DNA of 64,000 bases from Holtermannia corniformis. Lineage: Eukaryota; Basidiomycota; Tremellomycetes; Holtermanniales. The notes below the pieces were generated by a model, which had not been told where the DNA came from, ran no database searches, and saw only the letters and a program-made list of their open reading frames with translations. Below, one piece after another: positions 1-64,000 of this stretch (position 1 is its first letter; each line of letters opens with the position of its first letter). Where the stretch lies: positions 176,226 to 240,225 of the forward strand of contig BCIJ01000009.1 of the NCBI GenBank assembly GCA_001599935.1. The letters are read 5' to 3'. The position numbers were made by a program, and so were the translations under genes.

Positions 1-372
1 AGATGATCGAGGCTGTGTGAGTGTTCTGCCGGTGCGCATTGGCGGACGCTGACGCTACACGTAGGCAACCGTTTGACGAGACGGCTGCTGAGAGTGGCGC
101 GGGTCGGCGAAAGTGAGCCTCGCAAACAGTGTTCGCACTGCTGACAGCTCAGGCCCACGAGCAGTCGTCGCAAGCCGTCTGCGACGCCTGCGCCGTCCGA
201 AGTCGAGACCGCCACTACGGGAACTTCGGATGGATCTAGCGAATCGGAAGACGAGGTGATGAGTGAGCCTCGGCGCGGGGCCAACAAGATGGCGGCCGTC
301 GCTGAGCAGTCGGACGAGGAAGAAGAGGCCGACGAAGATGTGGAGAGCATCCTCGGCGATGAGACCGAGTGA
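1..372 (+). CDS. C-terminal end of an unidentified acidic protein (5' partial)
   Basis: The window opens inside a gene. Three exon pieces (about 1-16, 65-112, 153-372) join in one frame across two short introns (GTGAGT donor with CTGAC near a TAG acceptor; GTGAGC donor with CTGAC near a CAG acceptor) and end at a TGA at 370-372. The joined tail is low in complexity: a Lys/Arg/Ser-rich patch, a Thr/Ser/Glu stretch, then a strongly acidic run with five Asp/Glu in a row close to the end (DEEEEADEDVES). There is no recognisable domain. Such tails are common in nuclear and chromatin or ribosome-biogenesis proteins, but nothing here identifies the family. The true start lies outside the window. Confidence 0.55.
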
Positions 373-541
373 TTCGGGATGATCTCGAGTGTTGTCAGGC
401 CATGCCATGTACTATGGATTGTCACTCGACTGGGTCCCCGACGCTGGCCCCTTTGCCCCACTTTGTGCGACGGCCCTGAGGCGGAAGCAACCCGGGCGAG
501 AACCGGCTGCTTTTGTTTTCAGTCATCACTGGGAAACAATC

Positions 542-1757
542 ATGAGCCAGCCAGTGTGCCAGTTTCAAGACCGTCTCACCACTGCGCTCAATGCCGCTGA
601 CTCGGGCGCCGCCGTTCCCGCCCACTCGCACGATCACGGCGAGCACGGGCACTCGCACGATCATGCGGCCGGGACGTGGACGCCCGAGGAGCACGGGCAT
701 TCCCATGAACACCTCGAGCACGCCGGTGGGTCCTTTGTCTAGTCTGGCGATAAAGATGCGACGTCGACTGATTCGGTCACAGGCAAATTCTCCGAAAGGG
801 ACTTGCCCGACTACTCGCACCGAGACTGGACCGAGCGCGCGTTCACTATCGGTATCGGCGGGTATGTATTCGACCTCGTCGTGTAGTTAGGCTAACTCGG
901 AAGGCCCGTGGGATCTGGCAAGACGGCTCTGCTGCTAGCTCTTTGCCGCAAACTGCGAGAAGAATACAACATTGGTATGTGGTTGACTCATGCCTGACTA
1001 TCTGACATAGCCATGTAGCTGCGGTCACGAACGACATCTTCACGAGGGAAGACCAAGAGTTTCTGATCCGCAACAATGCATTGGACCAAGGTCGAATCAG
1101 GGCTATCGAGACGGGTCAGTCGGGTGACCACGTATCCCCTGGTTCACGGCAGCTAAATGACGAATACAGGTGGTTGCCCGCATGCCGCCATCCGCGAAGA
1201 CATCTCGGCCAACCTGCATGCTCTCGAGGAACTCCAGGAGGCGTTCACGACCGAGATGCTGTTTGTCGAGAGCGGAGGTGATAATCTGGCCGGTGCGTTC
1301 TTGCGGTTCCCGCATGGTGGAGACCTGACGTTGCAACTAGCCAACTATTCGCGAGAGTTGGCAGACTACATCATCTATGTGATTGATGTCGCTGGCGGCG
1401 ACAAGGTGCCGCGCAAGGGCGGGCCTGGGATCTCTCAGGTATGTCACCTGCGCTGACTGGACATGGCTGACCGAGCGCCTTTAGTCCGACTTGCTCATCA
1501 TCAACAAAGTACGAGCGAGGATCGCATAGAGACTGCAACAGCACTGACAGACATAGATTGACCTGGCACCGCACGTCGGCGCCTCGCTGCCCGTCATGAA
1601 GCGCGATGCGGCGCTCATGCGCGAAGGCGGGCCTACAATCTTTGCATCGGTACGACACAACGACGGTGTCAACGAGGTGGCCGAAGCCATCCTGGGCGCC
1701 TGGCGCGTGAGCGGTGCCGATGCCGCTTTCAGAGGTAAAGGCAAGGCCAAGGCCTGA
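542..1757 (+). CDS. ureG: Urease accessory GTPase UreG
   Basis: UreG is the SIMIBI-class GTPase that hydrolyses GTP while delivering nickel to apo-urease, acting with UreD/UreF in the cytosol. Eight exons (542-725, 783-861, 904-974, 1019-1114, 1170-1292, 1341-1438, 1485-1508, 1557-1757) sum to 876 nt, or 291 residues. The first ~60 residues are His-rich ([14 protein letters not shown]), a metal-binding extension usual in plant and fungal UreG. Then follow the P-loop [45 protein letters not shown], the [15 protein letters not shown] segment and the NKIDLA guanine-specificity motif. The 48-nt intron 1293-1340 is a multiple of three and has no stop, so an unspliced reading stays open but breaks the [12 protein letters not shown] motif. 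Urease maturation implies urea use as a nitrogen source. Confidence 0.95.
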
Positions 1758-1883
1758 GGACCATACTGTAGCGATATGCGATAGATGGGACAGCTCGGAC
1801 CGGTACAATGTACACGGTTTTACATGCCAAAGAAAAATGACTACTCTACAACAGCGACAATCCGAACGATACATGCAAACGAA

Positions 1884-5069
<3,186 letters not shown>

Positions 5070-5165
5070 GATTGACCGAGGCTTGACCACGACTCTGGCC
5101 GAGTGGGTCAATGTCGAGGGGTGGGAAGAGGCAAGACGACCGCAGGTCACTGGCGCAAACGTCTC

Positions 5166-5198
5166 GCTAGCATCTGGCTAGCATGACGCTAGCATGAC
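5166..5198. repeat. Three perfectly phased 11-bp repeats carrying GCTAGCAT
   Basis: The 11-mer GCTAGCATSWS occurs three times back to back (5166, 5177, 5188); the second and third copies are identical. It lies about 100 bp upstream of the SSL2 start codon and downstream of the next minus-strand gene, so a promoter role for SSL2 is plausible. The same CTAGCA core recurs in other promoters of this window. Confidence 0.7.
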
Positions 5199-5301
5199 GC
5201 CTTCTCGAGTTCTTCAAGGCGCATGCATGAGCCTGCTCCTCGGGAGATCGTTCGCTACTAGTACTATCCGCGCCGGGCGATCCTGACTGTCCGACCTCCG
5301 C

Positions 5302-6476
5302 TCACATCGTCGTCGCGATACGGCAGCACATGTCGATCGTGCGGCCAGCGAGCAATTCCTTGAACGAGACTGCCGGACGTTCGATATCCTTAAACTTGCC
5401 GGTCGCCGCGTCGAAGGCCAGGCCACCACCAGTCTGCACGGGGTATACGTAACTGAAGTTTCGATACGCTTTCAACTGTCTTCCGTCAGACACACAAGCT
5501 GCAAGAAGACGTCAACGTCGTCGAACCTACCAGATCCGCCATGTCCTCGACGAAGCGCAAGCGATCAGCAGGGAAGGAGTAGGTGTAGTGGAAAAACTCC
5601 CATGTGTGCGCGACGGATGCCGTCTGTCTGACTCGGACTCGCGGCCGTCTCACGAACATCAGCGCGGCACTCCTGCCTGAGATCTTGAGACCCTGGTGGG
5701 AATCCAGGTCGAATCTCAGGATTTGATGGACAAGGTGCCGCCGCATGGGGAGGTCAAGCTTGCGGATACCCTCCATCGCCGCATCCCATAAGTCGCCAGG
5801 AGTGCTACTGGCCGAGACCAGCGGAGCTGCGTCACATTGCATGACGGCCAGCGCAGGCAGGTTGTTCGCTTTGTGTGTTGTGAGCAGCATTCTGACAGTG
5901 CGAAGTATACTTACCAGCATCCCAGATGCAGAGCGTCTCTTGAGACTGCACGTTGGTTCCTTGGAAATCGGCGATGCCGGAAGCGAGAGTTTGCAATGCA
6001 AATGCGCCTCCAACGGCGTTCAAGATGATAGAGAGCAGCTCGGACGCATACTAGACTTGTTCGATGACGATCTGTATCAGGTATAGCGACGACGCACCAT
6101 CTTCATCTGTCGACTCATGTCTGACAAGAACTTATCCAAGTCGGCTTGAGCCGTCGTTTCGTCGGCATCCACGAGGTCAGCAGCCTGCTGCAGCTTCTGC
6201 GCCTGGATGCGATGAGCTAAGGTGAGCTTCACGACGCAAGAGCCTACGAACCTCAAGGTCGAACAGACCCTCACATTGCAGCAGCTTCGCCTCTGACCGC
6301 TCGCAATAAAACGCTCCTCTCGGGCGAGCGTCTGCGTATTCGCCTGGAGCGAACACCTTTCGACTGATGCGCTGCATGCTTTTCATGAAGTAGTCGATCG
6401 TCTCCTTGCGCAGGGCATCCAACGGCACAACATCCTGCCATCCTATCTGAGTCACCCCCCCTCTATCGGAAGCCAT
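5302..6476 (-). CDS. Hypothetical protein, unrecognised family
   Basis: I do not recognise the family. The ATG at 6476-6474 opens MASDRGGVTQIGWQDVVPL. Exons join across four short introns (donors GTTCGT, GTGCGT, GTAAGT, GTAGGT) in a consistent frame to the TGA at 5304-5302, giving about 300 residues. The N-terminal half is helix-rich and charged (FYCERSEAKLLQCEGLFDLE, then AADLVDADETTAQADLDKFL), the middle holds a hydrophobic Ala/Leu-rich stretch (NAVGGAFALQTLASGIADF), and the C-terminal part is aromatic and basic (TWEFFHYTYSFPADRLRF, FSYVYPVQTGGG). No signal peptide or clear membrane segment is visible. It lies head to head with SOF1 across a 579-bp promoter region. Consistent splicing and frame make it a real gene; its role is unknown. 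Confidence 0.75.
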
Positions 6477-7055
6477 TGTGACACACCTGGTTCGAAGGAC
6501 GGAGCAGCTTGAATTTATCAGCGTTTGGTAGTCCCCCGTACGGCCAGCTGCTCTGATACAGAGTGGACAGTCGATATAGCTTGGCTTCCCGCTAAACGCT
6601 CTGGCATTCGCGGTACGATTGTTTCTGACCGTGGGAGAGAGATACCCACGTAGGAAGCACGTGTTCAGCTGTTTCGTTGTGATAATCGGTTTTGGGGCTG
6701 ATATGACATGAACCAGTTCAAGGTAAGCTTGAGACCTCAAAGAGTGAATAGGATGATACTTTCACGTAGAAATTAGGCTTGAGCGACGTCAGACGACCTA
6801 ACCCCTGCTATGGGCTAGCAACCAAAACTCCTTTCATTTGCTACCGTGGTGCTAGCAACGGTCAGGTGACCCACAGCCAACTTTTGTGGGCGGCAACACT
6901 TGGATCTATACTCGACCGGGACAGCAACGCAACCTGGGTCGAGGCTAGAAAAACGACCTATATCGTCCAGAAGGGAACCAGGACATCAAATATTGAGAGA
7001 AACGAAGCAAAGGCGAGGGTGCAGCGGCGGAAATCGACAGTGGAATCTGCCCATC
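6477..7055. promoter_or_regulatory. Divergent promoter region with two CTAGCAAC elements
   Basis: This 579-bp gap separates the divergent starts of the hypothetical gene (minus) and SOF1 (plus). It has no convincing coding exon. It contains GCTAGCAACC at 6814-6823 and GCTAGCAACG at 6851-6860, two copies of the element that recurs in other promoters of the window, located about 200-240 bp before the SOF1 ATG. Otherwise I see nothing distinctive. Confidence 0.5.
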
Positions 7056-9080
7056 ATGGTCCGTAGCAAAGAGTGCATATTGCGTATGTAGGCACTGACT
7101 CTTCACGGGTAGAAGATCAACGTGATCCAGCGCTCGCTCGATACCCACCTCCCCTCTTCGTAAGTCACTGGACAGACCTGTGTGGGTACCGTTCTGACCT
7201 TGCCAGCTCGACCGCACCCCATCCCCTTCAGCGTAATCTCGCCCCACACTTGCACCCCTTTGCCAAACCACGCGAGTACACGCGTGCACTCACAGCTGCC
7301 AAGATTGATCGGATCTTTGCGAAACCGTTCATCGGCGCCCTTTCAGGCCACCAAGACGGTGCCTACTGCCTCGGCAAGGACCCACGACGAGTCAGCGTGA
7401 TAGCTGCCGGCGGAGGCGATGGCGAGGTCATTGTACACAGCTTGAGCACACGGAGACCACTGCTCAAGCTCCCGCAAGCGCACCAGGGGATGGTCGGTGG
7501 AGTATGCTGGACGGTCGATGAAGGCCGCGACGTGAGACGAAGGTTGATTACGTGCGGCAAGCTCGATGCGTCGATCAAAGTCTGGAAGAGCGATCTGCTG
7601 GCGCCGGGCTTAAAGGATGCGCGGGACGAGGATGAGGCGTGGGGAACAAACGAGTTTGGAGATGCTGGCGTTCGCACGCTCGATCAGGATATGGATACGG
7701 CTGGTGTCGAGGACTGGGAGGAAGCTGAAGGAGGGGGATTGGCTGTCGACACCCGGAGACGAGACGAGAAAGCGGCAAAGATCGAGGTCCGTCTGTCACA
7801 TCCACTTGCTCACATCTGACGACGCATAGCCCATCATGTCGTACCAAGGCAAGAACGGGTTCAAGTCAGTTCATACCCGGGTCCTTGCAAATCAACTGAC
7901 AACCGCGTTTAGCTCCATCGACCATCACCGGCACGACTCGGTGTTTGCAACTGCATCCAACACTGTACAGATCTGGGACGAGACAAAGTCTGCACCACTC
8001 TCAACGCTGCAATTCGGCAACTCGCTCGAGACGGTCGCGAGCGTAAAGTTCAACCAATCTGAGACTTCGGTCCTCGCTAGTGTCGGCAACGACCGGACAA
8101 TGTGCTTGTATGATATCCGGACGGGCAAGGCTGAGCGACGGATAGTGATGCAGGTGGGTGCTTTGATCCGACTCTAGGCGCTCGGCTGATCACGGTTTAG
8201 ATGCGGAGTAATGCGCTCTCGTGGTGTCCAACTCTGCCAACCGTCATGCTGCTTGCGTCTGAAGACCACAACCTGTACACATTCGACATTCGGCAGCTCG
8301 AGTCCCCAACACAGGTGTACAAGGGCCACGTCGGCGGCGTCATGGGTTGTGACTGGAGTAAATTACGATGCGTGTTGGCGAGCTATGATAGCTGACGACA
8401 CACAGGCCCGACCGGTGAGGGCTTCGTCTCAGGCTCGTACGACCGCACGGTCCGGTTATGGGATCGAGACGCCGGCAAGTCGCGAGACATCTACCACACG
8501 AAGCGGATGCAGCGGTATGTTTGGGTCCGCCAACTCGACGCGCTGCGAGACTGACGAGTGCCAGCGTCTTCGACGTCGCATACACGCCCACGTCCGACTT
8601 TGTCCTCAGCGCAAGCGACGATGGCAACGTCCGGTCAGTCCCCCACCTCAGTTGACCGTGCGCATACTCACCCCACAGGATCTGGAAACATAATGCGTCG
8701 CAAAAGCTCGGCCCGATCGACACCAAAGAGCGCCAGAAGATGGAATACCGTCAGAAGCTCAAGGCCAAGTGGGCAGCCGAGAAGAATGTGCGCGCAGTGT
8801 CACAGTGCGTACGACTCGCCATTCCCATCCGATGCTTGCTTGTGACGCTGACGGGCACGCCGCAGACGACGACACGTCCCGTCGTCGATCCACAACGCTA
8901 CGCTGCTGAAGCGCGGCATGATCGAGGCGCGGAAGGTCAAGGAGGACAACAGGCGGAAACACACGCGCGAGGGCGAGAGCAAGCCAAAAGCCGAGAGGAA
9001 GAGTGAGTCGTCGGGTGTGGATGTCGGAGTTCGGGTGGCTGATGCAGTTGGCAGAGGCTGTTATCACGCAGCAAAAGTGA
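7056..9080 (+). CDS. SOF1: U3 snoRNP/SSU processome WD40 protein Sof1 (DCAF13)
   Basis: Sof1 is a WD40 propeller protein of the small-subunit processome, needed for 18S rRNA processing in the nucleolus. The first coding exon appears to be only the start codon (7056-7058), followed by a 54-nt intron with a weak GTCCGT donor; exon 2 begins KINVIQRSLD, the usual Sof1 N-terminus. Landmarks are NLAPHLHPFAKPREYTRAL, GALSGHQDGAYCLGKDP, the successive WD repeats (DRTMCLYDIRTGKAERRI, GSYDRTVRLWDRDAGKSRDI, SDDGNVRIWKHNASQKLG), and the basic Sof1 C-terminal domain (LKRGMIEARKVKEDNRRK) ending KKAVITQQK. The last acceptor was chosen as the second AG (TTGGCAG), because only that keeps the frame to TGA 9078-9080. 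UTP15, also in this window, acts in the same complex. Confidence 0.93.
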
Positions 9081-9150
9081 TCGGAGCGGTTGGGTGTCTG
9101 TACGATTATGCATGGCTGTTGCAAGCACTGTAGAAGTCCAAAGTCGGTTC

Positions 9151-9204
9151 CGCTAGCACAAGCAAGGCGTGGTTGCTATCCATGCTAGCATCCCACTAGC
9201 AACC
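9151..9204. promoter_or_regulatory. Cluster of CTAGCA elements upstream of POP7
   Basis: Within 54 bp there are CGCTAGCACA (9151), a reverse-oriented GGTTGCTA (9171), ATGCTAGCAT (9182) and ACTAGCAACC (9195). The cluster ends about 60 bp before the POP7 start codon, a typical spacing for a fungal promoter element. The binding factor is unknown. Confidence 0.5.
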
Positions 9205-9266
9205 AGCTTTGGAAACCTCGACATCCTCCAGCTGCGCGCTTGCACCCTCCTCAACCCAACAGCACA

Positions 9267-10016
9267 ATGACGACGACCGGCCCCTCGACAGCGCAAAGAC
9301 CACGCTATCGTCGGCTAGCCCCTCCAAAACCAAAACCAACGCATACACCCACCGAAAGCTCGACGGCCGCCAAACAAATCGTCGGTGCCGGCCGTCGCCC
9401 GTCCCAGCGTGAAGTGATCCTCGTGTCGCGGCTGACGAGTCTGGGAATGTATATGCGACGATGTCGACAGCTGCTCGTTGATGAGGGGTGCGTTCTGTCC
9501 GCTTTGGCCTTGAAAAGACACGCGGTGCTGATCCAGCAGGCACTCACAAGTGACGCTGCACGCCATGTCGGCGGCCATCCCGCACGCCATGCACCTCCTC
9601 TTTGCACTGCTTGATATCCTGCCGTATCCGCGCCAGCATCTGCATTATGAGATCCGGACGAGTAGCGTCGAGTGCGTTGATGAAGTTGGAGCCGAGGCGT
9701 CGCATGAGGAGGATGGTGGGTTTGAAGAGGAGGAACCGACGAGACGGACACGGACAAAGGTGGGCTATGTTGTGCCTCGAAGGTGAGATCGGATCGACTG
9801 ACGTGTTTTCAGTCGTCATTAGAGATCCATCTACGGATAGGGAAAGATGCTCGCCCAGCTGCTACAGGCCAGAGCAACGCCAAAGGAAAAAGCAAGACGA
9901 GGCCTAGTGCCGCTCGGCGACGGAAAGCTGCTGAACGGGAACGTGGATCTCGCACGAATGCGGCGCAGGACACGGGCGCTGACCTGGAGGCCGAGGAGAT
10001 GATGATGAACGCTTAA
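9267..10016 (+). CDS. POP7: RNase P/MRP subunit Pop7/Rpp20 (Alba fold)
   Basis: This is a protein subunit of RNase P and RNase MRP that binds the P3 RNA domain as a dimer with Pop6/Rpp25; it acts in tRNA 5' maturation and rRNA processing. Exons 9267-9487, 9540-9759 and 9813-10016 sum to 645 nt (214 residues). The basic Pro-rich N-terminus precedes an Alba-type core: EVILVSRLTSLGMYMRRCRQ, then VTLHAMSAAIPHAMHLLFAL, matching Rpp20's conserved helix-strand pair, followed by an acidic insert and SSLEIHLRIGK. The tail is long, Lys/Arg-rich, and ends with acidic residues and MMMNA. It is longer than the yeast or human protein (about 140), mostly through the tail. The gene lies in tandem with SOF1, 186 bp downstream. 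Confidence 0.8.
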
Positions 10017-10268
10017 GGCGATGGGTGATGTAGTGTGACATGATTCAGACTTTGCCGTTCGAGCACTGCTGCGAAGTGGGATATTCGCTGTGCGTCGCGA
10101 GGACTCGATTGCCGGCGGGTCAGCACGGTCGACAATACGCGACCCTCATGGGCCCAGATGCAGCAAGGTCAGCTACCTAATTGTTCACTTGATTTCGTGT
10201 TCCACTTCATCCCTACACAACTACAACTCACACCATCGCCTCCGCCATCAACCCTGCCAACCGCCCGC

Positions 10269-10995
10269 TCATTTCGGCGGCGCCGTCTCGCCACACTCTC
10301 GACACACGCGCAAACTCGCATCCTCGATCCACGAATTGATGGCCGGTTTCAGCTGTGTGCCGAGATCCGTGCAGTGGAATGAGACTTCGCGGATGAGGAC
10401 GAGGGAGTTTGGTGGGTGGCTGGGCGAGGGGCAATACCATCGCATAATGTCTGGGTGTTTGAGGGTCAGTATGTCGTGGAGTGACGAGTAGGTAGCGTAT
10501 GGGCAGGGGTAATGGGTCGCTCAGTGTGACGTCTTGTACGGACCTAGCGCGTCTCCTGGCCGAACCCGCTCAAGCACGACGCCAATGGTATCGGCGATCC
10601 TGCGCGGGCTATGCGGAGTGTTTGCTATCAACATCATCAGTACTATCGCTGGACTCCACCAGTCCCCCGCAACGCACCAGGCAGCAAGAACATGTCCCCC
10701 TCCTCGATAATGATATCCCGCATCTCGCCCTCATCAATCACCTTGAGCGTCATGGCGCCCTTGTACTGGTAGAACCACTCTTCGGTCGTGTTGACGTGAT
10801 AGTCTACGCGCGTGTTGGGTCCGCCGACGATCATGGTGATGAAGTCTTTGCCCGAGTACAGGCAGTGGTTGCCTGCAGCGGTCAGCCTGAGTGGAGGTCT
10901 GATCGGGCAAGCAGTAGCGTACCGACGGGCGGGCGCATGAGGTGCTCATTCTCTCTGATCCACTTGGGAAAGTTGATTGATGGAGGGAGTGGCAT
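10269..10995 (-). CDS. BNA1: 3-hydroxyanthranilate 3,4-dioxygenase Bna1
   Basis: This is a cytosolic Fe(II) cupin dioxygenase that opens the ring of 3-hydroxyanthranilate on the kynurenine route from tryptophan to NAD. Four exons give about 177 residues, the usual length. It begins [20 protein letters not shown]. The iron ligands fit [14 protein letters not shown] (His and Glu) and [14 protein letters not shown] (second His). Substrate-site segments include GGPNTRVDY and [10 protein letters not shown]. The C-terminal part RWYCPS ... CRECGE supplies the four Cys of the rubredoxin-like site found in the two-metal enzymes. The stop is at 10271-10269. It is convergent with POP7 (252 bp gap) and divergent from the LYR gene. 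TRP5 in this window makes the tryptophan that feeds the pathway. Confidence 0.93.
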
Positions 10996-11744
10996 GGTAC
11001 ACTCTGGCAGGACAGTGGTTGCAGTTGGATCAAGCTGAAGCAGTGAGCCGAGCACTCGAGCTGGACATTTGCCGACCGAGACTATTTCAACCCCGAAGAT
11101 TGCCAACCCCCTTGCCGACCTGACACGTGAAAGACAAAACGCCGCAGATAACGCCGATCGCTCGCCGCCCACTCCCTCCCCCAATTCTTCACCGCTCTCC
11201 TCTTCCACTTCCACAGGGCCCGCGTCGGTACCCTCCCCTGGAGGCTCTATCGACACTTCGACTGATCGGAAGCGTCCAGCGCTCCCCTTGCGCACCCTCT
11301 CACCAGGTCTGGACGTATATTTCCTGTCGACGGGACCACGGCTCCCCTAGATTGATCTCACCCACTGGCCTTCCCTGCGCTCCCTTCGGGTTGACGTGCG
11401 GGTCGAGGGCTGGTCGCGGATACAGAGACACCCGTTATTTCATATCCTTGCTCTTTTACGGCGCTCAGTCGATGGGGATTTGGGGCAAACCAACGGATTG
11501 ACAGATTTAGACGACTGGTTGGCGATGCATCGTATGATTTTGAACATGCTGTGAATGATGTCCCGCGGGTACTTGGACGTGCTGTACTTTGCTGATAGCA
11601 TGCGTACTGGGTTGAGCGGGCCTCAGCCGCCGTCCACAACCTGCGGCCCAAAAAGCATTCACGCCGTCACGGGACGCTTCCGTCGTGTCTCGATCATCCT
11701 CGTCTCAGCTTGAGCTCCAGCACAAGTCTACAGTTCAGAGCAGC
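10996..11744. other. 749-bp divergent intergenic region, pyrimidine-rich
   Basis: The region separates BNA1 (minus) from the LYR gene (plus). It contains long open frames on both strands around 11070-11350 but none with an ATG or a coherent splice pattern. The sense strand from about 11160 to 11230 is a C/T-rich tract (CTCCC, CTCCTCTTCC), typical of fungal promoters. I see no supported gene; a small gene cannot be excluded. Confidence 0.5.
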
Positions 11745-12736
11745 ATGTCCCGTCCAATCTGTAGCCACTGCTCACGCCTCCGCTCTCTTCGATACGCCAG
11801 CACCAGCACCAGCACCAGCTCCAACTCGATCCCCAAACTTCCATTCTTCCGTCAGCCAGCCCACACGATCCCAACCAAATGGACAAGCTATCGCACCGTC
11901 CTACGCCAAGCTCTCAACTTCCTCGAACGATCCCCAAGTAGCTCGCCAGCCGTCAAACTTGGTGCAAGCCACGCAGTGCTAGATACCATCCGTGCGAAAT
12001 GGCGTAAACGACGGGGATGGACCAGTTTGACCAACGTCCGAGCGTTCCTCGACGAGCAGGCCGAGGTCCGTCGTCTGACGGATGAGTAGAGACGCTGACA
12101 CTGATGTCGTAGTGGACTGCTCGGCTCGCGCGCGCAAACGCCGGTGATCCCGCGATACAAGCCAGCGTCTCGCACGATTTCACAAAGCTCTGTGCGTCGC
12201 AAGACCGCAAAGCCGCGCGCAAGGTAGCAAACGATCTGCGAGTACGTTCACACACACCGTTCGCTCACCTGCTAACGCTCGCTCCATAGTACACTCCCGA
12301 CCCACCACACCTCACAGGCGGCCATCTCCGCCCTACGCTGTTCAACCGGCCGCTCCCGCGTCTCAAACCGCAGCCTGTGAATCTCAGCATGATGCTGCGT
12401 GCTAGGCTGCGCGCGCGAGAGAGACGCCAAGAAACAATGGAGCGCTGGAGGGCTCTCAAGGGGGATATGGGACGCGAGGTGGAGTTTTGGAGAGGCGTGG
12501 GTGTTCGTTGGCGTGTTTGGAAAGATTGGGGTATGTGTTGTCTTGGCTGGTGGGGGATGGGCTGACGAGGGGTTCTAGTCCCGCCAATCGATGACCATGT
12601 ACGAACGCTCGTGCGTGGTTTTGAGCGCGATCGAGCGCGGAGCGAGCAAAAGTTCGATCCGGCTCTACTCCGTCGGATCGACAAGGCTAGGTTGCAGCGA
12701 GAGCGCGCGAGGCGGACGAAACCAGCATCATCATAA
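11745..12736 (+). CDS. Mitochondrial LYR-motif protein (Cup1-like family suspected)
   Basis: The start ATG at 11745 opens a Ser/Arg-rich presequence-like N-terminus (RSLRYASTSTSTSS) consistent with mitochondrial import. Next comes TSYRTVLRQALNFL, resembling the LYR tripeptide helix of complex-1-LYR proteins that bind acyl carrier protein or assemble Fe-S and respiratory proteins. Exons then continue across short introns (donors GTCCGT, GTACGT, GTATGT) through ANDLR, the segment LFNRPLPRLKPQPVNLSMML and a very basic helical region (RARLRARERRQETMERWR), to TAA 12734-12736. Total is about 255 residues. The overall arrangement (LYR at the N-terminus, RPLPRLKPQP in the middle, basic C-terminus) reminds me of fungal Cup1-like LYR proteins. 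That is inference; the motif here is YR without a preceding Leu. Confidence 0.5.
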
Positions 12737-12795
12737 TCATACATGCAAGCAATCATAGTCGTCACACTCCACAGCCAGGATACAACCACCGCACA

Positions 12796-13416
12796 CTAGC
12801 TCTGCCCAGCCTCAAACCTCGCCTTTGACGCAGCGAACAACAGCTCTTGCTGCGCCGCGAGCTCTTCTTGCGACAGGCCCGATGGGTTCGGGTTGGTCGT
12901 CTTGACTTTTTCCTGCGCCCGTGTCAGCGTGGCCGTCAACCGCTGGGGCGATCCGACAAACTTTGGCTTGCTGTTTGGCCTCTTTCAAAACCTCTTCGCA
13001 TTCTGCGATATACGACTCAAAATCGAGCGCCTGATCCGGGTTCAGCGCAGTCTTGTCCGCGCCGCGCACAACCTACCTTGAGCGCGCCAATCACATGTTC
13101 CGGCGAGATGGTCTTTTTTGAATCCTTTTCGCAGATGCCGTTGGATTCGGATGAGATCAGATGGATGAACTCTGCGCGCGCTGGCGTCAGCGACGGGCTG
13201 TCCGACTAGGCCAGGCGACGGACCGACACAGCATTCAACAATCAGATCCTTTGCGTCTTTGGCGCATGCGAGATCATTCGGCAGCATCTCTATCAAGCGT
13301 CAGTGGTGGAAGCGCCAACGGTCGAGACTGAACGGACCGGAAATCAGCTTGAACACGGTTGCTTTCGGCAGGCTTAGATCGTCGTCGCCCGAGGGCACGC
13401 CCTCCTTGTCGGACAT
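12796..13416 (-). CDS. NCB2: Negative cofactor 2 beta (Dr1) histone-fold subunit
   Basis: NC2-beta pairs with NC2-alpha through a histone fold and binds TBP on promoter DNA, blocking TFIIA/TFIIB and repressing RNA polymerase II transcription. The ATG at 13416-13414 begins MSDKEGVPSGDDDLSLPKAT. Five exons joined across four short introns give KATVFKLIS, MLPNDLACAKDAKDLIVECC, EFIHLISSESNGICEKDSKK, TISPEHVIGALK and ALDFESYIAECEEVLKEAKQ, the complete Dr1 histone fold plus its C-terminal helix. It ends with EELAAQQELLFAASKARF. Length is about 145 residues, as in the family. The gene is convergent with the LYR gene (59 bp between stops) and divergent from the FAH-domain gene. Confidence 0.94.
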
Positions 13417-13524
13417 TGTGGATGGTGGTGCAGTGCTGCCTCTTGCGATACGCAATGCGAGCCGACTTGATGCTGGTCTTGCTCGATTCCGACGTGGAGA
13501 TAGATGAACGGGGCGTATGGTGGA

Positions 13525-13533
13525 CTAGCAACC
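13525..13533 (+). promoter_or_regulatory. CTAGCAACC element in the NCB2/FAHD divergent promoter
   Basis: This is an exact CTAGCAACC match, the same core as at 6815 and 9196, located 105 bp before the start codon of the FAH-domain gene and about 110 bp before that of NCB2. Confidence 0.4.
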
Positions 13534-13629
13534 GAAACCGTGGATCGTAATTATCTCCGCATTTCGGACATGTCCGGTTCACCTTACATCCCGAGTGGAG
13601 ATACATCCCCGTAGTCTTCCCACCTCAAC

Positions 13630-14663
13630 ATGTCCTCATTCCTCTCAAAGAGCCGCAAGGTGTGTACCGCGCGAGTAGACATGCCAAGCTGACCTTACAG
13701 ATCGTCGCGATCGGTCGCAACTACGCCGCGCACGCCAAAGAGCTCAACAATGCCGTCCCAAAGGGTCCGACCCCACATGTCCGAGCCGAGCCGAGCAAGC
13801 TGACATTGCATCACAGAACCCTTCTTCTTCCTCAAGCCTACATCGTCCTTCTTGACGCCGTCCCAGGGTCCGATCGAGATCCCCAAGGGCGTCGTGGCGC
13901 ACTATGAGGGTGTGTACCTCTGCGCCCGTGGACCGGGTCAACACTGAGCGCGAGCGCCTCAGTCGAGCTCGCGGTCGTGATTGGCAAACAGGCGCGCAAC
14001 GTCCGAGCGGCAGACGCCGAGGACCATGTGGCAGGCTATGGTCTGTGCTGTTCTCGTCGCGCTGGCCCGCGTCGCGCTGATGCGCACAGCGCTCTCAATC
14101 GACATGACGGGCCGCAACGTTCAGGACAAGGCTAAAGCCAAAGGTCTGCCCTGGTCCACCGCGAAAGGGTTTGACACGTTCACACCGATCGGGTCAGCCT
14201 CTGCTCCGTCCTCCACGTCCCGACTGTTAATCATCCCTCGCAGGCCGTTCATCCCGAAAGCGCTCCTGCCGTCCGTCATGACGACCGCATCGGCCGGTCT
14301 GAGTTTGGCCGTCAACGGCGTACAGAAGCAAGCGGGCGTGACGAGCGACATGATCTTCTCCGTCCCGGCGCTGATTGAATTCGTGAGCGGGATCATGAAA
14401 CTCGAGGTGGGTCGTGTGGCGCTCGCTGTGAGGGTGCGCTGACGCGACGCTACAGGAAGGAGACGTCATCTTGACCGGTAAGTCACTTTCCAGTAATATG
14501 CGCGGCGTCTGACACCGCAGGCACACCCGCCGGCGTCGGACCCGTCAAGGCTGGCGAAAAGATTCACGCCGCATTGACCTACCCCGGCCTCGAGGGCAAA
14601 GAGGTCTCGAGCTTTGAGTTTGACGTCGTGGACAAGGTTGGCGGATACGAATTCAAGCCGTGA
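13630..14663 (+). CDS. FAH-family hydrolase, FAHD1-like acylpyruvase/oxaloacetate decarboxylase
   Basis: Members of this family cleave acylpyruvates or decarboxylate oxaloacetate using Mg2+ in mitochondria or cytosol. The ATG at 13630 begins MSSFLSKSRK, then an intron, then IVAIGRNYAAHAKELNN, the FAHD1 signature. It continues FFFLKPTSSFL, the metal-binding region (AHYEVELAVVIGKQARNV, with Glu-x-Glu), ALSIDMTGRNVQDKAK (third acidic ligand), GLPWSTAKGFDTFTPIGPF, and GDVILTGTPAGVGPVKAGE near the end, stopping at 14661-14663. Seven introns are present; one exon is only 22 nt (EGDVILTG). Length is about 235 residues, normal for FAHD1. Its stop lies 31 bp from that of the convergent succinyl-CoA ligase gene. 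Confidence 0.92.
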
Positions 14664-14694
14664 TGGATCGACTGCATGGCTACACTGGCATCTC

Positions 14695-16417
14695 TCACTT
14701 TGCCTCTTCGACGGCCTTTGCAGCCGCTTCGTCGAGACCGTCTGTGGCTCATCAGTCTCCCTCTCGATGAGTCGTCACCCAACACACCGTAAGGGAAGAT
14801 CTTGAGTCCCGACTCCTTGATCATCCTGTCACTGTCAGCCAGCCGTCCTTCTCGCACGGCAGGACCCACTTCTTCGCCTCGGCCTCCTTGGTGCCCTGCA
14901 ACCGGACGATCAACGGGATCGTCAACTGAAGTTCCTTTGTCGCCTTGATGATGCCCTCGGCAATCACGTCGCAGCGCATGATGCCGCCGACTATCGGTCT
15001 CGTCAGTCGGTCCAACGCCGCGAGGCAGACACACGCACAAATGTTGACAAAGATGCTCTTGACCTTTTTCTCGGACAAGAGGAGCTCAAACGCCTTTTTG
15101 ACGGCGTCGGCGGTCGCGCCACTATAGACCACGTTAGCTAGGGCTCTGATGGCGTTGGAGTGATCACGGACCCGCCGACATCCAACTGCGTCACATCAGT
15201 GATTGCTTCATGGCGTACGAGGCCGACGTACAAAGTTTGCTGGCGAACCGCCGTGCAGGTTTAAGACGTCCATGGTCGCCATGGCAAGACCGGCACCGTT
15301 GACGAGACAGCCAATGTTGCCGTCAAGCTTGATAAAGTTGAGGCCGTACTGGGCATGTCAGCCGAGTGGCAGCTGTCAGCCAAGATGTCCACCTTGGCAG
15401 CCTCGACCTCTTGAGGGTCCTCCTGCGAGACGTCGCGAAGCTTGAAGACGTCGGCTTGACGGAAATCGGCGTTGTCGTCGAAACCAAACTTGGCGTCCAT
15501 GCTGCGCGGTGTGAGTAAACCCCCGGGCTGTCAAGTCAATAACCGACCAGAGCACCTGGCCATCACTGAGTTCGGCCAAGGGGTTGATCTCAATCTGCGT
15601 CGCGTCCTTTTCCTTGAAGATGGTGTAGAGCTTGTTGAAGACGTCGGCCGCGTTGGCCTGCGCCTTGTCCTCGAACCCAAGCTGCTTTGCAAGCTTCAAC
15701 CCGTCCTCTTTCGAGATGCCGTTCTCAAAGTCGAGAGTGGTGGTGATGATGGCTTCGGGCGTATCGTGCGCAACGTCTTCAATGTTCATGCCGCCCTGGG
15801 ACGAGGTGACGAGGACGGGGAGCGAGGTCGCACGGTCGTTGAGGATGGCGGCGTAGTACTCCTTTTGAGGCGGCATGCGCTGAGCGAGCATGATGGCGTT
15901 GCAGACACGACCGGCGGCACCCGTTTGCTTGGTGATGAGCTTGGCACCGATCATCTTGCTCGCATACTCCTTGGCCTCGGCGGGACTGTGAGGGCATCAG
16001 TGCCGTTGAATCGCTCAATACGGGGCACTGACGAATCGACCATGTGAACACCACCCTGGAATCCAGAGTCAAAGTGACCCTTGCCACGACCACCGGCCAG
16101 CACCTGGGCTTTGATCACGAGCTCCGATGTGTCTGTTGCGAGCTGTCAGCGCTGTCGAGACCGCACGTACGCACGCACCAAACGACTTTGCGACCTCTTC
16201 AGCTTCCGAGGGCGAAAAGGCCGGGAGCGCCTTTGGTGTCGGGATCCCATACGAGTTGAGCAGCTGGACAGACTGGTACTCGTGGATAGACAGGTTGCGG
16301 CGCTGGGACGCGATGGCTTTGGTGGGCTGGTGAACCGGAACTGTCAGCTCTGCTCTGGTGATCGTTTGTGCGACTGACCCGCGGAAAGGCCCGAGCTGCA
16401 GTGATCGCCCTGAGCAT
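14695..16417 (-). CDS. LSC2: Succinyl-CoA ligase (ADP-forming type) beta subunit, mitochondrial
   Basis: This is the nucleotide-binding beta subunit of TCA-cycle succinyl-CoA synthetase in the mitochondrial matrix. The ATG at 16417 gives [13 protein letters not shown], then a 52-nt intron, then [19 protein letters not shown]: a clear presequence followed by the first beta-subunit motif. The intron acceptor chosen is the AG after GGTTCACC, the only one with both correct frame and normal length. The ATP-grasp region follows ([16 protein letters not shown]), then [33 protein letters not shown], the [20 protein letters not shown] motif, [17 protein letters not shown] and [13 protein letters not shown]. 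It ends [14 protein letters not shown]. One exon is 14 nt (15172-15185, encoding LDVGG). Total is about 430 residues. Confidence 0.95.
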
Positions 16418-16627
16418 GACAAGAGATTCCCGAGTGGTGAGTTGATACAAGACTGTGAAATCACCCGCCAGTGAGCTTGAGCGCATTCTCGACCGACGGC
16501 CCAAGGGGTTCCACCACCGAGCTATCCCCGACTTACGCCGAGAGTGGCACCCAGCGAGTACAGTACATTGCATCCGTAGGCAGCTTCTACCTGTACGACA
16601 AGAGCATGGCAGAGGCAGCGAAGCAGC

Positions 16628-17627
16628 TCAGAGCTCGGCGCGCTCGGGCTTGACACCGGCTTGGTTCTGCAGCGAGAGATAGGCGTTCCATGGAATGTTG
16701 ACGCCGTTGATGAGCAGCAACCGGTACTGCAACGGGACAAACTGGGCGGGTCAGTCGGTTGGCTGTAGACATTAGCTGTGGACACTCACTGCCTGGATGA
16801 GAAAAGGTAGTCTAGTCAGTCATGCGGTTCCAGATGCACTCGTGCCATAAACGCACCATGTTGACGGCCTGAACGGGGATGAACCTGCGCGAGCGTCAGT
16901 GTCAGGCTCGTTCCAGCAAACCTGCTGCTAAATAAGACCGATACTCACACCTTCCAGTTCGTCTGCAAAGTCGGCACGAATTGCTTTAATCACAACATCA
17001 GCGACAGCCCCGCGCGCTTCAGCAGCCCAACCCACCGCGCTCCACTTCTTCTTGACATCCTCAATCCCCTTGCCCTCCAAAGCCGTCATGACCGAGAAGA
17101 AGCCTGTGACAGCGAGCCATCAGCAGCCGGCAAAGTGGCATTGCCGCAACGCACCGGTCAGTACCACGGGCGCAAACACAAACTGGTCCAAAGCGACGCG
17201 CTTGGCGACAGCAGGCCAGATGGATCCCACTTTGGGAGTCGGAAAGTGCTTTTCGAGCGTTCGGAACCAGACGGTGACGGCCGGTGCGAAGATGAGACCT
17301 CCCCAGGCTACGATCCGTCTGGTGGTTGGTTAGCAGTGGCTGGGGACGCCAAGGACAAACCCAGTTCGAACGAGATCATGGTCTGATCTCTTTTTCTCAA
17401 TCAGCTGCTGTGCGACGACTGCGTCTCGTTAGGTTGGGTCAGGAGGACGTGCAGAGGACGTGCCATCACCGGTCGCGAACAACACCTGTAATTGATCAGC
17501 GATGACACGGTCGTTCTGACCACGTCCGAGCTATGCATAGCGGTACACTCACACCCGAGGAGACCATGTTGCCGATCACGGGGCTTCGCTTGAGAAAGGT
17601 TGTGTACGAGTTGAGCAGGCGGGCCAT
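16628..17627 (-). CDS. SYM1: Mpv17/PMP22-family inner-membrane protein Sym1
   Basis: Sym1/Mpv17 is a four-helix protein of the mitochondrial inner membrane that can form a channel and supports stress metabolism and mtDNA stability. The ATG at 17627 begins [20 protein letters not shown]. The signature [12 protein letters not shown], then [36 protein letters not shown], the Trp-containing loop, and [20 protein letters not shown] near the end all fit. Two splice oddities are needed for this product. The intron at 17463-17419 has a GC donor (GATG|GCACGT), required to keep TGD-VVAQ. A three-base exon GCA (16792-16790) encodes the single Ala in VNM-A-FVPLQYR. The stop is at 16630-16628. The gene is in tandem with LSC2. 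Confidence 0.92.
16790..16792 (-). other. SYM1: 3-nt microexon (GCA) of SYM1
   Basis: The preceding intron has donor GTGCGT, branch ACTGAC and acceptor CATCCAG; the following intron has donor GTGAGT, branch CGACTGAC and acceptor CGCCCAG. The retained GCA adds Ala between VNM and FVPLQYR, matching the residue spacing expected in Mpv17 proteins. Skipping it would delete one residue without a frameshift. Confidence 0.75.
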
Positions 17628-17879
17628 GTTGTCTATGGATGGATTGGGGTGATGTGAAACGAGAGACGAAGATGCCTTGCTGCTTGCTGATGCTGTCTAC
17701 CACTCTACCGTGTAACAAGGATGACTGTCGATCACGAGCCCCGAGTTATCGTTGACAAAGGGAAGCTCGCACCCCGCATCGGAGCAAAGTCAAAGTCGTG
17801 ATGTCACGAGTCCGAGTTTACGCCGACGATGCATGCTCTACTGATACAACGGCTGGACGCACTATACGAAACCTATCAG

Positions 17880-20800
17880 CTATCCTCGGCCCGTCTTGAC
17901 CTCGACCACGACGTTGGTGACCATGAGCACGAGATACGACGCGATCAGGCAGGTCGCCCATCTTCGGTCGATCAGGTAGTTGTTCAAAGGGACGAAAACG
18001 GCCGTGGCGAGCAGGATCAAGACGAGGCCGGCGGACGAGACCCAGAGTGTCGGAGAAAAGTCGATGTGGATGGCGCGGTGGTGTGGGTCGATTAGCATAT
18101 AGTAGGATCCAGCAGAGCCGACGCCCATGAGCAGGTTGAGCATCCTGCAGGACGTTAGTGGTGCACGGGGTGGCTAGTTCAGCGACGTACGGGCCACCCT
18201 GAGTAGGATGTCAGCGCCTACGTTATTGCCTTATCGAGGGGACTTACGAAGCAAGCGGCGTAAGCCATGGCCGGCGCAAAGCGCGCAACAGTCACATTCG
18301 CGACCAGGTCCGCCAAGCTGTTACCAACCGCAAAGACTGCAATCGTGCTTAGCGCATGGCTTGCGTGTATGCAGCAGACAACTCACTGGTCAACCCAACG
18401 ATCGCATCGCTCAGTCCCAAGATCTCGCCAAACGCCTGTAAAACATCCACAACGTGGTCTGCAATCACGGCAATCCAGACCATGGCGATAACAAAGCCCA
18501 GGAAGCAGCGCAGGATCCGCCATGGCTGACCCTCACCGTCGGTCGCGCAGTACAGCACGGTCATGGCAACTGCGAGAGCGGCAAGAGCACACGGTAGGAT
18601 GATCCACAGGTCGAGACCTGGCCAACATCAGCAAACACGCAGTTCATCATGCGGTCAACACTCACCGAACATGAAATAGGCTGTGATGACAGGACCGGCG
18701 AAACACTGCAATGCAGTCAAATACTTGTTAAAGCCCGCCACGTCCTCGCACTCGTCCTCGCTGCTGTCCGTCTCGGTAGCGATCGCCGCCCCGGCAGGAC
18801 TGAGCGCGCCGCTCTCCAGCGAGCCACTACTTCGCCGAGCCCGCGCCAACCGTCCAAGCGGACTATGCAGCGGGTTGAACGTGCCGTCTATCAAGTGATG
18901 CAGCTCATTGCCAACGCGCGCCATCTCGCCATCCTCCATGATCTCGTCGTCTGTCTCATCGTCGCGATCCGACCAATGCTCTTCCAGAGGCTCGTCGTCG
19001 GCTTCGGGGAGAGCGATGCCGCCTTCTTGACGTACAGCATCGTCGACGACAGGTAGAGTGATCGTCAGGGCGAAAACAGTCGGGGTCACGAGTACGGCGA
19101 GGATACGGCCAAGCCATGATTTGTGGCGAAACGACTGCAGCGAGGGGAACAAGCGATGAAGGACGGCACCCAGCAGTCGGCGCAGTCTTTTCCGCTTGGA
19201 CGTCGACACCGACGACGGCGAACCAGGAGAGGGAAGTTTGGCCGTCGCTGGCGGGCTCAGTACATCTGGTTGCGACTGTTCTCCCGATGGACCAACGAGG
19301 CTGATGCGCGGTACGTGTGTCTTGCGCTGTCCATCCGAACCGAGCGTCGAATGCACCGGCTTGATGGTCGATGAGGTTGAGAAACCGGAAGTTGCGGCCG
19401 CGTCCCCAACGCTCAGCGCATCCTCCCAAGGATTCAACTCTTGCTGGAGTGTTGCCGAATTCACTGGAGTCGCATTTGCTGCTTGCGTCCCGGACGAAGG
19501 GACAGACGTCGATCGCGCAGAAGAGACGTTTGCACGAGGCTCAAGCGTCGGGCTGTGCGATGCAGTACGCTTGAGCTTTGGGTTGTGCGAGGCAGCTCGT
19601 GGCCGCCGCTGGATGTCTGGGAACAAGAAGCCGTTGCCCGTCGGCTCGCGTGTCGGTGATGGCTGAGGGACGTGCATGCCCAGCGTGGCGATGCCAGCCG
19701 TCGCCGCTGCTGCATGACCGAAAGCTATGCTATGCCGGTGCTGATGGCCGAGATGAGCGTGGCTGTGATAATGACCCGCCGCAAACGGCCCTGCGCCAGA
19801 GGTACTACCGACAAAGTAGTCTGACGCCGGATCCGTCCCAATTGGCGTGTTGCTGTTCGAGGTGGCTGCCGACTCGCGCAAAGAGTTTACGACATCACGA
19901 AACTCGATTGCACCGAGCAGCGAGAAAGCTGGACGGGGTGTATCAAGCGGAAAGTGATCCATCGGATTCACAGTTGACGAGTGCTGGCCAAGTGGGGTTG
20001 TAGCAGGGTAGAGAAGGGATTGGCCGGGTGGAGACAGATACGAAACTGACGACTGCGAGCGACCACGACCGTTCAACCTCGATGCACGCGGCGTGGAGGG
20101 TGACAGCAACGACGAAGACGAGTTGCGCGATGGGATGGCCGGTCGTACCTCTGCTTCCGGAATCTTCAAGTTGAGACTCGGGCGTCCAGCAGTTGGCTCA
20201 GCGTCGGTATATGCAGGCACTTGGTCTTGATCTGCGTCCTCTGGCACAGCGATGTCCTCATCGATCCACCCGTTCTTCTCACTCTCTCGTCGTTGGCGTT
20301 CTTGAATCCAATTACCGGCGACCACGACGGCGACATAGAGTACGTAGAGCACAATCATACCGCCCGACTCCCAGAATGACAGCTTGCCATCGGCGAGTAC
20401 CGCGATCAAAACAGACACGGCGGCGGTAAAGAAGGAGACGTCGCGAATGAACGGGTAGCGAGGAACGTGAAAGGGTCGGACGAGTGCGATGGTTCCAACA
20501 ACCACGCTGACGACTGCTATGGGTCAGTTCAGTGCTTGCAAGTGGCAGCGAGTCTGGGCATGACGCGACGTTTGAAGCGTGCCAGATGTGTAGTCTCGGC
20601 GACTCGGGCCCATCAATGGCCCGGTCGTGTTCCACGGGACATCTGCGTCTTTGGGACAGACAACACTGGCTAACCAGGCATACGCTCGTGCGCTCTGCGG
20701 CTCACGCTGCGCCAGCGCTTTACCCTTCGGAGCAGGTACCGAACCCATGTGATCACGAGAGATCCGCAGCTCGAGTGACTGTCCGGGGCACTTTTGGTGA

Positions 20801-22601
20801 AGCAGCGACATGTAACCAGGCTAGCTCGGCCGACAATGCGAGATAGAGCACAAAGCAAGCAAGCTGATCGCAGCACAGCCAGGGCGAAGAGTCAAGAAGT
20901 ACATAGACACGTCGACTTGGCAACTTGGGCCGCGTCACGGCCAGCGCTCACAGCTGGGAGACTTCAAGATCGCTTGACCCAAGGCGGTGAGCCCTACATG
21001 CGGTAGCCCTCAGCTAGGCGATGGAACGCACCCGCGTCATGAGATGTGACGCGGGTCAAACAACCAAAGAAATAGCTGGGCACTTTACGCACACACGCTC
21101 AGCGCCGTGTTCATGGACTTTTTCATTGGCGATTTCAGTCGGTCGCGTCCGGTGGATGGACAAAACTGACCACGAAGCGGCTAAAGACCAGCTAGCCGTT
21201 CCACGTTTGCGATCTGGACCATTAGATGGTCGGACCGCTAGATGACCTAGCCATCCTTCGCGGTGCAGCCTTGTTTGTTCTATCTGTGAGCGCCAAGACC
21301 GTGCAGCATGAGCTCGAGGTCAGGCTGATCAATATAATGTAAGAGGCAGCGGCCTAGAGTGATCGCGACAGACTGACGCGTTCAAGACGAGTATTGTTCA
21401 GGCTGAGAGTCGGGACGCAGGTCACACATGCAAGGTTGCATGCCATCCCGAATGCCGTCAGCCGCGCGGACTAGATTGATAGGAATGATGCGCACTGGAC
21501 AGTCGTGGTTTGACTAGGGACATATGAACAGGACCTATACTGCGCCTCACTTGCACCCCAGCGGCAGGGCCCCTATGCGCGCACACGAAATCCCATGTAC
21601 AGCTGCCTACAAGTAGGTCGCTAAAGCTCATGACAAGCGTCTCATGCTAGCAGCTGTGCCCTGGGCTGCATGACCGCGCACGCGGGTTGCCAAAACCGAC
21701 CAGCCGGTCGTACACGGATGCGCTCAGCAGGCTTCACCGTGACCACGCTGAACCGTGCAGGCAGGTCACTCGACGCAGTCATATCCGGTACGGTCACATG
21801 GTGAGACGGGACCAAGTTCGACCCCCAATTATCTGAGCGCAAGCTTCCACTGCGCTGTGCGCAACTGAACAGCTGTAAGCGTGCTAGCTGACCCGAAAGT
21901 GACGCTTGGTCGAGAAGATGACGATCAACGAGAGCTCGCGCCAATCGCGCCAGTTTTGCGTCTGAAATCCAACGTCTTGGTCGAGCTGACAGCCAAGAGA
22001 CTTCGTCTAGCACACGGCTGCTAGAGGAAACCAAACGACCGACAGCTCGCCATGAGACCCACAAGACCCACAGCCCTTACCAACACTCACTAAAGGTCGC
22101 AGCGCCAATCAGCTCGCCAACCGCAAGCCCCATGGTGCCGCCCCTGACGGCGCTATAGGTCGAAAACACGTCTGGGCTGCCATTGCCAAACGCGAGAAAC
22201 GTGACGCCAGCGGTGGATTCCGAGAGACCTAGGTGGTTGGCAGCCGTTGCGAGGTTTGGGCAGAAGAAGTCTGATGCGACGATGCCGATTGATGTGAAGA
22301 GCAAGAGGAGGAGTAGAGTGAGGGCTGAGAGGTAGAGCGGGCGGAGGGCCGGTGGGAGCGCTGCGTAGATGTCTTCAGACTGGTGGTTGGTCAGTGATCA
22401 GTGTGCGAGCGGGAGACGGAGAGTACGCACGATCCAATCATGCTCGTGGTCTACGGGTACGCCGTCCAGAGTGCGTTTGAGCAGTAAAGTGGTCGAGACA
22501 TCGCCACTGGACCCATGATCGTGTGAGAGACGGGAGAGTGCGAGGTGGAGAGTGATGGAGAGAGCGAGCAGAGCCCAGACTATGCGTGGGCTGCGCTGCA
22601 T
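17880..22601 (-). CDS. Sodium/calcium-exchanger-family cation antiporter (NCKX6/Ecm27-like)
   Basis: This is a multi-pass Ca2+/cation antiporter, probably of an internal membrane (vacuole, ER or mitochondria; not decided by the sequence). The ATG at 22601 begins MQRSPRIVWALLALSITL, a signal-anchor-like helix. Alpha-1 repeat: STAGVTFLAFGNGSPDVFS (GNGSPD), then GELIGAATFTVVSVVVGT. After several helices comes a long cytosolic Ser/Pro-rich loop of about 370 residues, including a His-rich patch (YHSHAHLGHQHRHS). Alpha-2 repeat: GLTIFAVGNSLADLVANVTV, then FGGPMLNLLMGVG, and final helices ending VVEVKTGRG. The single-codon junction AT-FT-VV is split by an exceptional 1574-nt intron (22090-20517), and FGGP requires an 8-nt exon (18198-18191). 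Total is about 930 residues. Substrate cannot be set from the sequence. Confidence 0.9.
18191..18198 (-). other. 8-nt microexon of the cation exchanger
   Basis: The exon GGTGGCCC encodes Gly-Gly and two bases of Pro within the conserved alpha-2 sequence CF-GGP-MLNLLMG. It is flanked by a GTAAGT-donor intron (branch GCTGAC, acceptor CTACTCAG) and a GTACGT-donor intron (branch ACTAAC, acceptor CCTGCAG). Skipping it would shift the frame in the transport site. Confidence 0.85.
20517..22090 (-). other. Exceptionally long (1574 nt) intron of the cation exchanger
   Basis: The donor TTTA|GTGAGT and the acceptor CTGACCCATAG|CAGTCG join codons into GAATFTVVSVVVG, exactly the exchanger motif. Virtually every other intron in the window is about 45-70 nt. 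The interior has no recognisable coding exon, no TE protein and no obvious terminal repeats. It contains perfect inverted repeats (21030-21056 and 21217-21231) and a 140-codon open frame in sense (22064-21642) with no recognisable domain. An old insertion is the simplest explanation. Confidence 0.75.
21030..21056. repeat. Perfect 10-bp inverted repeat ACCCGCGTCA-7-TGACGCGGGT
   Basis: The arms ACCCGCGTCA (21030-21039) and TGACGCGGGT (21047-21056) are perfectly complementary around the 7-nt loop TGAGATG. It lies inside the long exchanger intron. It could form a strong hairpin in RNA or be a dimeric protein site (it holds ACGCG and TGACG cores). Confidence 0.7.
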
Positions 22602-23194
22602 CGTGTTGGTTGGCTGGTCGTGTGCTGTGCTACAGACCCATCGTGGTGAGCAGACTACTTGCAATTGCCGCACCAAAGGAACGCGTTCAGCGTCATGCCA
22701 CGCCGAATTCCGAGTTATTCCTAATTCATTAGCATGGGATATCGTAATAGCATTAGCCAGATCAACCTAATGCACCCATTACAGTCATCCTGTGGCTGAT
22801 CCTAATCACGTCGTAATCCCATTAGCGACGTGATCCTAATCCAATTAGCCGGTTTTCCTAATCCCACGTGAGCATACCGCGCGGCGAAATTGGATCTGCG
22901 TTTGCGGCCCGGGTCTCCTATTGGCCGCGTTTAGGTCCCGCCGGCCCGATTGCAGGTCGAGAGCGAGCGAGAGCAAACACTCGACCGGACTTAACATCCT
23001 TCTCGCCCGTCAGTCTCTCTGCGCTCGCGTCTCTCGCGTTCAGTATCGTAGCTGACTCGCACTCCTCGCTTGCTCTTCCAACTCGGGTCGTCACTCGTCT
23101 CGCATCCGCTACCTCGCTCACTCGCTCGTTTAATCCGCCGGTTTGGGATCTTCAGACTCTCGACGCTCACCACTCTTGCTCGCGTGCTTGAAAA
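22602..23194. promoter_or_regulatory. Divergent promoter between the cation exchanger and NDE1, with a pyrimidine-rich leader
   Basis: This 593-bp gap separates two divergent start codons. Its centre holds the CCTAAT/ATTAG cluster (22720-22862) and a CACGTG box at 22865-22870. The NDE1-proximal third (about 22980-23160) is rich in CTCGC/CTCTC repeats, typical of a strongly expressed fungal 5' leader. No coding exon is supported. Confidence 0.6.
22720..22862. promoter_or_regulatory. Cluster of nine CCTAAT/ATTAG elements with an embedded long palindrome
   Basis: CCTAAT occurs at 22720, 22766, 22801, 22835 and 22857, and the inverse ATTAG at 22728, 22752, 22821 and 22844, all within 143 bp. The central part 22805-22834 reads ATCACGTCGTAAT-CCC-ATTAGCGACGTGAT, a 13-bp stem with a one-base bulge and a 3-nt centre. 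TAAT cores suggest homeodomain-type binding and the CACGTC/GACGTG arms suggest a bZIP or bHLH factor. Function is inferred from position only. Confidence 0.55.
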
Positions 23195-25388
23195 ATGGCT
23201 TTCCGCCAGCTCGGTCAGTGTCGTGACGATCGCTCAGTCCAGCTCGAGCTGACAAGCGCTTAGCCTCCCGCGCACCCGTCGCTAGGCGGTTCACGCCCGC
23301 CCCGTTCGTCGCTCGCCTTGCCGCGCCTTCGATCAGGTCGTACGCTACCCCTCCTCCCGTCGGTCCCGAACCGCTTCCAAAGGGTGCAGAGGTCATTGTC
23401 CCAAAGGTGTGCAAGCAATCTTGACCAGCTGGCCGTGTGCTGACGCCCATTTTCCAGCCATACGTGCAAACACGCTGGCGCCGCTTCCTTCAGGGTTTCG
23501 GCCGTGTCACCCTCGTCACCATCCTGACCGGTACCGGTCTTTTCCTCTATGGTTCGCCGCTCGTAGATTGAACCACCTCCACCGCTCATCCTTCCTCTAG
23601 TCACTCAAAAGGATCTGCACCCGGGAGACCAGCTGCCGCATGACCCGACCAAGAAGACACTCGTCGTCTTGGGCTCCGGTTGGGGCGCTACCAGCTTCTT
23701 GAAGAGCCTCGACACCGAAGAGTTCAACGTGGTGAGTGTGCACGGGCATCGGGCGAGGGAGCTGTCAGTCGCCGAACCGTGCGAGAGCTGTGTACATGCG
23801 CACGACAGTCTGCGATGGCTGCTGGAACTCCTGTCAACGCTCTCGCATGTCTCTGGCTGCCTCAGCGACCTACGCGCCTGCCGCGGCTCAAGGGCTTCCC
23901 GCACTAACACCCCAGGTCGTCGTCTCGCCTCGCAACTACTTCCTGTTCTCGCCCCTGTTGCCGTCTGTCACGGTCGGCACGCTCGAGGCGCGGTCCATCA
24001 TCCAGCCCACGCGTTTCATCACCCGCCACAAGAAGCGCAAGGTCGAGGTGTACGAGGCCGAAGCGCAAGACGTCGACCCTGTCAAGAAGACGGTCACGTT
24101 CCAAGACATTTCCGACGTCCGTGGCGATGCCGGCTCGGTCACGATCGACTACGACTACCTCGTGTACGCCGTCGGATGCGAGAACCAGACGTTTGGGATC
24201 AAGGGCGTCAAGGAGAATGCGTGCTTTTTGAAGGAGCTGAGCGATGCCGACAAGATCCGGACAAAGCTCCTCGACTGTATCGAGACGGCGGCGTTCAAGG
24301 GTCAGAGCGAGGCCGAGATTGACCGCTTGATGCACATGGTCGTCGTCGGTGGCGGTCCCACCGGTGTCGAGTACGCCGGTGAGCTGCACGACTTTTTGAT
24401 CGTGAGTCGGTTCTCGAGAGCGCTCGCAATTTAACCCTCGCGCAGGACGACCTCCGCCGATGGTACCCCGAGATTGCGGACCGGCTCCGGATCACCCTGA
24501 TCGAGGCCCTTCCCAACGTGCTTCCAATGTTCTCAAAGCAGCTCATCCAGTACACCGAGTCGACGTTCAAGGAGAACAAGATTGACGTGCTCACGCGCAC
24601 AATGGTCAAGGACGTCAAGGAGCGTTCCGTCGTCGTCCAAGACGCCAACAAGGAGCTCAAGGAGATCCCCTATGGTCTCCTCGTCTGGGCTACGGGTAAC
24701 ACTTCGCGCGAGATCACGCGCAACCTGATGGGCAAGCTGCCTGCTGCGCAGACACAGCGCCGCGGTCTCGTCGTCGATGACTTTATGGCGTTGGCAGGCG
24801 CCGATGGCATCTATGCCCTCGGTGACTGCACGGCGACTCAGTACGCGCCGACGGCCCAGGCCGCCTCGCAGCAGGGCAAGTACCTCGCTTCCGTCTTCCA
24901 GAAGCTCGCGCAGAAGAGCAAGCTCGAGAGCCAGCTTGCCAGCCTCCGCGCGACGGGGACCGCGCCGGCAGAGGAGATCGAGACGGTCGTCAAGAAGCTC
25001 AACCGCGCTTCAAAGTTTACACCGTTCCACTATTCGCACCAGGGCTCGCTTGCGTGAGTCTTGTGGCGTGACGCACGGGCAGGGCTGATGGACAAACAGC
25101 TACATTGGCTCTGAAAAGGCGATTGCCGACTTGCCCTTCTTCAGCGGTAACGTTGCGTCGGGCGGTGGTGCCGCTTTCCTCTTCTGGCGTTCGGCCTATG
25201 TCGTGCGTCCTCGATCACTGCACGACGTCTAGGCTGATCCATGTCACAGTCGACCCTGTACTCTGTCCGAAACAGGACTCTTGTCCTTGCCGACTGGGTC
25301 AAGGTCAAGCTCTTCGGCCGGTGCGTTTCCCGACTGGGCTAGAATCGCAACAGCTGACCCTGCTCGTAGTGATGTCTCGCGCGAGTAA
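23195..25388 (+). CDS. NDE1: Alternative NADH:ubiquinone dehydrogenase (type II, external NDE type)
   Basis: This is a single-subunit FAD flavoprotein oxidising NADH and reducing ubiquinone without proton pumping, on the mitochondrial inner membrane. The ATG at 23195 begins MAFRQL, then ASRAPVARRFTPAPF and SIRSYATPPP, a clear presequence. A hydrophobic segment VTLVTILTGTGLFLYV before the catalytic core suggests an anchor and therefore an intermembrane-space-facing (external) enzyme. First dinucleotide site: KKTLVVLGSGWGATSFLKSL (GxGxxG). Then SPRNYFLFSPLLPSVTVGT, the second site HMVVVGGGPTGVEYAGELHD, ALGDCTATQYAPTAQAASQQG, and the membrane-contact tail YSVRNRTLVLADWVKVKLFG ending RDVSRE. A coiled-coil-like insert (SKLESQLASLRATG) lies near residue 470; no EF-hand is visible. 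The long intron near 23731-23916 is larger than most. Confidence 0.95.
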
Positions 25389-25557
25389 GCTAGTGAAGTC
25401 GCTTGGGGTCTGCAGTGTACGCAAAACGTAGTCAGGTCCAGTCGCGGGGTATGGATCTTTATAGAGCGAACGCGCAGAGCCGTTCCTGACTGTCGTCGCC
25501 ACGAGATGCACCGTTCAGAAATCTCATCGATCAGTGTTCGACAGTCGACACGGTACC

Positions 25558-26018
25558 ATGGAGGCTCTGTCACGACGAGAGGAGAATGAGATCATGGCGG
25601 AAGCCAAACAGTTTGCGCTCAAAGAGTGCGACGAACTCGTCAAGAGTCTGTCCGAAGCTGCTAGCAGGGATCGGCAGGTGACCGACTGACCGACCGACAG
25701 TCTTTGCCGACTGCGCCACGGGGCGGATCTTCACGCTCCCATTCGTGTGTAGAGGCAAGCTCAAGACGATGCAGGCGTGCATGCGGCAGCAGTGCGTCTC
25801 CCGAGTCGATCGTGCACCACGGCTGATCCGATCCACCCCGTAGCTTGACCGACGAACAGATGGACGCCCGCAAACTCGACTACATTGCCAACCGGTCAGA
25901 GAACGGGAGAAGAGCCGTCGAGGCTCTGAAGCGGAGTCGGCTGGAGAAACTGGGCGGCAAGAAGGCCGTCGAGCTCGCCGAGGCCGAGAAGTTCAAGGCC
26001 GAGGGCAAGCGGTTATGA
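25558..26018 (+). CDS. CMC1: Twin CX9C mitochondrial protein Cmc1
   Basis: Cmc1 is a small intermembrane-space protein imported by the Mia40 relay; it stabilises Cox1 during cytochrome c oxidase assembly. Exons 25558-25645, 25701-25791 and 25844-26018 sum to 354 nt (117 residues). Splicing out the 55-nt intron after AAG-A creates CDELVKIFADC, an exact C-x9-C, followed by CRGKLKTMQAC, a second exact C-x9-C. That pairing, plus FADCATGR and the DEQMDARKLDYI segment, identifies the family. The C-terminal half is a Lys-rich helix (RSRLEKLGGKKAVELAEAEK). Reading through the intron without splicing would destroy the first motif. Confidence 0.88.
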
Positions 26019-26186
26019 CGCTAGGGGCAGACCGTGATGATGATCCGCGTACGTAGCAAGTGTGTGCGTGACTGCGAGTCTGGATCGGCGCCGGCGCCGG
26101 TGGACGGGGCGATCCAACGGCCTGCAGGCCAGCTACCGCCAGGGCTTCCGGCACAAAAGGCTGACTCAAGTCCGGCCAACACCCGC

Positions 26187-26672
26187 ATGAGCTACTACTA
26201 CTACCACCCCCAGCTGTACGTCAAGATGGAAGACGTCAAGCCGCGCCGTGAGCCATTCACTCCTCCGTACTGTTCGCCAACGCCCACGCGCTCGAGCAAA
26301 CGTAGCGGTAGCCGCCATCACTCGTCGGCGTCTTCTGGCGCGAGCTCCATCTCACTCACACTGTCGAGCTATGCGACGCCGCCGCCGAGTGCGAAACGGA
26401 ACGCGCTCGTGTCGGCCTGGACGCCGAGCAAGAAAAAGGCTCTGAAGCGTTTGGTCTGGGAGACGGGCAGGCAGGCGCTCGATATGGACAAAGCGATCAG
26501 GGTCGTGCGTTGACGGTCGCCTTGCTGACTCGCACATGGGACTGATCCAGCACAGACCGGCATGTCCAAGATCCACATCAAGAACCAGCTCCAGCCCGGT
26601 CGCTGCAACCTCACCGCTGCCATCCTCCGCGGGGATGAGGGCTGCGCCTGCAAGTTTGTCAAGGACGATTAG
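26187..26672 (+). CDS. Small hypothetical protein, possible Myb/SANT-like segment
   Basis: Two exons (26187-26501, 26556-26672) sum to 432 nt, 143 residues. The N-terminus is Tyr-rich (MSYYYYHPQLYVKMEDVKP) and then Pro/Ser-rich. The second half, WTPSKKKALKRLVWETGR, then ALDMDKAIRTGMSKIHIKNQ, has the spacing of a short Trp-started helix bundle and vaguely recalls a Myb/SANT repeat, but only one candidate Trp position is convincing. Three Cys cluster near the C-terminus (RCNL, GCACKF). In-frame ATGs exist upstream (26034/26037), so the start is uncertain; I chose 26187 because the upstream segment looks like untranslated sequence. It is 90 bp from the SEC5 stop, convergent. Confidence 0.5.
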
Positions 26673-26762
26673 ATCGCTGCCAGGACCCCGTTGTACTCTA
26701 CCCAATGTGAAAAGCAATGTCAATGCCATGTCCATATGCTATAATACAACTCGGTCCATCCC

Positions 26763-29700
26763 TCATCGCGTTCGCTCCTTGTCCCGTGGCCGCTCTTCAC
26801 GCTTGGCCTTGAAACACACAAATTCGATCCCCGTCGATCGTCGGCTGTCCATCAGCGTCTTCTTGACGCCTTCGAGCTCTCGCTGCAGATCCTCGTTGCC
26901 GCCCGGTCGTCGCGTGTACGCATGCGAAATGGTCTCGTAGATCTCAGTCAAGGTAGCAGTGGCCGCCGGCGTCACGTATTGGAGTAGCGTCTGATGCAGG
27001 AACTCGATCTCGAGTGTAGCCTGCGGCGTCAGCACCTCGATGCTTTGAGACAAAGCACGACTGACACTCAGCATACCGCCCATGCCGAATTTGGGCACCT
27101 GCTTGAAGCTCTCGAGCGCGACTCGTGTCAACCCCTCCAGTAGTGCCTCCAACGTCCGTTTCAACAGAGCCGTGGTAACGGTACTGATCTGTGCGTGGAC
27201 GTCGACAAGGTACAGTAACGCCTTGTACATGTACGGGCGGACTTCTACGTCTCATCAGCATCACGTAACGCACATGGCTTCCGCGTACCGGTCGGCTTGG
27301 GCGCGTTGAACCAATCCACACCGCTCTGAAGCACACCAGTCTGCACGATATCTGACAACGCTGCCGTCTTGCGCTTGATATAGTCGTCGAACACGATCGA
27401 GTCGAGCTGATCAACCACTTCATTCAGCGTCTGTCGGTCGCCCTCGGTGGCCACCACAAAGAGCTTTTCGAATCTGTCGATGACAGCGGGAAGGAGGGTG
27501 TCTCTCAGATGGAGCAGGTTGGAGATGGTCAAGAGAACGCGGATGTCCTGGGTCGTGTCAGCTGTGCACCAACTCTTGACGGCAGTCACTGACCGGGTCC
27601 GAAGCGTCCAGCACTGCCGAGCTCTTTCTTGGCGCTTCAACGTCAGAGAAGGCAAGGTGCACTTCGCCATCGAGCAAAAAGTACAAAGAGTCAAAGAACG
27701 CGTCTTTGATCTTGGAGATGAACGCGATCGGTATGTTTGACTTGGACTATGAGAGATCAGTCAGGCATGCAGCAGGCGTGAGATGGTACTGACCGATGAG
27801 CCACCTTTGTCGGCGGCGCGGGATGCGACTTTGTGCGCGGCACGAGCATTGTGCTCTTGCAGCGCAGCGAGCTGGGTCAGGTACGCAGTGATGTTGCGGT
27901 TCTCTGACGCCGGCTCCCATGTCTCTAGGTGATAGAACAGCTTGGCGTCTATGACAATAATCGATCAGTAGCCATTCACCAGCGTCAAATAGAACCCACC
28001 CCTCGACCAAGTCGCACAGATCGCCTCTTCGAACCTCCACCGCAGACTCTCAAGCATCCCCTTCAGACTTGCCGCAGCCTCCGTCGACACCTCCATCCCC
28101 AGCATCTCAGCCACGCACTCACCAACCTCGCTAACGATCTTGACAGCCCAATGGCTCGTCACGACAGAGTTGGGATGAGCAGGCACGAACGGCGGAGGCG
28201 GCGTTTGGTTCTGCGAGTTCTTGCTCGAGGCTGACTGGGCCACGGCGAGATCAGACAAGGTGAGGAACTGAGAGAGCGTGGTGGTGTAGAGCTTGATGAT
28301 CTCGAGGGCCATTGTACGGCATTGCAAAGCTGAGCGGCGGGAAGGGACGGGCGTGGCCGAGTCGCGCTGTCATGTCAGTCTGGTACGATTGGTACGGGTC
28401 GACAAACCCGCTTGAATTTGCCGTCCATATTGGCTTTGGCGATCCGCCAGAATGATGGCAAAGAGGTTGTCAACAGCTCTGAAAGCTGCTTGATCAAGCT
28501 GTGCGTGGCCGACCAGGCCGCTTGATCGTTCTCGAGCACTGAGTATCGGGTCAGCCCGAACTCTCAGGGGATGCAAGAAATGAACCTGAGACCGAGCCCT
28601 CCTTGCCTGCCGCACGAAGGTGTGTTCCGAGCAGCGTCGCAAGTTCGGTGTCCGACTTGTTACTGCCCTCGGCCGCCCGTCGGGCCGTCTGAACCGCATC
28701 CAGAGCTTTTGCATAGGTACTCTTGAGGCTATCGAGGATATGCGCATGCTGACTGTCCAGATAGACCCACGCGGGCTCTTCGGCAGTTTCGAGTTCAAGT
28801 AGAATCCTATTAACCAGGTGTTAGTCGATACGAAACGCTCCAAAGCGCTGATGGACTGACTCGATCGTCCGCTCTTGCTCCTCGACGCTCCGTTGCGGGT
28901 CTTGCAGCGCGCGCACGAGCGTCGCCGTCATCTCGCCCATGATCTTCTCGACCGAGACCCAGACTTTGTCAAAGACCCTTCGCTGCTGAGCGACGTGTTG
29001 AGGTGTTGAGTTGGATGCACCGGGAAGTAGCTGGCCAGGTTTAGAGGACAACAGGAAACGACCCCTTTTGTAGTCACGGAGTGCGAGGTCGTACTTGCCC
29101 TAGCGCAGATGAGTGAATCTCTCTCCCAAGATGCCGTGGGCACATACATTCTGGACGTGATCCGCCAACGAGCCGGGCAAATTGAAAAAGAACTTGGACT
29201 TTTCAAACACGCTCAGCGTGCTTCGTAGTTTCTGCGCTTTGACGGCGTTTTCCAAGACTGGCAGGAAGACCTGATCGGCCCGGTGGGCGGCGACTGCGCT
29301 TTACATTAGCCCATCGCCGACACATTACCGTGTCCACATACCTTTGAAGATCTCTCTGATCTCGCGCGTTCCGTGATCTGTTCCGTCGCCCAAGAATGAC
29401 TCTTTCATGTCCCTATACACGACTTGGTCTATTTCAGTGCCAACACTGCGACTTTAGCGAGGTCACTGACTATCGCTCGACGCCTTGACGGCCACGAAGC
29501 GATCGAAGTTGTCCTCGACGAGAATTCTGATTGCCTCTGTGCGAGACTCGAGCGAACGCTGGAGGTGATCGATCCCTCGGCCGAGGTCTTGATATGTTGC
29601 GTCTGGGTGATGAGCGGACAGGAACGCTTTCGGGTCGAACGTCTTGGAAGCAAGAAGGGTAGCGGCGCCTTTGATCGTATATTCAGATCACTGGCTGACC

Positions 29701-30024
29701 ATGCAGATGTGCGTACGTACGAGTCTGCAAGTCCAAGTCGGTCGAGCTATGAGCCCTCATCAGCCGAGCTTGTCACGACGTGCACCGACGCATACCCTGT
29801 CAAGCGGCCTCGTAGACCGAGCGGATCCATCTCATCCGGCACACCGCCATTCTCACCCATCAGTGCGCCTGCCAATGGACCATCCTTGTCGTGGTCTACC
29901 TCTTCCCATCGCTGCGGGTCGAGTGAAGACACGCCGTAGAGTTTGAGGACTGCCAGAGGTCAATGCGGCTCCTTTGACATTTACACGACCGACCTGCGGC
30001 CTCATCTACGTCTCTCCTGCTCAT
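26763..30024 (-). CDS. SEC5: Exocyst complex subunit Sec5 (EXOC2)
   Basis: Sec5 is a helical-rod subunit of the octameric exocyst that tethers secretory vesicles to the plasma membrane at sites of growth. The ATG at 30024 gives MSRRDVDEAA, then an intron, then VLKLYGVSSLDPQRWEEVD, the typical Sec5 opening. It is followed by long helical exons such as FVAVKASS, RTIESVHQRFGAFRID, ILLELETAEEPAWVYLDSQH and the C-terminal region PYMYKALLYLVDVHAQISTV, ATLEIEFLHQTLLQYVTPAA, LTEIYETISHAYTRRPG. It ends KREERPRDKERTR, with the stop at 26765-26763. About ten short introns; about 900 residues, as in fungal Sec5. Identity rests on the opening and C-terminal motifs and overall helical makeup. Confidence 0.85.
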
Positions 30025-30200
30025 TGCAATGATCCTCGAGCTGCCTGGCTGCTGGTGCTCTACAACCTGCGCTGACATCGTTTTGTATCATCTCACTGTT
30101 CACACGGTTTCATGTGATTCACTTTTGTTACGCGACTGCTTTTGGACCCGCGCGTCAACAAGGTCTGTAAGCAAGGGCGAACAAGGAAAGGCAAGCGATC

Positions 30201-33200
30201 ATGGCACCCTCGAGCTCAACAGCGAGCTCATCAGCAAAGGGCAGAGCAGCCCAGCCAGCGCTGGCACCAGTGGCAGGCGGCAGAATCACAAGGCTGAGGG
30301 CCAAAGCCGGTCAAACTACTGAGCAGTCCAACCCAACACCGAGGCTGCCCTCGACGCTCCTGTCAAAGGCGAGATCCGAGATCAGAAAGGCCTCGAACGA
30401 TATCACAAGCTCAATGGTGAGGTCCTGGAGCGAGATGGGACCCGACACGGGAATGGTCTGTGCAGTCGCTGACGAGGTTGAATGACAGTCTTCGCGGGTG
30501 GCAAAACCGCTGCCGGCGCCGCCAGTCAATGACAACAGTCATGTGGAGAGCCTCAAGGTGGGTTCAGCTTCTGATTGTCGAGCTGCTTGGAGCTGACGAG
30601 TCAGGCTTTCCTTCGTATCCGTCCACCGCCTTTCGAGCTCGCCTCGTCCTCGACCGCCAAACCTTACCTCGTCCCACAAGGCAACAAAGACGTCGTCATG
30701 ACCGCACCTGTCGTACGTTCATTCCGCTAGCTCTTAGCTTCTGTCACTGATCGCACATAGGATCCCCAACGCCCACACGTCAACAAACCACCTCAACTCT
30801 ACTCGTTCGACCAAGTCTTCTCGCCTACCACGACCCAGCAAGCCTTCTTCCAGCAGACGACGCTCCCGCTCGTCGAAAAGGTCTTGAATGCGCAAAACGC
30901 ACTCGTGTTCGCATACGGTGTCACCAACTCGGGCAAGACGCACACGATCCAAGGCGGGGGCGGCGAACAGGCGGGTATGCTGCCGAGGGCGTTGGATGTA
31001 GTGTTCAATTCGATCGAGGGGCTTGAGAGTGCTGCGAATGTGCGTGGACGGCTGATGGGACGGGTGTGGTGTGGCTAGGGTTGATATTGCGACGCAGTTA
31101 CGCCCCGTGGGCCTGTCTGATGTGGTGATTGAGAAGAGCCCGGCGACGAGCAGTTCGCCGGTGATGGGTTACGACGTCGCCGAAGAGTCGCTGCGAATCC
31201 GGGATGACACGAGTACGTCTGGTCGAGCCAACCTGGGTTGAATGGGTGCTGAATGTTGTGCCCAGTTCTCAAAGTGGATCGCAACTTTTCTTACGCCATC
31301 TTTGTCTCATATGCCGAGGTGTACAACGAAAAGGTATGTCATTGAAACAAGCTGAACGAGTTGACTGATTTTGGCAGATCTTTGACCTGCTCGAATCAGT
31401 CGTGCCTTCAGCCGAGTCGCGCCGCCCAAGCCGCGCGCACGAACCGCCACCCAGTCGCTCGCGCTTTCAAGCTCTGTCGCACACCGCAGGCGCAAACTCA
31501 ACCTCGCGATCATCCTCCATGTTTGGCCACTTTTCGAGCTCACTGAACCTCGCGGCGCTAGCGAATGGCGGTGCAGGGGTTCTGCGTCGTCAAGCGCTCG
31601 CACTAAAAAATGATCACGAGGGGAACGGCAAGTACATCAGTGGTCTGCAAGAGCTGAGGGTGCGGACGCGAGAGGTGAGAGCTGTCGATGAGCGCAGGAC
31701 ATGCGGCTGAAATGCAATGTAGGAGGCCCAAGCTGTCTTCCGGTCCGGCCAGCGCGCCCGTCAAGTCTTTGGCACACTTGCGAACCGCGAGTCGAGTCGG
31801 TCACACGGCATCTTTACCATCAAGATTGCGAGGGTGCATAACGGCGCGCCAAATGTTCGTGATCTTGCACGATGGGTCTGAAGCACAACTGGCTGACCAG
31901 GATCAGGACCCCGATTCGATCCAGATGTCACGGCTATCAATCGTCGACCTTGCTGGCTCTGAGCGTACGCGCAACACTCAGAATTCGGGCGACCGCCTGC
32001 GCGAAGCGGGCAACATCAACAAGTCGCTCATGGTGGGTCTGGTCATGCATGCAGGGATCGGTGCTGATGCTGTGCGTGCGCAGGTGCTTGGGCAGTGTAT
32101 GGAGGTCCTGCGAGCGAATCAGCAGCGTGCGCAAGCAGTTGGGGCAAAGAAAAAGGCTGCGATTGTGCCTTTCCGGTCGGTTGTGTGCTGGCTGCCTTGG
32201 TCGTTGCTGATACTGTTAAGGCATTCGAAGTTGACCGAGATCTTTCAAAACTTCTTCGTTGGTGACGGTCAAGCTGTGCGTCGCCACACCCGAGTGCCAA
32301 TGGCAATGCTGATCCAATCAGGTCATGATTGTGCATGTCAACCCCTACGACACGGGCTTTGACGAGAACTCGCACGTCATGCGCTTCAGCGCGATCGCGC
32401 GCGAGATCCAGACGACGGCACAGAATAAACTGGCGTTCCCGATGCTGAAGAAGCAGTTTGGAGCCATCAAGCAGGCCGTCTCGATCCGCGTCATGGTACC
32501 TGTCCTGCCAGAAGTCAAGAAGCGGCCGGTGCAGAGTCTGGGCGTTGGCTCGAACGATGGAGACTATGTCATGGTCGAAGAGGAGCTCGAGGTGATTGAG
32601 GGTAAGTGGGTTGTACGGGTGGGGCAGAGGCTCATGACTTGTAGATGACGCTGAGGATGAGAGCGACGAGGAGCAGGATCCGATGGTGGACTTTTTATTT
32701 GAGCAGATCAAGGAGCTCAAGACGATGGTCAGTGGACCACTTTTTTCACTGGGTGGATCTGACATCGTATGTAGCTGTATGAGTCAGAGATGCGCAACGC
32801 GACATTCGAGGCCGAGATCCGTGAAGAGGTCGCGCAAGAGATGCAGGACGTCATGGAGCGGTTGGAAGAGGAGAATGCGAATCGGATGCTGGATCAGGTG
32901 AGCGAACCGTGTATCAGCAATGACAGTGCATGGCTGACAAAGGCGCAGATCGCGGCGCACGAAGACAAGACCAACCTCAAGCTGGACATCCTGCAACGCA
33001 CGTTGGCGACACCAGCTCCGGCTCGCCGTGCACGGCGGGATACCACAATCTCAGAAGAGGACTCGGACTTGGCAGATGATGAGACACAAGAGGGTAACGA
33101 CACGTTTCAGAGCGTTGCCAGTGAATTAACAGAGGTAAATGACACGAGGCGGGGAGTATTGGTCAAGCTAATGTTTAGGACGACGACCAATCGACTGCGT

Positions 33201-33995
33201 CGCCAACGCCGGCTGGACCCGCACCATTACTGGCCGGTCCTCGGCTGTCGTCTGTGTCCCATGAATCATCGGATGATGCCGTACGTGTATTCTGCCCTGC
33301 AGGTCTTGAACTGACATCGCAAAGGACGCCGAAGATGCTGAACAATCTGTCATCCTCACCCACAGTGACGTCGACCTCTCCGTGACAGAAGGCGATAGCA
33401 AGGATGAACTAGCGATCTCATCTTCAGAGGGTGACGACGACGAAGAGGCAGAAGACGACGAAGAGGCCGAAAGCCAAGACTCGTCGTTTGAAGCGGAAGA
33501 CCAAGAATCGTCGGATACAGCCAGCGTGCAGTCGACACCGCCCAGACCTGTTCGCCGGCGAAGCTCTGCCGCCAAGCCGCGCGCCACGCCAGCAAAGTCG
33601 ACCGCAGCCGCCACACCAATGTCAAAAGGCAAGGGCAAGATGACGCGCTTGGGTCCGGCTGCTGGCCGCATGTCGACGCCTCTCGGTGAATCACTCAGGC
33701 AGGCTACGCCCAGTGTAGTCGAAACCGAGGACGACACGGACGTTGTCCCGGACAAGAAGGCGATCAGGGCCGAAGTGCCCGAGGAGACGGGTGCCGCTTG
33801 GGTGCCCGGGCCCGGTGAGGCTGACACGGCGGTCAAGAAGAAGAAGCGGTGCGGCATGCTGTCAGCAGTGGAGCCTTACCGGGCTGACGTTCACATAGGC
33901 AACTCGGCAAGAAGGCGATCCGGACGGAAGAGGAGGTTCTTAGCCAGCGTCAGGTCGTGGGCGGCGCAGAAGTGCGGCGGCTGGGCAAGCATTAG
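30201..33995 (+). CDS. Kinesin-6-like motor protein (KIF20/KIF23 group)
   Basis: This is a plus-end-directed microtubule motor; kinesin-6 members act in the central spindle and cytokinesis. The ATG at 30201 begins MAPSSSTASSSAKGRAAQPA. The motor starts at KAFLRIRPPPFELAS. It has the P-loop YGVTNSGKTHTIQG (the TNSGKT variant is typical of kinesin-6), a ~60-residue Ser-rich insertion after EKIFDLLES in loop 6 (another kinesin-6 feature), NRESSRSHGIFTIKI (switch I), MSRLSIVDLAGSERTRNTQN (switch II), and HSKLTEIFQNFFVGDGQAVM. After the motor come a coiled coil (EIREEVAQEMQDVMERLEEE) and a long acidic, then basic Ser/Pro tail, ending RRLGKH at TAG 33993-33995. About 17 introns, ~990 residues. The subgroup is inferred from these motifs. 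Confidence 0.9.
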
Positions 33996-34113
33996 GTGCA
34001 TTGCGTCGTATACGGTCGCAGCTTTCGTCATGTTCATGTCGTACACTGTGTTTCATGAGTATTTTCCCGAGACAATCACGCTGCACGCACCGAGGTCATC
34101 TCTTTGTCCTGGG

Positions 34114-34596
34114 CTATTGGTCCGCTGCCCCATCTGCTCGGAGTTTATCCACAAGATCGGCCCATCTCTTCGCTCGACCCAGTCTACCCAGTCCATTCTC
34201 AACCTCGACCAGCCTCTCCAACCCCTGTATCCGCAAAGCCGTCATCGCCCGCATTTCCTCCTCACTGATCCCTTTCGCCTTGAGACGTCGTTTGGTCTCG
34301 TTCTCCAGCAACGAAAGCTCCGCCTCGGCACTGATATGATCTGGTGGGCTCAGCGCACAGTGCGCGTCTGCCAGTTGCAAACGGGTACGGCAGACTTGTG
34401 CCGGGTCTTGCAATAGATGGACACGCGCTGATAGGACTGCGACGAGCTCTTTCGGCGGAAGCGGAGTGGGTGACGCAAGGATCCCGTCGATGATTTTCAG
34501 GTTGAGCAGGGGTGATTGCACGATCGAGGGTACCATATTGCTGTCTGCAGATTCCGGCGAGCCTCGGCGGCTCGAGCTTTGGACCAGCACAGACAT
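34114..34596 (-). CDS. Small single-exon hypothetical protein
   Basis: An intronless frame of about 160 residues starts MSVLVQSSSRRGSPESADSN at 34596. It is helical and Leu/Glu-rich: LLNLKIIDGILASPTPLPPK, ELVAVLSARVHLLQDPAQV, EAELSLLENETKRRLKAKGI, EMRAMTALRIQGLERLVEVE. Heptad-like spacing in the second half suggests a coiled coil. No family is recognised. A TCACGTGA palindrome (34596-34603) directly abuts the start codon. It is convergent with the kinesin gene (118 bp) and in tandem with the thioesterase, 54 bp downstream of that gene's stop. Confidence 0.6.
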   Translation of the reverse strand: MSVLVQSSSRRGSPESADSNMVPSIVQSPLLNLKIIDGILASPTPLPPKELVAVLSARVHLLQDPAQVCRTRLQLADAHCALSPPDHISAEAELSLLENETKRRLKAKGISEEEMRAMTALRIQGLERLVEVENGLGRLGRAKRWADLVDKLRADGAADQ

Positions 34597-34650
34597 CACG
34601 TGACCTCGGTCTAGACCTCCACTTCTCGGACTTCCACCACTCCTACTGAC

Positions 34651-35502
34651 TCAGTCGTCGACTGCTTCCCCTTGCGAGTCAAACTTGACATGGCCCTGTG
34701 CGTGGCCGTCAGCAGTATACTTCGGGCCACCAGTCGCAGGTTTACAGATCGCTGCCAGAGGTCGCCGAACGCCTTCGTATGACTGCCCGTCGCTACAATG
34801 CGCTGCTTCTCGTCGTAGAATGTGACTTTGGTGAAGGCAAGCGTCTTGCCTGGCAGCAGCTGTATCAGATCTTATACCTCCGAGGCGTGCGAGACAGCCG
34901 ACGGATAAGAAGAAGGGCTCCGTACCTAGCTTTGTGACCTCGCCGACCGCTTTCAGCGTATCTCCAGCCTTGCCGCCTGGGCGAAGAAAGTCTAAAGACA
35001 GGTTTGTTGATACGCCTGTTGGTGATGGGAGTCCGTGCGTGTTCAGGGCCAGCGTCGTCACCGTGTCAGTGAGCTTCGAGGTGTCAATACGGGGTCACCC
35101 CGCCTTCCGCCATGCTTACCGAGAGGAGCACGCCGCCATGTATGGTCTGTGCTTGTAATCAGACTCAGGCGGTTAAGAAATAGCCCACTGCAGACCTTGT
35201 GTCTGTTCAGGTGTTCTGGCTGGATGATCATGGCTGTCTCGAGTCGCCCAGGTGTCGCTTTCAGCACCTCGAGCTACACGTTCATGAGTCTTGAATGTCA
35301 GTCTCCACACCGATGATCACATGCTGCAGAGTCCGCCAGTCATGGCCTGCAGAGCAGCATCAGCAGACGCAAAGTTCACAACACTCCGTCAGCTGACCCT
35401 TGTTAGCCAGTGCGTCCGCCCAAGCCTTGTCCGACCCATCAGCAGACATTGACGCCAAACCCGACAACCACGCACAATCTTGACAAACTTGAGGCAGTTC
35501 AT
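34651..35502 (-). CDS. Hotdog-fold thioesterase (4HBT/ACOT13-like)
   Basis: This is a predicted acyl-CoA thioesterase hydrolysing an acyl-CoA to free acid and CoA; the exact substrate is unknown. The ATG at 35502 begins MNCLKFVKI, then AWADALANKGHDWRTLQHVI, LEVLKATPGRLETAMIIQPE, HLNRHK, and TIHGGVLLSLTDTVTTLALN with the HGG motif of the PaaI/ACOT13 group. Next are STNLSLDFLRPGGKAGDTLK and GKTLAFTKVTFYDEKQR, ending HVKFDSQGEAVDD at 34653-34651. Seven short introns break a protein of about 185 residues, slightly longer than the typical 140-170. One intron (after HVIIG) is only about 35 nt by my reading, so that junction is the least certain. It is divergent from the NmrA-like gene (244 bp). Confidence 0.85.
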
Positions 35503-35746
35503 GGCCGAGTCGAGTTTGTGCGCTTTGAGCTGTCTATCTTGAGCATCGGGCAGCAGCGACGCCGACAGCCAAGGCCGAAGCGGAGACTTGACAATGTCCG
35601 TGCTGTGGCTATTACTGCTCAACTCAACTCGGGCTCGGGCTCAACAGCTTCAAGGCTTATAAGCAGCGACGGTGGATGAGTCCTCCTCTCACCTCTCAGC
35701 TGCTGCATCGACCAACATTGCTTCATCTCTAAGTTCAACCAATAAC

Positions 35747-36866
35747 ATGTCGCGCACCATTCTCGCACTCGGAGCCACCGGCCCTCAGTGTGGCGGTCTC
35801 GTTCGCGCTCTCGCAAAGTTCAACGACGCCGCGGGAACCCCGACCCCGCCGTGGAAGATCCTGGCGCATACGCGCTCAGCTACATCCCCTGCATCGCAAG
35901 AGCTCGCCAAGCTCAACGGCGTACAGCTCGTAGAGGGCTCGTATGAACAGCTACCGGATGTCTTTGAGGCGCATCAGCCAATCTATGGCGTCTTCAACTC
36001 GCAGCCGCATGGGTTTGCAGATGAAGTCGAACGTAGTACGTCTGCTTGGATACAAGCACAGCGCAAGCGCACTGACTTCCGGCTCAGCGAAGAAGGTGGT
36101 GGATCTCGCAGTCAAGTACGGCGTCGAGCACATGGTCTACACCTCTGTCGACTTTGCGGGCCAGGAGGACACGGGCTTGCCTTTGTATGCGACGCAAACC
36201 TAGACAATCTGCTCAGCTGATTGTGTCTGGTAGCTGGGAGCGCAAGCGCCAAGTCGAAAACTACATCAAAACCCAACCCAGCCTGAAATGGACCATTCTC
36301 CGCGTCAGTGACCTCTCCCTCGGTCCTCCTTCAACTTCAGCTCACCCCCTCAGCCCGCGTCATTCATGTCCAACATTGCTAGCGTCCACAGGGCCGGAGG
36401 TCCAGGCGGGCTTGTCGCGCTCAACATCTTCATGAACCAAGTCTACCCCGCCTGCCAGCCGGCCAACAAGCGTCTTCAGTGGGTGTCGCCGAGCGACACG
36501 GGCGCCATTGGTGCACTTGCATTCGCGCAGCCGGATCGTTACGTCGGTCAAGCGATCGCGATTGCTGGGGATGCTCTCAACGCGGAGGAAGTCCGACAGA
36601 GTTTCGTCGATGCGCTCGGAGAGGTGCCGACGTATGAGGAGGTTGAAGACCAGGCGCGTGCGTTCACGGCGGAGAATACAATGTTTCGCGACCTGTACAC
36701 TGTAAGTTGGCGTGGACCTGCGCACAGCGCATGTGACTGATATCAGTTGTAGTGGTACAGCACGGCCGCGCAGGCTGCAGACATCGAGGCGCTTCGGAAG
36801 CTGTATCCGGAGCTCAAGACGTTCAGGCAGTTCCTTGAGACCGAGGTCAAGCCGCTTTCCAAGTGA
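35747..36866 (+). CDS. NmrA-like NAD(P)-binding protein
   Basis: The NmrA family is related to short-chain dehydrogenases but often acts as an NADP redox sensor binding transcription factors. The ATG at 35747 opens MSRTILALGATGPQCGGLVR, a Rossmann beta-alpha-beta with GxTGxxG, then KILAHTRSATSPASQELAKL, GVQLVEGSYEQLPDVFEAHQ and PIYGVFNSQPHGFADEVE. After an intron come KKVVDLAVKYGVEHMVYTSV, WERKRQVENYIKTQPSLKWT, ILRPASFMSNIASVHRAG, SPSDTGAIGALAFAQPDRY, and the C-terminus EALRKLYPELKTFRQFLETE. Five introns, about 300 residues. Tyr of YxxxK is not obviously placed, consistent with a non-catalytic or atypical member. The specific partner is unknown. Confidence 0.88.
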
Positions 36867-36992
36867 TCTGGTAGTAAATGGACTAGAGCTGTCAGTGTGT
36901 CATTGTGCATACAAGTTTGCTGCACTGGCAAGAACACGGTTTCTTCGAAGATGACGTCGACGTGCATATCGCCAATGTATACGGATACACGC

Positions 36993-38060
36993 TCAGCGCT
37001 TGACCCAGGCGTACTGCACCGACCGTCAGCGCGTAGAACGCACGAGACACTGGACAGGGACAAACCTTCTTCCTCGCCTTGGCCTTGCCCGTTTTCTTGC
37101 GCTCGACCATCCGTGTATCTCTCATCAACGCGCCATCTGCGGTGATCATGAGAACAGTACTGTGTGAGAGTCGCAAGACGTACCAGCTTCCAGAACCTCC
37201 CGAGTCTCTGGCCGGTGGATGACGAGGCCCCTCGCGACGGCCAATGCAACGGCGCCTGCCTGGCCTGATGTACCACCGCCCCGGGCGACGGCAAAGATGT
37301 TGAAGGCGCCCAGGAGGCCGGTGAGTCTCAACGGACGAAGGATCGACTCGCGGTCTGCCGTACGGGGGAAGTGGGCGGTGATGGGAAGGGAGTTGATTAG
37401 GACCTCACTGGTGGGCAAAGGTACAGCTGGGGCATCAAGGTCGGCTGGCTTGTCTAGGATCTCTTTCGCCGCCTTTGACTGGATCATCCAGACGCGCGCG
37501 TGAGACTCTTTACGCCGGCCAAAGCTGTAGCTCCGGCCGAACTCGTCGAGAGTCTGTCCCGACTTGCCGTTCGCACCGGTCGTGTCGCGACCTGGCCGCT
37601 CGTACAGCTGCAGAGCAGCATCGATGCCCTCTGAGACTTCTCCCTCGCCTGCGAGCTCTGCAATCGTCCGGAGCTGGTGTAGTTCATTGAGCAGTGTCGT
37701 GACGCGGCGGTACTGGCTCGTCTTGAGCTCAGTCTGGAAAACGCCGCTCAGACTGGGCGCAGACTTCCACGCCACACGGGGAGGTTGCGGCGCGGGCAAG
37801 CTCGAAGGAAGAGGGTAGATGTGCGCCGTGCGGAGCAGCGACTTTGACTTGGCAAGAGCCGACTCGAGGTCAAGGATCCGCTGCGTGTACTCTGGCCGAC
37901 CGGTGAAGAAGGTCTTTTCCGCGGGTTTGGGTCGCGGTTCGAGAGGCAGAGGGGCGTCGGCCGAGGGTTGGACAAAGTTGGGGGTAGCGTAGAAGCGCTT
38001 GGCGATAGCTGGCACCGACGGCCCTGCACGAAGGGCTCGTACGCCCAGTCGATTACTCAT
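36993..38060 (-). CDS. MRPS9: Mitochondrial small ribosomal subunit protein uS9m (Mrps9)
   Basis: This is a component of the mitoribosomal small subunit near the decoding centre. The chosen ATG at 38060 gives MSNRLGVRALRAGPSVPAIA, then KRFYATPNF, a good import presequence; an in-frame ATG at 38111 would add 17 residues. A fungal-specific N-terminal extension of about 190 residues leads to the uS9 domain: SYSFGRRKESHARVWMIQSK, LINSLPITAHFPRTADRESI, FNIFAVARGGGTSGQAGAV, ALAVARGLVIHRPETREVLE, then DGALMRDTRMVERKKTGKAK, and the invariant-style end KKYAWVKR (stop 36995-36993). Two small introns fall near the C-terminus. About 320 residues. Confidence 0.92.
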
Positions 38061-38266
38061 GATGGGTTTTGTAGCTGTTGATATCCTGGATTGTCTGTGC
38101 CGTTGCAACATTTCGCACGCCTGCTAGATACTTTACGTTATTTGCGTCACTACGTGCGGTTGGCGGTGTTAACCCAATTAGCGCGGACAAGGTAAACCGC
38201 CACCGAGGTCCGTGCGATGTGCGACCACGGACACAGTACTGAAGACAATCCAGGCAGCTGAACGTC

Positions 38267-39115
38267 ATGAATTTCGACGAAGAGGTCCGGCTGTACACTA
38301 CCAATGCAGAGCGCGAAAAGATGGAAAACATGGCGACGCTGTTCAGCATCGTCGTCAGCTTGGAATACCTTGAGCGCGCATACGTTCGAGACTCGGTCAC
38401 TAGTAAGGAGTGAGCGGTAGTGACGCAGGTACCTATGGCAGAGCTGACACGGTTTGATGGTAGGTATGCTCCTGCATGCATCAAGCTGCTGGCACAGTAC
38501 AAGAGCTTGATGAAGCTCGTCGGCGATGAAGTCGGAGGGCTCGAGACGTTTATGAAACGATACAAGGTGGGTCGTGGCTCGCAGCGTACGCGAACACGAC
38601 CTCAATCTACACATAGATGGATCACCCGGCTTCACTGCATCGACTCAAAGTGGGCGTCCCAGCGACTGTCGAGCACTCTGCCGAGGCTTCTGAAGGCGGC
38701 GCTGAGACGGGCAAATGGGTCGCAGAGACCACGCAGGTCTGTCCCGACCCTCTCATCGTGCTGGCTGACCCCAACTTGTACTCTAGTCCTTCATCACACT
38801 AATGGACGCACTCAAGCTCAATATGCGCGCCAAAGATCAACTGCATCCGATCCTGACCGACCTGGTGACGGGCTACACTAGGTTCAAGGGCAGCGCCGAA
38901 TGGGAAGGCAGAGGCAAGATCTTGCATTGGTACGTGGACGCGCGTGTCATGTAATTTCGTATCTCACAAATCGCACCAGGTTGATCACCTTGAACGCACT
39001 CAAGGCCAGCGATGAGATTACCGACGAGCAATCTCGGCAGATGTCGTTTGACATTGAGAATGCGTACAACGAGTTCTTCCGGTCGCTCAGTACCGGGTCG
39101 AGAAGCGATTCGTGA
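38267..39115 (+). CDS. VPS28: ESCRT-I subunit Vps28
   Basis: Vps28 bridges ESCRT-I to ESCRT-II during multivesicular-body sorting of ubiquitinated membrane proteins at endosomes. The ATG at 38267 begins MNFDEEVRLYTTNAEREKME, then FSIVVSLEYLERAYVRDSVT, SKEYAPACIKLLAQYKSLMK, YKMDHPASLHRLKVGVPATV, and the C-terminal four-helix domain FITLMDALKLNMRAKDQLHP, GRGKILHWLITLNALKASDE, ITDEQSRQMSFDIENAYNEF. It ends SRSDS at TGA 39113-39115. Four short introns; about 215 residues, normal for the family. A Gly/Glu-rich insert (EASEGGAETGK) is slightly unusual. Divergent from MRPS9 across 206 bp. Confidence 0.95.
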
Positions 39116-39310
39116 TGCGTGTTGAGATTCATCTTGTATATATATCGCAAACGTCGTTGTACCCTCTATAGCCATGTCATCACGCATTGCAGAACGATAT
39201 ATATGGAGGAAACCGGGTTCTCTGGGCTTCACAGCCCTCCCCCGATACCCAAACCAACCAGACTCAGACGATCAGCTCTCGTCGACTCGCAGACACCCGT
39301 AATCTAGCCC

Positions 39311-39589
39311 TCATCCAGCGAATCCTTCGGCCAGGCTATCGCACCCACCAATCCGCCGTTCATGCCCCTTGACCTCGATCTCCGTCTCCTCACTCGGCAT
39401 CCAGCGATCCCAAGCCGATCCTCGAGCCAATGTGAAGGCACGAGCCAAGACTCTACCTCTGTCCCAGTGAGACAGAGGTCTCCATGGATGATCTCGAGGA
39501 TGTCGACGGAATGTGCGCTGTATCCCGGTGATGTAGGATGAGCGGAGCGTTGTGAGATCTTGCAGCACGGATGGGGATGACGATGGCAT
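39311..39589 (-). CDS. Small hypothetical ORF
   Basis: A 92-residue frame from ATG 39589 to TGA 39313-39311: MPSSSPSVLQDLTTLRSSYI, then TGIQRTFRRHPRDHPWRPLS, HWDRGRVLARAFTLARGSAW, DRWMPSEETEIEVKGHERRI. The middle is basic and Trp/Arg-rich. A possible GTGGGT donor near the end could give a different C-terminus. No family is recognised, and chance cannot be ruled out. It is convergent with VPS28 (195 bp). Confidence 0.4.
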   Translation of the reverse strand: MPSSSPSVLQDLTTLRSSYITGIQRTFRRHPRDHPWRPLSHWDRGRVLARAFTLARGSAWDRWMPSEETEIEVKGHERRIGGCDSLAEGFAG

Positions 39590-40684
39590 GGTGTTGGGAG
39601 TGCGCTGTTTCAGTGATGTCGGCCCTTTTGAGAAAGGGGACGAGCGGGGAGATGAGGATCAAAAGCGAGTAGAGTGAATGGCTAGTTCGGGGCTTCCCAT
39701 GCGTGGTATGGATCAAAGCACGAGGATTGTGCTCAACACCGCTTGTCTCCAGGAACCCAATAAGCCCGCAAGAGACCTTGCAGTAGCCGACATATCTCCC
39801 AATGCAAAGTCGAGAATCAACCCGGACCAGTCCCGAACAAAGAGAGCCACCTTAACCAAGCCTTTCTGTAGAGGTCGACACTAAACAATCCAGCCCGGCG
39901 AATTTCTGATGCAGCTTGTCGAGAACGCCGTGCCTTTCGCCAATCGACTTGATCCAACCATTGCGGTCTTGTCTTGACCTTTCTAGGTCTTTTGTGCGTC
40001 GCAGATCCACAAGGGTCTGCGTCGCCCAAGGCGCAGAGTCAGACTTTTGGGGGGCGCCTGGGGGAAAGCTAGTTTCCTACCATGTCGAACGCAGGTAATG
40101 CCGTTAATGACACCAAAAGCCATGGAGACGCTGGGCCAAACAGCGCAGCACACTGTCCCGGTGGTGAGTCAAGCTCGAGGCCCCAGCCCGCGTCTCAATC
40201 GAGAAGAACGCGAAGGATAGACTGAGGTGGCGCCTACCGCTGCTTCGGATCATCATGTCACCCCACTACCATTACTGACAACAGGATGAGATCGAATCGA
40301 CGTGGCACGCAATCCCTGAGCGGCTTTGAGCAATCCCGTGCGTAACCGTGAACCATCAGAAACAGTCAAGCTCTCCTGAGCCCGCACGAACGGCTTCGAG
40401 TGGGCTGGTCCGGGAGAGATCGATCATGCGCTCCTGGGGTGTTGTACACCATGGTAGACGGCGTAGGAGGACGGACAGAAAGCATCAAGGATCCGAGCAC
40501 GTCTGTGCGTAACGCATAGATGATCCGTTGCAACGGCACGGGCGGTCCTCGAGACACCGGTATGATGCGGCCGAGTGCGATACCGCAGTAAAACCTGACT
40601 TGGATCAAGCACGAAGAGTACGAACACCGTATAAACAACTACAGGCTCGTCAGCAACGAACTGTTCAAACCGGGCGCACGGACC

Positions 40685-40695
40685 TTAGGGTTAGG
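40685..40695 (+). repeat. Interstitial TTAGGGTTAGG telomere-type sequence
   Basis: One and a half units of the canonical fungal telomere repeat stand alone in the intergenic stretch. Such short copies can be Tbf1/telobox binding sites. A single 11-nt match may be chance. Confidence 0.35.
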
Positions 40696-41152
40696 ATCCC
40701 CAGCCTTCGCTTTACCACCTTATTCCGCCCTCCTGAGAGCGACAGAGGTCCAGCAACGCAGCTTGAGCCAAGGACTTGAGAGTGCAGGTCGGATCAAGTC
40801 AATTATTCCGTGAAGGAATTGAGCATCTCTAGGCTAGCGTGGAGAATCTCTCCCGCTGCATACACCACGCCGTCAGGTCTTAACGACCATCACACGCAGA
40901 GATTTTCACCAGGACCAGACGCTCGAGCATTGACGCTGGTTCACTGAACGGAGTGGAAAGGACACGGGTGAAGCTGGGCTTCGACGGCGGTCCAGGATCT
41001 TCTCGAAGATACAGATGGGTGCAGACGTACTGATACGAGTCCTTGGGTCGTGATGGGCGCGACCGCGGTTGCTGAGACAGCTCGAACACTGTGACTTGAT
41101 CGCTACAAGGAGAAGACAGAGTCAAGCACGAGCGCGTCTTGAGCAGATCCCG

Positions 41153-41170
41153 TTACGTAACTTTACGTAA
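41153..41170. promoter_or_regulatory. Two TTACGTAA palindromes 10 bp apart
   Basis: TTACGTAA occurs at 41153-41160 and 41163-41170, the same face of the helix. The sequence is a classic bZIP-type palindrome. It lies just past the alkaline phosphatase stop codon, so it may belong to the phosphatase 3' flank or to an unrecognised gene. Confidence 0.4.
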
Positions 41171-41277
41171 CAGCCCTTCGTGAGGTAGCAATGCAGACAA
41201 TCTCTACTCAATGCATGCCGCTGTGGCTTCACTTTTGATCCATTATAGCTTCTACTTGTGACCCACTTCTTCAGCGC

Positions 41278-44076
41278 CTAAGCCTTGTAGGCGTTCGAGG
41301 TGACATTTGAGGTCTTGCCAAGGTCGAGGACAGTGGCGAGAAGCAGCGCAATGTCGGGGCTGTTGTGCACGCCGCGGAAGTGCTCGCTGCCAGGACCCCA
41401 GGCAAAGACGGAGACATCAGTCAAGCCTGGATACGTCAGTATCGGCTTCAAGCAAGCAGTCTGTAGTGCTCACTGTGAACACCCTGAGCCTCTCCGACGT
41501 CAAGGTTGCCAGTGAGGTGGATGCCCTTTGGCGCATCGGCCGGGTTGTAAAAGTAGCCACCGTCCGTCGAGCTGTTGCCCTTGACAGCAGGAAGACGTGG
41601 AGCAGTCTTGTTAACGGCGTAGTCCCTGTGGGTTCGAGCTCAGCACCCCGGATCGAAGTGGCGCTGGTAGAACTTACTCGTTGTGGTCCGGGAAGTTGGC
41701 AGTGCCAGCTGCGATGACATAGCGAGGGTCCCAGTTGACGGGGAAGCCAGCGCCCTGCTCGCCCTCGAAGATGGTGGTATTTTGCGGGTTAACGCCAGCT
41801 GGGACCTGGTAGGCAGAAAGACCGCTCTCGAGGTAGACGCCAACGGCACTGCGCTTCTCGCGGTCCGTCGCCTGGGCACGCAGGTACTCAACGTCGGCGC
41901 TGCCAAAGACATCGAAACCGTGACTGAAACACGTCAGGAAACCAGGACACGTAAGGCCTACGCATAACTCACCCGTGATCGGCGGTCACGACAACGAGGG
42001 TGTTCTCAAGCTCGCCAATCTCCTCGAGGTGGCGGAGGGTGGCGTTGATGGTAGCATCGAGTTCGAGCAGCTCACCGAGTGAACGGTGGTAGTCGAGGAC
42101 GTGCATCTGTGGGTCTCAGTATAGCTCGAGAGCATGCAGATACACTCACTTGCTTGTCGATGCTAGCAGCCTCGGACATGAGCATGAATCCGGTGTCGCC
42201 ATTGTTCTTTGCGCGGGTCGAGAGGATGTCGACAGCCTTGAGGGTCATGTCGGTCAAACTAGGCAAGTCGAAGGTGCCCTTGCCGTCGCCACGGGGCAAG
42301 GTGACGGTCTTCAGAAAGTCCGTCTGTGATGCACAGTCAGCTCGTAGATTCAGCAGTAAGAACAGAACCAAGCGCACGTAGACGTTGCGGTCCAGCCAGG
42401 TCGGCAAGTTACCCTGGCAGAACAGACCAAGGGCACGCTGATCGTTCGGGACCGCCTGCAAGTCGGTGTTGTTCAATGACAGCGAGTAGCCATGCTCTTG
42501 CCAGCGCTCGAATTGCGAAACGTTGCCGTTACCGGGACCGGCAAGGAAGTTCTCGGCACCAGCACCAAACACTTGTAGCGAGTCAGCACTACCACTGCCT
42601 CGGCTCCGTCCTACTTACAGACGTCGATGCCTTGCCAGTCGAACCAGCTGTAGTTGGAAGAAACACCGGTGAGGTATTGCTCGATGATGGCGGTGTACTG
42701 CGAGCGCTGGCTCGTGTGTGAAACAGTAGCAGCCGGCGTAGCGTCGGCAATGAACGCAGTGGAAACGGCGCCGACCTGACCACCGTAGATGCGGCGGAAA
42801 GCTTCAAAGACGGTTTCGAACTTGGGGTCACCGAACGCCTTGCCGGTCGAGTCGGTGTAGGCGTTGAGAGCGTTGACGGTTGCTATCGTTCATCAGCAGG
42901 TACAGCTGATAACATCAATTACGCACACTTCTTGCCTGCCATAAGCGCGGTGGCCGAGTTAGCAGAGTCGGTGATGAAAGAGTCGAGGCTGCGATGACGG
43001 TCAGACTACGCAAGCAAGCGATGTAGGGTCACGTACGAGTGAGTCATTTGAAGGCCAATGGCGTCTGCTGCAAACGTCGTTAGATGTCGTCCATTAAGAC
43101 GGTCGATCACACCCACCATTGTCCATGGTCATCCTGACAGTGTGTCAATCAAGCAGCGCAACCAAGTCGTTGACTTACCTTGACTGGTACTTGCCGCCGA
43201 TCGTCTTGTGAGCAAGCAGACGTGCAGCGGTGATCATTGACTGAGTCATGCCATCGCCAATGAAGAGGATGACGTTCTTGGCCTTGCGCTTCTCGGCGAG
43301 CTCGCGCACTTCCCAAGTGGCGTAGGTCCTGAATATAGGGTGAGCTTGTGTCACAGCCAGCACATATCCTGTCTCACTTTTGGCCATTGTTGTAAGTAAA
43401 CTCGACATCGTACACGCCGGGGTTGTACCTGGTAACTGTGAGCAAGGCCGTACATGCGCGGCTGTCAGCTCACAATGCAATGTTGCGGAACGACTTGGCA
43501 ACGACGTTGACGACAGTCTGGTTGCCAGCATCCTTGGACACGAGGTCCTCGTAGTAAGTAAAGTTGTACTGCCAATCATCAGCTAGCGCTTTGCGTCTCA
43601 GCGTAGACCAAAATTCACCTTTTCGTCTGCAATCTCTCGTCAGCGACCCTCACAGGATTGGTACATTAGTCAAAGACGCACCAGCAGGCTCGGCAATACC
43701 GAAGAATTGGGTCGCATCGATCAGCTCGCCGCCGCGGCCTCCGATCTTGAGTGAGTAGCCGTCCACGATCGGGACACCGTTGTTGAATGCCTCGGAGCCA
43801 TTGACAGGGGCCTGAATCTCCAAGCGGATCTGCCATTGCCGTCAACTGAAGTCTTACAACTGCGCAAGAGCTATTCACGTCGAACGCCTGGCCAGCAAAG
43901 AAGTCGGCTTGGTCCTACATCGGATTAGCCACCGCGCGTGCGAGCCGAGCCGCAGCCGAACTCACTGGCGGAAAGACACAGCCCAAGTTTGGGCACGCCG
44001 CTGTCCGGCGGAACGTCTGTGCCGAAACAGACGCGGCCACGAGGGTCGAAAGGACCAGAGTGCGAACGACGACCAT
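41278..44076 (-). CDS. Secreted alkaline phosphatase
   Basis: This is a metal-dependent phosphomonoesterase, probably secreted or vacuolar, releasing phosphate from organic esters. The ATG at 44076 gives MVVVRTLVLSTLVAASVSAQ, a clean signal peptide with an Ala-x-Ala cleavage site. Catalytic landmarks: KNVILFIGDGMTQSMITAAR (metal-binding Asp), TDSANSATALMAGKK (nucleophile Ser), LMSEAASIDKQ, VVTADHGHGFDVFGSADVEY (metal ligands), and NFPDHNEDYAV with TDVSVFAWGPGSEHFRGVHN near the C-terminus. Several Asn-x-Ser/Thr sites fit a secreted protein. About 15 short introns, including exons of 8 nt (43626-43619) and 17 nt. The stop is at 41280-41278. A CACGTG box lies 217 bp upstream. About 600 residues. 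Confidence 0.93.
43619..43626 (-). other. 8-nt microexon of the alkaline phosphatase
   Basis: The exon ACGAAAAG supplies the rest of an Asp codon plus Glu-Lys in EPA-DEK-YNFTYYEDL. It is flanked by introns with donors GTGCGT and GTGAAT, branch sites GCTGAC and GCTGAT, and acceptors GATTGCAG and TTGGCAG. Skipping it shifts the frame. Confidence 0.75.
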
Positions 44077-44292
44077 TGCGAAGGTACTCTTGCTGGGGAC
44101 GAGGACTGACAAGTCATGCGCGCCCAGCTGATATAACGGTGGCGCGCAACTGCATCAGGGCGTCGGACGGGCACCGGGTCGGCATGTGCGTGCACCATGA
44201 CTCCGAGACGGCGTGTAGAGTCTGCACGTTCGTGTAGCATCCACAGACGAGCCAAGAGGAGCTAACGCAACAGACGTCCGGCCTCTGGTCGT

Positions 44293-44298
44293 CACGTG
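44293..44298. promoter_or_regulatory. CACGTG (Pho4-type E-box) upstream of the phosphatase
   Basis: CACGTG sits 217 bp upstream of the phosphatase start. In yeasts the bHLH factor Pho4 activates phosphatase genes through CACGTG when phosphate is scarce; applying that here is inference, since the hexamer is common. Confidence 0.4.
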
Positions 44299-44612
44299 AG
44301 AGGCACCTTGCGCCAAGCGAACGTGCGTAGAATTGTTGAGAACGTGTCAAGTTGCACAGATCGCAGGCCGCGATGCGCAATGTCGACTGGCATAGACGAG
44401 ATCATACACACGTTGGGCAGTGAGAGGGACGCGTCGGCTGCCGGGATGCGGGGGTGCGGTATTCTTGTGGATGACTTGCTCCCGAGAAGAGGGCGTTTGC
44501 TGGTGCTGCTTGCTCACAATAGATGTATCCTGACGAGCGTCCACAGAGACGTCAAGACCTCGTGAAGACAATCACATATAAGGACAAAGCACTTGCGCGC
44601 GTGTGACGGCAC

Positions 44613-44892
44613 TCAAGATTCGCTTGGAATAACTGCTTGACATCGAAGTCAGCTCAGGGACATTACCGCTATACTCACCATGCATCTGACAATCCGCGCT
44701 GAACGCCACTCGTGCAGTCATATGTAGCGTCCCTACTTCTTCTTGAGTGATGCTCAGCCCCGCTTTGCCGTATCTGGCAAACGGGTGCTCCTGACGTACG
44801 AAGGGCGTCTGACCCACATGCCAGGAATTGTATGCTCTGTTAGCGATTGAAGCTATCACTGTGACAGAAGTTAACGACACCGCTAATCCCAT
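44613..44892 (-). CDS. Candidate small two-exon hypothetical protein
   Basis: The ATG at 44892 opens MGLAVSLTSVTVIASIANRA, then YNSWHVGQTPFVRQEHPFAR, YGKAGLSITQEEVGTLHMTA, and RVAFSADCQMH. A convincing intron follows (donor GTGAGT, branch GAGCTGAC, acceptor near TCAAGCAG), after which the frame stops within seven codons (VIPSES). About 78 residues with a hydrophobic N-terminus that could be a signal peptide. No family is recognised. The good intron is the main support. Confidence 0.3.
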
Positions 44893-45203
44893 GATTCATT
44901 TCAGATGCTGACACGGGTAGCAAGCTAGCTACATCGTGTGCATCGATGGCACCTGGAATCGTCTCGCTATGGGTCGTACGCAGCTATAGGTCCTTCGACC
45001 AGTTGTGTTATCACGGCGAGCGAGTGTTTGATCAAGTGCTACTCGCGGCCATCGAGGCTAGTAATTTCCGGCTAAAATTGCTGCGACGATGTCGTGAACG
45101 CCAAGACAGCGCTACAAGCACTACTGTAAGTGCCCATGTTGAACCAGTTTGATACGTGCTCTGGTTGCTTCCATGCGATAAATCCCACGTCATTCACCGG
45201 TTG

Positions 45204-45210
45204 TGACTCA
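45204..45210. promoter_or_regulatory. TRP5: Gcn4/CPC1-type TGACTCA element of TRP5
   Basis: TGACTCA is the consensus for the general amino-acid control bZIP factor (Gcn4/Cpc1). It lies 96 bp before the TRP5 start codon, an expected position. It is flanked by an inverted pair CACCGG (45195) and CCGGTG (45221). Confidence 0.6.
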
Positions 45211-45305
45211 AACCCCACCGCCGGTGCTGTAGATCGAGTCAAAAGTCGGAGACATCATCGACAGCTCGGAGCGGCACCCAGACCCAACAAAACACTCTCA
45301 GAACC

Positions 45306-48090
45306 ATGGCCGAAGCAATCAAGAAGGTCTTTGCTGACAAGAAGGCCAAGGCAAGTCGCTTGCACGGCTCCACGGCTGACCAAAGCTGACCAAAGCTTGC
45401 AGGACCAAGCGTGAGCTGACGTCTCGATCATCGGGATCACGGGCTTACACCGTTGCGCAGCGCATTCGTGACTTTCCTCACTGCTGGCTTCCCCACTAAG
45501 AATGACACCGTCCCACTCATGCTCGCCATGGAAGCTGGAGGCGCCGACATTATCGAGCTCGGGATCCCCTTCTCGGACCCGATTGCCGACGGTCCAACGA
45601 TTCAAGACGCCAACAACGTCATTATCGATCCAGCCACCGCTTGCTCTTGCTGACACTGTTCTTGCAGATCGCTCTTGCCAACGGCGTCAACTACACCGAT
45701 TGCCTCAATTATGTCCGCGAAGCGCGTGCGCAGGGTCTCAAGGCCCCTGTGCTTCTGATGGGGTACTACAACCCTATATTGTCGTACTCAGAGGAGCGTG
45801 CGGTAGCCGACGCTAAGGAGGCTGGTGCAAACGGCTTCATCGTCGTTGACTTGCCGCCCGAGGAGGCCGTTGCGTTCCGCAAGATCTGCACAGGATCAGG
45901 GTATGTTGCTGCCTTTGTTCACTCAGTCACTTGGCAAAGCTCACTCCGTCAGCATCTCGTACATCCCGCTCGTAGCACCTTCAACGACCATCTCCCGTGT
46001 CAAATTCCTAGCGAGCATTGCAGACTCGTTCATCTATGTGGTGTCCAAGGTGCGCTGGTTGTTGTTTCCGAGTAGGTAGGGCTGACACGGTGACCAGATG
46101 GGTACGACTGGCTCTTCCGCCAACACCAACATGTCCGCCGGCTTGCCCGAGCTCATTGCGCGCATCCGCTCGTTCACGCCCGTGCCCCTCGCGGTTGGCT
46201 TCGGCGTCGCCAACCGGACCCACTTTGAGGCAGTCGTCGCCTCGGGTGCGGACGGTGTCGTGATCGGCTCCAAGATTATCACCGAGGTCAAGAATGCACC
46301 TACCGGCCAAGCGCCGTCCGTCATCCAGGCATACTGCCACGAGATCAGCCACGTTGACGAGAATGCTCCCAAGGCTGAGCGCCGGACGTTTGCTCTGCCC
46401 GACGCTACTAGCCAAGCGGCCCCCGAACTTGCCGAGCAGCTCGACACGACACTTCCAAGCCGATTCGGCAGCTTTGGCGGCGCCTACGTCGCCGAAAGCC
46501 TGTACGAGTGCTTGACAGAGCTCGAGGCCGCGCACAAGGTCGCGATGAAGGATCCGGGCTTCTGGAAGGAGCTCGAGGGCTACTACCCGTACATGAACCG
46601 CCCGAGCCAGCTTTACCTCGCAGAGAACTTGACAGAGTACGCTGGTGGTGCCAAGATCTGGTTGAAGTGTGTTTGAGTCGTGACGGGAGGACACCCGCTG
46701 ACATCGATAGGCGGGAGGACATGAACTTTACCGGCTCGCACAGTACGTTGCAGGTTATCCCTGCCTGGGATCCGCTAATTACATGCGCAGAGATTAACAA
46801 TGCCATGGCCCAATGTCTGCTCGCCAAGCGGATGGGCAAGACGCGCGTCATTGCCGAGACTGGTGCTGGTCAGCACGGCATCGCCACCGCCACCGCTTGT
46901 GCCAAATTCGGTCTCGAATGCGTCGTTTTCATGGGTGCCAGTGACGTCGAGAAGCAGGCGCTCAACGTCTTCAAGATCAAGCTGCACGGTGCCAAGGTCG
47001 TTGCCGTCGAGGAAGGTTCTCGCAGTCTCAAGGATGCCGTGAACGCGGCCATGAGGCATTGGGTTGAAAGGGTCCACGACACTGCGTTTGTGATCGGCTC
47101 AGCCATCGGTCAGTCGTGCTGTTCGATGGCGATGGGCAGAGCTGATAGCATGATCAGGTCCTCACCCCTTCCCAACGATTGTCCGGGACTTCCAGGCTGT
47201 GATCGGGCGTGAGATCAAGGCGCAATGCAAAGAGGCGTTTGGTGGTTTGCCCAATGCTCTCGTCGCTTGCTGTGGTGGTGGCTCCAACGCTATGTGAGCG
47301 GGAAAGAAGCGCGCACATCATTGGGTTTCTGACGCCGCCCAGTGGCACATTCTACGACTTCATCAACGACAAGGACGTTGCGTTGTACGGTGTCGAGGCT
47401 GGTGGTGATGGTGAGTCACCAATGATTTGCATGCCGAACAAGCTGATTCCTACAGGCATCCACACCACCCGTCACTCGGCGACACTCGCCATGGGTCGTC
47501 CGGGTGTCTTGCACGGTGAGGCGATCGCTTTGACCTGACGCCGCCGTTGACATCCGGCAGGCACCAGCACATACATTCTGCAGACAAAAGAGGGACAGAT
47601 CACGCCTACCGGCTCGATTTCGAGTGGTTTGGATTATCCGGTGCGTTGACGATCTTGGTGAAGGCATCACGATTGGTCCTGACTTCTACAGGGCGTTGGA
47701 CCTGAACACGCCATGCTCCACGCCTCGGGTCGCGGCAAGTACATTGTGGCGACCGACGAGGACTGCCTGCGTGCGTTCGTTCTGATCACTCAGAAGGAGG
47801 GTATTTTGCCTGGTATGTTGACGCACGGAGCACTTGCAAGCGGCTGATATGGGTAGCGCTCGAGTCTGCGCACGCCGTCTGGGGTGGTCTGCAATTGGCC
47901 AAGACACTGCCCAAGGACCAGAACATTGTCATCGTGAGTTGTCTCCTGACGGCCAATGCGTGTGCTGCATGCTGACATGAATTTCGAGACTGTCAGCGGT
48001 CGTGGCGACAAGGATGCGCAATCGATGCAGACACTGCTCGGCGAAGGCGGACCTTGGGCCGACCGCATCGGCTTCAAGCTGCCCAACTAA
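45306..48090 (+). CDS. TRP5: Bifunctional tryptophan synthase (alpha-beta fusion)
   Basis: This enzyme catalyses the last steps of tryptophan synthesis in one fungal fusion: the alpha part splits indole-3-glycerol phosphate and the beta part (PLP) condenses indole with serine. Alpha motifs: [40 protein letters not shown] (catalytic Glu and Asp), [25 protein letters not shown] linker precedes the beta part: [40 protein letters not shown] (PLP Lys), [56 protein letters not shown], ending DRIGFKLPN at 48088-48090. Intron 1 (45351-45402) has a GC donor (AAG|GCAAGT) and is followed by an 8-nt exon; both are required for KAK-DQA-AFVTF. About 700 residues. A Gcn4-type site lies upstream. Confidence 0.96.
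45403..45410 (+). other. TRP5: 8-nt microexon of TRP5 after a GC-AG intron
   Basis: The exon GACCAAGC encodes Asp-Gln and two bases of Ala. The upstream intron starts with GCAAGT and has a duplicated branch sequence (AGCTGACCAA twice); the downstream donor is GTGAGC with acceptor TTGCGCAG. The resulting peptide aligns without gaps with the start of known fungal Trp5 proteins as I recall them. Confidence 0.8.
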
Positions 48091-48121
48091 GCGATTCTTC
48101 AGCAAAATCCACATATGCATT

Positions 48122-50347
48122 TCATGCGTCGACTTGCAGAATCTGCAGGATTTCGCCCATCTTAGCCTGCAGCTCGAAATGCCCACCAAGAGCCGTCGAG
48201 ACGTCGACATCTTCGATACCGGGCATCTCGACCGGGCCGAGACCGGCAACTTTCAAACCGGAGCTCATGGCCGCGGCCTTGGAGACGACTTCGTGCAGTC
48301 TTACGGACGTTAGCGGTTTGCGAGTCTCATGAACACGTCTGACTCACCTGACGACGCCAGCCAACACGTAGTCGTTCGAACTCCATGCATTGACGACCCG
48401 CCTAGCCACAACTTGCCTTGATTTCTTCCACTCATCGCGCGTCGGGGCAGATGGCAAAGAAATCAGGAAGGCTGAATCTACATATTGCGGGACAGGCTCG
48501 TCGCCCGCGCCACACGGTGGTGGTGGCGGCAATGTAGCCAGGTACTGAAGAGCATGGTGTACCGTCAAAGCGCCCAGGGACGAGCCGATCTGGGTAAAGT
48601 CAGTACGTGCGCACTGGATGCTGAGGACGCACCAAGACTACAGGACGCTCGCCCTGTACTTTCTTCTCGATGACCTCCCCGAGAATGCGGCCAGCCTTGC
48701 GAGCCTTGTCCTGGGCCTGCATCCATGTGTTGTCGAGCGACATTGTCGCCATTGAGTACACGGATCTACCTCGCAATCAGCAACAGTTGATATGAGTATG
48801 CTGCACATACAATGGCAAAGCCACGGCCGCCATGTACGCGTTGAACACCGTACGCTTGATGACCTCTGTTACGACCTTCTTCTTCAGCTTGTTGGTGACT
48901 AAAAGAAGCTGTCAGTCATAGACTCGTGCAAGCCGTAAACTTACCCCAAAAGTCAACATCACGGCCCGTCTTCAGCATGGTCGCCGTCTCGAATCGACAA
49001 ACATAGACGTCACGGCCGTCCGCCACCAACGGCGTCACGGTCTGCACTTTGCGTTCGTCAAGGAGAGCTGGCGCAACTGCTGTGTTGTCGGCACAGAGTG
49101 CGCGCCATGCTGTGATAGCCTCCGTGCCAGACACGGTCAAAAGCCCGGGCACGACAATTGTAGCCTGTGTGCGGTGAGCAGCTGGCACAAGTGTTGAGCC
49201 GGTGACCTACAGTCAGACTCGGGGCTTTCTTGAGATCCGTGACAGGCTTCTCGTTCTTGGCTGAGGCCACCTCAAGCGACTGTCTGGGAGAACAGCCATC
49301 GAGGGATGCCTGCGGGCTGTTCAGGGACAACTCAAGAAGTCGTTGCTCAACAGCTATTCGCCCTTCACCCTTCTCCTCCCCTTCTTTCGCTTCCACTACT
49401 TCAGTGCCAGCCGCCGCTTCTTCCTGTTCCTTCTTGGCCCTTGCTTTCACCTCCTTCAGATCTTGGACCTCCTCCGCGGTACGTCGGGTCCCCTTGCCTA
49501 CTTCAACGAATCCGAAGTCGGCCACGCCACGCCAACGCTCGCTTACGCGCCTCCCGGCCAAACCCCCGCCCCCGATACCGAAGAGCGTTCCAAGGGCAAC
49601 GGGCGCCACACTAGCACTGAGTATCCCGCCTGATATACCGAGTGGAGCCAATACGGCAGCGATGCCTGGCGCAGCTAGGCCGCCCGTGATGCCGATCAAG
49701 ACACCCGCGCCAATGGTCCCGGCACCGATTGCCAAAGCCCGACCAAGTGGTCCACCCCAGCCCGACTCGTGCGATTTTCTCGACTCCTCGACCTGTTGAT
49801 CTTGCTTCGAAGTATCGGCAGCTGTTTTGAGCGCTTGAAAGAGGGATACGGACAGAGCATGTTCAGCGTCGGCCAGATATGTCGGTGACAACGACAGAAG
49901 TTCAAGTGTGCGATGGGCGAAGGAGCGCGCGATGGGCGTGTATCCAAGCGATTGAGCTTTCTCATCGTTCGAGGTCTTGATCTTGAGCAGTTCCTTGGCC
50001 TTGTCTGCGGTGGTTTGCTCTTGGGGGGCAGGTCCACCAGCTGCCGCAGCTAGTGACACTTGGACCAACATCGTTGCAATATGGCCACGCTCGTCCTCTG
50101 TCCAATCCCCATGAGCTTCTTTCGAGCTTTCTAGGGCATCCTCAGAGCTGACAGACTCGGGGAGGCGCTCGCGCGGAAATCCAAGCAGCTTGAGTAGCGC
50201 GTCAAACCATGCGGTTGACTGGGCCTTGTAGTAGGGGATTTGGGACCGCGAAATCGGGATCAACGGATGGGTAGTTGCCGAGAGCCCTGCAAGGGCTGTG
50301 AGGAGCCTGATCTGTGAGCTGAGCTGCGGCTTCTGCTGCCCCTCCAT
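48122..50347 (-). CDS. DUF726 (TMCO4-like) membrane protein with hydrolase-type motif
   Basis: DUF726 proteins are membrane proteins of unknown activity with an alpha/beta-hydrolase-like C-terminal half. The ATG at 50347 begins MEGQQKPQLSSQIRLLTALA. A long soluble part is followed by a Gly/Ala-rich double hairpin (GRALAIGAGTIGAGVLIGIT, GGLAAPGIAAVLAPLGISGG, LFGIGGGGLAGRRVSERWRG), a Glu/Lys-rich segment, then ATIVVPGLLTVSGTEAITAW, YVCRFETATMLKTGRDVDFW, NKLKKKVVTEVIKRTVFNAY, KARKAGRILGEVIEKKVQGE, RPVVLIGSSLGALTVHHALQ with G-S-S-L-G (nucleophile elbow), LISLPSAPTRDEWKKSRQVV, and HFELQAKMGEILQILQVDA. About 640 residues, six introns. Its stop lies 31 bp from the convergent TRP5 stop. Confidence 0.88.
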
Positions 50348-51212
50348 GGTTGCCAGTTGTTGGTGAGCCGTCTCGCGGGGTAGTGACGTCAATCAGTGAC
50401 ATCGTAGCACATCGCTAGCAATGTCGATGCGAGGTGACGTGTACATCGGAATTCGGCGGTCTCTGTCAGTCCCCCTTCACGTCTGACACTGCTTGTGATT
50501 CTTGCCACGCATTGGGAACAATGACGGCTGCGCCCAGAGAACTTGCCGCCACTCAAACGCCGTCTTCTTTTTTACCCTGCAGCGGCCACGCCTCGGCTCT
50601 CAGGCGAAATCGTATCACTCGCTCTGTTTTCGGCAAGCTAGCATCGCATGACTCCAATCAGCGCGCGTTGAGAATCGCACCCCCTGGCGCCTCGTGTGTG
50701 GTCAGATCGCGTGATCTTGCATAACTCTCCACTCGGCCGTCAGAAGCGCAATCGATACCGCTTACTGGCTACCGGTGTGGAGTGGTACAGCATGGTGACT
50801 CGTGGCGGTAAGAAGTGCACAACATGCTCATCTGCCCTGGTCCGCACGATTCAAACCATCACCGCATGCTCTGTGAGCCTCTGACCTATCAGCCAGACGC
50901 CGCTAAACTCGGACTTGGCGGAGATTTACGAGAGATCGTCCACATGTGGCGGGCAGGAAATAGCTTCAATGCGCTAAGAGTGTGCCCAGCAAGTCACCAT
51001 GCGGAGCCGGAGACCACGCCAGATTCGCCGATGCATGCGAGTCCCAGGCGTTATCGCTCTCGAGAATGGGCTCAGCATGTCGCCACTCGGAGAAAGGGTT
51101 ATCGCGGCCTCCTGACCCGATAATGCATCGAGGCGGAGCCCATTTATTATAGCCAGACTGTGCTTGCCACGCACTGTCTCCTCGCGACAGTCGTCCTCAG
51201 TCTATCGAGACC
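50348..51212. other. 865-bp intergenic region upstream of the OPT gene
   Basis: Divergent region between the DUF726 gene (minus) and the OPT transporter (plus). Several short ATG frames exist (for example 50521-50724) but none has introns or a recognisable motif. CTAGCAA/CTAGCAT elements occur at about 50414 and 50637. The last 150 bp before the OPT ATG look like an ordinary leader. Confidence 0.45.
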
Positions 51213-54200
51213 ATGAGTTACGACAAGAAGGAAAAGACTAGTGACGAGGTGCAAACGGTCACGTCCGTCACCCCCTACAACCTTGAGCACGGTCACGCAC
51301 ACGGGGACCTTCATGAACTAGTTCGTGCACCCATTCAGTCCAATTCGCCCTGAGCTGATATCTGCTAAAGACCCAAGATGGCGCCCTAGCGGACCCCAAT
51401 TTGCCCGATGAACTGGTCGAGAAGGCGATTCACGACACTTCCACTGGCGTTGACTGCGTCGAGGTGTAAGTCCCGCCGCGCTTAGGTTAATTGTCGAGTT
51501 AACAGCTCGCCAGAGATTTCGAGGATGACTCCCCGTATCCCGAAGTGCGTGCGGCGGTGTCCAACCTGGATGACCCGGACATGCCTGTCAACACCTTCCG
51601 CGCCTGGTTTCTCGGTACGCGCCGTGAATGGACCAAAGCTCGCTAGCTGACGTTGTTAAAGGCATGGTCTTCGCCATCCTGCTTGCTGGTGTCAACCAGT
51701 TCTTCTTCTTCCGGTTGGTATTCTCTGCTTTCGGCTGGCTCTATACTAACTTACACAAGATACCCCTCGGTCACCGTACCGGGTCTCGTCGCGCAATTGC
51801 TAGCGTTCCCTGCCGGCAAGTTGATGGAATGGATCATTCCCCGCAGCAAGTTCTGGAACCCAGGTCCTTTCAACATCAAGGAGCATACTCTGATCACCAT
51901 CATGGCGGGCGTTGCTTATCAGGTGCGTTCGCGCCCGCCTCTGCTATAGAGGAGTTGACCTTGGCTCAGAGTGCCTACGCTACCGATATCATTGCTGTAC
52001 GTCCACCATGATCAAGCGCAACTGGAGCTGATATCGCGCTTAGGTCCAGCGCGTCTTCTACAACCAAATTTGGGGCTTCGGCTACCAAATCATGCTAGTC
52101 GTGTCCACCCAGATGATTGGCTTCGCCTTTGCGGGCTTCTCCAGGCGCTTCCGTGAGTAGCTCTTGTCTGTGCAGACTCCCGACAGCTGATTGCTTATGA
52201 CAGTGGTGTGGCCTTCGGCGGCTATCTGGCCCGCGAACTTGGCGACCACCAGTATGCTCAATGTCCTGCACCAGAACGACGTCGCTCAGGTAGAGGAGGG
52301 CCACATGAGTACCCAGCGGTTCTTCACCTATGCTACGGGTGGAATGTTTGCATGGTCGTTCATCCCGAACTACTTCATGTCGTGCTTGGCCTACGTAAGT
52401 CAGAGTGTGGCAGCCGGGAACGCTCAGCACGCTGATGTCTCGCAGTTTGGTACGCGTCAACCTCTTTCTCTCTGCCTTCAAAGTCTGCTCGGTGGCTGAA
52501 ACTGCCTCATCAGATTTTGTGACGTGGATATGGCCACAATCACAAGTCGTAAACACGGTCTTCGGGTATCAGCAAGGTGCAGGGCTGTCCCTACTCACCT
52601 TCGACTGGGGGATCGTGACCGCCATCGGTACCTCTCCGTTGACCACACCGTGGTGGGCTACAGTATGTAACGAGTCAACTAATTTTTACTTGAGCTAACA
52701 GTTGATGTAGGCCAATGTGCTCGGCGGTACACTCTTTTTCGTGCCGTTCCTCTCGGTTCTGCTCTACTACTTCACCGAAAGCTACAGCTTCGGCTATCTG
52801 CCGTTCTCGTCATCCACTTCGTTTGATCGATTCGGGAAGAAGTGAGTCTCATTTACTCAGGAAAATGAATACTCACCACTACGGTAGGTATAACGTGACG
52901 CGCATCTTGAATGAGGACAATACCTTCAATGAGGCAGCATACAAGGAATACTCGCCGCTGTAAGCTTGCACGGTGTCTTGCTGGCATGGACTGATGAGTG
53001 GAGGTACCTATCCGCGACTTTCGCCCTGACCTGTACGTGTTTGCACACTGTGCGATCTTGAACGCAAGCGCTGATCTTGTACAGATGGCTTGTCGTTTGC
53101 CGCCCTGATGAGCGCCATCGTCCACGTCATCCTCTACTACCGCAAGCAGATTTGGCAGCAGGCGCGCAGCTCCTACACCGACTCGGATGACGTGCACCGT
53201 CGTCTGATGAAGGTTTATCGCGAAGTCCCACTCTGGTGGTATGCCGCTCTGTTCCTCGTCAACTTCGCGCTAGGCCTTGCTGCCATTCGAGCCTGGCCTA
53301 CACAGTTGCCTGTCTGGGCGTACATCTTGAGCATCATCATGGGTGCCTTCTTTTTGCTGCCATGCGGTATCATTCAAGCAATCACCAATCAACAAATCGG
53401 CTTGAATGTCATCGTACGTGTCGTTGCTACCATGCTGGAGGCATGAACTGACTTTCTAGACTGAGATGGTCATCGGTTGGGCAAATCCTGGCAAGCCCGT
53501 GGCGATGATGATCTTCAAGACCTACGGCTACATCAGCATGTACCAGGCGCTTGTGTTTGTTGCCGATCAGAAGGTTCGTGCACTGTGCTCCTTTACAAAC
53601 GCAAGCTGACTCTGTTGCACAGGTTGCTCACTACATGAGTAGGTTTACTCAAAATCATACTTCGTTTGTTGAAACCTTTTGTCAGAGATTCCTCCCCGTA
53701 CCGTCTTCTGGGCGCAGTGCTCGGCTGCGTTCGTTGCTTGTTTCGTCCAGATCGGTGTTCAGGATTGGCTGTTCTCAAACATCGCAAACATGTGCGATCA
53801 CTCCATGACGCAAACATGGTGGTGCCCGAGTACTCAAGTGTGAGTTAGACGTTGTACACTATACATCAAGGCTGACGAGTCATTAGGGTGAGTTTCCCGC
53901 GATCTGTCTTCAATGCCAAACTAACGCACTGTCCTCTTTCTCTCTATCATACTCAGTGTGAGTCTGATACTTCTATAAGTAGCACAGTTCGCTGATGACT
54001 GGCCAGTCGGTACCGCTAGTGTCATCTATGGTGTAATCTCGCCCTCCCGGACCTTCTCACCGGGTGCTATGTACTCGCCGCTGTGAGTGTTGTGTGCTAC
54101 TCGGTGATCGGAGTTGACCGTGCACCAGTATGTGGTTCTGGCTTGTCGGCGCGGCCGCCCCGGTGCCCTTCTACTTCCTTGCCAGGAGGTACCCCAAGTC

Positions 54201-54713
54201 ATTGTGGCGATATGTCAGCTGGCCCGTCATTTTCTCGGCAGTTTCTCTCATGCCACCCTACCTGCCTATCAACTTCATCTCTTACTGCGTAGGTTCCCAG
54301 CGTTCCGATGCCGTGCCCGCTAACCTGCGCCCAGTATGTTGGCTTCATCTTCATGTACATTATCCGCCGCAAGGCGCCCGGATGGTGGCGTCGCTACAAC
54401 TTCGTTCTGTCGTACGTTCGCTTCACGCACATATGATGATAGTCGCTGACCGTACGTTGCAGTGCTGCGTGGAGCACCGGCTATGCACTAGCAATCATTG
54501 TCATTTTCTTCGCACTGCAGTATCCCAAAGAGTGCGCCTCAGGCCCATCATCAACATTTGCTGACGAACGGTAGCGGCACAATCGGCGAGTCTTGGATTG
54601 GCTGGGGTGGCAACAACATCTACAACGAGGTTTTGGACGCACAAGGTATCGGCAACGCTCGGTACCAATTGGCGGAAGGGGAGGCGTTTGGATTAAAGCC
54701 TGGCACCTGGTAA
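51213..54713 (+). CDS. OPT-family oligopeptide transporter with 24 exons including microexons
   Basis: This is a plasma-membrane proton-coupled transporter of small peptides (tetra/pentapeptide or glutathione type). The ATG at 51213 gives a polar N-terminus, then about 14-16 hydrophobic helices. Family motifs: [80 protein letters not shown]-type segment [79 protein letters not shown], ending FGLKPGTW (TAA 54711-54713). The gene needs 23 introns; exons include TTTG (52446-52449), a 16-nt exon (VAHYM), a 27-nt exon, and two successive one-base exons at 53887 and 53957. About 770 residues. Substrate not determinable. Confidence 0.93.
52446..52449 (+). other. 4-nt microexon (TTTG) of the OPT transporter
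   Basis: It lies between an intron with donor GTAAGT, branch GCTGAT, acceptor TCTCGCAG and one with donor GTACGC, acceptor CTCATCAG. It encodes Phe plus one base of Asp in [16 protein letters not shown], matching the expected Tyr-Phe junction of OPT proteins. Skipping it shifts the frame. Confidence 0.85.
53887..53887 (+). other. 1-nt exon (G) of the OPT transporter
   Basis: The upstream intron 53840-53886 (47 nt) has donor GTGAGT, branch GCTGAC and acceptor CATTAG; the next intron starts GTGAGT at 53888. The single G completes the Val codon (GT|G) in [13 protein letters not shown]. Confidence 0.8.
53957..53957 (+). other. 1-nt exon (T) of the OPT transporter
   Basis: The upstream intron 53888-53956 (69 nt) has donor GTGAGT, branch ACTAAC and acceptor ACTCAG; the downstream intron 53958-54006 (49 nt) has donor GTGAGT, branch GCTGAT and acceptor GGCCAG. 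The single T starts the Phe codon (T|TC). Confidence 0.8.
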
Positions 54714-55233
54714 ATTGTATTACGCGACACCGGAAGCCTGTGTTGTCCTGCCAGCAAAATGGTGATCATTGTAGTGAGGATTTGCAACAGTGATGGACGG
54801 TGAGAGCATGTGTTAGCGAGGCGCTAGGAGCTTGCTAGCCGCCTCCGCCTTTTGGCATTTCTGGCAGTTTCGCCAGAATCGCCAAAGGGACGGTTTCGAG
54901 ATTGGCTCAACTGTCTTTCGCCATCATCGAGGGCGGCTGCAAGCTCAAGGCTCACCCGCCATCCTCCCCTTCTTCCTCCTCTTTTCCTTTTTGTCTGCGC
55001 TCCGTTTCAGTCGCCTGCGAGTTGTACTTTATGGCCTGTTGGAGCCACGTCCTGCGTCATGCATCACGTGTCCGCCGGCGTGGGTGGGCGGGAACACCCT
55101 TCTACACGACGCCAGCCGAGCTAAATAACCCCTTTTTATCGTGCCGTGACATTTACTTCTTGTGAACATAAGACTACCAGGTACAGACAGATGCCGGCCG
55201 GTGAGGGCAGTGCGGTGCATTGCAGTGCAGCTA
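54714..55233. other. 520-bp convergent intergenic region
   Basis: It lies between the OPT stop and the stop of the Sac-domain gene, so it holds both 3' ends. It contains a hairpin (54848-54889) and a C/T-rich tract (TTCTTCCTCC near 54970). No coding exon is supported. Confidence 0.5.
54848..54889. repeat. Imperfect 18-bp hairpin downstream of the OPT gene
   Basis: The arms 54848-54865 and 54872-54889 pair at 16 of 18 positions (one G-T pair, two mismatches) around the 6-nt loop AGTTTC. The inner arm is CTGGC/GCCAG and the outer arm TTTGGC/GCCAAA. It starts 134 bp past the stop codon, so it is probably in the 3' UTR or just beyond. Confidence 0.55.
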
Positions 55234-58200
55234 TTATAGCCATAAGAATCTCTTGAGTGCGTAATCCACCCTCGAAGCAATGGATGTCGACTTTTGTGCT
55301 TCGGTCAAGCTGGGTGACAGTCAGCAAGTACTCTCTACAACAAGTGATACCGCTCACCCCACCACATCTGCGTTGACGACAAACGCGGCGTCGTCGTCGA
55401 AGCCAAGCTTGGCCCGCTGGTCTTGAATTTGCTTCACGATGCGATCGACGACCTCCCGACATGTTTCGCCTACACGACCTTCCACTTCGCCGTCGATGGA
55501 GTCTCCATCATCGCCATCCGCCCCGTGATTGACAAATTCGCGCGGCAACGCCTTAAGTGCGAAGAAGTCGATGTCTTCGCTTCGTTCAGTGGCGGCTTCA
55601 TTGGCAGGCTGGCGATTGCGTATCGAGTACGAGCTGTACCTTTCACCGTCTTCGGAGGCTTTGAATGACAAGAGCAAGCCAGCGTTCTGTAGCTGGGTCA
55701 GTCGCGCTGCACAGATTCCCGCATATTCGCACCTCTTCTGGATCCCGACCTGCTTCTTGCAGGGGTGACAGAATATACGCGCCTGACGTGCATGAGCGAG
55801 TGTACAGGCCGTGTAATAAACGAACCCTTCTGAATCTTCGTAATCGAGCCAAGAGGTATCCGCGTGAAGCCGATCACCTTTTCCAACGAGTAGTTAAAAG
55901 AGATGATGTACAGTGCTTGCCGTGTCTGCAGCAGCGTCAGCGCAACATGCCTGACGAACGACGGAGACTGACTAGGATCACGATCTTTTCTTCCAATTTC
56001 GTGCCAATCTTGACATTGCGTTCCTCCGGCGATAGCATCGTCCATCCATGCTGCCGCTGCTCGCCAGCGCTGAGAACACGAGATGTGCATATGTCGACTT
56101 TAAGATGTCAATTCAGACAGTGCAACTCGAAAAGTACTCACTGGCTGCAGAGCGTACTCGCGACAACTTGATGAGGCTCGACGCTTCGGAACTCTGCAGA
56201 TTTTCAAGGAACTCGCTGAAGACACTTAGGTTGCGGTGACCAAGCAAGAAGGATATGACCGCCTGTGAGAAGAAGTCGGAAACAGCGCCAGAGTACATTC
56301 GTGCCAGTGAATTCAGGCCATCATGCCACTAGACGTGTCAGAAACAAATTTCTTCTTCTTAACAGACCCACCATGCCAGTTAGATCACGCTTGCCTGTTC
56401 TGGTGAAATCGCCTTTCAGAGCAGACGTTCCAGCATAAGCTTGTGATACGGCATCACCATTGTTGGCCCAAACTACGCAAATCCGTCAGTGAAACCAAGT
56501 CTTACTGTGACTGCTGCCACTAACCATCATTGAAGACCGTTTCGACGTTGGTCAGCGATTCCGGAACCAGGCCCATTTGAGTGAGCATGTTTGATAGCAC
56601 ATATCGCGCAAAGGCAGATTGAACGACGTTCGTGCGATCAAGGCAGTCAATGCAACTAAGCCTGGTAAGCTTACTGTGCCAGACCACCAACGACAGACCC
56701 ACTTGGTTCGGAATGCCCCATGTTGTTCCCGCATGACTTCATCCTGACACGCCCAGTAGTAGCCTTGCTCCGCAAAGACTGCTTCGAGGTTGTTGACAAG
56801 CTTGCCAATATTTTCGTACTGAGGTTGCTCAATGACATCGGCATTGATTGTTGCGCAGCACCACTGACCTTCATGCCCTTGCACTCATTATGAAAGTCAA
56901 ATTCTTGATAGCTGCACGAAGTATCAGCCAGATCCCATCCTAGCCTCGCGGATCTCACGCAACGTCCGGTCGATCAAGCAATCGCACCAGCTCCTTGTAA
57001 CCGTTTGTCACTTCAGCCTCCCTGCCCGTCGCCTCTGACAAGTTGACAATCGTCTGAAGTACCGTCATTCATGGTGACAGATCGTGCGCTAGTGACTTAC
57101 TTGCTTGCCGTATCGCGCGGTCAAATCGTCGAAATGCATCTTTGCCGTGGTAACCGTGTCCTCAACAGGCTTGTCAAGTGCTGGAATGGGCTTGAGAGCG
57201 TAGGGTGATTGTGACCAGCGTAGAGGTATTGACCCTCGTACTTGCACGAAGCTGAAAAGTGACGGTTTGCCCTCGATCTGTTTATAACAGTCAGCGAGAG
57301 CACTGAGGACGCAAACTACTCACTGTAGCGCGCACGATCATCTCCGTTTCTACCATGTTCGCAACATGACCAAGATCATCGATGCCTCTTCGCTGGTATC
57401 GCAGTCCCGCTCGGTCTTTGCTTCGTCGCGAAATCACCACAAGGTCCACTGGAATACTGCTCGAGGGCTTTGTCGAACCGACCGTACTAGTGGGAGCGGG
57501 TATAGTGAAAGTGGAAGATTGGAACCAGCCCTGCGTAACGGGTAAAATGTACGCGTGCAAGCCCAGCTCGATGAAGTCCTTTGCAAGCCACTCGTTCCAG
57601 AAGAAGCGACGATCAACGCGGCGCCACAGCGGTACGTGCACATCAGGCTCGACAAAGTCATCCCCCTGGATCGTCTTCGACTGCACTTTCGGTTCCTGTG
57701 CGCGCTCTTCAAACGACTCGCCCAGACCAAGCCGGGTGTCTCCAAGATCGGCCTCGTTTACAGGCGACGTCGGGAATGTCCCTTCCTGGGATGCGTTCTT
57801 GGTAAGCAAGTTTGCAAGTAACGTCCCAGATGTCGATCTTGCATGCAGGATTTTGCGCTTATACTGCAGAGAGTGGGTGAGGTCGAAGTCGAAGCTGTAA
57901 AAGAAGCCGCCTGAGCTCAGCTCGCGGATGAGCTCGCGTAAGATTTTAGATTCGAGTTCTCGACGTTGCGGAGGATTTGATGCAAATGGCACTGATTCGG
58001 TTGAAGTGCGGGCGGATGAGGTGGTGGCATCAGATGCAACGGTCTCAGTTGCCGTGGGAACGTCTGTCGATGATTTGTCCGTTCCATCCACTGTTGACAC
58101 TTCCTCGGATGGTGCTACCTGATTGACCCCCGCTGCAGTGTTGCCCGCACGCTTTGGTATCTTCGGGATGAACATTCCCCATCCAATGTTGAACTTCTTT

Positions 58201-59203
58201 TTGCCCTTCTCGTCTGCTTTTCCGGAGTCAAGATCGAGGATGTCTAACGGTGACTCGTCGGCTTCCGGTGATAACGACGGCGAGCCACCACCACCGCGAA
58301 CGATTGCGTCTTCCTCAGCTTCTATCGATGTGGTGTCATCGCCCTCTGCTTCCGTGTCGGTCTCGCCTTCGGTCTCGCTCGCAGGTTCGGTAGCGGGTTT
58401 AGCTGGTGTCTTGGCACCCAGCCCAGGCAGTGGGATTGACCATCGTACATTCAGCGCACGATTCGCCAGGGCCGGCAGAGAGTTTGCGTCATTATCGTCT
58501 TTTGGCTTCGGATGAAGCTTGGCCTGCCTAACTTCAGTCATTGAGTCACAAGCCTCGAGAATACTGACATGTAATGCCATCAGAGCCTTTAGCGTCTTCT
58601 CGGCCAAGTCAGGGGTTAAGGGGATTGGGTGAATATCAGCCAAGGTGTAGACCTCGTGTGTTGAGGCTCGGCTGTCCGGGAAGCTGAGGGAGTCTGTGGA
58701 TGCCGAGGTAGGAAGGGTCGATGAAGTGGTGGCATGTGCCGAGAAGATTGGTGTGGGCGGGGATCTTGGTGGGAGGAACGCGAGGAGATATGAAGCTGCC
58801 CGGAGGGTCAGTAAGAGTCGTACAGCCGTACCGCAGGACGATGTCTGAACCAAAGCAGGTGTAACATGACTTTCGAGCAGACCCACTCACCATCCCATAG
58901 CCGCACCAAGCCAAGGATACCCCCTAACTCGACCTCGAGTTGATCCTCTGTCTCCTCCTCACCAAGGCCCGTCCCGTCCCACTGCTCGACCCGTCCTTTT
59001 GCACCCCATCGTATCAGCACACCTCTACCAGGCAGTTGCGGGACCGAAATATTGCCCTCCGCCTGCGGGGCAACTGGCCTAAGCAGCAAGCCATGCGGAA
59101 CGATGTTGAGGCGGAGCTTGCGATGGGGGTGCGATGGGAAAGGAGGGACCTGCATGCTTCTCGGTAGACCACCAGACGGCGAAGAGTGTGCTGAAGAGGG
59201 CAT
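55234..59203 (-). CDS. Sac-domain phosphoinositide phosphatase (Sac2/INPP5F-like)
   Basis: Predicted to remove a phosphate from phosphoinositides (Sac2/INPP5F is a PI4P phosphatase of endosomes). The ATG at 59203 begins MPSSAHSSPSGGLPRSMQVP. The Sac domain is interrupted by a long acidic/Ser insert of about 200 residues, then SSGGFFYSFDFDLTHSLQYK, WNEWLAKDFIELGLHAYILP, and RYQRRGIDDLGHVANMVETE. Further on come SFVQVRGSIPLRWSQSPYAL, YQEFDFHNECKGMKYENIGK, and the catalytic NCIDCLDRTNVVQSAFARYV (Cys-x5-Arg). The tail has FSEFLENLQSSEASSLIKLS, SLEKVIGFTRIPLGSITKIQ and LLLSFKASEDGERYSSYSI, which fits the hSac2 (PH-like) domain, and no 5-phosphatase domain. The stop is at 55236-55234. About 1,000 residues. 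Confidence 0.9.
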
Positions 59204-59880
59204 TGGACCGGACCTAGCGAGACCTTGTTGTGACCGCAGCTGGTCGTGACGCCAGTGTTTCAGCGAGATTTCCCTAGTGTTCCAGCCGATTAAGAGCTTC
59301 GGTCACACTGATCGTCGGGGTGATCACAGCTCTGGCAACGATGACTCTGGCGACGGCTGACTGTGGGTCTTATTCGCTCAACGGTCTGGACATCATCTTG
59401 CTGCGATTGAGCTCATGATCGGACGAGCGAGGGTCGATGACGGCACGATCGAGGGCAACCTTGAAACACGTCAGGCAGGATGTCCTTTCCGAGCACTGCA
59501 ACGTATCTGCGCCTGGGCAACGACCACAACTAACACTCAGTTGTGACCCGAAGCAGTGACCACGTCACATAGTGAGGAGATCCTTCTACATCTCGGCGTA
59601 TGCCAAGGGGTCGTTAGTACGGGCGAACATTCGAATGCGAAAGTGGCAGTACTTCTGGCTTTGTCAGCCGATGATGTCTATAGCCAGCTCTTCTAGAGGC
59701 ATGTTTCATCTACTCTAAACAAGCTGATCTGTCAATTCTTCCTTTTGACTCTCATGCTACTTTGGCGCGCTCATACTTCTCCGCCTCGTTCACCTCAAAT
59801 TGCGCTCCCTCTGTCCTCATCCCGGTCCAATGCCTACATGTACGAGTACGCCAATCAAGCTTACCCCTCCAAGCTAAGCG
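59204..59880. other. 677-bp region upstream of the Sac gene and of a small ORF
   Basis: Divergent upstream region. No supported exon except a short frame from ATG 59754 that overlaps the start of the 83-codon ORF at 59881 in another frame. Nothing else stands out. Confidence 0.4.
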
Positions 59881-60132
59881 ATGTCCACTGAGACCCACTC
59901 ATTCTCAGCGACCAACTCGTTAGGCGTAGAATGGGAGATCACTCTGTATCACACAGTTAATCTCTCAGGCGAGCCTGTGACCAGCATCTTCGCGGTGCGG
60001 GATGACGGTGCCGTGCCCCCACCGGCGAATGAACTCGCAGGATATCTCGACTTGTCAACGGTCGAGTCGATGCTGCGCACCGCCATCAACAACCCGCCGA
60101 GTTCGACTGAGCGATGGGATATTGATTGCTGA
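59881..60132 (+). CDS. Small single-exon hypothetical protein (83 aa)
   Basis: An intronless frame starts MSTETHSFSATNSLGVEWEI, then TLYHTVNLSGEPVTSIFAVR, DDGAVPPPANELAGYLDLST, VESMLRTAINNPPSSTERWD, ending IDC. Alternating hydrophobic pattern (WEITLYHTVNL) suggests beta strands. No family recognised. An overlapping upstream ATG frame (59754-59891) ends inside it, which could act as a uORF. It is convergent with UTP15 (62 bp). Confidence 0.5.
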   Translation: MSTETHSFSATNSLGVEWEITLYHTVNLSGEPVTSIFAVRDDGAVPPPANELAGYLDLSTVESMLRTAINNPPSSTERWDIDC

Positions 60133-60194
60133 AATCGGACGAGGTGCGCGTCAATGCAGTGTAATAGAGATACATGCATGCACGCCGTGCAACC

Positions 60195-61990
60195 CTATGC
60201 AACTTGCCCCATCGCCGCCTGTTGATGATCAGTGGTCATTCCTTTGTCATTTTCGACAGTACCCACCTGTGCCAACGTCATCTCCATAGCGCCGCTGAGC
60301 TTGACCAGCTCCTTCTGGAACTTGAGCTCGGCCTCGATCTTCCTCTGCAGCTTGGCCACGATCGGGTCGATCAAGGGTGCCGAGCCGAGGATCGGCGTGT
60401 ACATGTCTGTACGAGTCAGTACGCTTACTGGCAAGTATCTGAGAACGCCTACCGATCACCACACCGGCAATCTCGCTCGCCATCTCTCCGAAACGGGGAT
60501 CCGTAATGTGCTTGAGCAAGAACGCGAGCAGCGGCTCGAGAGTGACATCGTCACGGCCTTGCAGTGCGATGCGGAGACCATCGCGGTGAATAAGCTCTTG
60601 CAGAACCGCAAAGGTTGTGACAGCCGGCAAAGTCTGTCCGGTAGTCGGTCAGCGCTGATGTCATAGATCACCTTATATGCGAACACTGACCGTCTTCAAC
60701 GCAGCATCGAGCCCGGCAGCGTACTTGAAGCTCTTGAGATACCGATCAAACTCCTTGAGCCGTTGTCGCCGTTTCGTCTCTGCTCTGAACTCATCCTCGG
60801 GCCCCTTCAAAACGGTCGGCGCCGTCTTGGAGTTGACGTGGCCGGTGTTGAAGACGTTCTCCATGTCTGCAAAGTACTCGTACGCGCCACCAGCCACAGC
60901 AGCCTTGGCTTGGTCAGCGGCAGCTGCCTCGGATGGTTTGGGATCACGCCGGCGGAGGGAAAATGTGCCGTCGAGAAGACCGGCGGCGATATGTGTGTCG
61001 TCGGGCTAGGTCGATCAGCTGGCGTTGCGCCTTGATGAAGTTTGCGACTCACAGACATGGCCAGACTGAGCACCGGGGCCGAATACCGCATAGTGTGCAC
61101 CACGTTCCAGTCCTCGACATCGTACACTTTCACCATCTGGTCCAGACCACCCGTCAAGAGTCTCCGGTGCCCGCCATCAAATGTCGCGCATGTCACCGTC
61201 TTCTGGTGATTTGACATTGCGGCTACACATTGCCCCGCCATGGCGATATCCCACACGCGCAAGATTGGGCCACCGACCGAGACGGCGACACCCCCGGAGG
61301 GAAAGGGCAACACTGCTTCCACTGGTGCACCGCCGTGCTTCATTGAAACTTCGGCTCGGCCCGTTCGTGTATCCCACAGCTTGATGGTCGAGTCGTAGGA
61401 GCCTGACAAGAGGAGGTTGGGATCGTTTGGGAGGAAGGAGGCGGAACGGACGTAGTCGGTATGTCCAGTAAAGCTGGTAAGACAAGCTTCCGATGCGAGA
61501 TCCCAGAGCTTGAGCGTCGTGTCGTCTGACGCTGAGAGCACCTGAGGTCCATGCGGGGAGAAGTGCGTCACATGCACCGGTCTGATGGTAAGTACCTCAT
61601 TTACAGCCTTCGTTCGGCTCACTGATTGTGCTCCTTCATCGTTCTCAAGATTGCCCGCGAGTTGATGTCAAACACTTGCACCAGCCCATCGTCCCCTCCC
61701 GCAATCACCAGCTTGCCATCTTTCCTGATCTCACCACTGCGCGCAGTATCCTTGAACCTTGTAATGTTCTTGACGACCTTGCCTGTTTTCGGCGCGTAGA
61801 TCAAGACACGGGTCGACGTTGTCACAGCGAATCGATGTGGTTTTGACGGCGAGAAGTGGATCGAGGTGATTGGGTGATGATGCTTGATGAAGAGGGGATT
61901 ACGAAACGAGTGGAAGAAGCGGGTGTGTGGGTTCTTGATGGAGACAATGCGTGGCGGTTGAGCCAGGGGTTGAGTGGGAAGGAAGTCCAT
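60195..61990 (-). CDS. UTP15: U3 snoRNP WD40 protein Utp15
   Basis: Utp15 belongs to the tUTP/UtpA complex of the small-subunit processome and supports rDNA transcription and pre-18S processing in the nucleolus. The ATG at 61990 begins MDFLPTQPLAQPPRIVSIKN. WD repeats follow: FSPSKPHRFAVTTSTRVLIY, GGDDGLVQVFDINSRAILRT, SASDDTTLKLWDLASEACLT, SGSYDSTIKLWDTRTGRAEV, GGPILRVWDIAMAGQCVAAM, LTGGLDQMVKVYDVEDWNVV. The C-terminal UTP15_C domain reads LKEFDRYLKSFKYAAGLDAA, LPAVTTFAVLQELIHRDGLR, IALQGRDDVTLEPLLAFLLK, ending AAMGQVA at 60197-60195. Five short introns; about 515 residues, typical. Works in the same particle as SOF1 at 7 kb. Confidence 0.95.
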
Positions 61991-62536
61991 GTTGCTCAAC
62001 GCTCAAGCCGGATCAGAGAGTACTTGTCGTGGCTGGACCGCTTCCCGACCGAGGCTTCGCCAAGCTTCGTCTGGAATGTGATTTGCTGTCCTGTACCTTT
62101 TTTGCGTTGGTCTGCTTTGCTCCAGCTGCCGTTGCGTCGTCGGGAATGAGCTTGAGAGTCTTCGTCTGACCCTCTTGGCCGCAAAATCTCGGCGGCGAGG
62201 TGCACTATCACGTGGCAATGTGCACGCGCCTAGCAGACCGTGTGCATGGCCATTTTCAGGCCTAACACCAGTCGGACATCCGTGTAGGCTTGCGGACGGA
62301 CGCGTGCTTGTGACGTGAGAGCCGGTCGATAGGCCCAGTGAGCTATACGGGCGCCACCGCAGCAGACGGTTGTCGTCTTCTTGCCTTGCTGAAGCTACGA
62401 GGCCGGCCTGGTACTCTGGGGAACCCATACGGCTTGCTTGCCATCACTCGAGTTTTGTGTCTTGTTCGTGTCCCATCCGCCACTTGGTCGCCCCATCTCC
62501 CAGCCATGGCAAGCCATAGCTTGAGCTCACTATAGG
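61991..62536. other. 546-bp divergent region between UTP15 and ATG13
   Basis: No coding exon supported. A CACGTG hexamer occurs at 62209-62214. Otherwise I see nothing distinctive. Confidence 0.4.
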
Positions 62537-64000
62537 ATGTCTGCACTGAATCCGCTTGGGCAGCCCACGCGACGCGCTTCAAGCTCGTCGGCGGTGCCAG
62601 GGACAGCATCGGGCTCGTCTACCGCAACGATCCCCCCGTCCAGCGATGTCGCTCGAGCCGACCAGATCGTCCATCGTCTCTACCTCAAAACGCTCGCCAT
62701 CTTGATAGAGGGCCGGTTGACACACTATGCGTCTAGTGGTGGGTCTCAGCCAGCCAAAGAGTCAAAGGTGGACAAATGGGTCAGTGCATCGGTCGACGTC
62801 TGTGCGAGGCTGATGGGTGATGGGCATAGTTCAATCTGCCGCTGCCAGAGATAGAGCTCTACAGAGCCGACTTGCAGATCTATAAAGTCGTCTCGGCGAT
62901 TCCACCGCCAGCGGTGCCCCCATTGCTGATCGCCTTTACGTTGGACACGTCGGATGTATTGGCAAACCAGGCTTTGATGTGGGCTGTCAACGGCGAAGAT
63001 GAACCCAAACTTCGACTACAGCTTGACAACAGCCTCAGTGGCATCGTTCTCGAACGATGGGCCTTCGTGGCTAGGTCAGTACACCTTGTCCCAGGCAGGG
63101 CGCGTTTGGATGCTATGGACAACGTTGACCCTTTTTAGTCCGCCAGACCCTTCGCAACCTGCGCCAACGGCATCCGGCACATACAAATCCGGGATAATAC
63201 ACTTTCGAGCACTTTACTCGCTCATACGACTAATGCCAGCCTACCGCTTGTACCGAAAGCTCAGGCGTGCTAATAATGGTCTTCGGGTCGGGATCAAGCT
63301 CTGGGCGCCCGAAGGTGTCAACGATCTCGAAGAAGCATGGCACATCATGGAGCGTGGCTTGGTCGGGATCAACATCCCTCTAGCGTCTTTGGTTTCGCCT
63401 GAAGGGCCCGCAACTCGGCCAACGGACGACATGCGGCCTCAGTCTCACGCGTTCCCGCCGCTCGTGTCTTTGCCTGGCAAGTTCCAGCTCTCAGCAGAGT
63501 ACCGCGTCGACGCAGATTTCTCAGTTCAGGACATGGAAACGGTCCTTAGCTCCAAATTTGTGCGCGAGACCGAACTCGACATGGACGAGGAATGGTTCAC
63601 CCCGACCGTCGTCAGGCAGCGACTAGGATCATCGGCCAAAGCTTCGCCGATCCTGCAACTGCCTTCAGCACAGGGTTCGCTGTCTGATCGGGCATCGCAG
63701 TTCCTGTCCTCGTCACCGGCGGCGATCGCGGCCCGACTCGGTCGGGGATCGGTCGGTAGGGCGAGTATACCGTCAAGACCTAGCTTTGGCAGTTTAGGCG
63801 GCGTCGACAAATGGGGTGCGCTTGCCGAGGGTTTACCTTTCGCAAACCAGCCGACGGCTTCAGCATCAGTCCCAGGTCGTCCGTCACCTCCTGATGCGCA
63901 ACGGTCGAGGACGGGTAGTTTACTCGGAAGGGTGGGTCAAACGTCAATGCCGGAAACGGTTTCTAATGTACTCAGGACGCCAGTCAGAGTGGTTTGTCAG
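62537..64000 (+). CDS. ATG13: Autophagy-related protein 13 (3' partial)
   Basis: Atg13 is the TORC1-regulated scaffold that activates the Atg1 kinase and recruits Atg9 vesicles at the start of autophagy. The ATG at 62537 begins MSALNPLGQPTRRASSSSAV, then the HORMA domain: ARADQIVHRLYLKTLAILIE, FNLPLPEIELYRADLQIYKV, PPLLIAFTLDTSDVLANQAL, IVLERWAF, IHFRALYSLIRLMPAYRLYR, and KLWAPEGVNDLEEAWHIMER. After about residue 300 the sequence becomes the Ser/Pro-rich disordered tail with putative kinase sites (SFGSLGG, GRPSPPD). Two short introns are seen (62776-62824 and 63074-63137). The gene runs past the window edge without a stop. Confidence 0.93.

Follow-up and report, generated by a model that had tools for sequence, protein, structure and literature searches.

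The OPT transporter gene and its intron cluster

The 64,000-nucleotide stretch analyzed here (the window) belongs to a 20.2-Mb assembly of 55 contigs from the basidiomycete Holtermannia corniformis, and carries on its forward strand, at positions 51213..54713, the coding part of an OPT oligopeptide transporter gene. The gene model, for a protein of 790 amino acids, comprises 24 exons separated by 23 introns, and its exon chain is open to the stop codon. In a domain profile search the product matched PF03169 over its full length (617 bits, profile positions 2-622 of 623), and its best named match in a protein search came from Naganishia adeliensis (60%). Minus-strand reading frames that adjoin the gene at approximately 56500-58900 encode what we take, from translations judged by eye, to be a Sac-type phosphoinositide phosphatase. 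The OPT gene itself contains a four-base exon, TTTG, at window positions 52446-52449, which encodes Phe285 plus the first base of Asp286; Phe285 is present in all 121 aligned sequences. A sixteen-base exon at 53623-53638 lies just upstream of the intron cluster that is the subject of this study.

The cluster begins after exon 17 (53686..53839, 154 nt), which ends in ACT CAA GT. Intron 17 (53840..53886, 47 nt, phase 2) reads GTGAGT...CTGAC...ATTAG, with its branch motif at 53873-53877; intron 18 (53888..53956, 69 nt, phase 0) reads GTGAGT...CTAAC...CTCAG, with its branch motif at 53922-53926 and a pyrimidine-rich tract between this motif and the acceptor; and intron 19 (53958..54006, 49 nt, phase 1) reads GTGAGT...CTGAT...GCCAG, with its branch motif at 53993-53997. 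Exon 20 (54007..54082, 76 nt) starts with TC GGT ACC GCT AGT. The only letters left between the three introns are G 53887 (exon 18) and T 53957 (exon 19), such that the exact sequence is ...ACTCAAGT, then the introns separated by G and T, then TCGGT. A complete acceptor lies upstream, and a complete donor downstream, of each of these two single bases, and the introns occupy three successive inter-nucleotide positions, GT^G^T^TC, in phases 2, 0, and 1. The initial annotation had reported these letters, donors, branch motifs, acceptors, and coordinates exactly.

Introns 17 and 19 are typical for the gene, and intron 18 is atypical. The branch-like motifs begin 14, 35, and 14 nt before the ends of introns 17, 18, and 19, respectively; in the other OPT-gene introns the motif lies 11-18 nt from the acceptor in 17 of 20 and is absent in three. 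At 69 nt, intron 18 is also longer than the other introns seen. The 41 other introns of the OPT gene and of the GH3 gene described below have a median length of 47 nt and reach only 64 nt, so that a single intron of 117-167 nt at the cluster would be out of range. A GTGAGT donor is present in all three cluster introns and in 3 of the other 20 in this gene, a pattern that fits a requirement for strong donors beside exons that themselves offer nothing. The same hexamer is absent from the spliced coding sequence of the gene, and at intron 18 it stands exactly one base past an acceptor. One of the 20 other introns has a donor of the GTGT type (GTGTAA).

Neither the genome nor the other two cluster introns yielded similar copies of any of the three. 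Tandem duplication and an introner origin were rejected on the grounds that the cluster introns are no more alike than the gene's other introns (pairwise similarity z of -1.0, 1.6, and 1.7, against a background mean of 0.8 and sd of 1.2 among the latter). A genome search with 501 bases around the cluster, in which simple repeats and very common words were skipped, matched only the cluster itself. Predicted RNA structure over the cluster was unexceptional (z 0.32, with 123 of 200 shuffles folding at least as well).

Reading frame, conservation, and alternative splicings

Retention of both bases gives CAA-GTG-TTC-GGT (Q-V-F-G) and the protein sequence CPSTQ-VF-GTAS, in which G 53887 is the third base of the Val617 codon and T 53957 the first base of the Phe618 codon. 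Removal of the whole span as one 167-nt intron gives ...QVRYR*, with a stop at the fifth codon after CAA, as the initial annotation had noted, and this candidate was rejected accordingly. Skipping one base while keeping the GTGAGT donors loses the frame. Each of the two bases is required for the frame and for a conserved protein segment. The pattern C[PA]x3[VT]FxxAS is present without a gap in 120 of 120 homologs listed, which bears out the earlier claim that both bases together preserve the conserved OPT spacing. All 121 aligned sequences, the query among them, have Phe at residue 618; at residue 617, 114 have Val and the other 7 have Thr. Because Phe618 is invariant, the identity of T 53957 is fixed. 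For G 53887 it is the presence of the base that is constrained and not its identity, since it occupies a wobble position at which any base codes for Val.

A paralogue on contig C29 is intronless at the site and reads CASTKVFTTS, and a paralogue on contig C11 is likewise contiguous there. The OPT model did not match an OPT-like locus on contig C6 at a threshold of E 1e-3. The open exons of the C29 paralogue (L027, C29:23500-28500) are much longer than those of the 24-exon window gene.

Alternative splicings of the cluster were enumerated in two ways. Among 2,621 flat GT-AG splice chains with introns of at least 35 nt, 255 were open in frame, and the triple-intron model had the best protein-profile score (149.6 bits, as compared to 135.6 for the next) and, among the 25 chains listed, the best splice-site score (44.1). 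The second enumeration allowed sequential and nested removal, with up to three removals of GT-AG introns of 35-170 nt, and produced 1,285 products; the triple-intron product was again the best, also when the length limit was lifted. Among the routes listed, the only ones that led to the conserved product consisted of the three flat introns, taken in each of the six possible orders, and nested routes led to lower-scoring products only. The initial annotation had suggested that splicing might be stwintron-like, with donor-like junctions at G and T. The enumeration did not support this suggestion: no route of up to three removals among those listed, in which one intron interrupts the donor, branch, or acceptor motif of another, yielded the conserved product, and no obligatory order of removal emerged.

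The simplest gene model at the locus is an ordinary 71-nt exon, in which introns 17 and 19 are real, both of normal size, and 53888-53956 is either coding or an exitron-like intron that is usually kept. This model dispenses with one-base exons and predicts a 23-residue insert between Val617 and Phe618. It draws on the atypical length and branch spacing of intron 18, and on the fact that the 69-nt stretch is divisible by 3 and lacks an in-frame stop. An exitron is a coding stretch that is optionally spliced, and the stretch has the open frame and the multiple of three expected of one, but its content is not coding-like. With a codon table trained on the same OPT gene (whose coding sequence, in this test, extended one codon beyond the stop), 53888-53956 scored -10.4 bits in a coding-versus-intron comparison, whereas 69-nt segments of the coding sequence of that gene averaged +9.7 bits (sd 5.9), with 0.13% as low, and open intron pieces averaged -6.2 bits. 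The stretch, in other words, scores as an intron. The 71-nt-exon product also has a lower protein-profile score (116.6 as compared to 149.6 bits), and an insert at this site was found in 0 of 120 homologs listed. A structure predicted for homolog P0002 (mean pLDDT 74.3, pTM 0.79; mean pLDDT 76 for residues 591-600) places the Val-Phe pair within a putative helix, 591-606; a search by sequence from P0002 for a solved structure of an OPT relative returned none. The position of GTGAGT one base after the acceptor argues in the same direction. We consider the 71-nt exon improbable as the main form of the transcript. Low-level or regulated retention of intron 18 may nonetheless occur: of nine modelled splicing errors, it alone keeps the frame, and it would give an isoform with 23 additional residues, whereas the other eight lead to a premature stop.

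A model with just one single-nucleotide exon makes use of a weaker donor at 53838 (GTGTGA), together with either one 119-nt intron or a split-donor stwintron. Depending on whether T or G is kept, its product is CPSTQ-F-GTAS or CPSTQ-V-GTAS, one residue short. The initial annotation had stated that keeping a single base shifts the frame; this is correct for the GTGAGT donors, to which the statement was confined, whereas with the donor at 53838 the frame is preserved and it is V or F that is lost. The two products keep an open frame and score 135.2 and 135.1 bits, nested routes to both exist, and the single GTGTAA donor elsewhere in the gene provides a precedent for the donor type. Against this, the model depends on either an intron of 119 nt or an external donor of poor quality, its splice-site scores are 25.1 and 25.7 as compared to 44.1, and it drops either Val617 or the invariant Phe618, positions that are both occupied in 120 of 120 homologs listed. 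We regard it as less probable again than the 71-nt exon. Least probable of all is an assembly error or a decaying gene, that is, a wrong base or a gene that lacks a proper transcript. The cluster is known from one assembly, but three complete introns could not be created by a single wrong base, the other exons are open and conserved across the 790-codon gene, and the same architecture recurs in the unrelated GH3 gene.

Motif frequency and a putative one-base exon in a GH3 gene

With 5 matches in the window, as compared to a shuffle mean of 3.05, the bare motif AGNGTGAGT shows no enrichment; 20 of 100 shuffles reached 5. A relaxed form of the complete one-base-exon signature has two matches in the window, both at the OPT cluster; in 60 first-order Markov resamples of the window the same signature had a mean of 0.35 matches and a maximum of 3. 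Across the 20.2-Mb genome, the tandem pattern AGNGTGAGT-N{35,65}-AGNGTGAGT occurs three times, twice at the OPT cluster, and its backwards control occurs twice. The weight of the case thus rests on frame and protein conservation and not on motif counts.

The third genome-wide match to the tandem pattern falls within a gene for a GH3 beta-glucosidase, on contig C3, and constitutes a second, independent model of a single-nucleotide exon in the same genome. The putative exon is an A at C3:98775 on the minus strand (L030, C3:95000-101000), which would complete the ATG for Met in VPAVR-M-SDGPNG; the next two exons measure 9 and 27 nt. The gene model was built by hand and has 22 exons, 21 introns of 38-51 nt, and 904 residues; the acceptor of intron 14 has two possible places, between which length was used to choose. 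Intron 17 of this gene needs a GC donor (GCAAGT) for frame. The best named match of the gene is from Phaffia rhodozyma (57%). In an alignment of 62 sequences, consisting of the query and 61 of the 120 matches listed, Met is the majority residue at the site (39 of 62, with Leu in 9, Thr in 7, Phe in 5, and Val in 2), the preceding Arg is present in 59 of 62, and the following Ser in 62 of 62. The five alignments to solved GH3 structures that were shown are ungapped over the motif. The one-base-exon product scored best of 49 enumerated, 10 of which were open in frame (128.6 as compared to 117.6). Because the case was found with a pattern that demands GTGAGT, its donors are uninformative on donor strength. 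A scan of seven out of 30 loci turned up no one-base signature beyond the known GH3 one, and 20 kb of additional sequence yielded none.

Proposed mechanism and relation to known short exons

The locus is best read as an intact, ordinary OPT transporter gene that probably contains three abutting U2-type introns and two successive one-base exons, spliced stepwise by intron definition. We assign this reading a probability of roughly 0.86, and the two consecutive single-nucleotide exons proposed in the initial annotation proved to be the best model of those tested, in agreement with 120 of 120 homologs listed and with the intronless paralogue. The most likely mechanism is the removal of three ordinary introns one after another. 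Each cluster intron has its own donor, branch motif, and acceptor, and would be recognizable by intron definition, in which splice sites are paired across a short intron and the exon contributes nothing. With splice sites one base apart, three spliceosomes could presumably not fit side by side for reasons of size, and because such assembly would be excluded, removal would have to be stepwise. The introns could go one by one in any order, as every order leaves the remaining signals intact, and G and T would be ligated in to give the Val-Phe junction. The distant branch point of intron 18 may provide room for stepwise assembly. A candidate helper is Prp40: in yeast it bridges the donor and the branch site, and in C. 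elegans microexons depend on its homolog, which is proposed to span the introns around them, according to the available text of PMC8378409.

Two one-base exons in a row amount to an extreme test of splice-site pairing across introns. Nothing can assemble over a one-base exon, and thus the order and fidelity of the three reactions would have to come from the introns alone. If the model is correct, the cluster represents the smallest possible exon chain and offers a compact natural system in which to observe sequential splicing; it would also caution that such genes will escape gene predictors and read aligners.

Single one-base exons are already known, those of plant APC11 and VPS55 being established and that of Fusarium CYP621A reported. 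The precedents are more numerous than the APC11 example cited in the initial annotation, which omitted VPS55 (PMC8831610) and CYP621A (PMC12940212). For two coding one-base exons in a row, no report was found in the available parts of the open-licence literature searched, consistent with the earlier view that such a pair is undescribed. Arabidopsis APC11 resembles the OPT case in that a one-base coding exon, constitutive in APC11, is needed for frame, and its authors likewise argue for intron definition with removal of one intron after another (PMC4674806). Its putative branch point lies 44 nt upstream of the one-base exon, comparable with the 35 nt of OPT intron 18. In contrast to the OPT pair with its introns of 47-69 nt, APC11 has one such base only, within an intronic sequence assigned as 422 nt, and its exon was demonstrated by cDNA and reporter constructs (PMC4674806), whereas the OPT exons are predicted from DNA. 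Plant VPS55 shares with the OPT gene a one-base microexon with strong GTRAGT donors, and adjacent microexons of 5 and 12 nt in rice Os08t0562700 neighbor each other as in the OPT cluster; the introns that flank plant microexons are thought to be removed consecutively (PMC8831610). The plant cases differ in their introns and in their RT-PCR evidence, and two one-base exons in a row were not found among them in the text available from that source (PMC8831610).

A fungal parallel is the one-base exon (AG-G-GT) of CYP621A, which was deduced from the reading frame, the conservation of the protein, and a relative that lacks introns, and then supported by transcript reads; it is conserved among 20 orthologs (PMC12940212). 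It consists of one base in an ascomycete, whereas two in a row are predicted for the OPT gene, in a basidiomycete, from genomic sequence. Stwintrons and the four-reaction complex intervening sequence of rtnA are groups of fungal U2 introns removed in consecutive reactions (PMC6616335), as is proposed for the OPT cluster. They differ in that one intron splits a signal of another, so that some order is obligatory (PMC6616335), whereas the OPT introns are each complete.

A broader reading, which we offer tentatively, is that this lineage may have no lower limit on exon length. Dense intron gain would have shrunk exons repeatedly to one base, twice in a row in the OPT gene and once in the GH3 gene, with a spliceosome that handles such chains by pure intron definition; the middle OPT intron might then double as an in-frame switch that adds 23 residues when kept. 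The available text of PMC5103461 makes no mention of one-base exons in Cystofilobasidiales such as Phaffia rhodozyma, and reports an average of 7.65 introns per gene for that group, among the highest in fungi. That a second case occurs in this genome suggests that a systematic search of the lineage is feasible.
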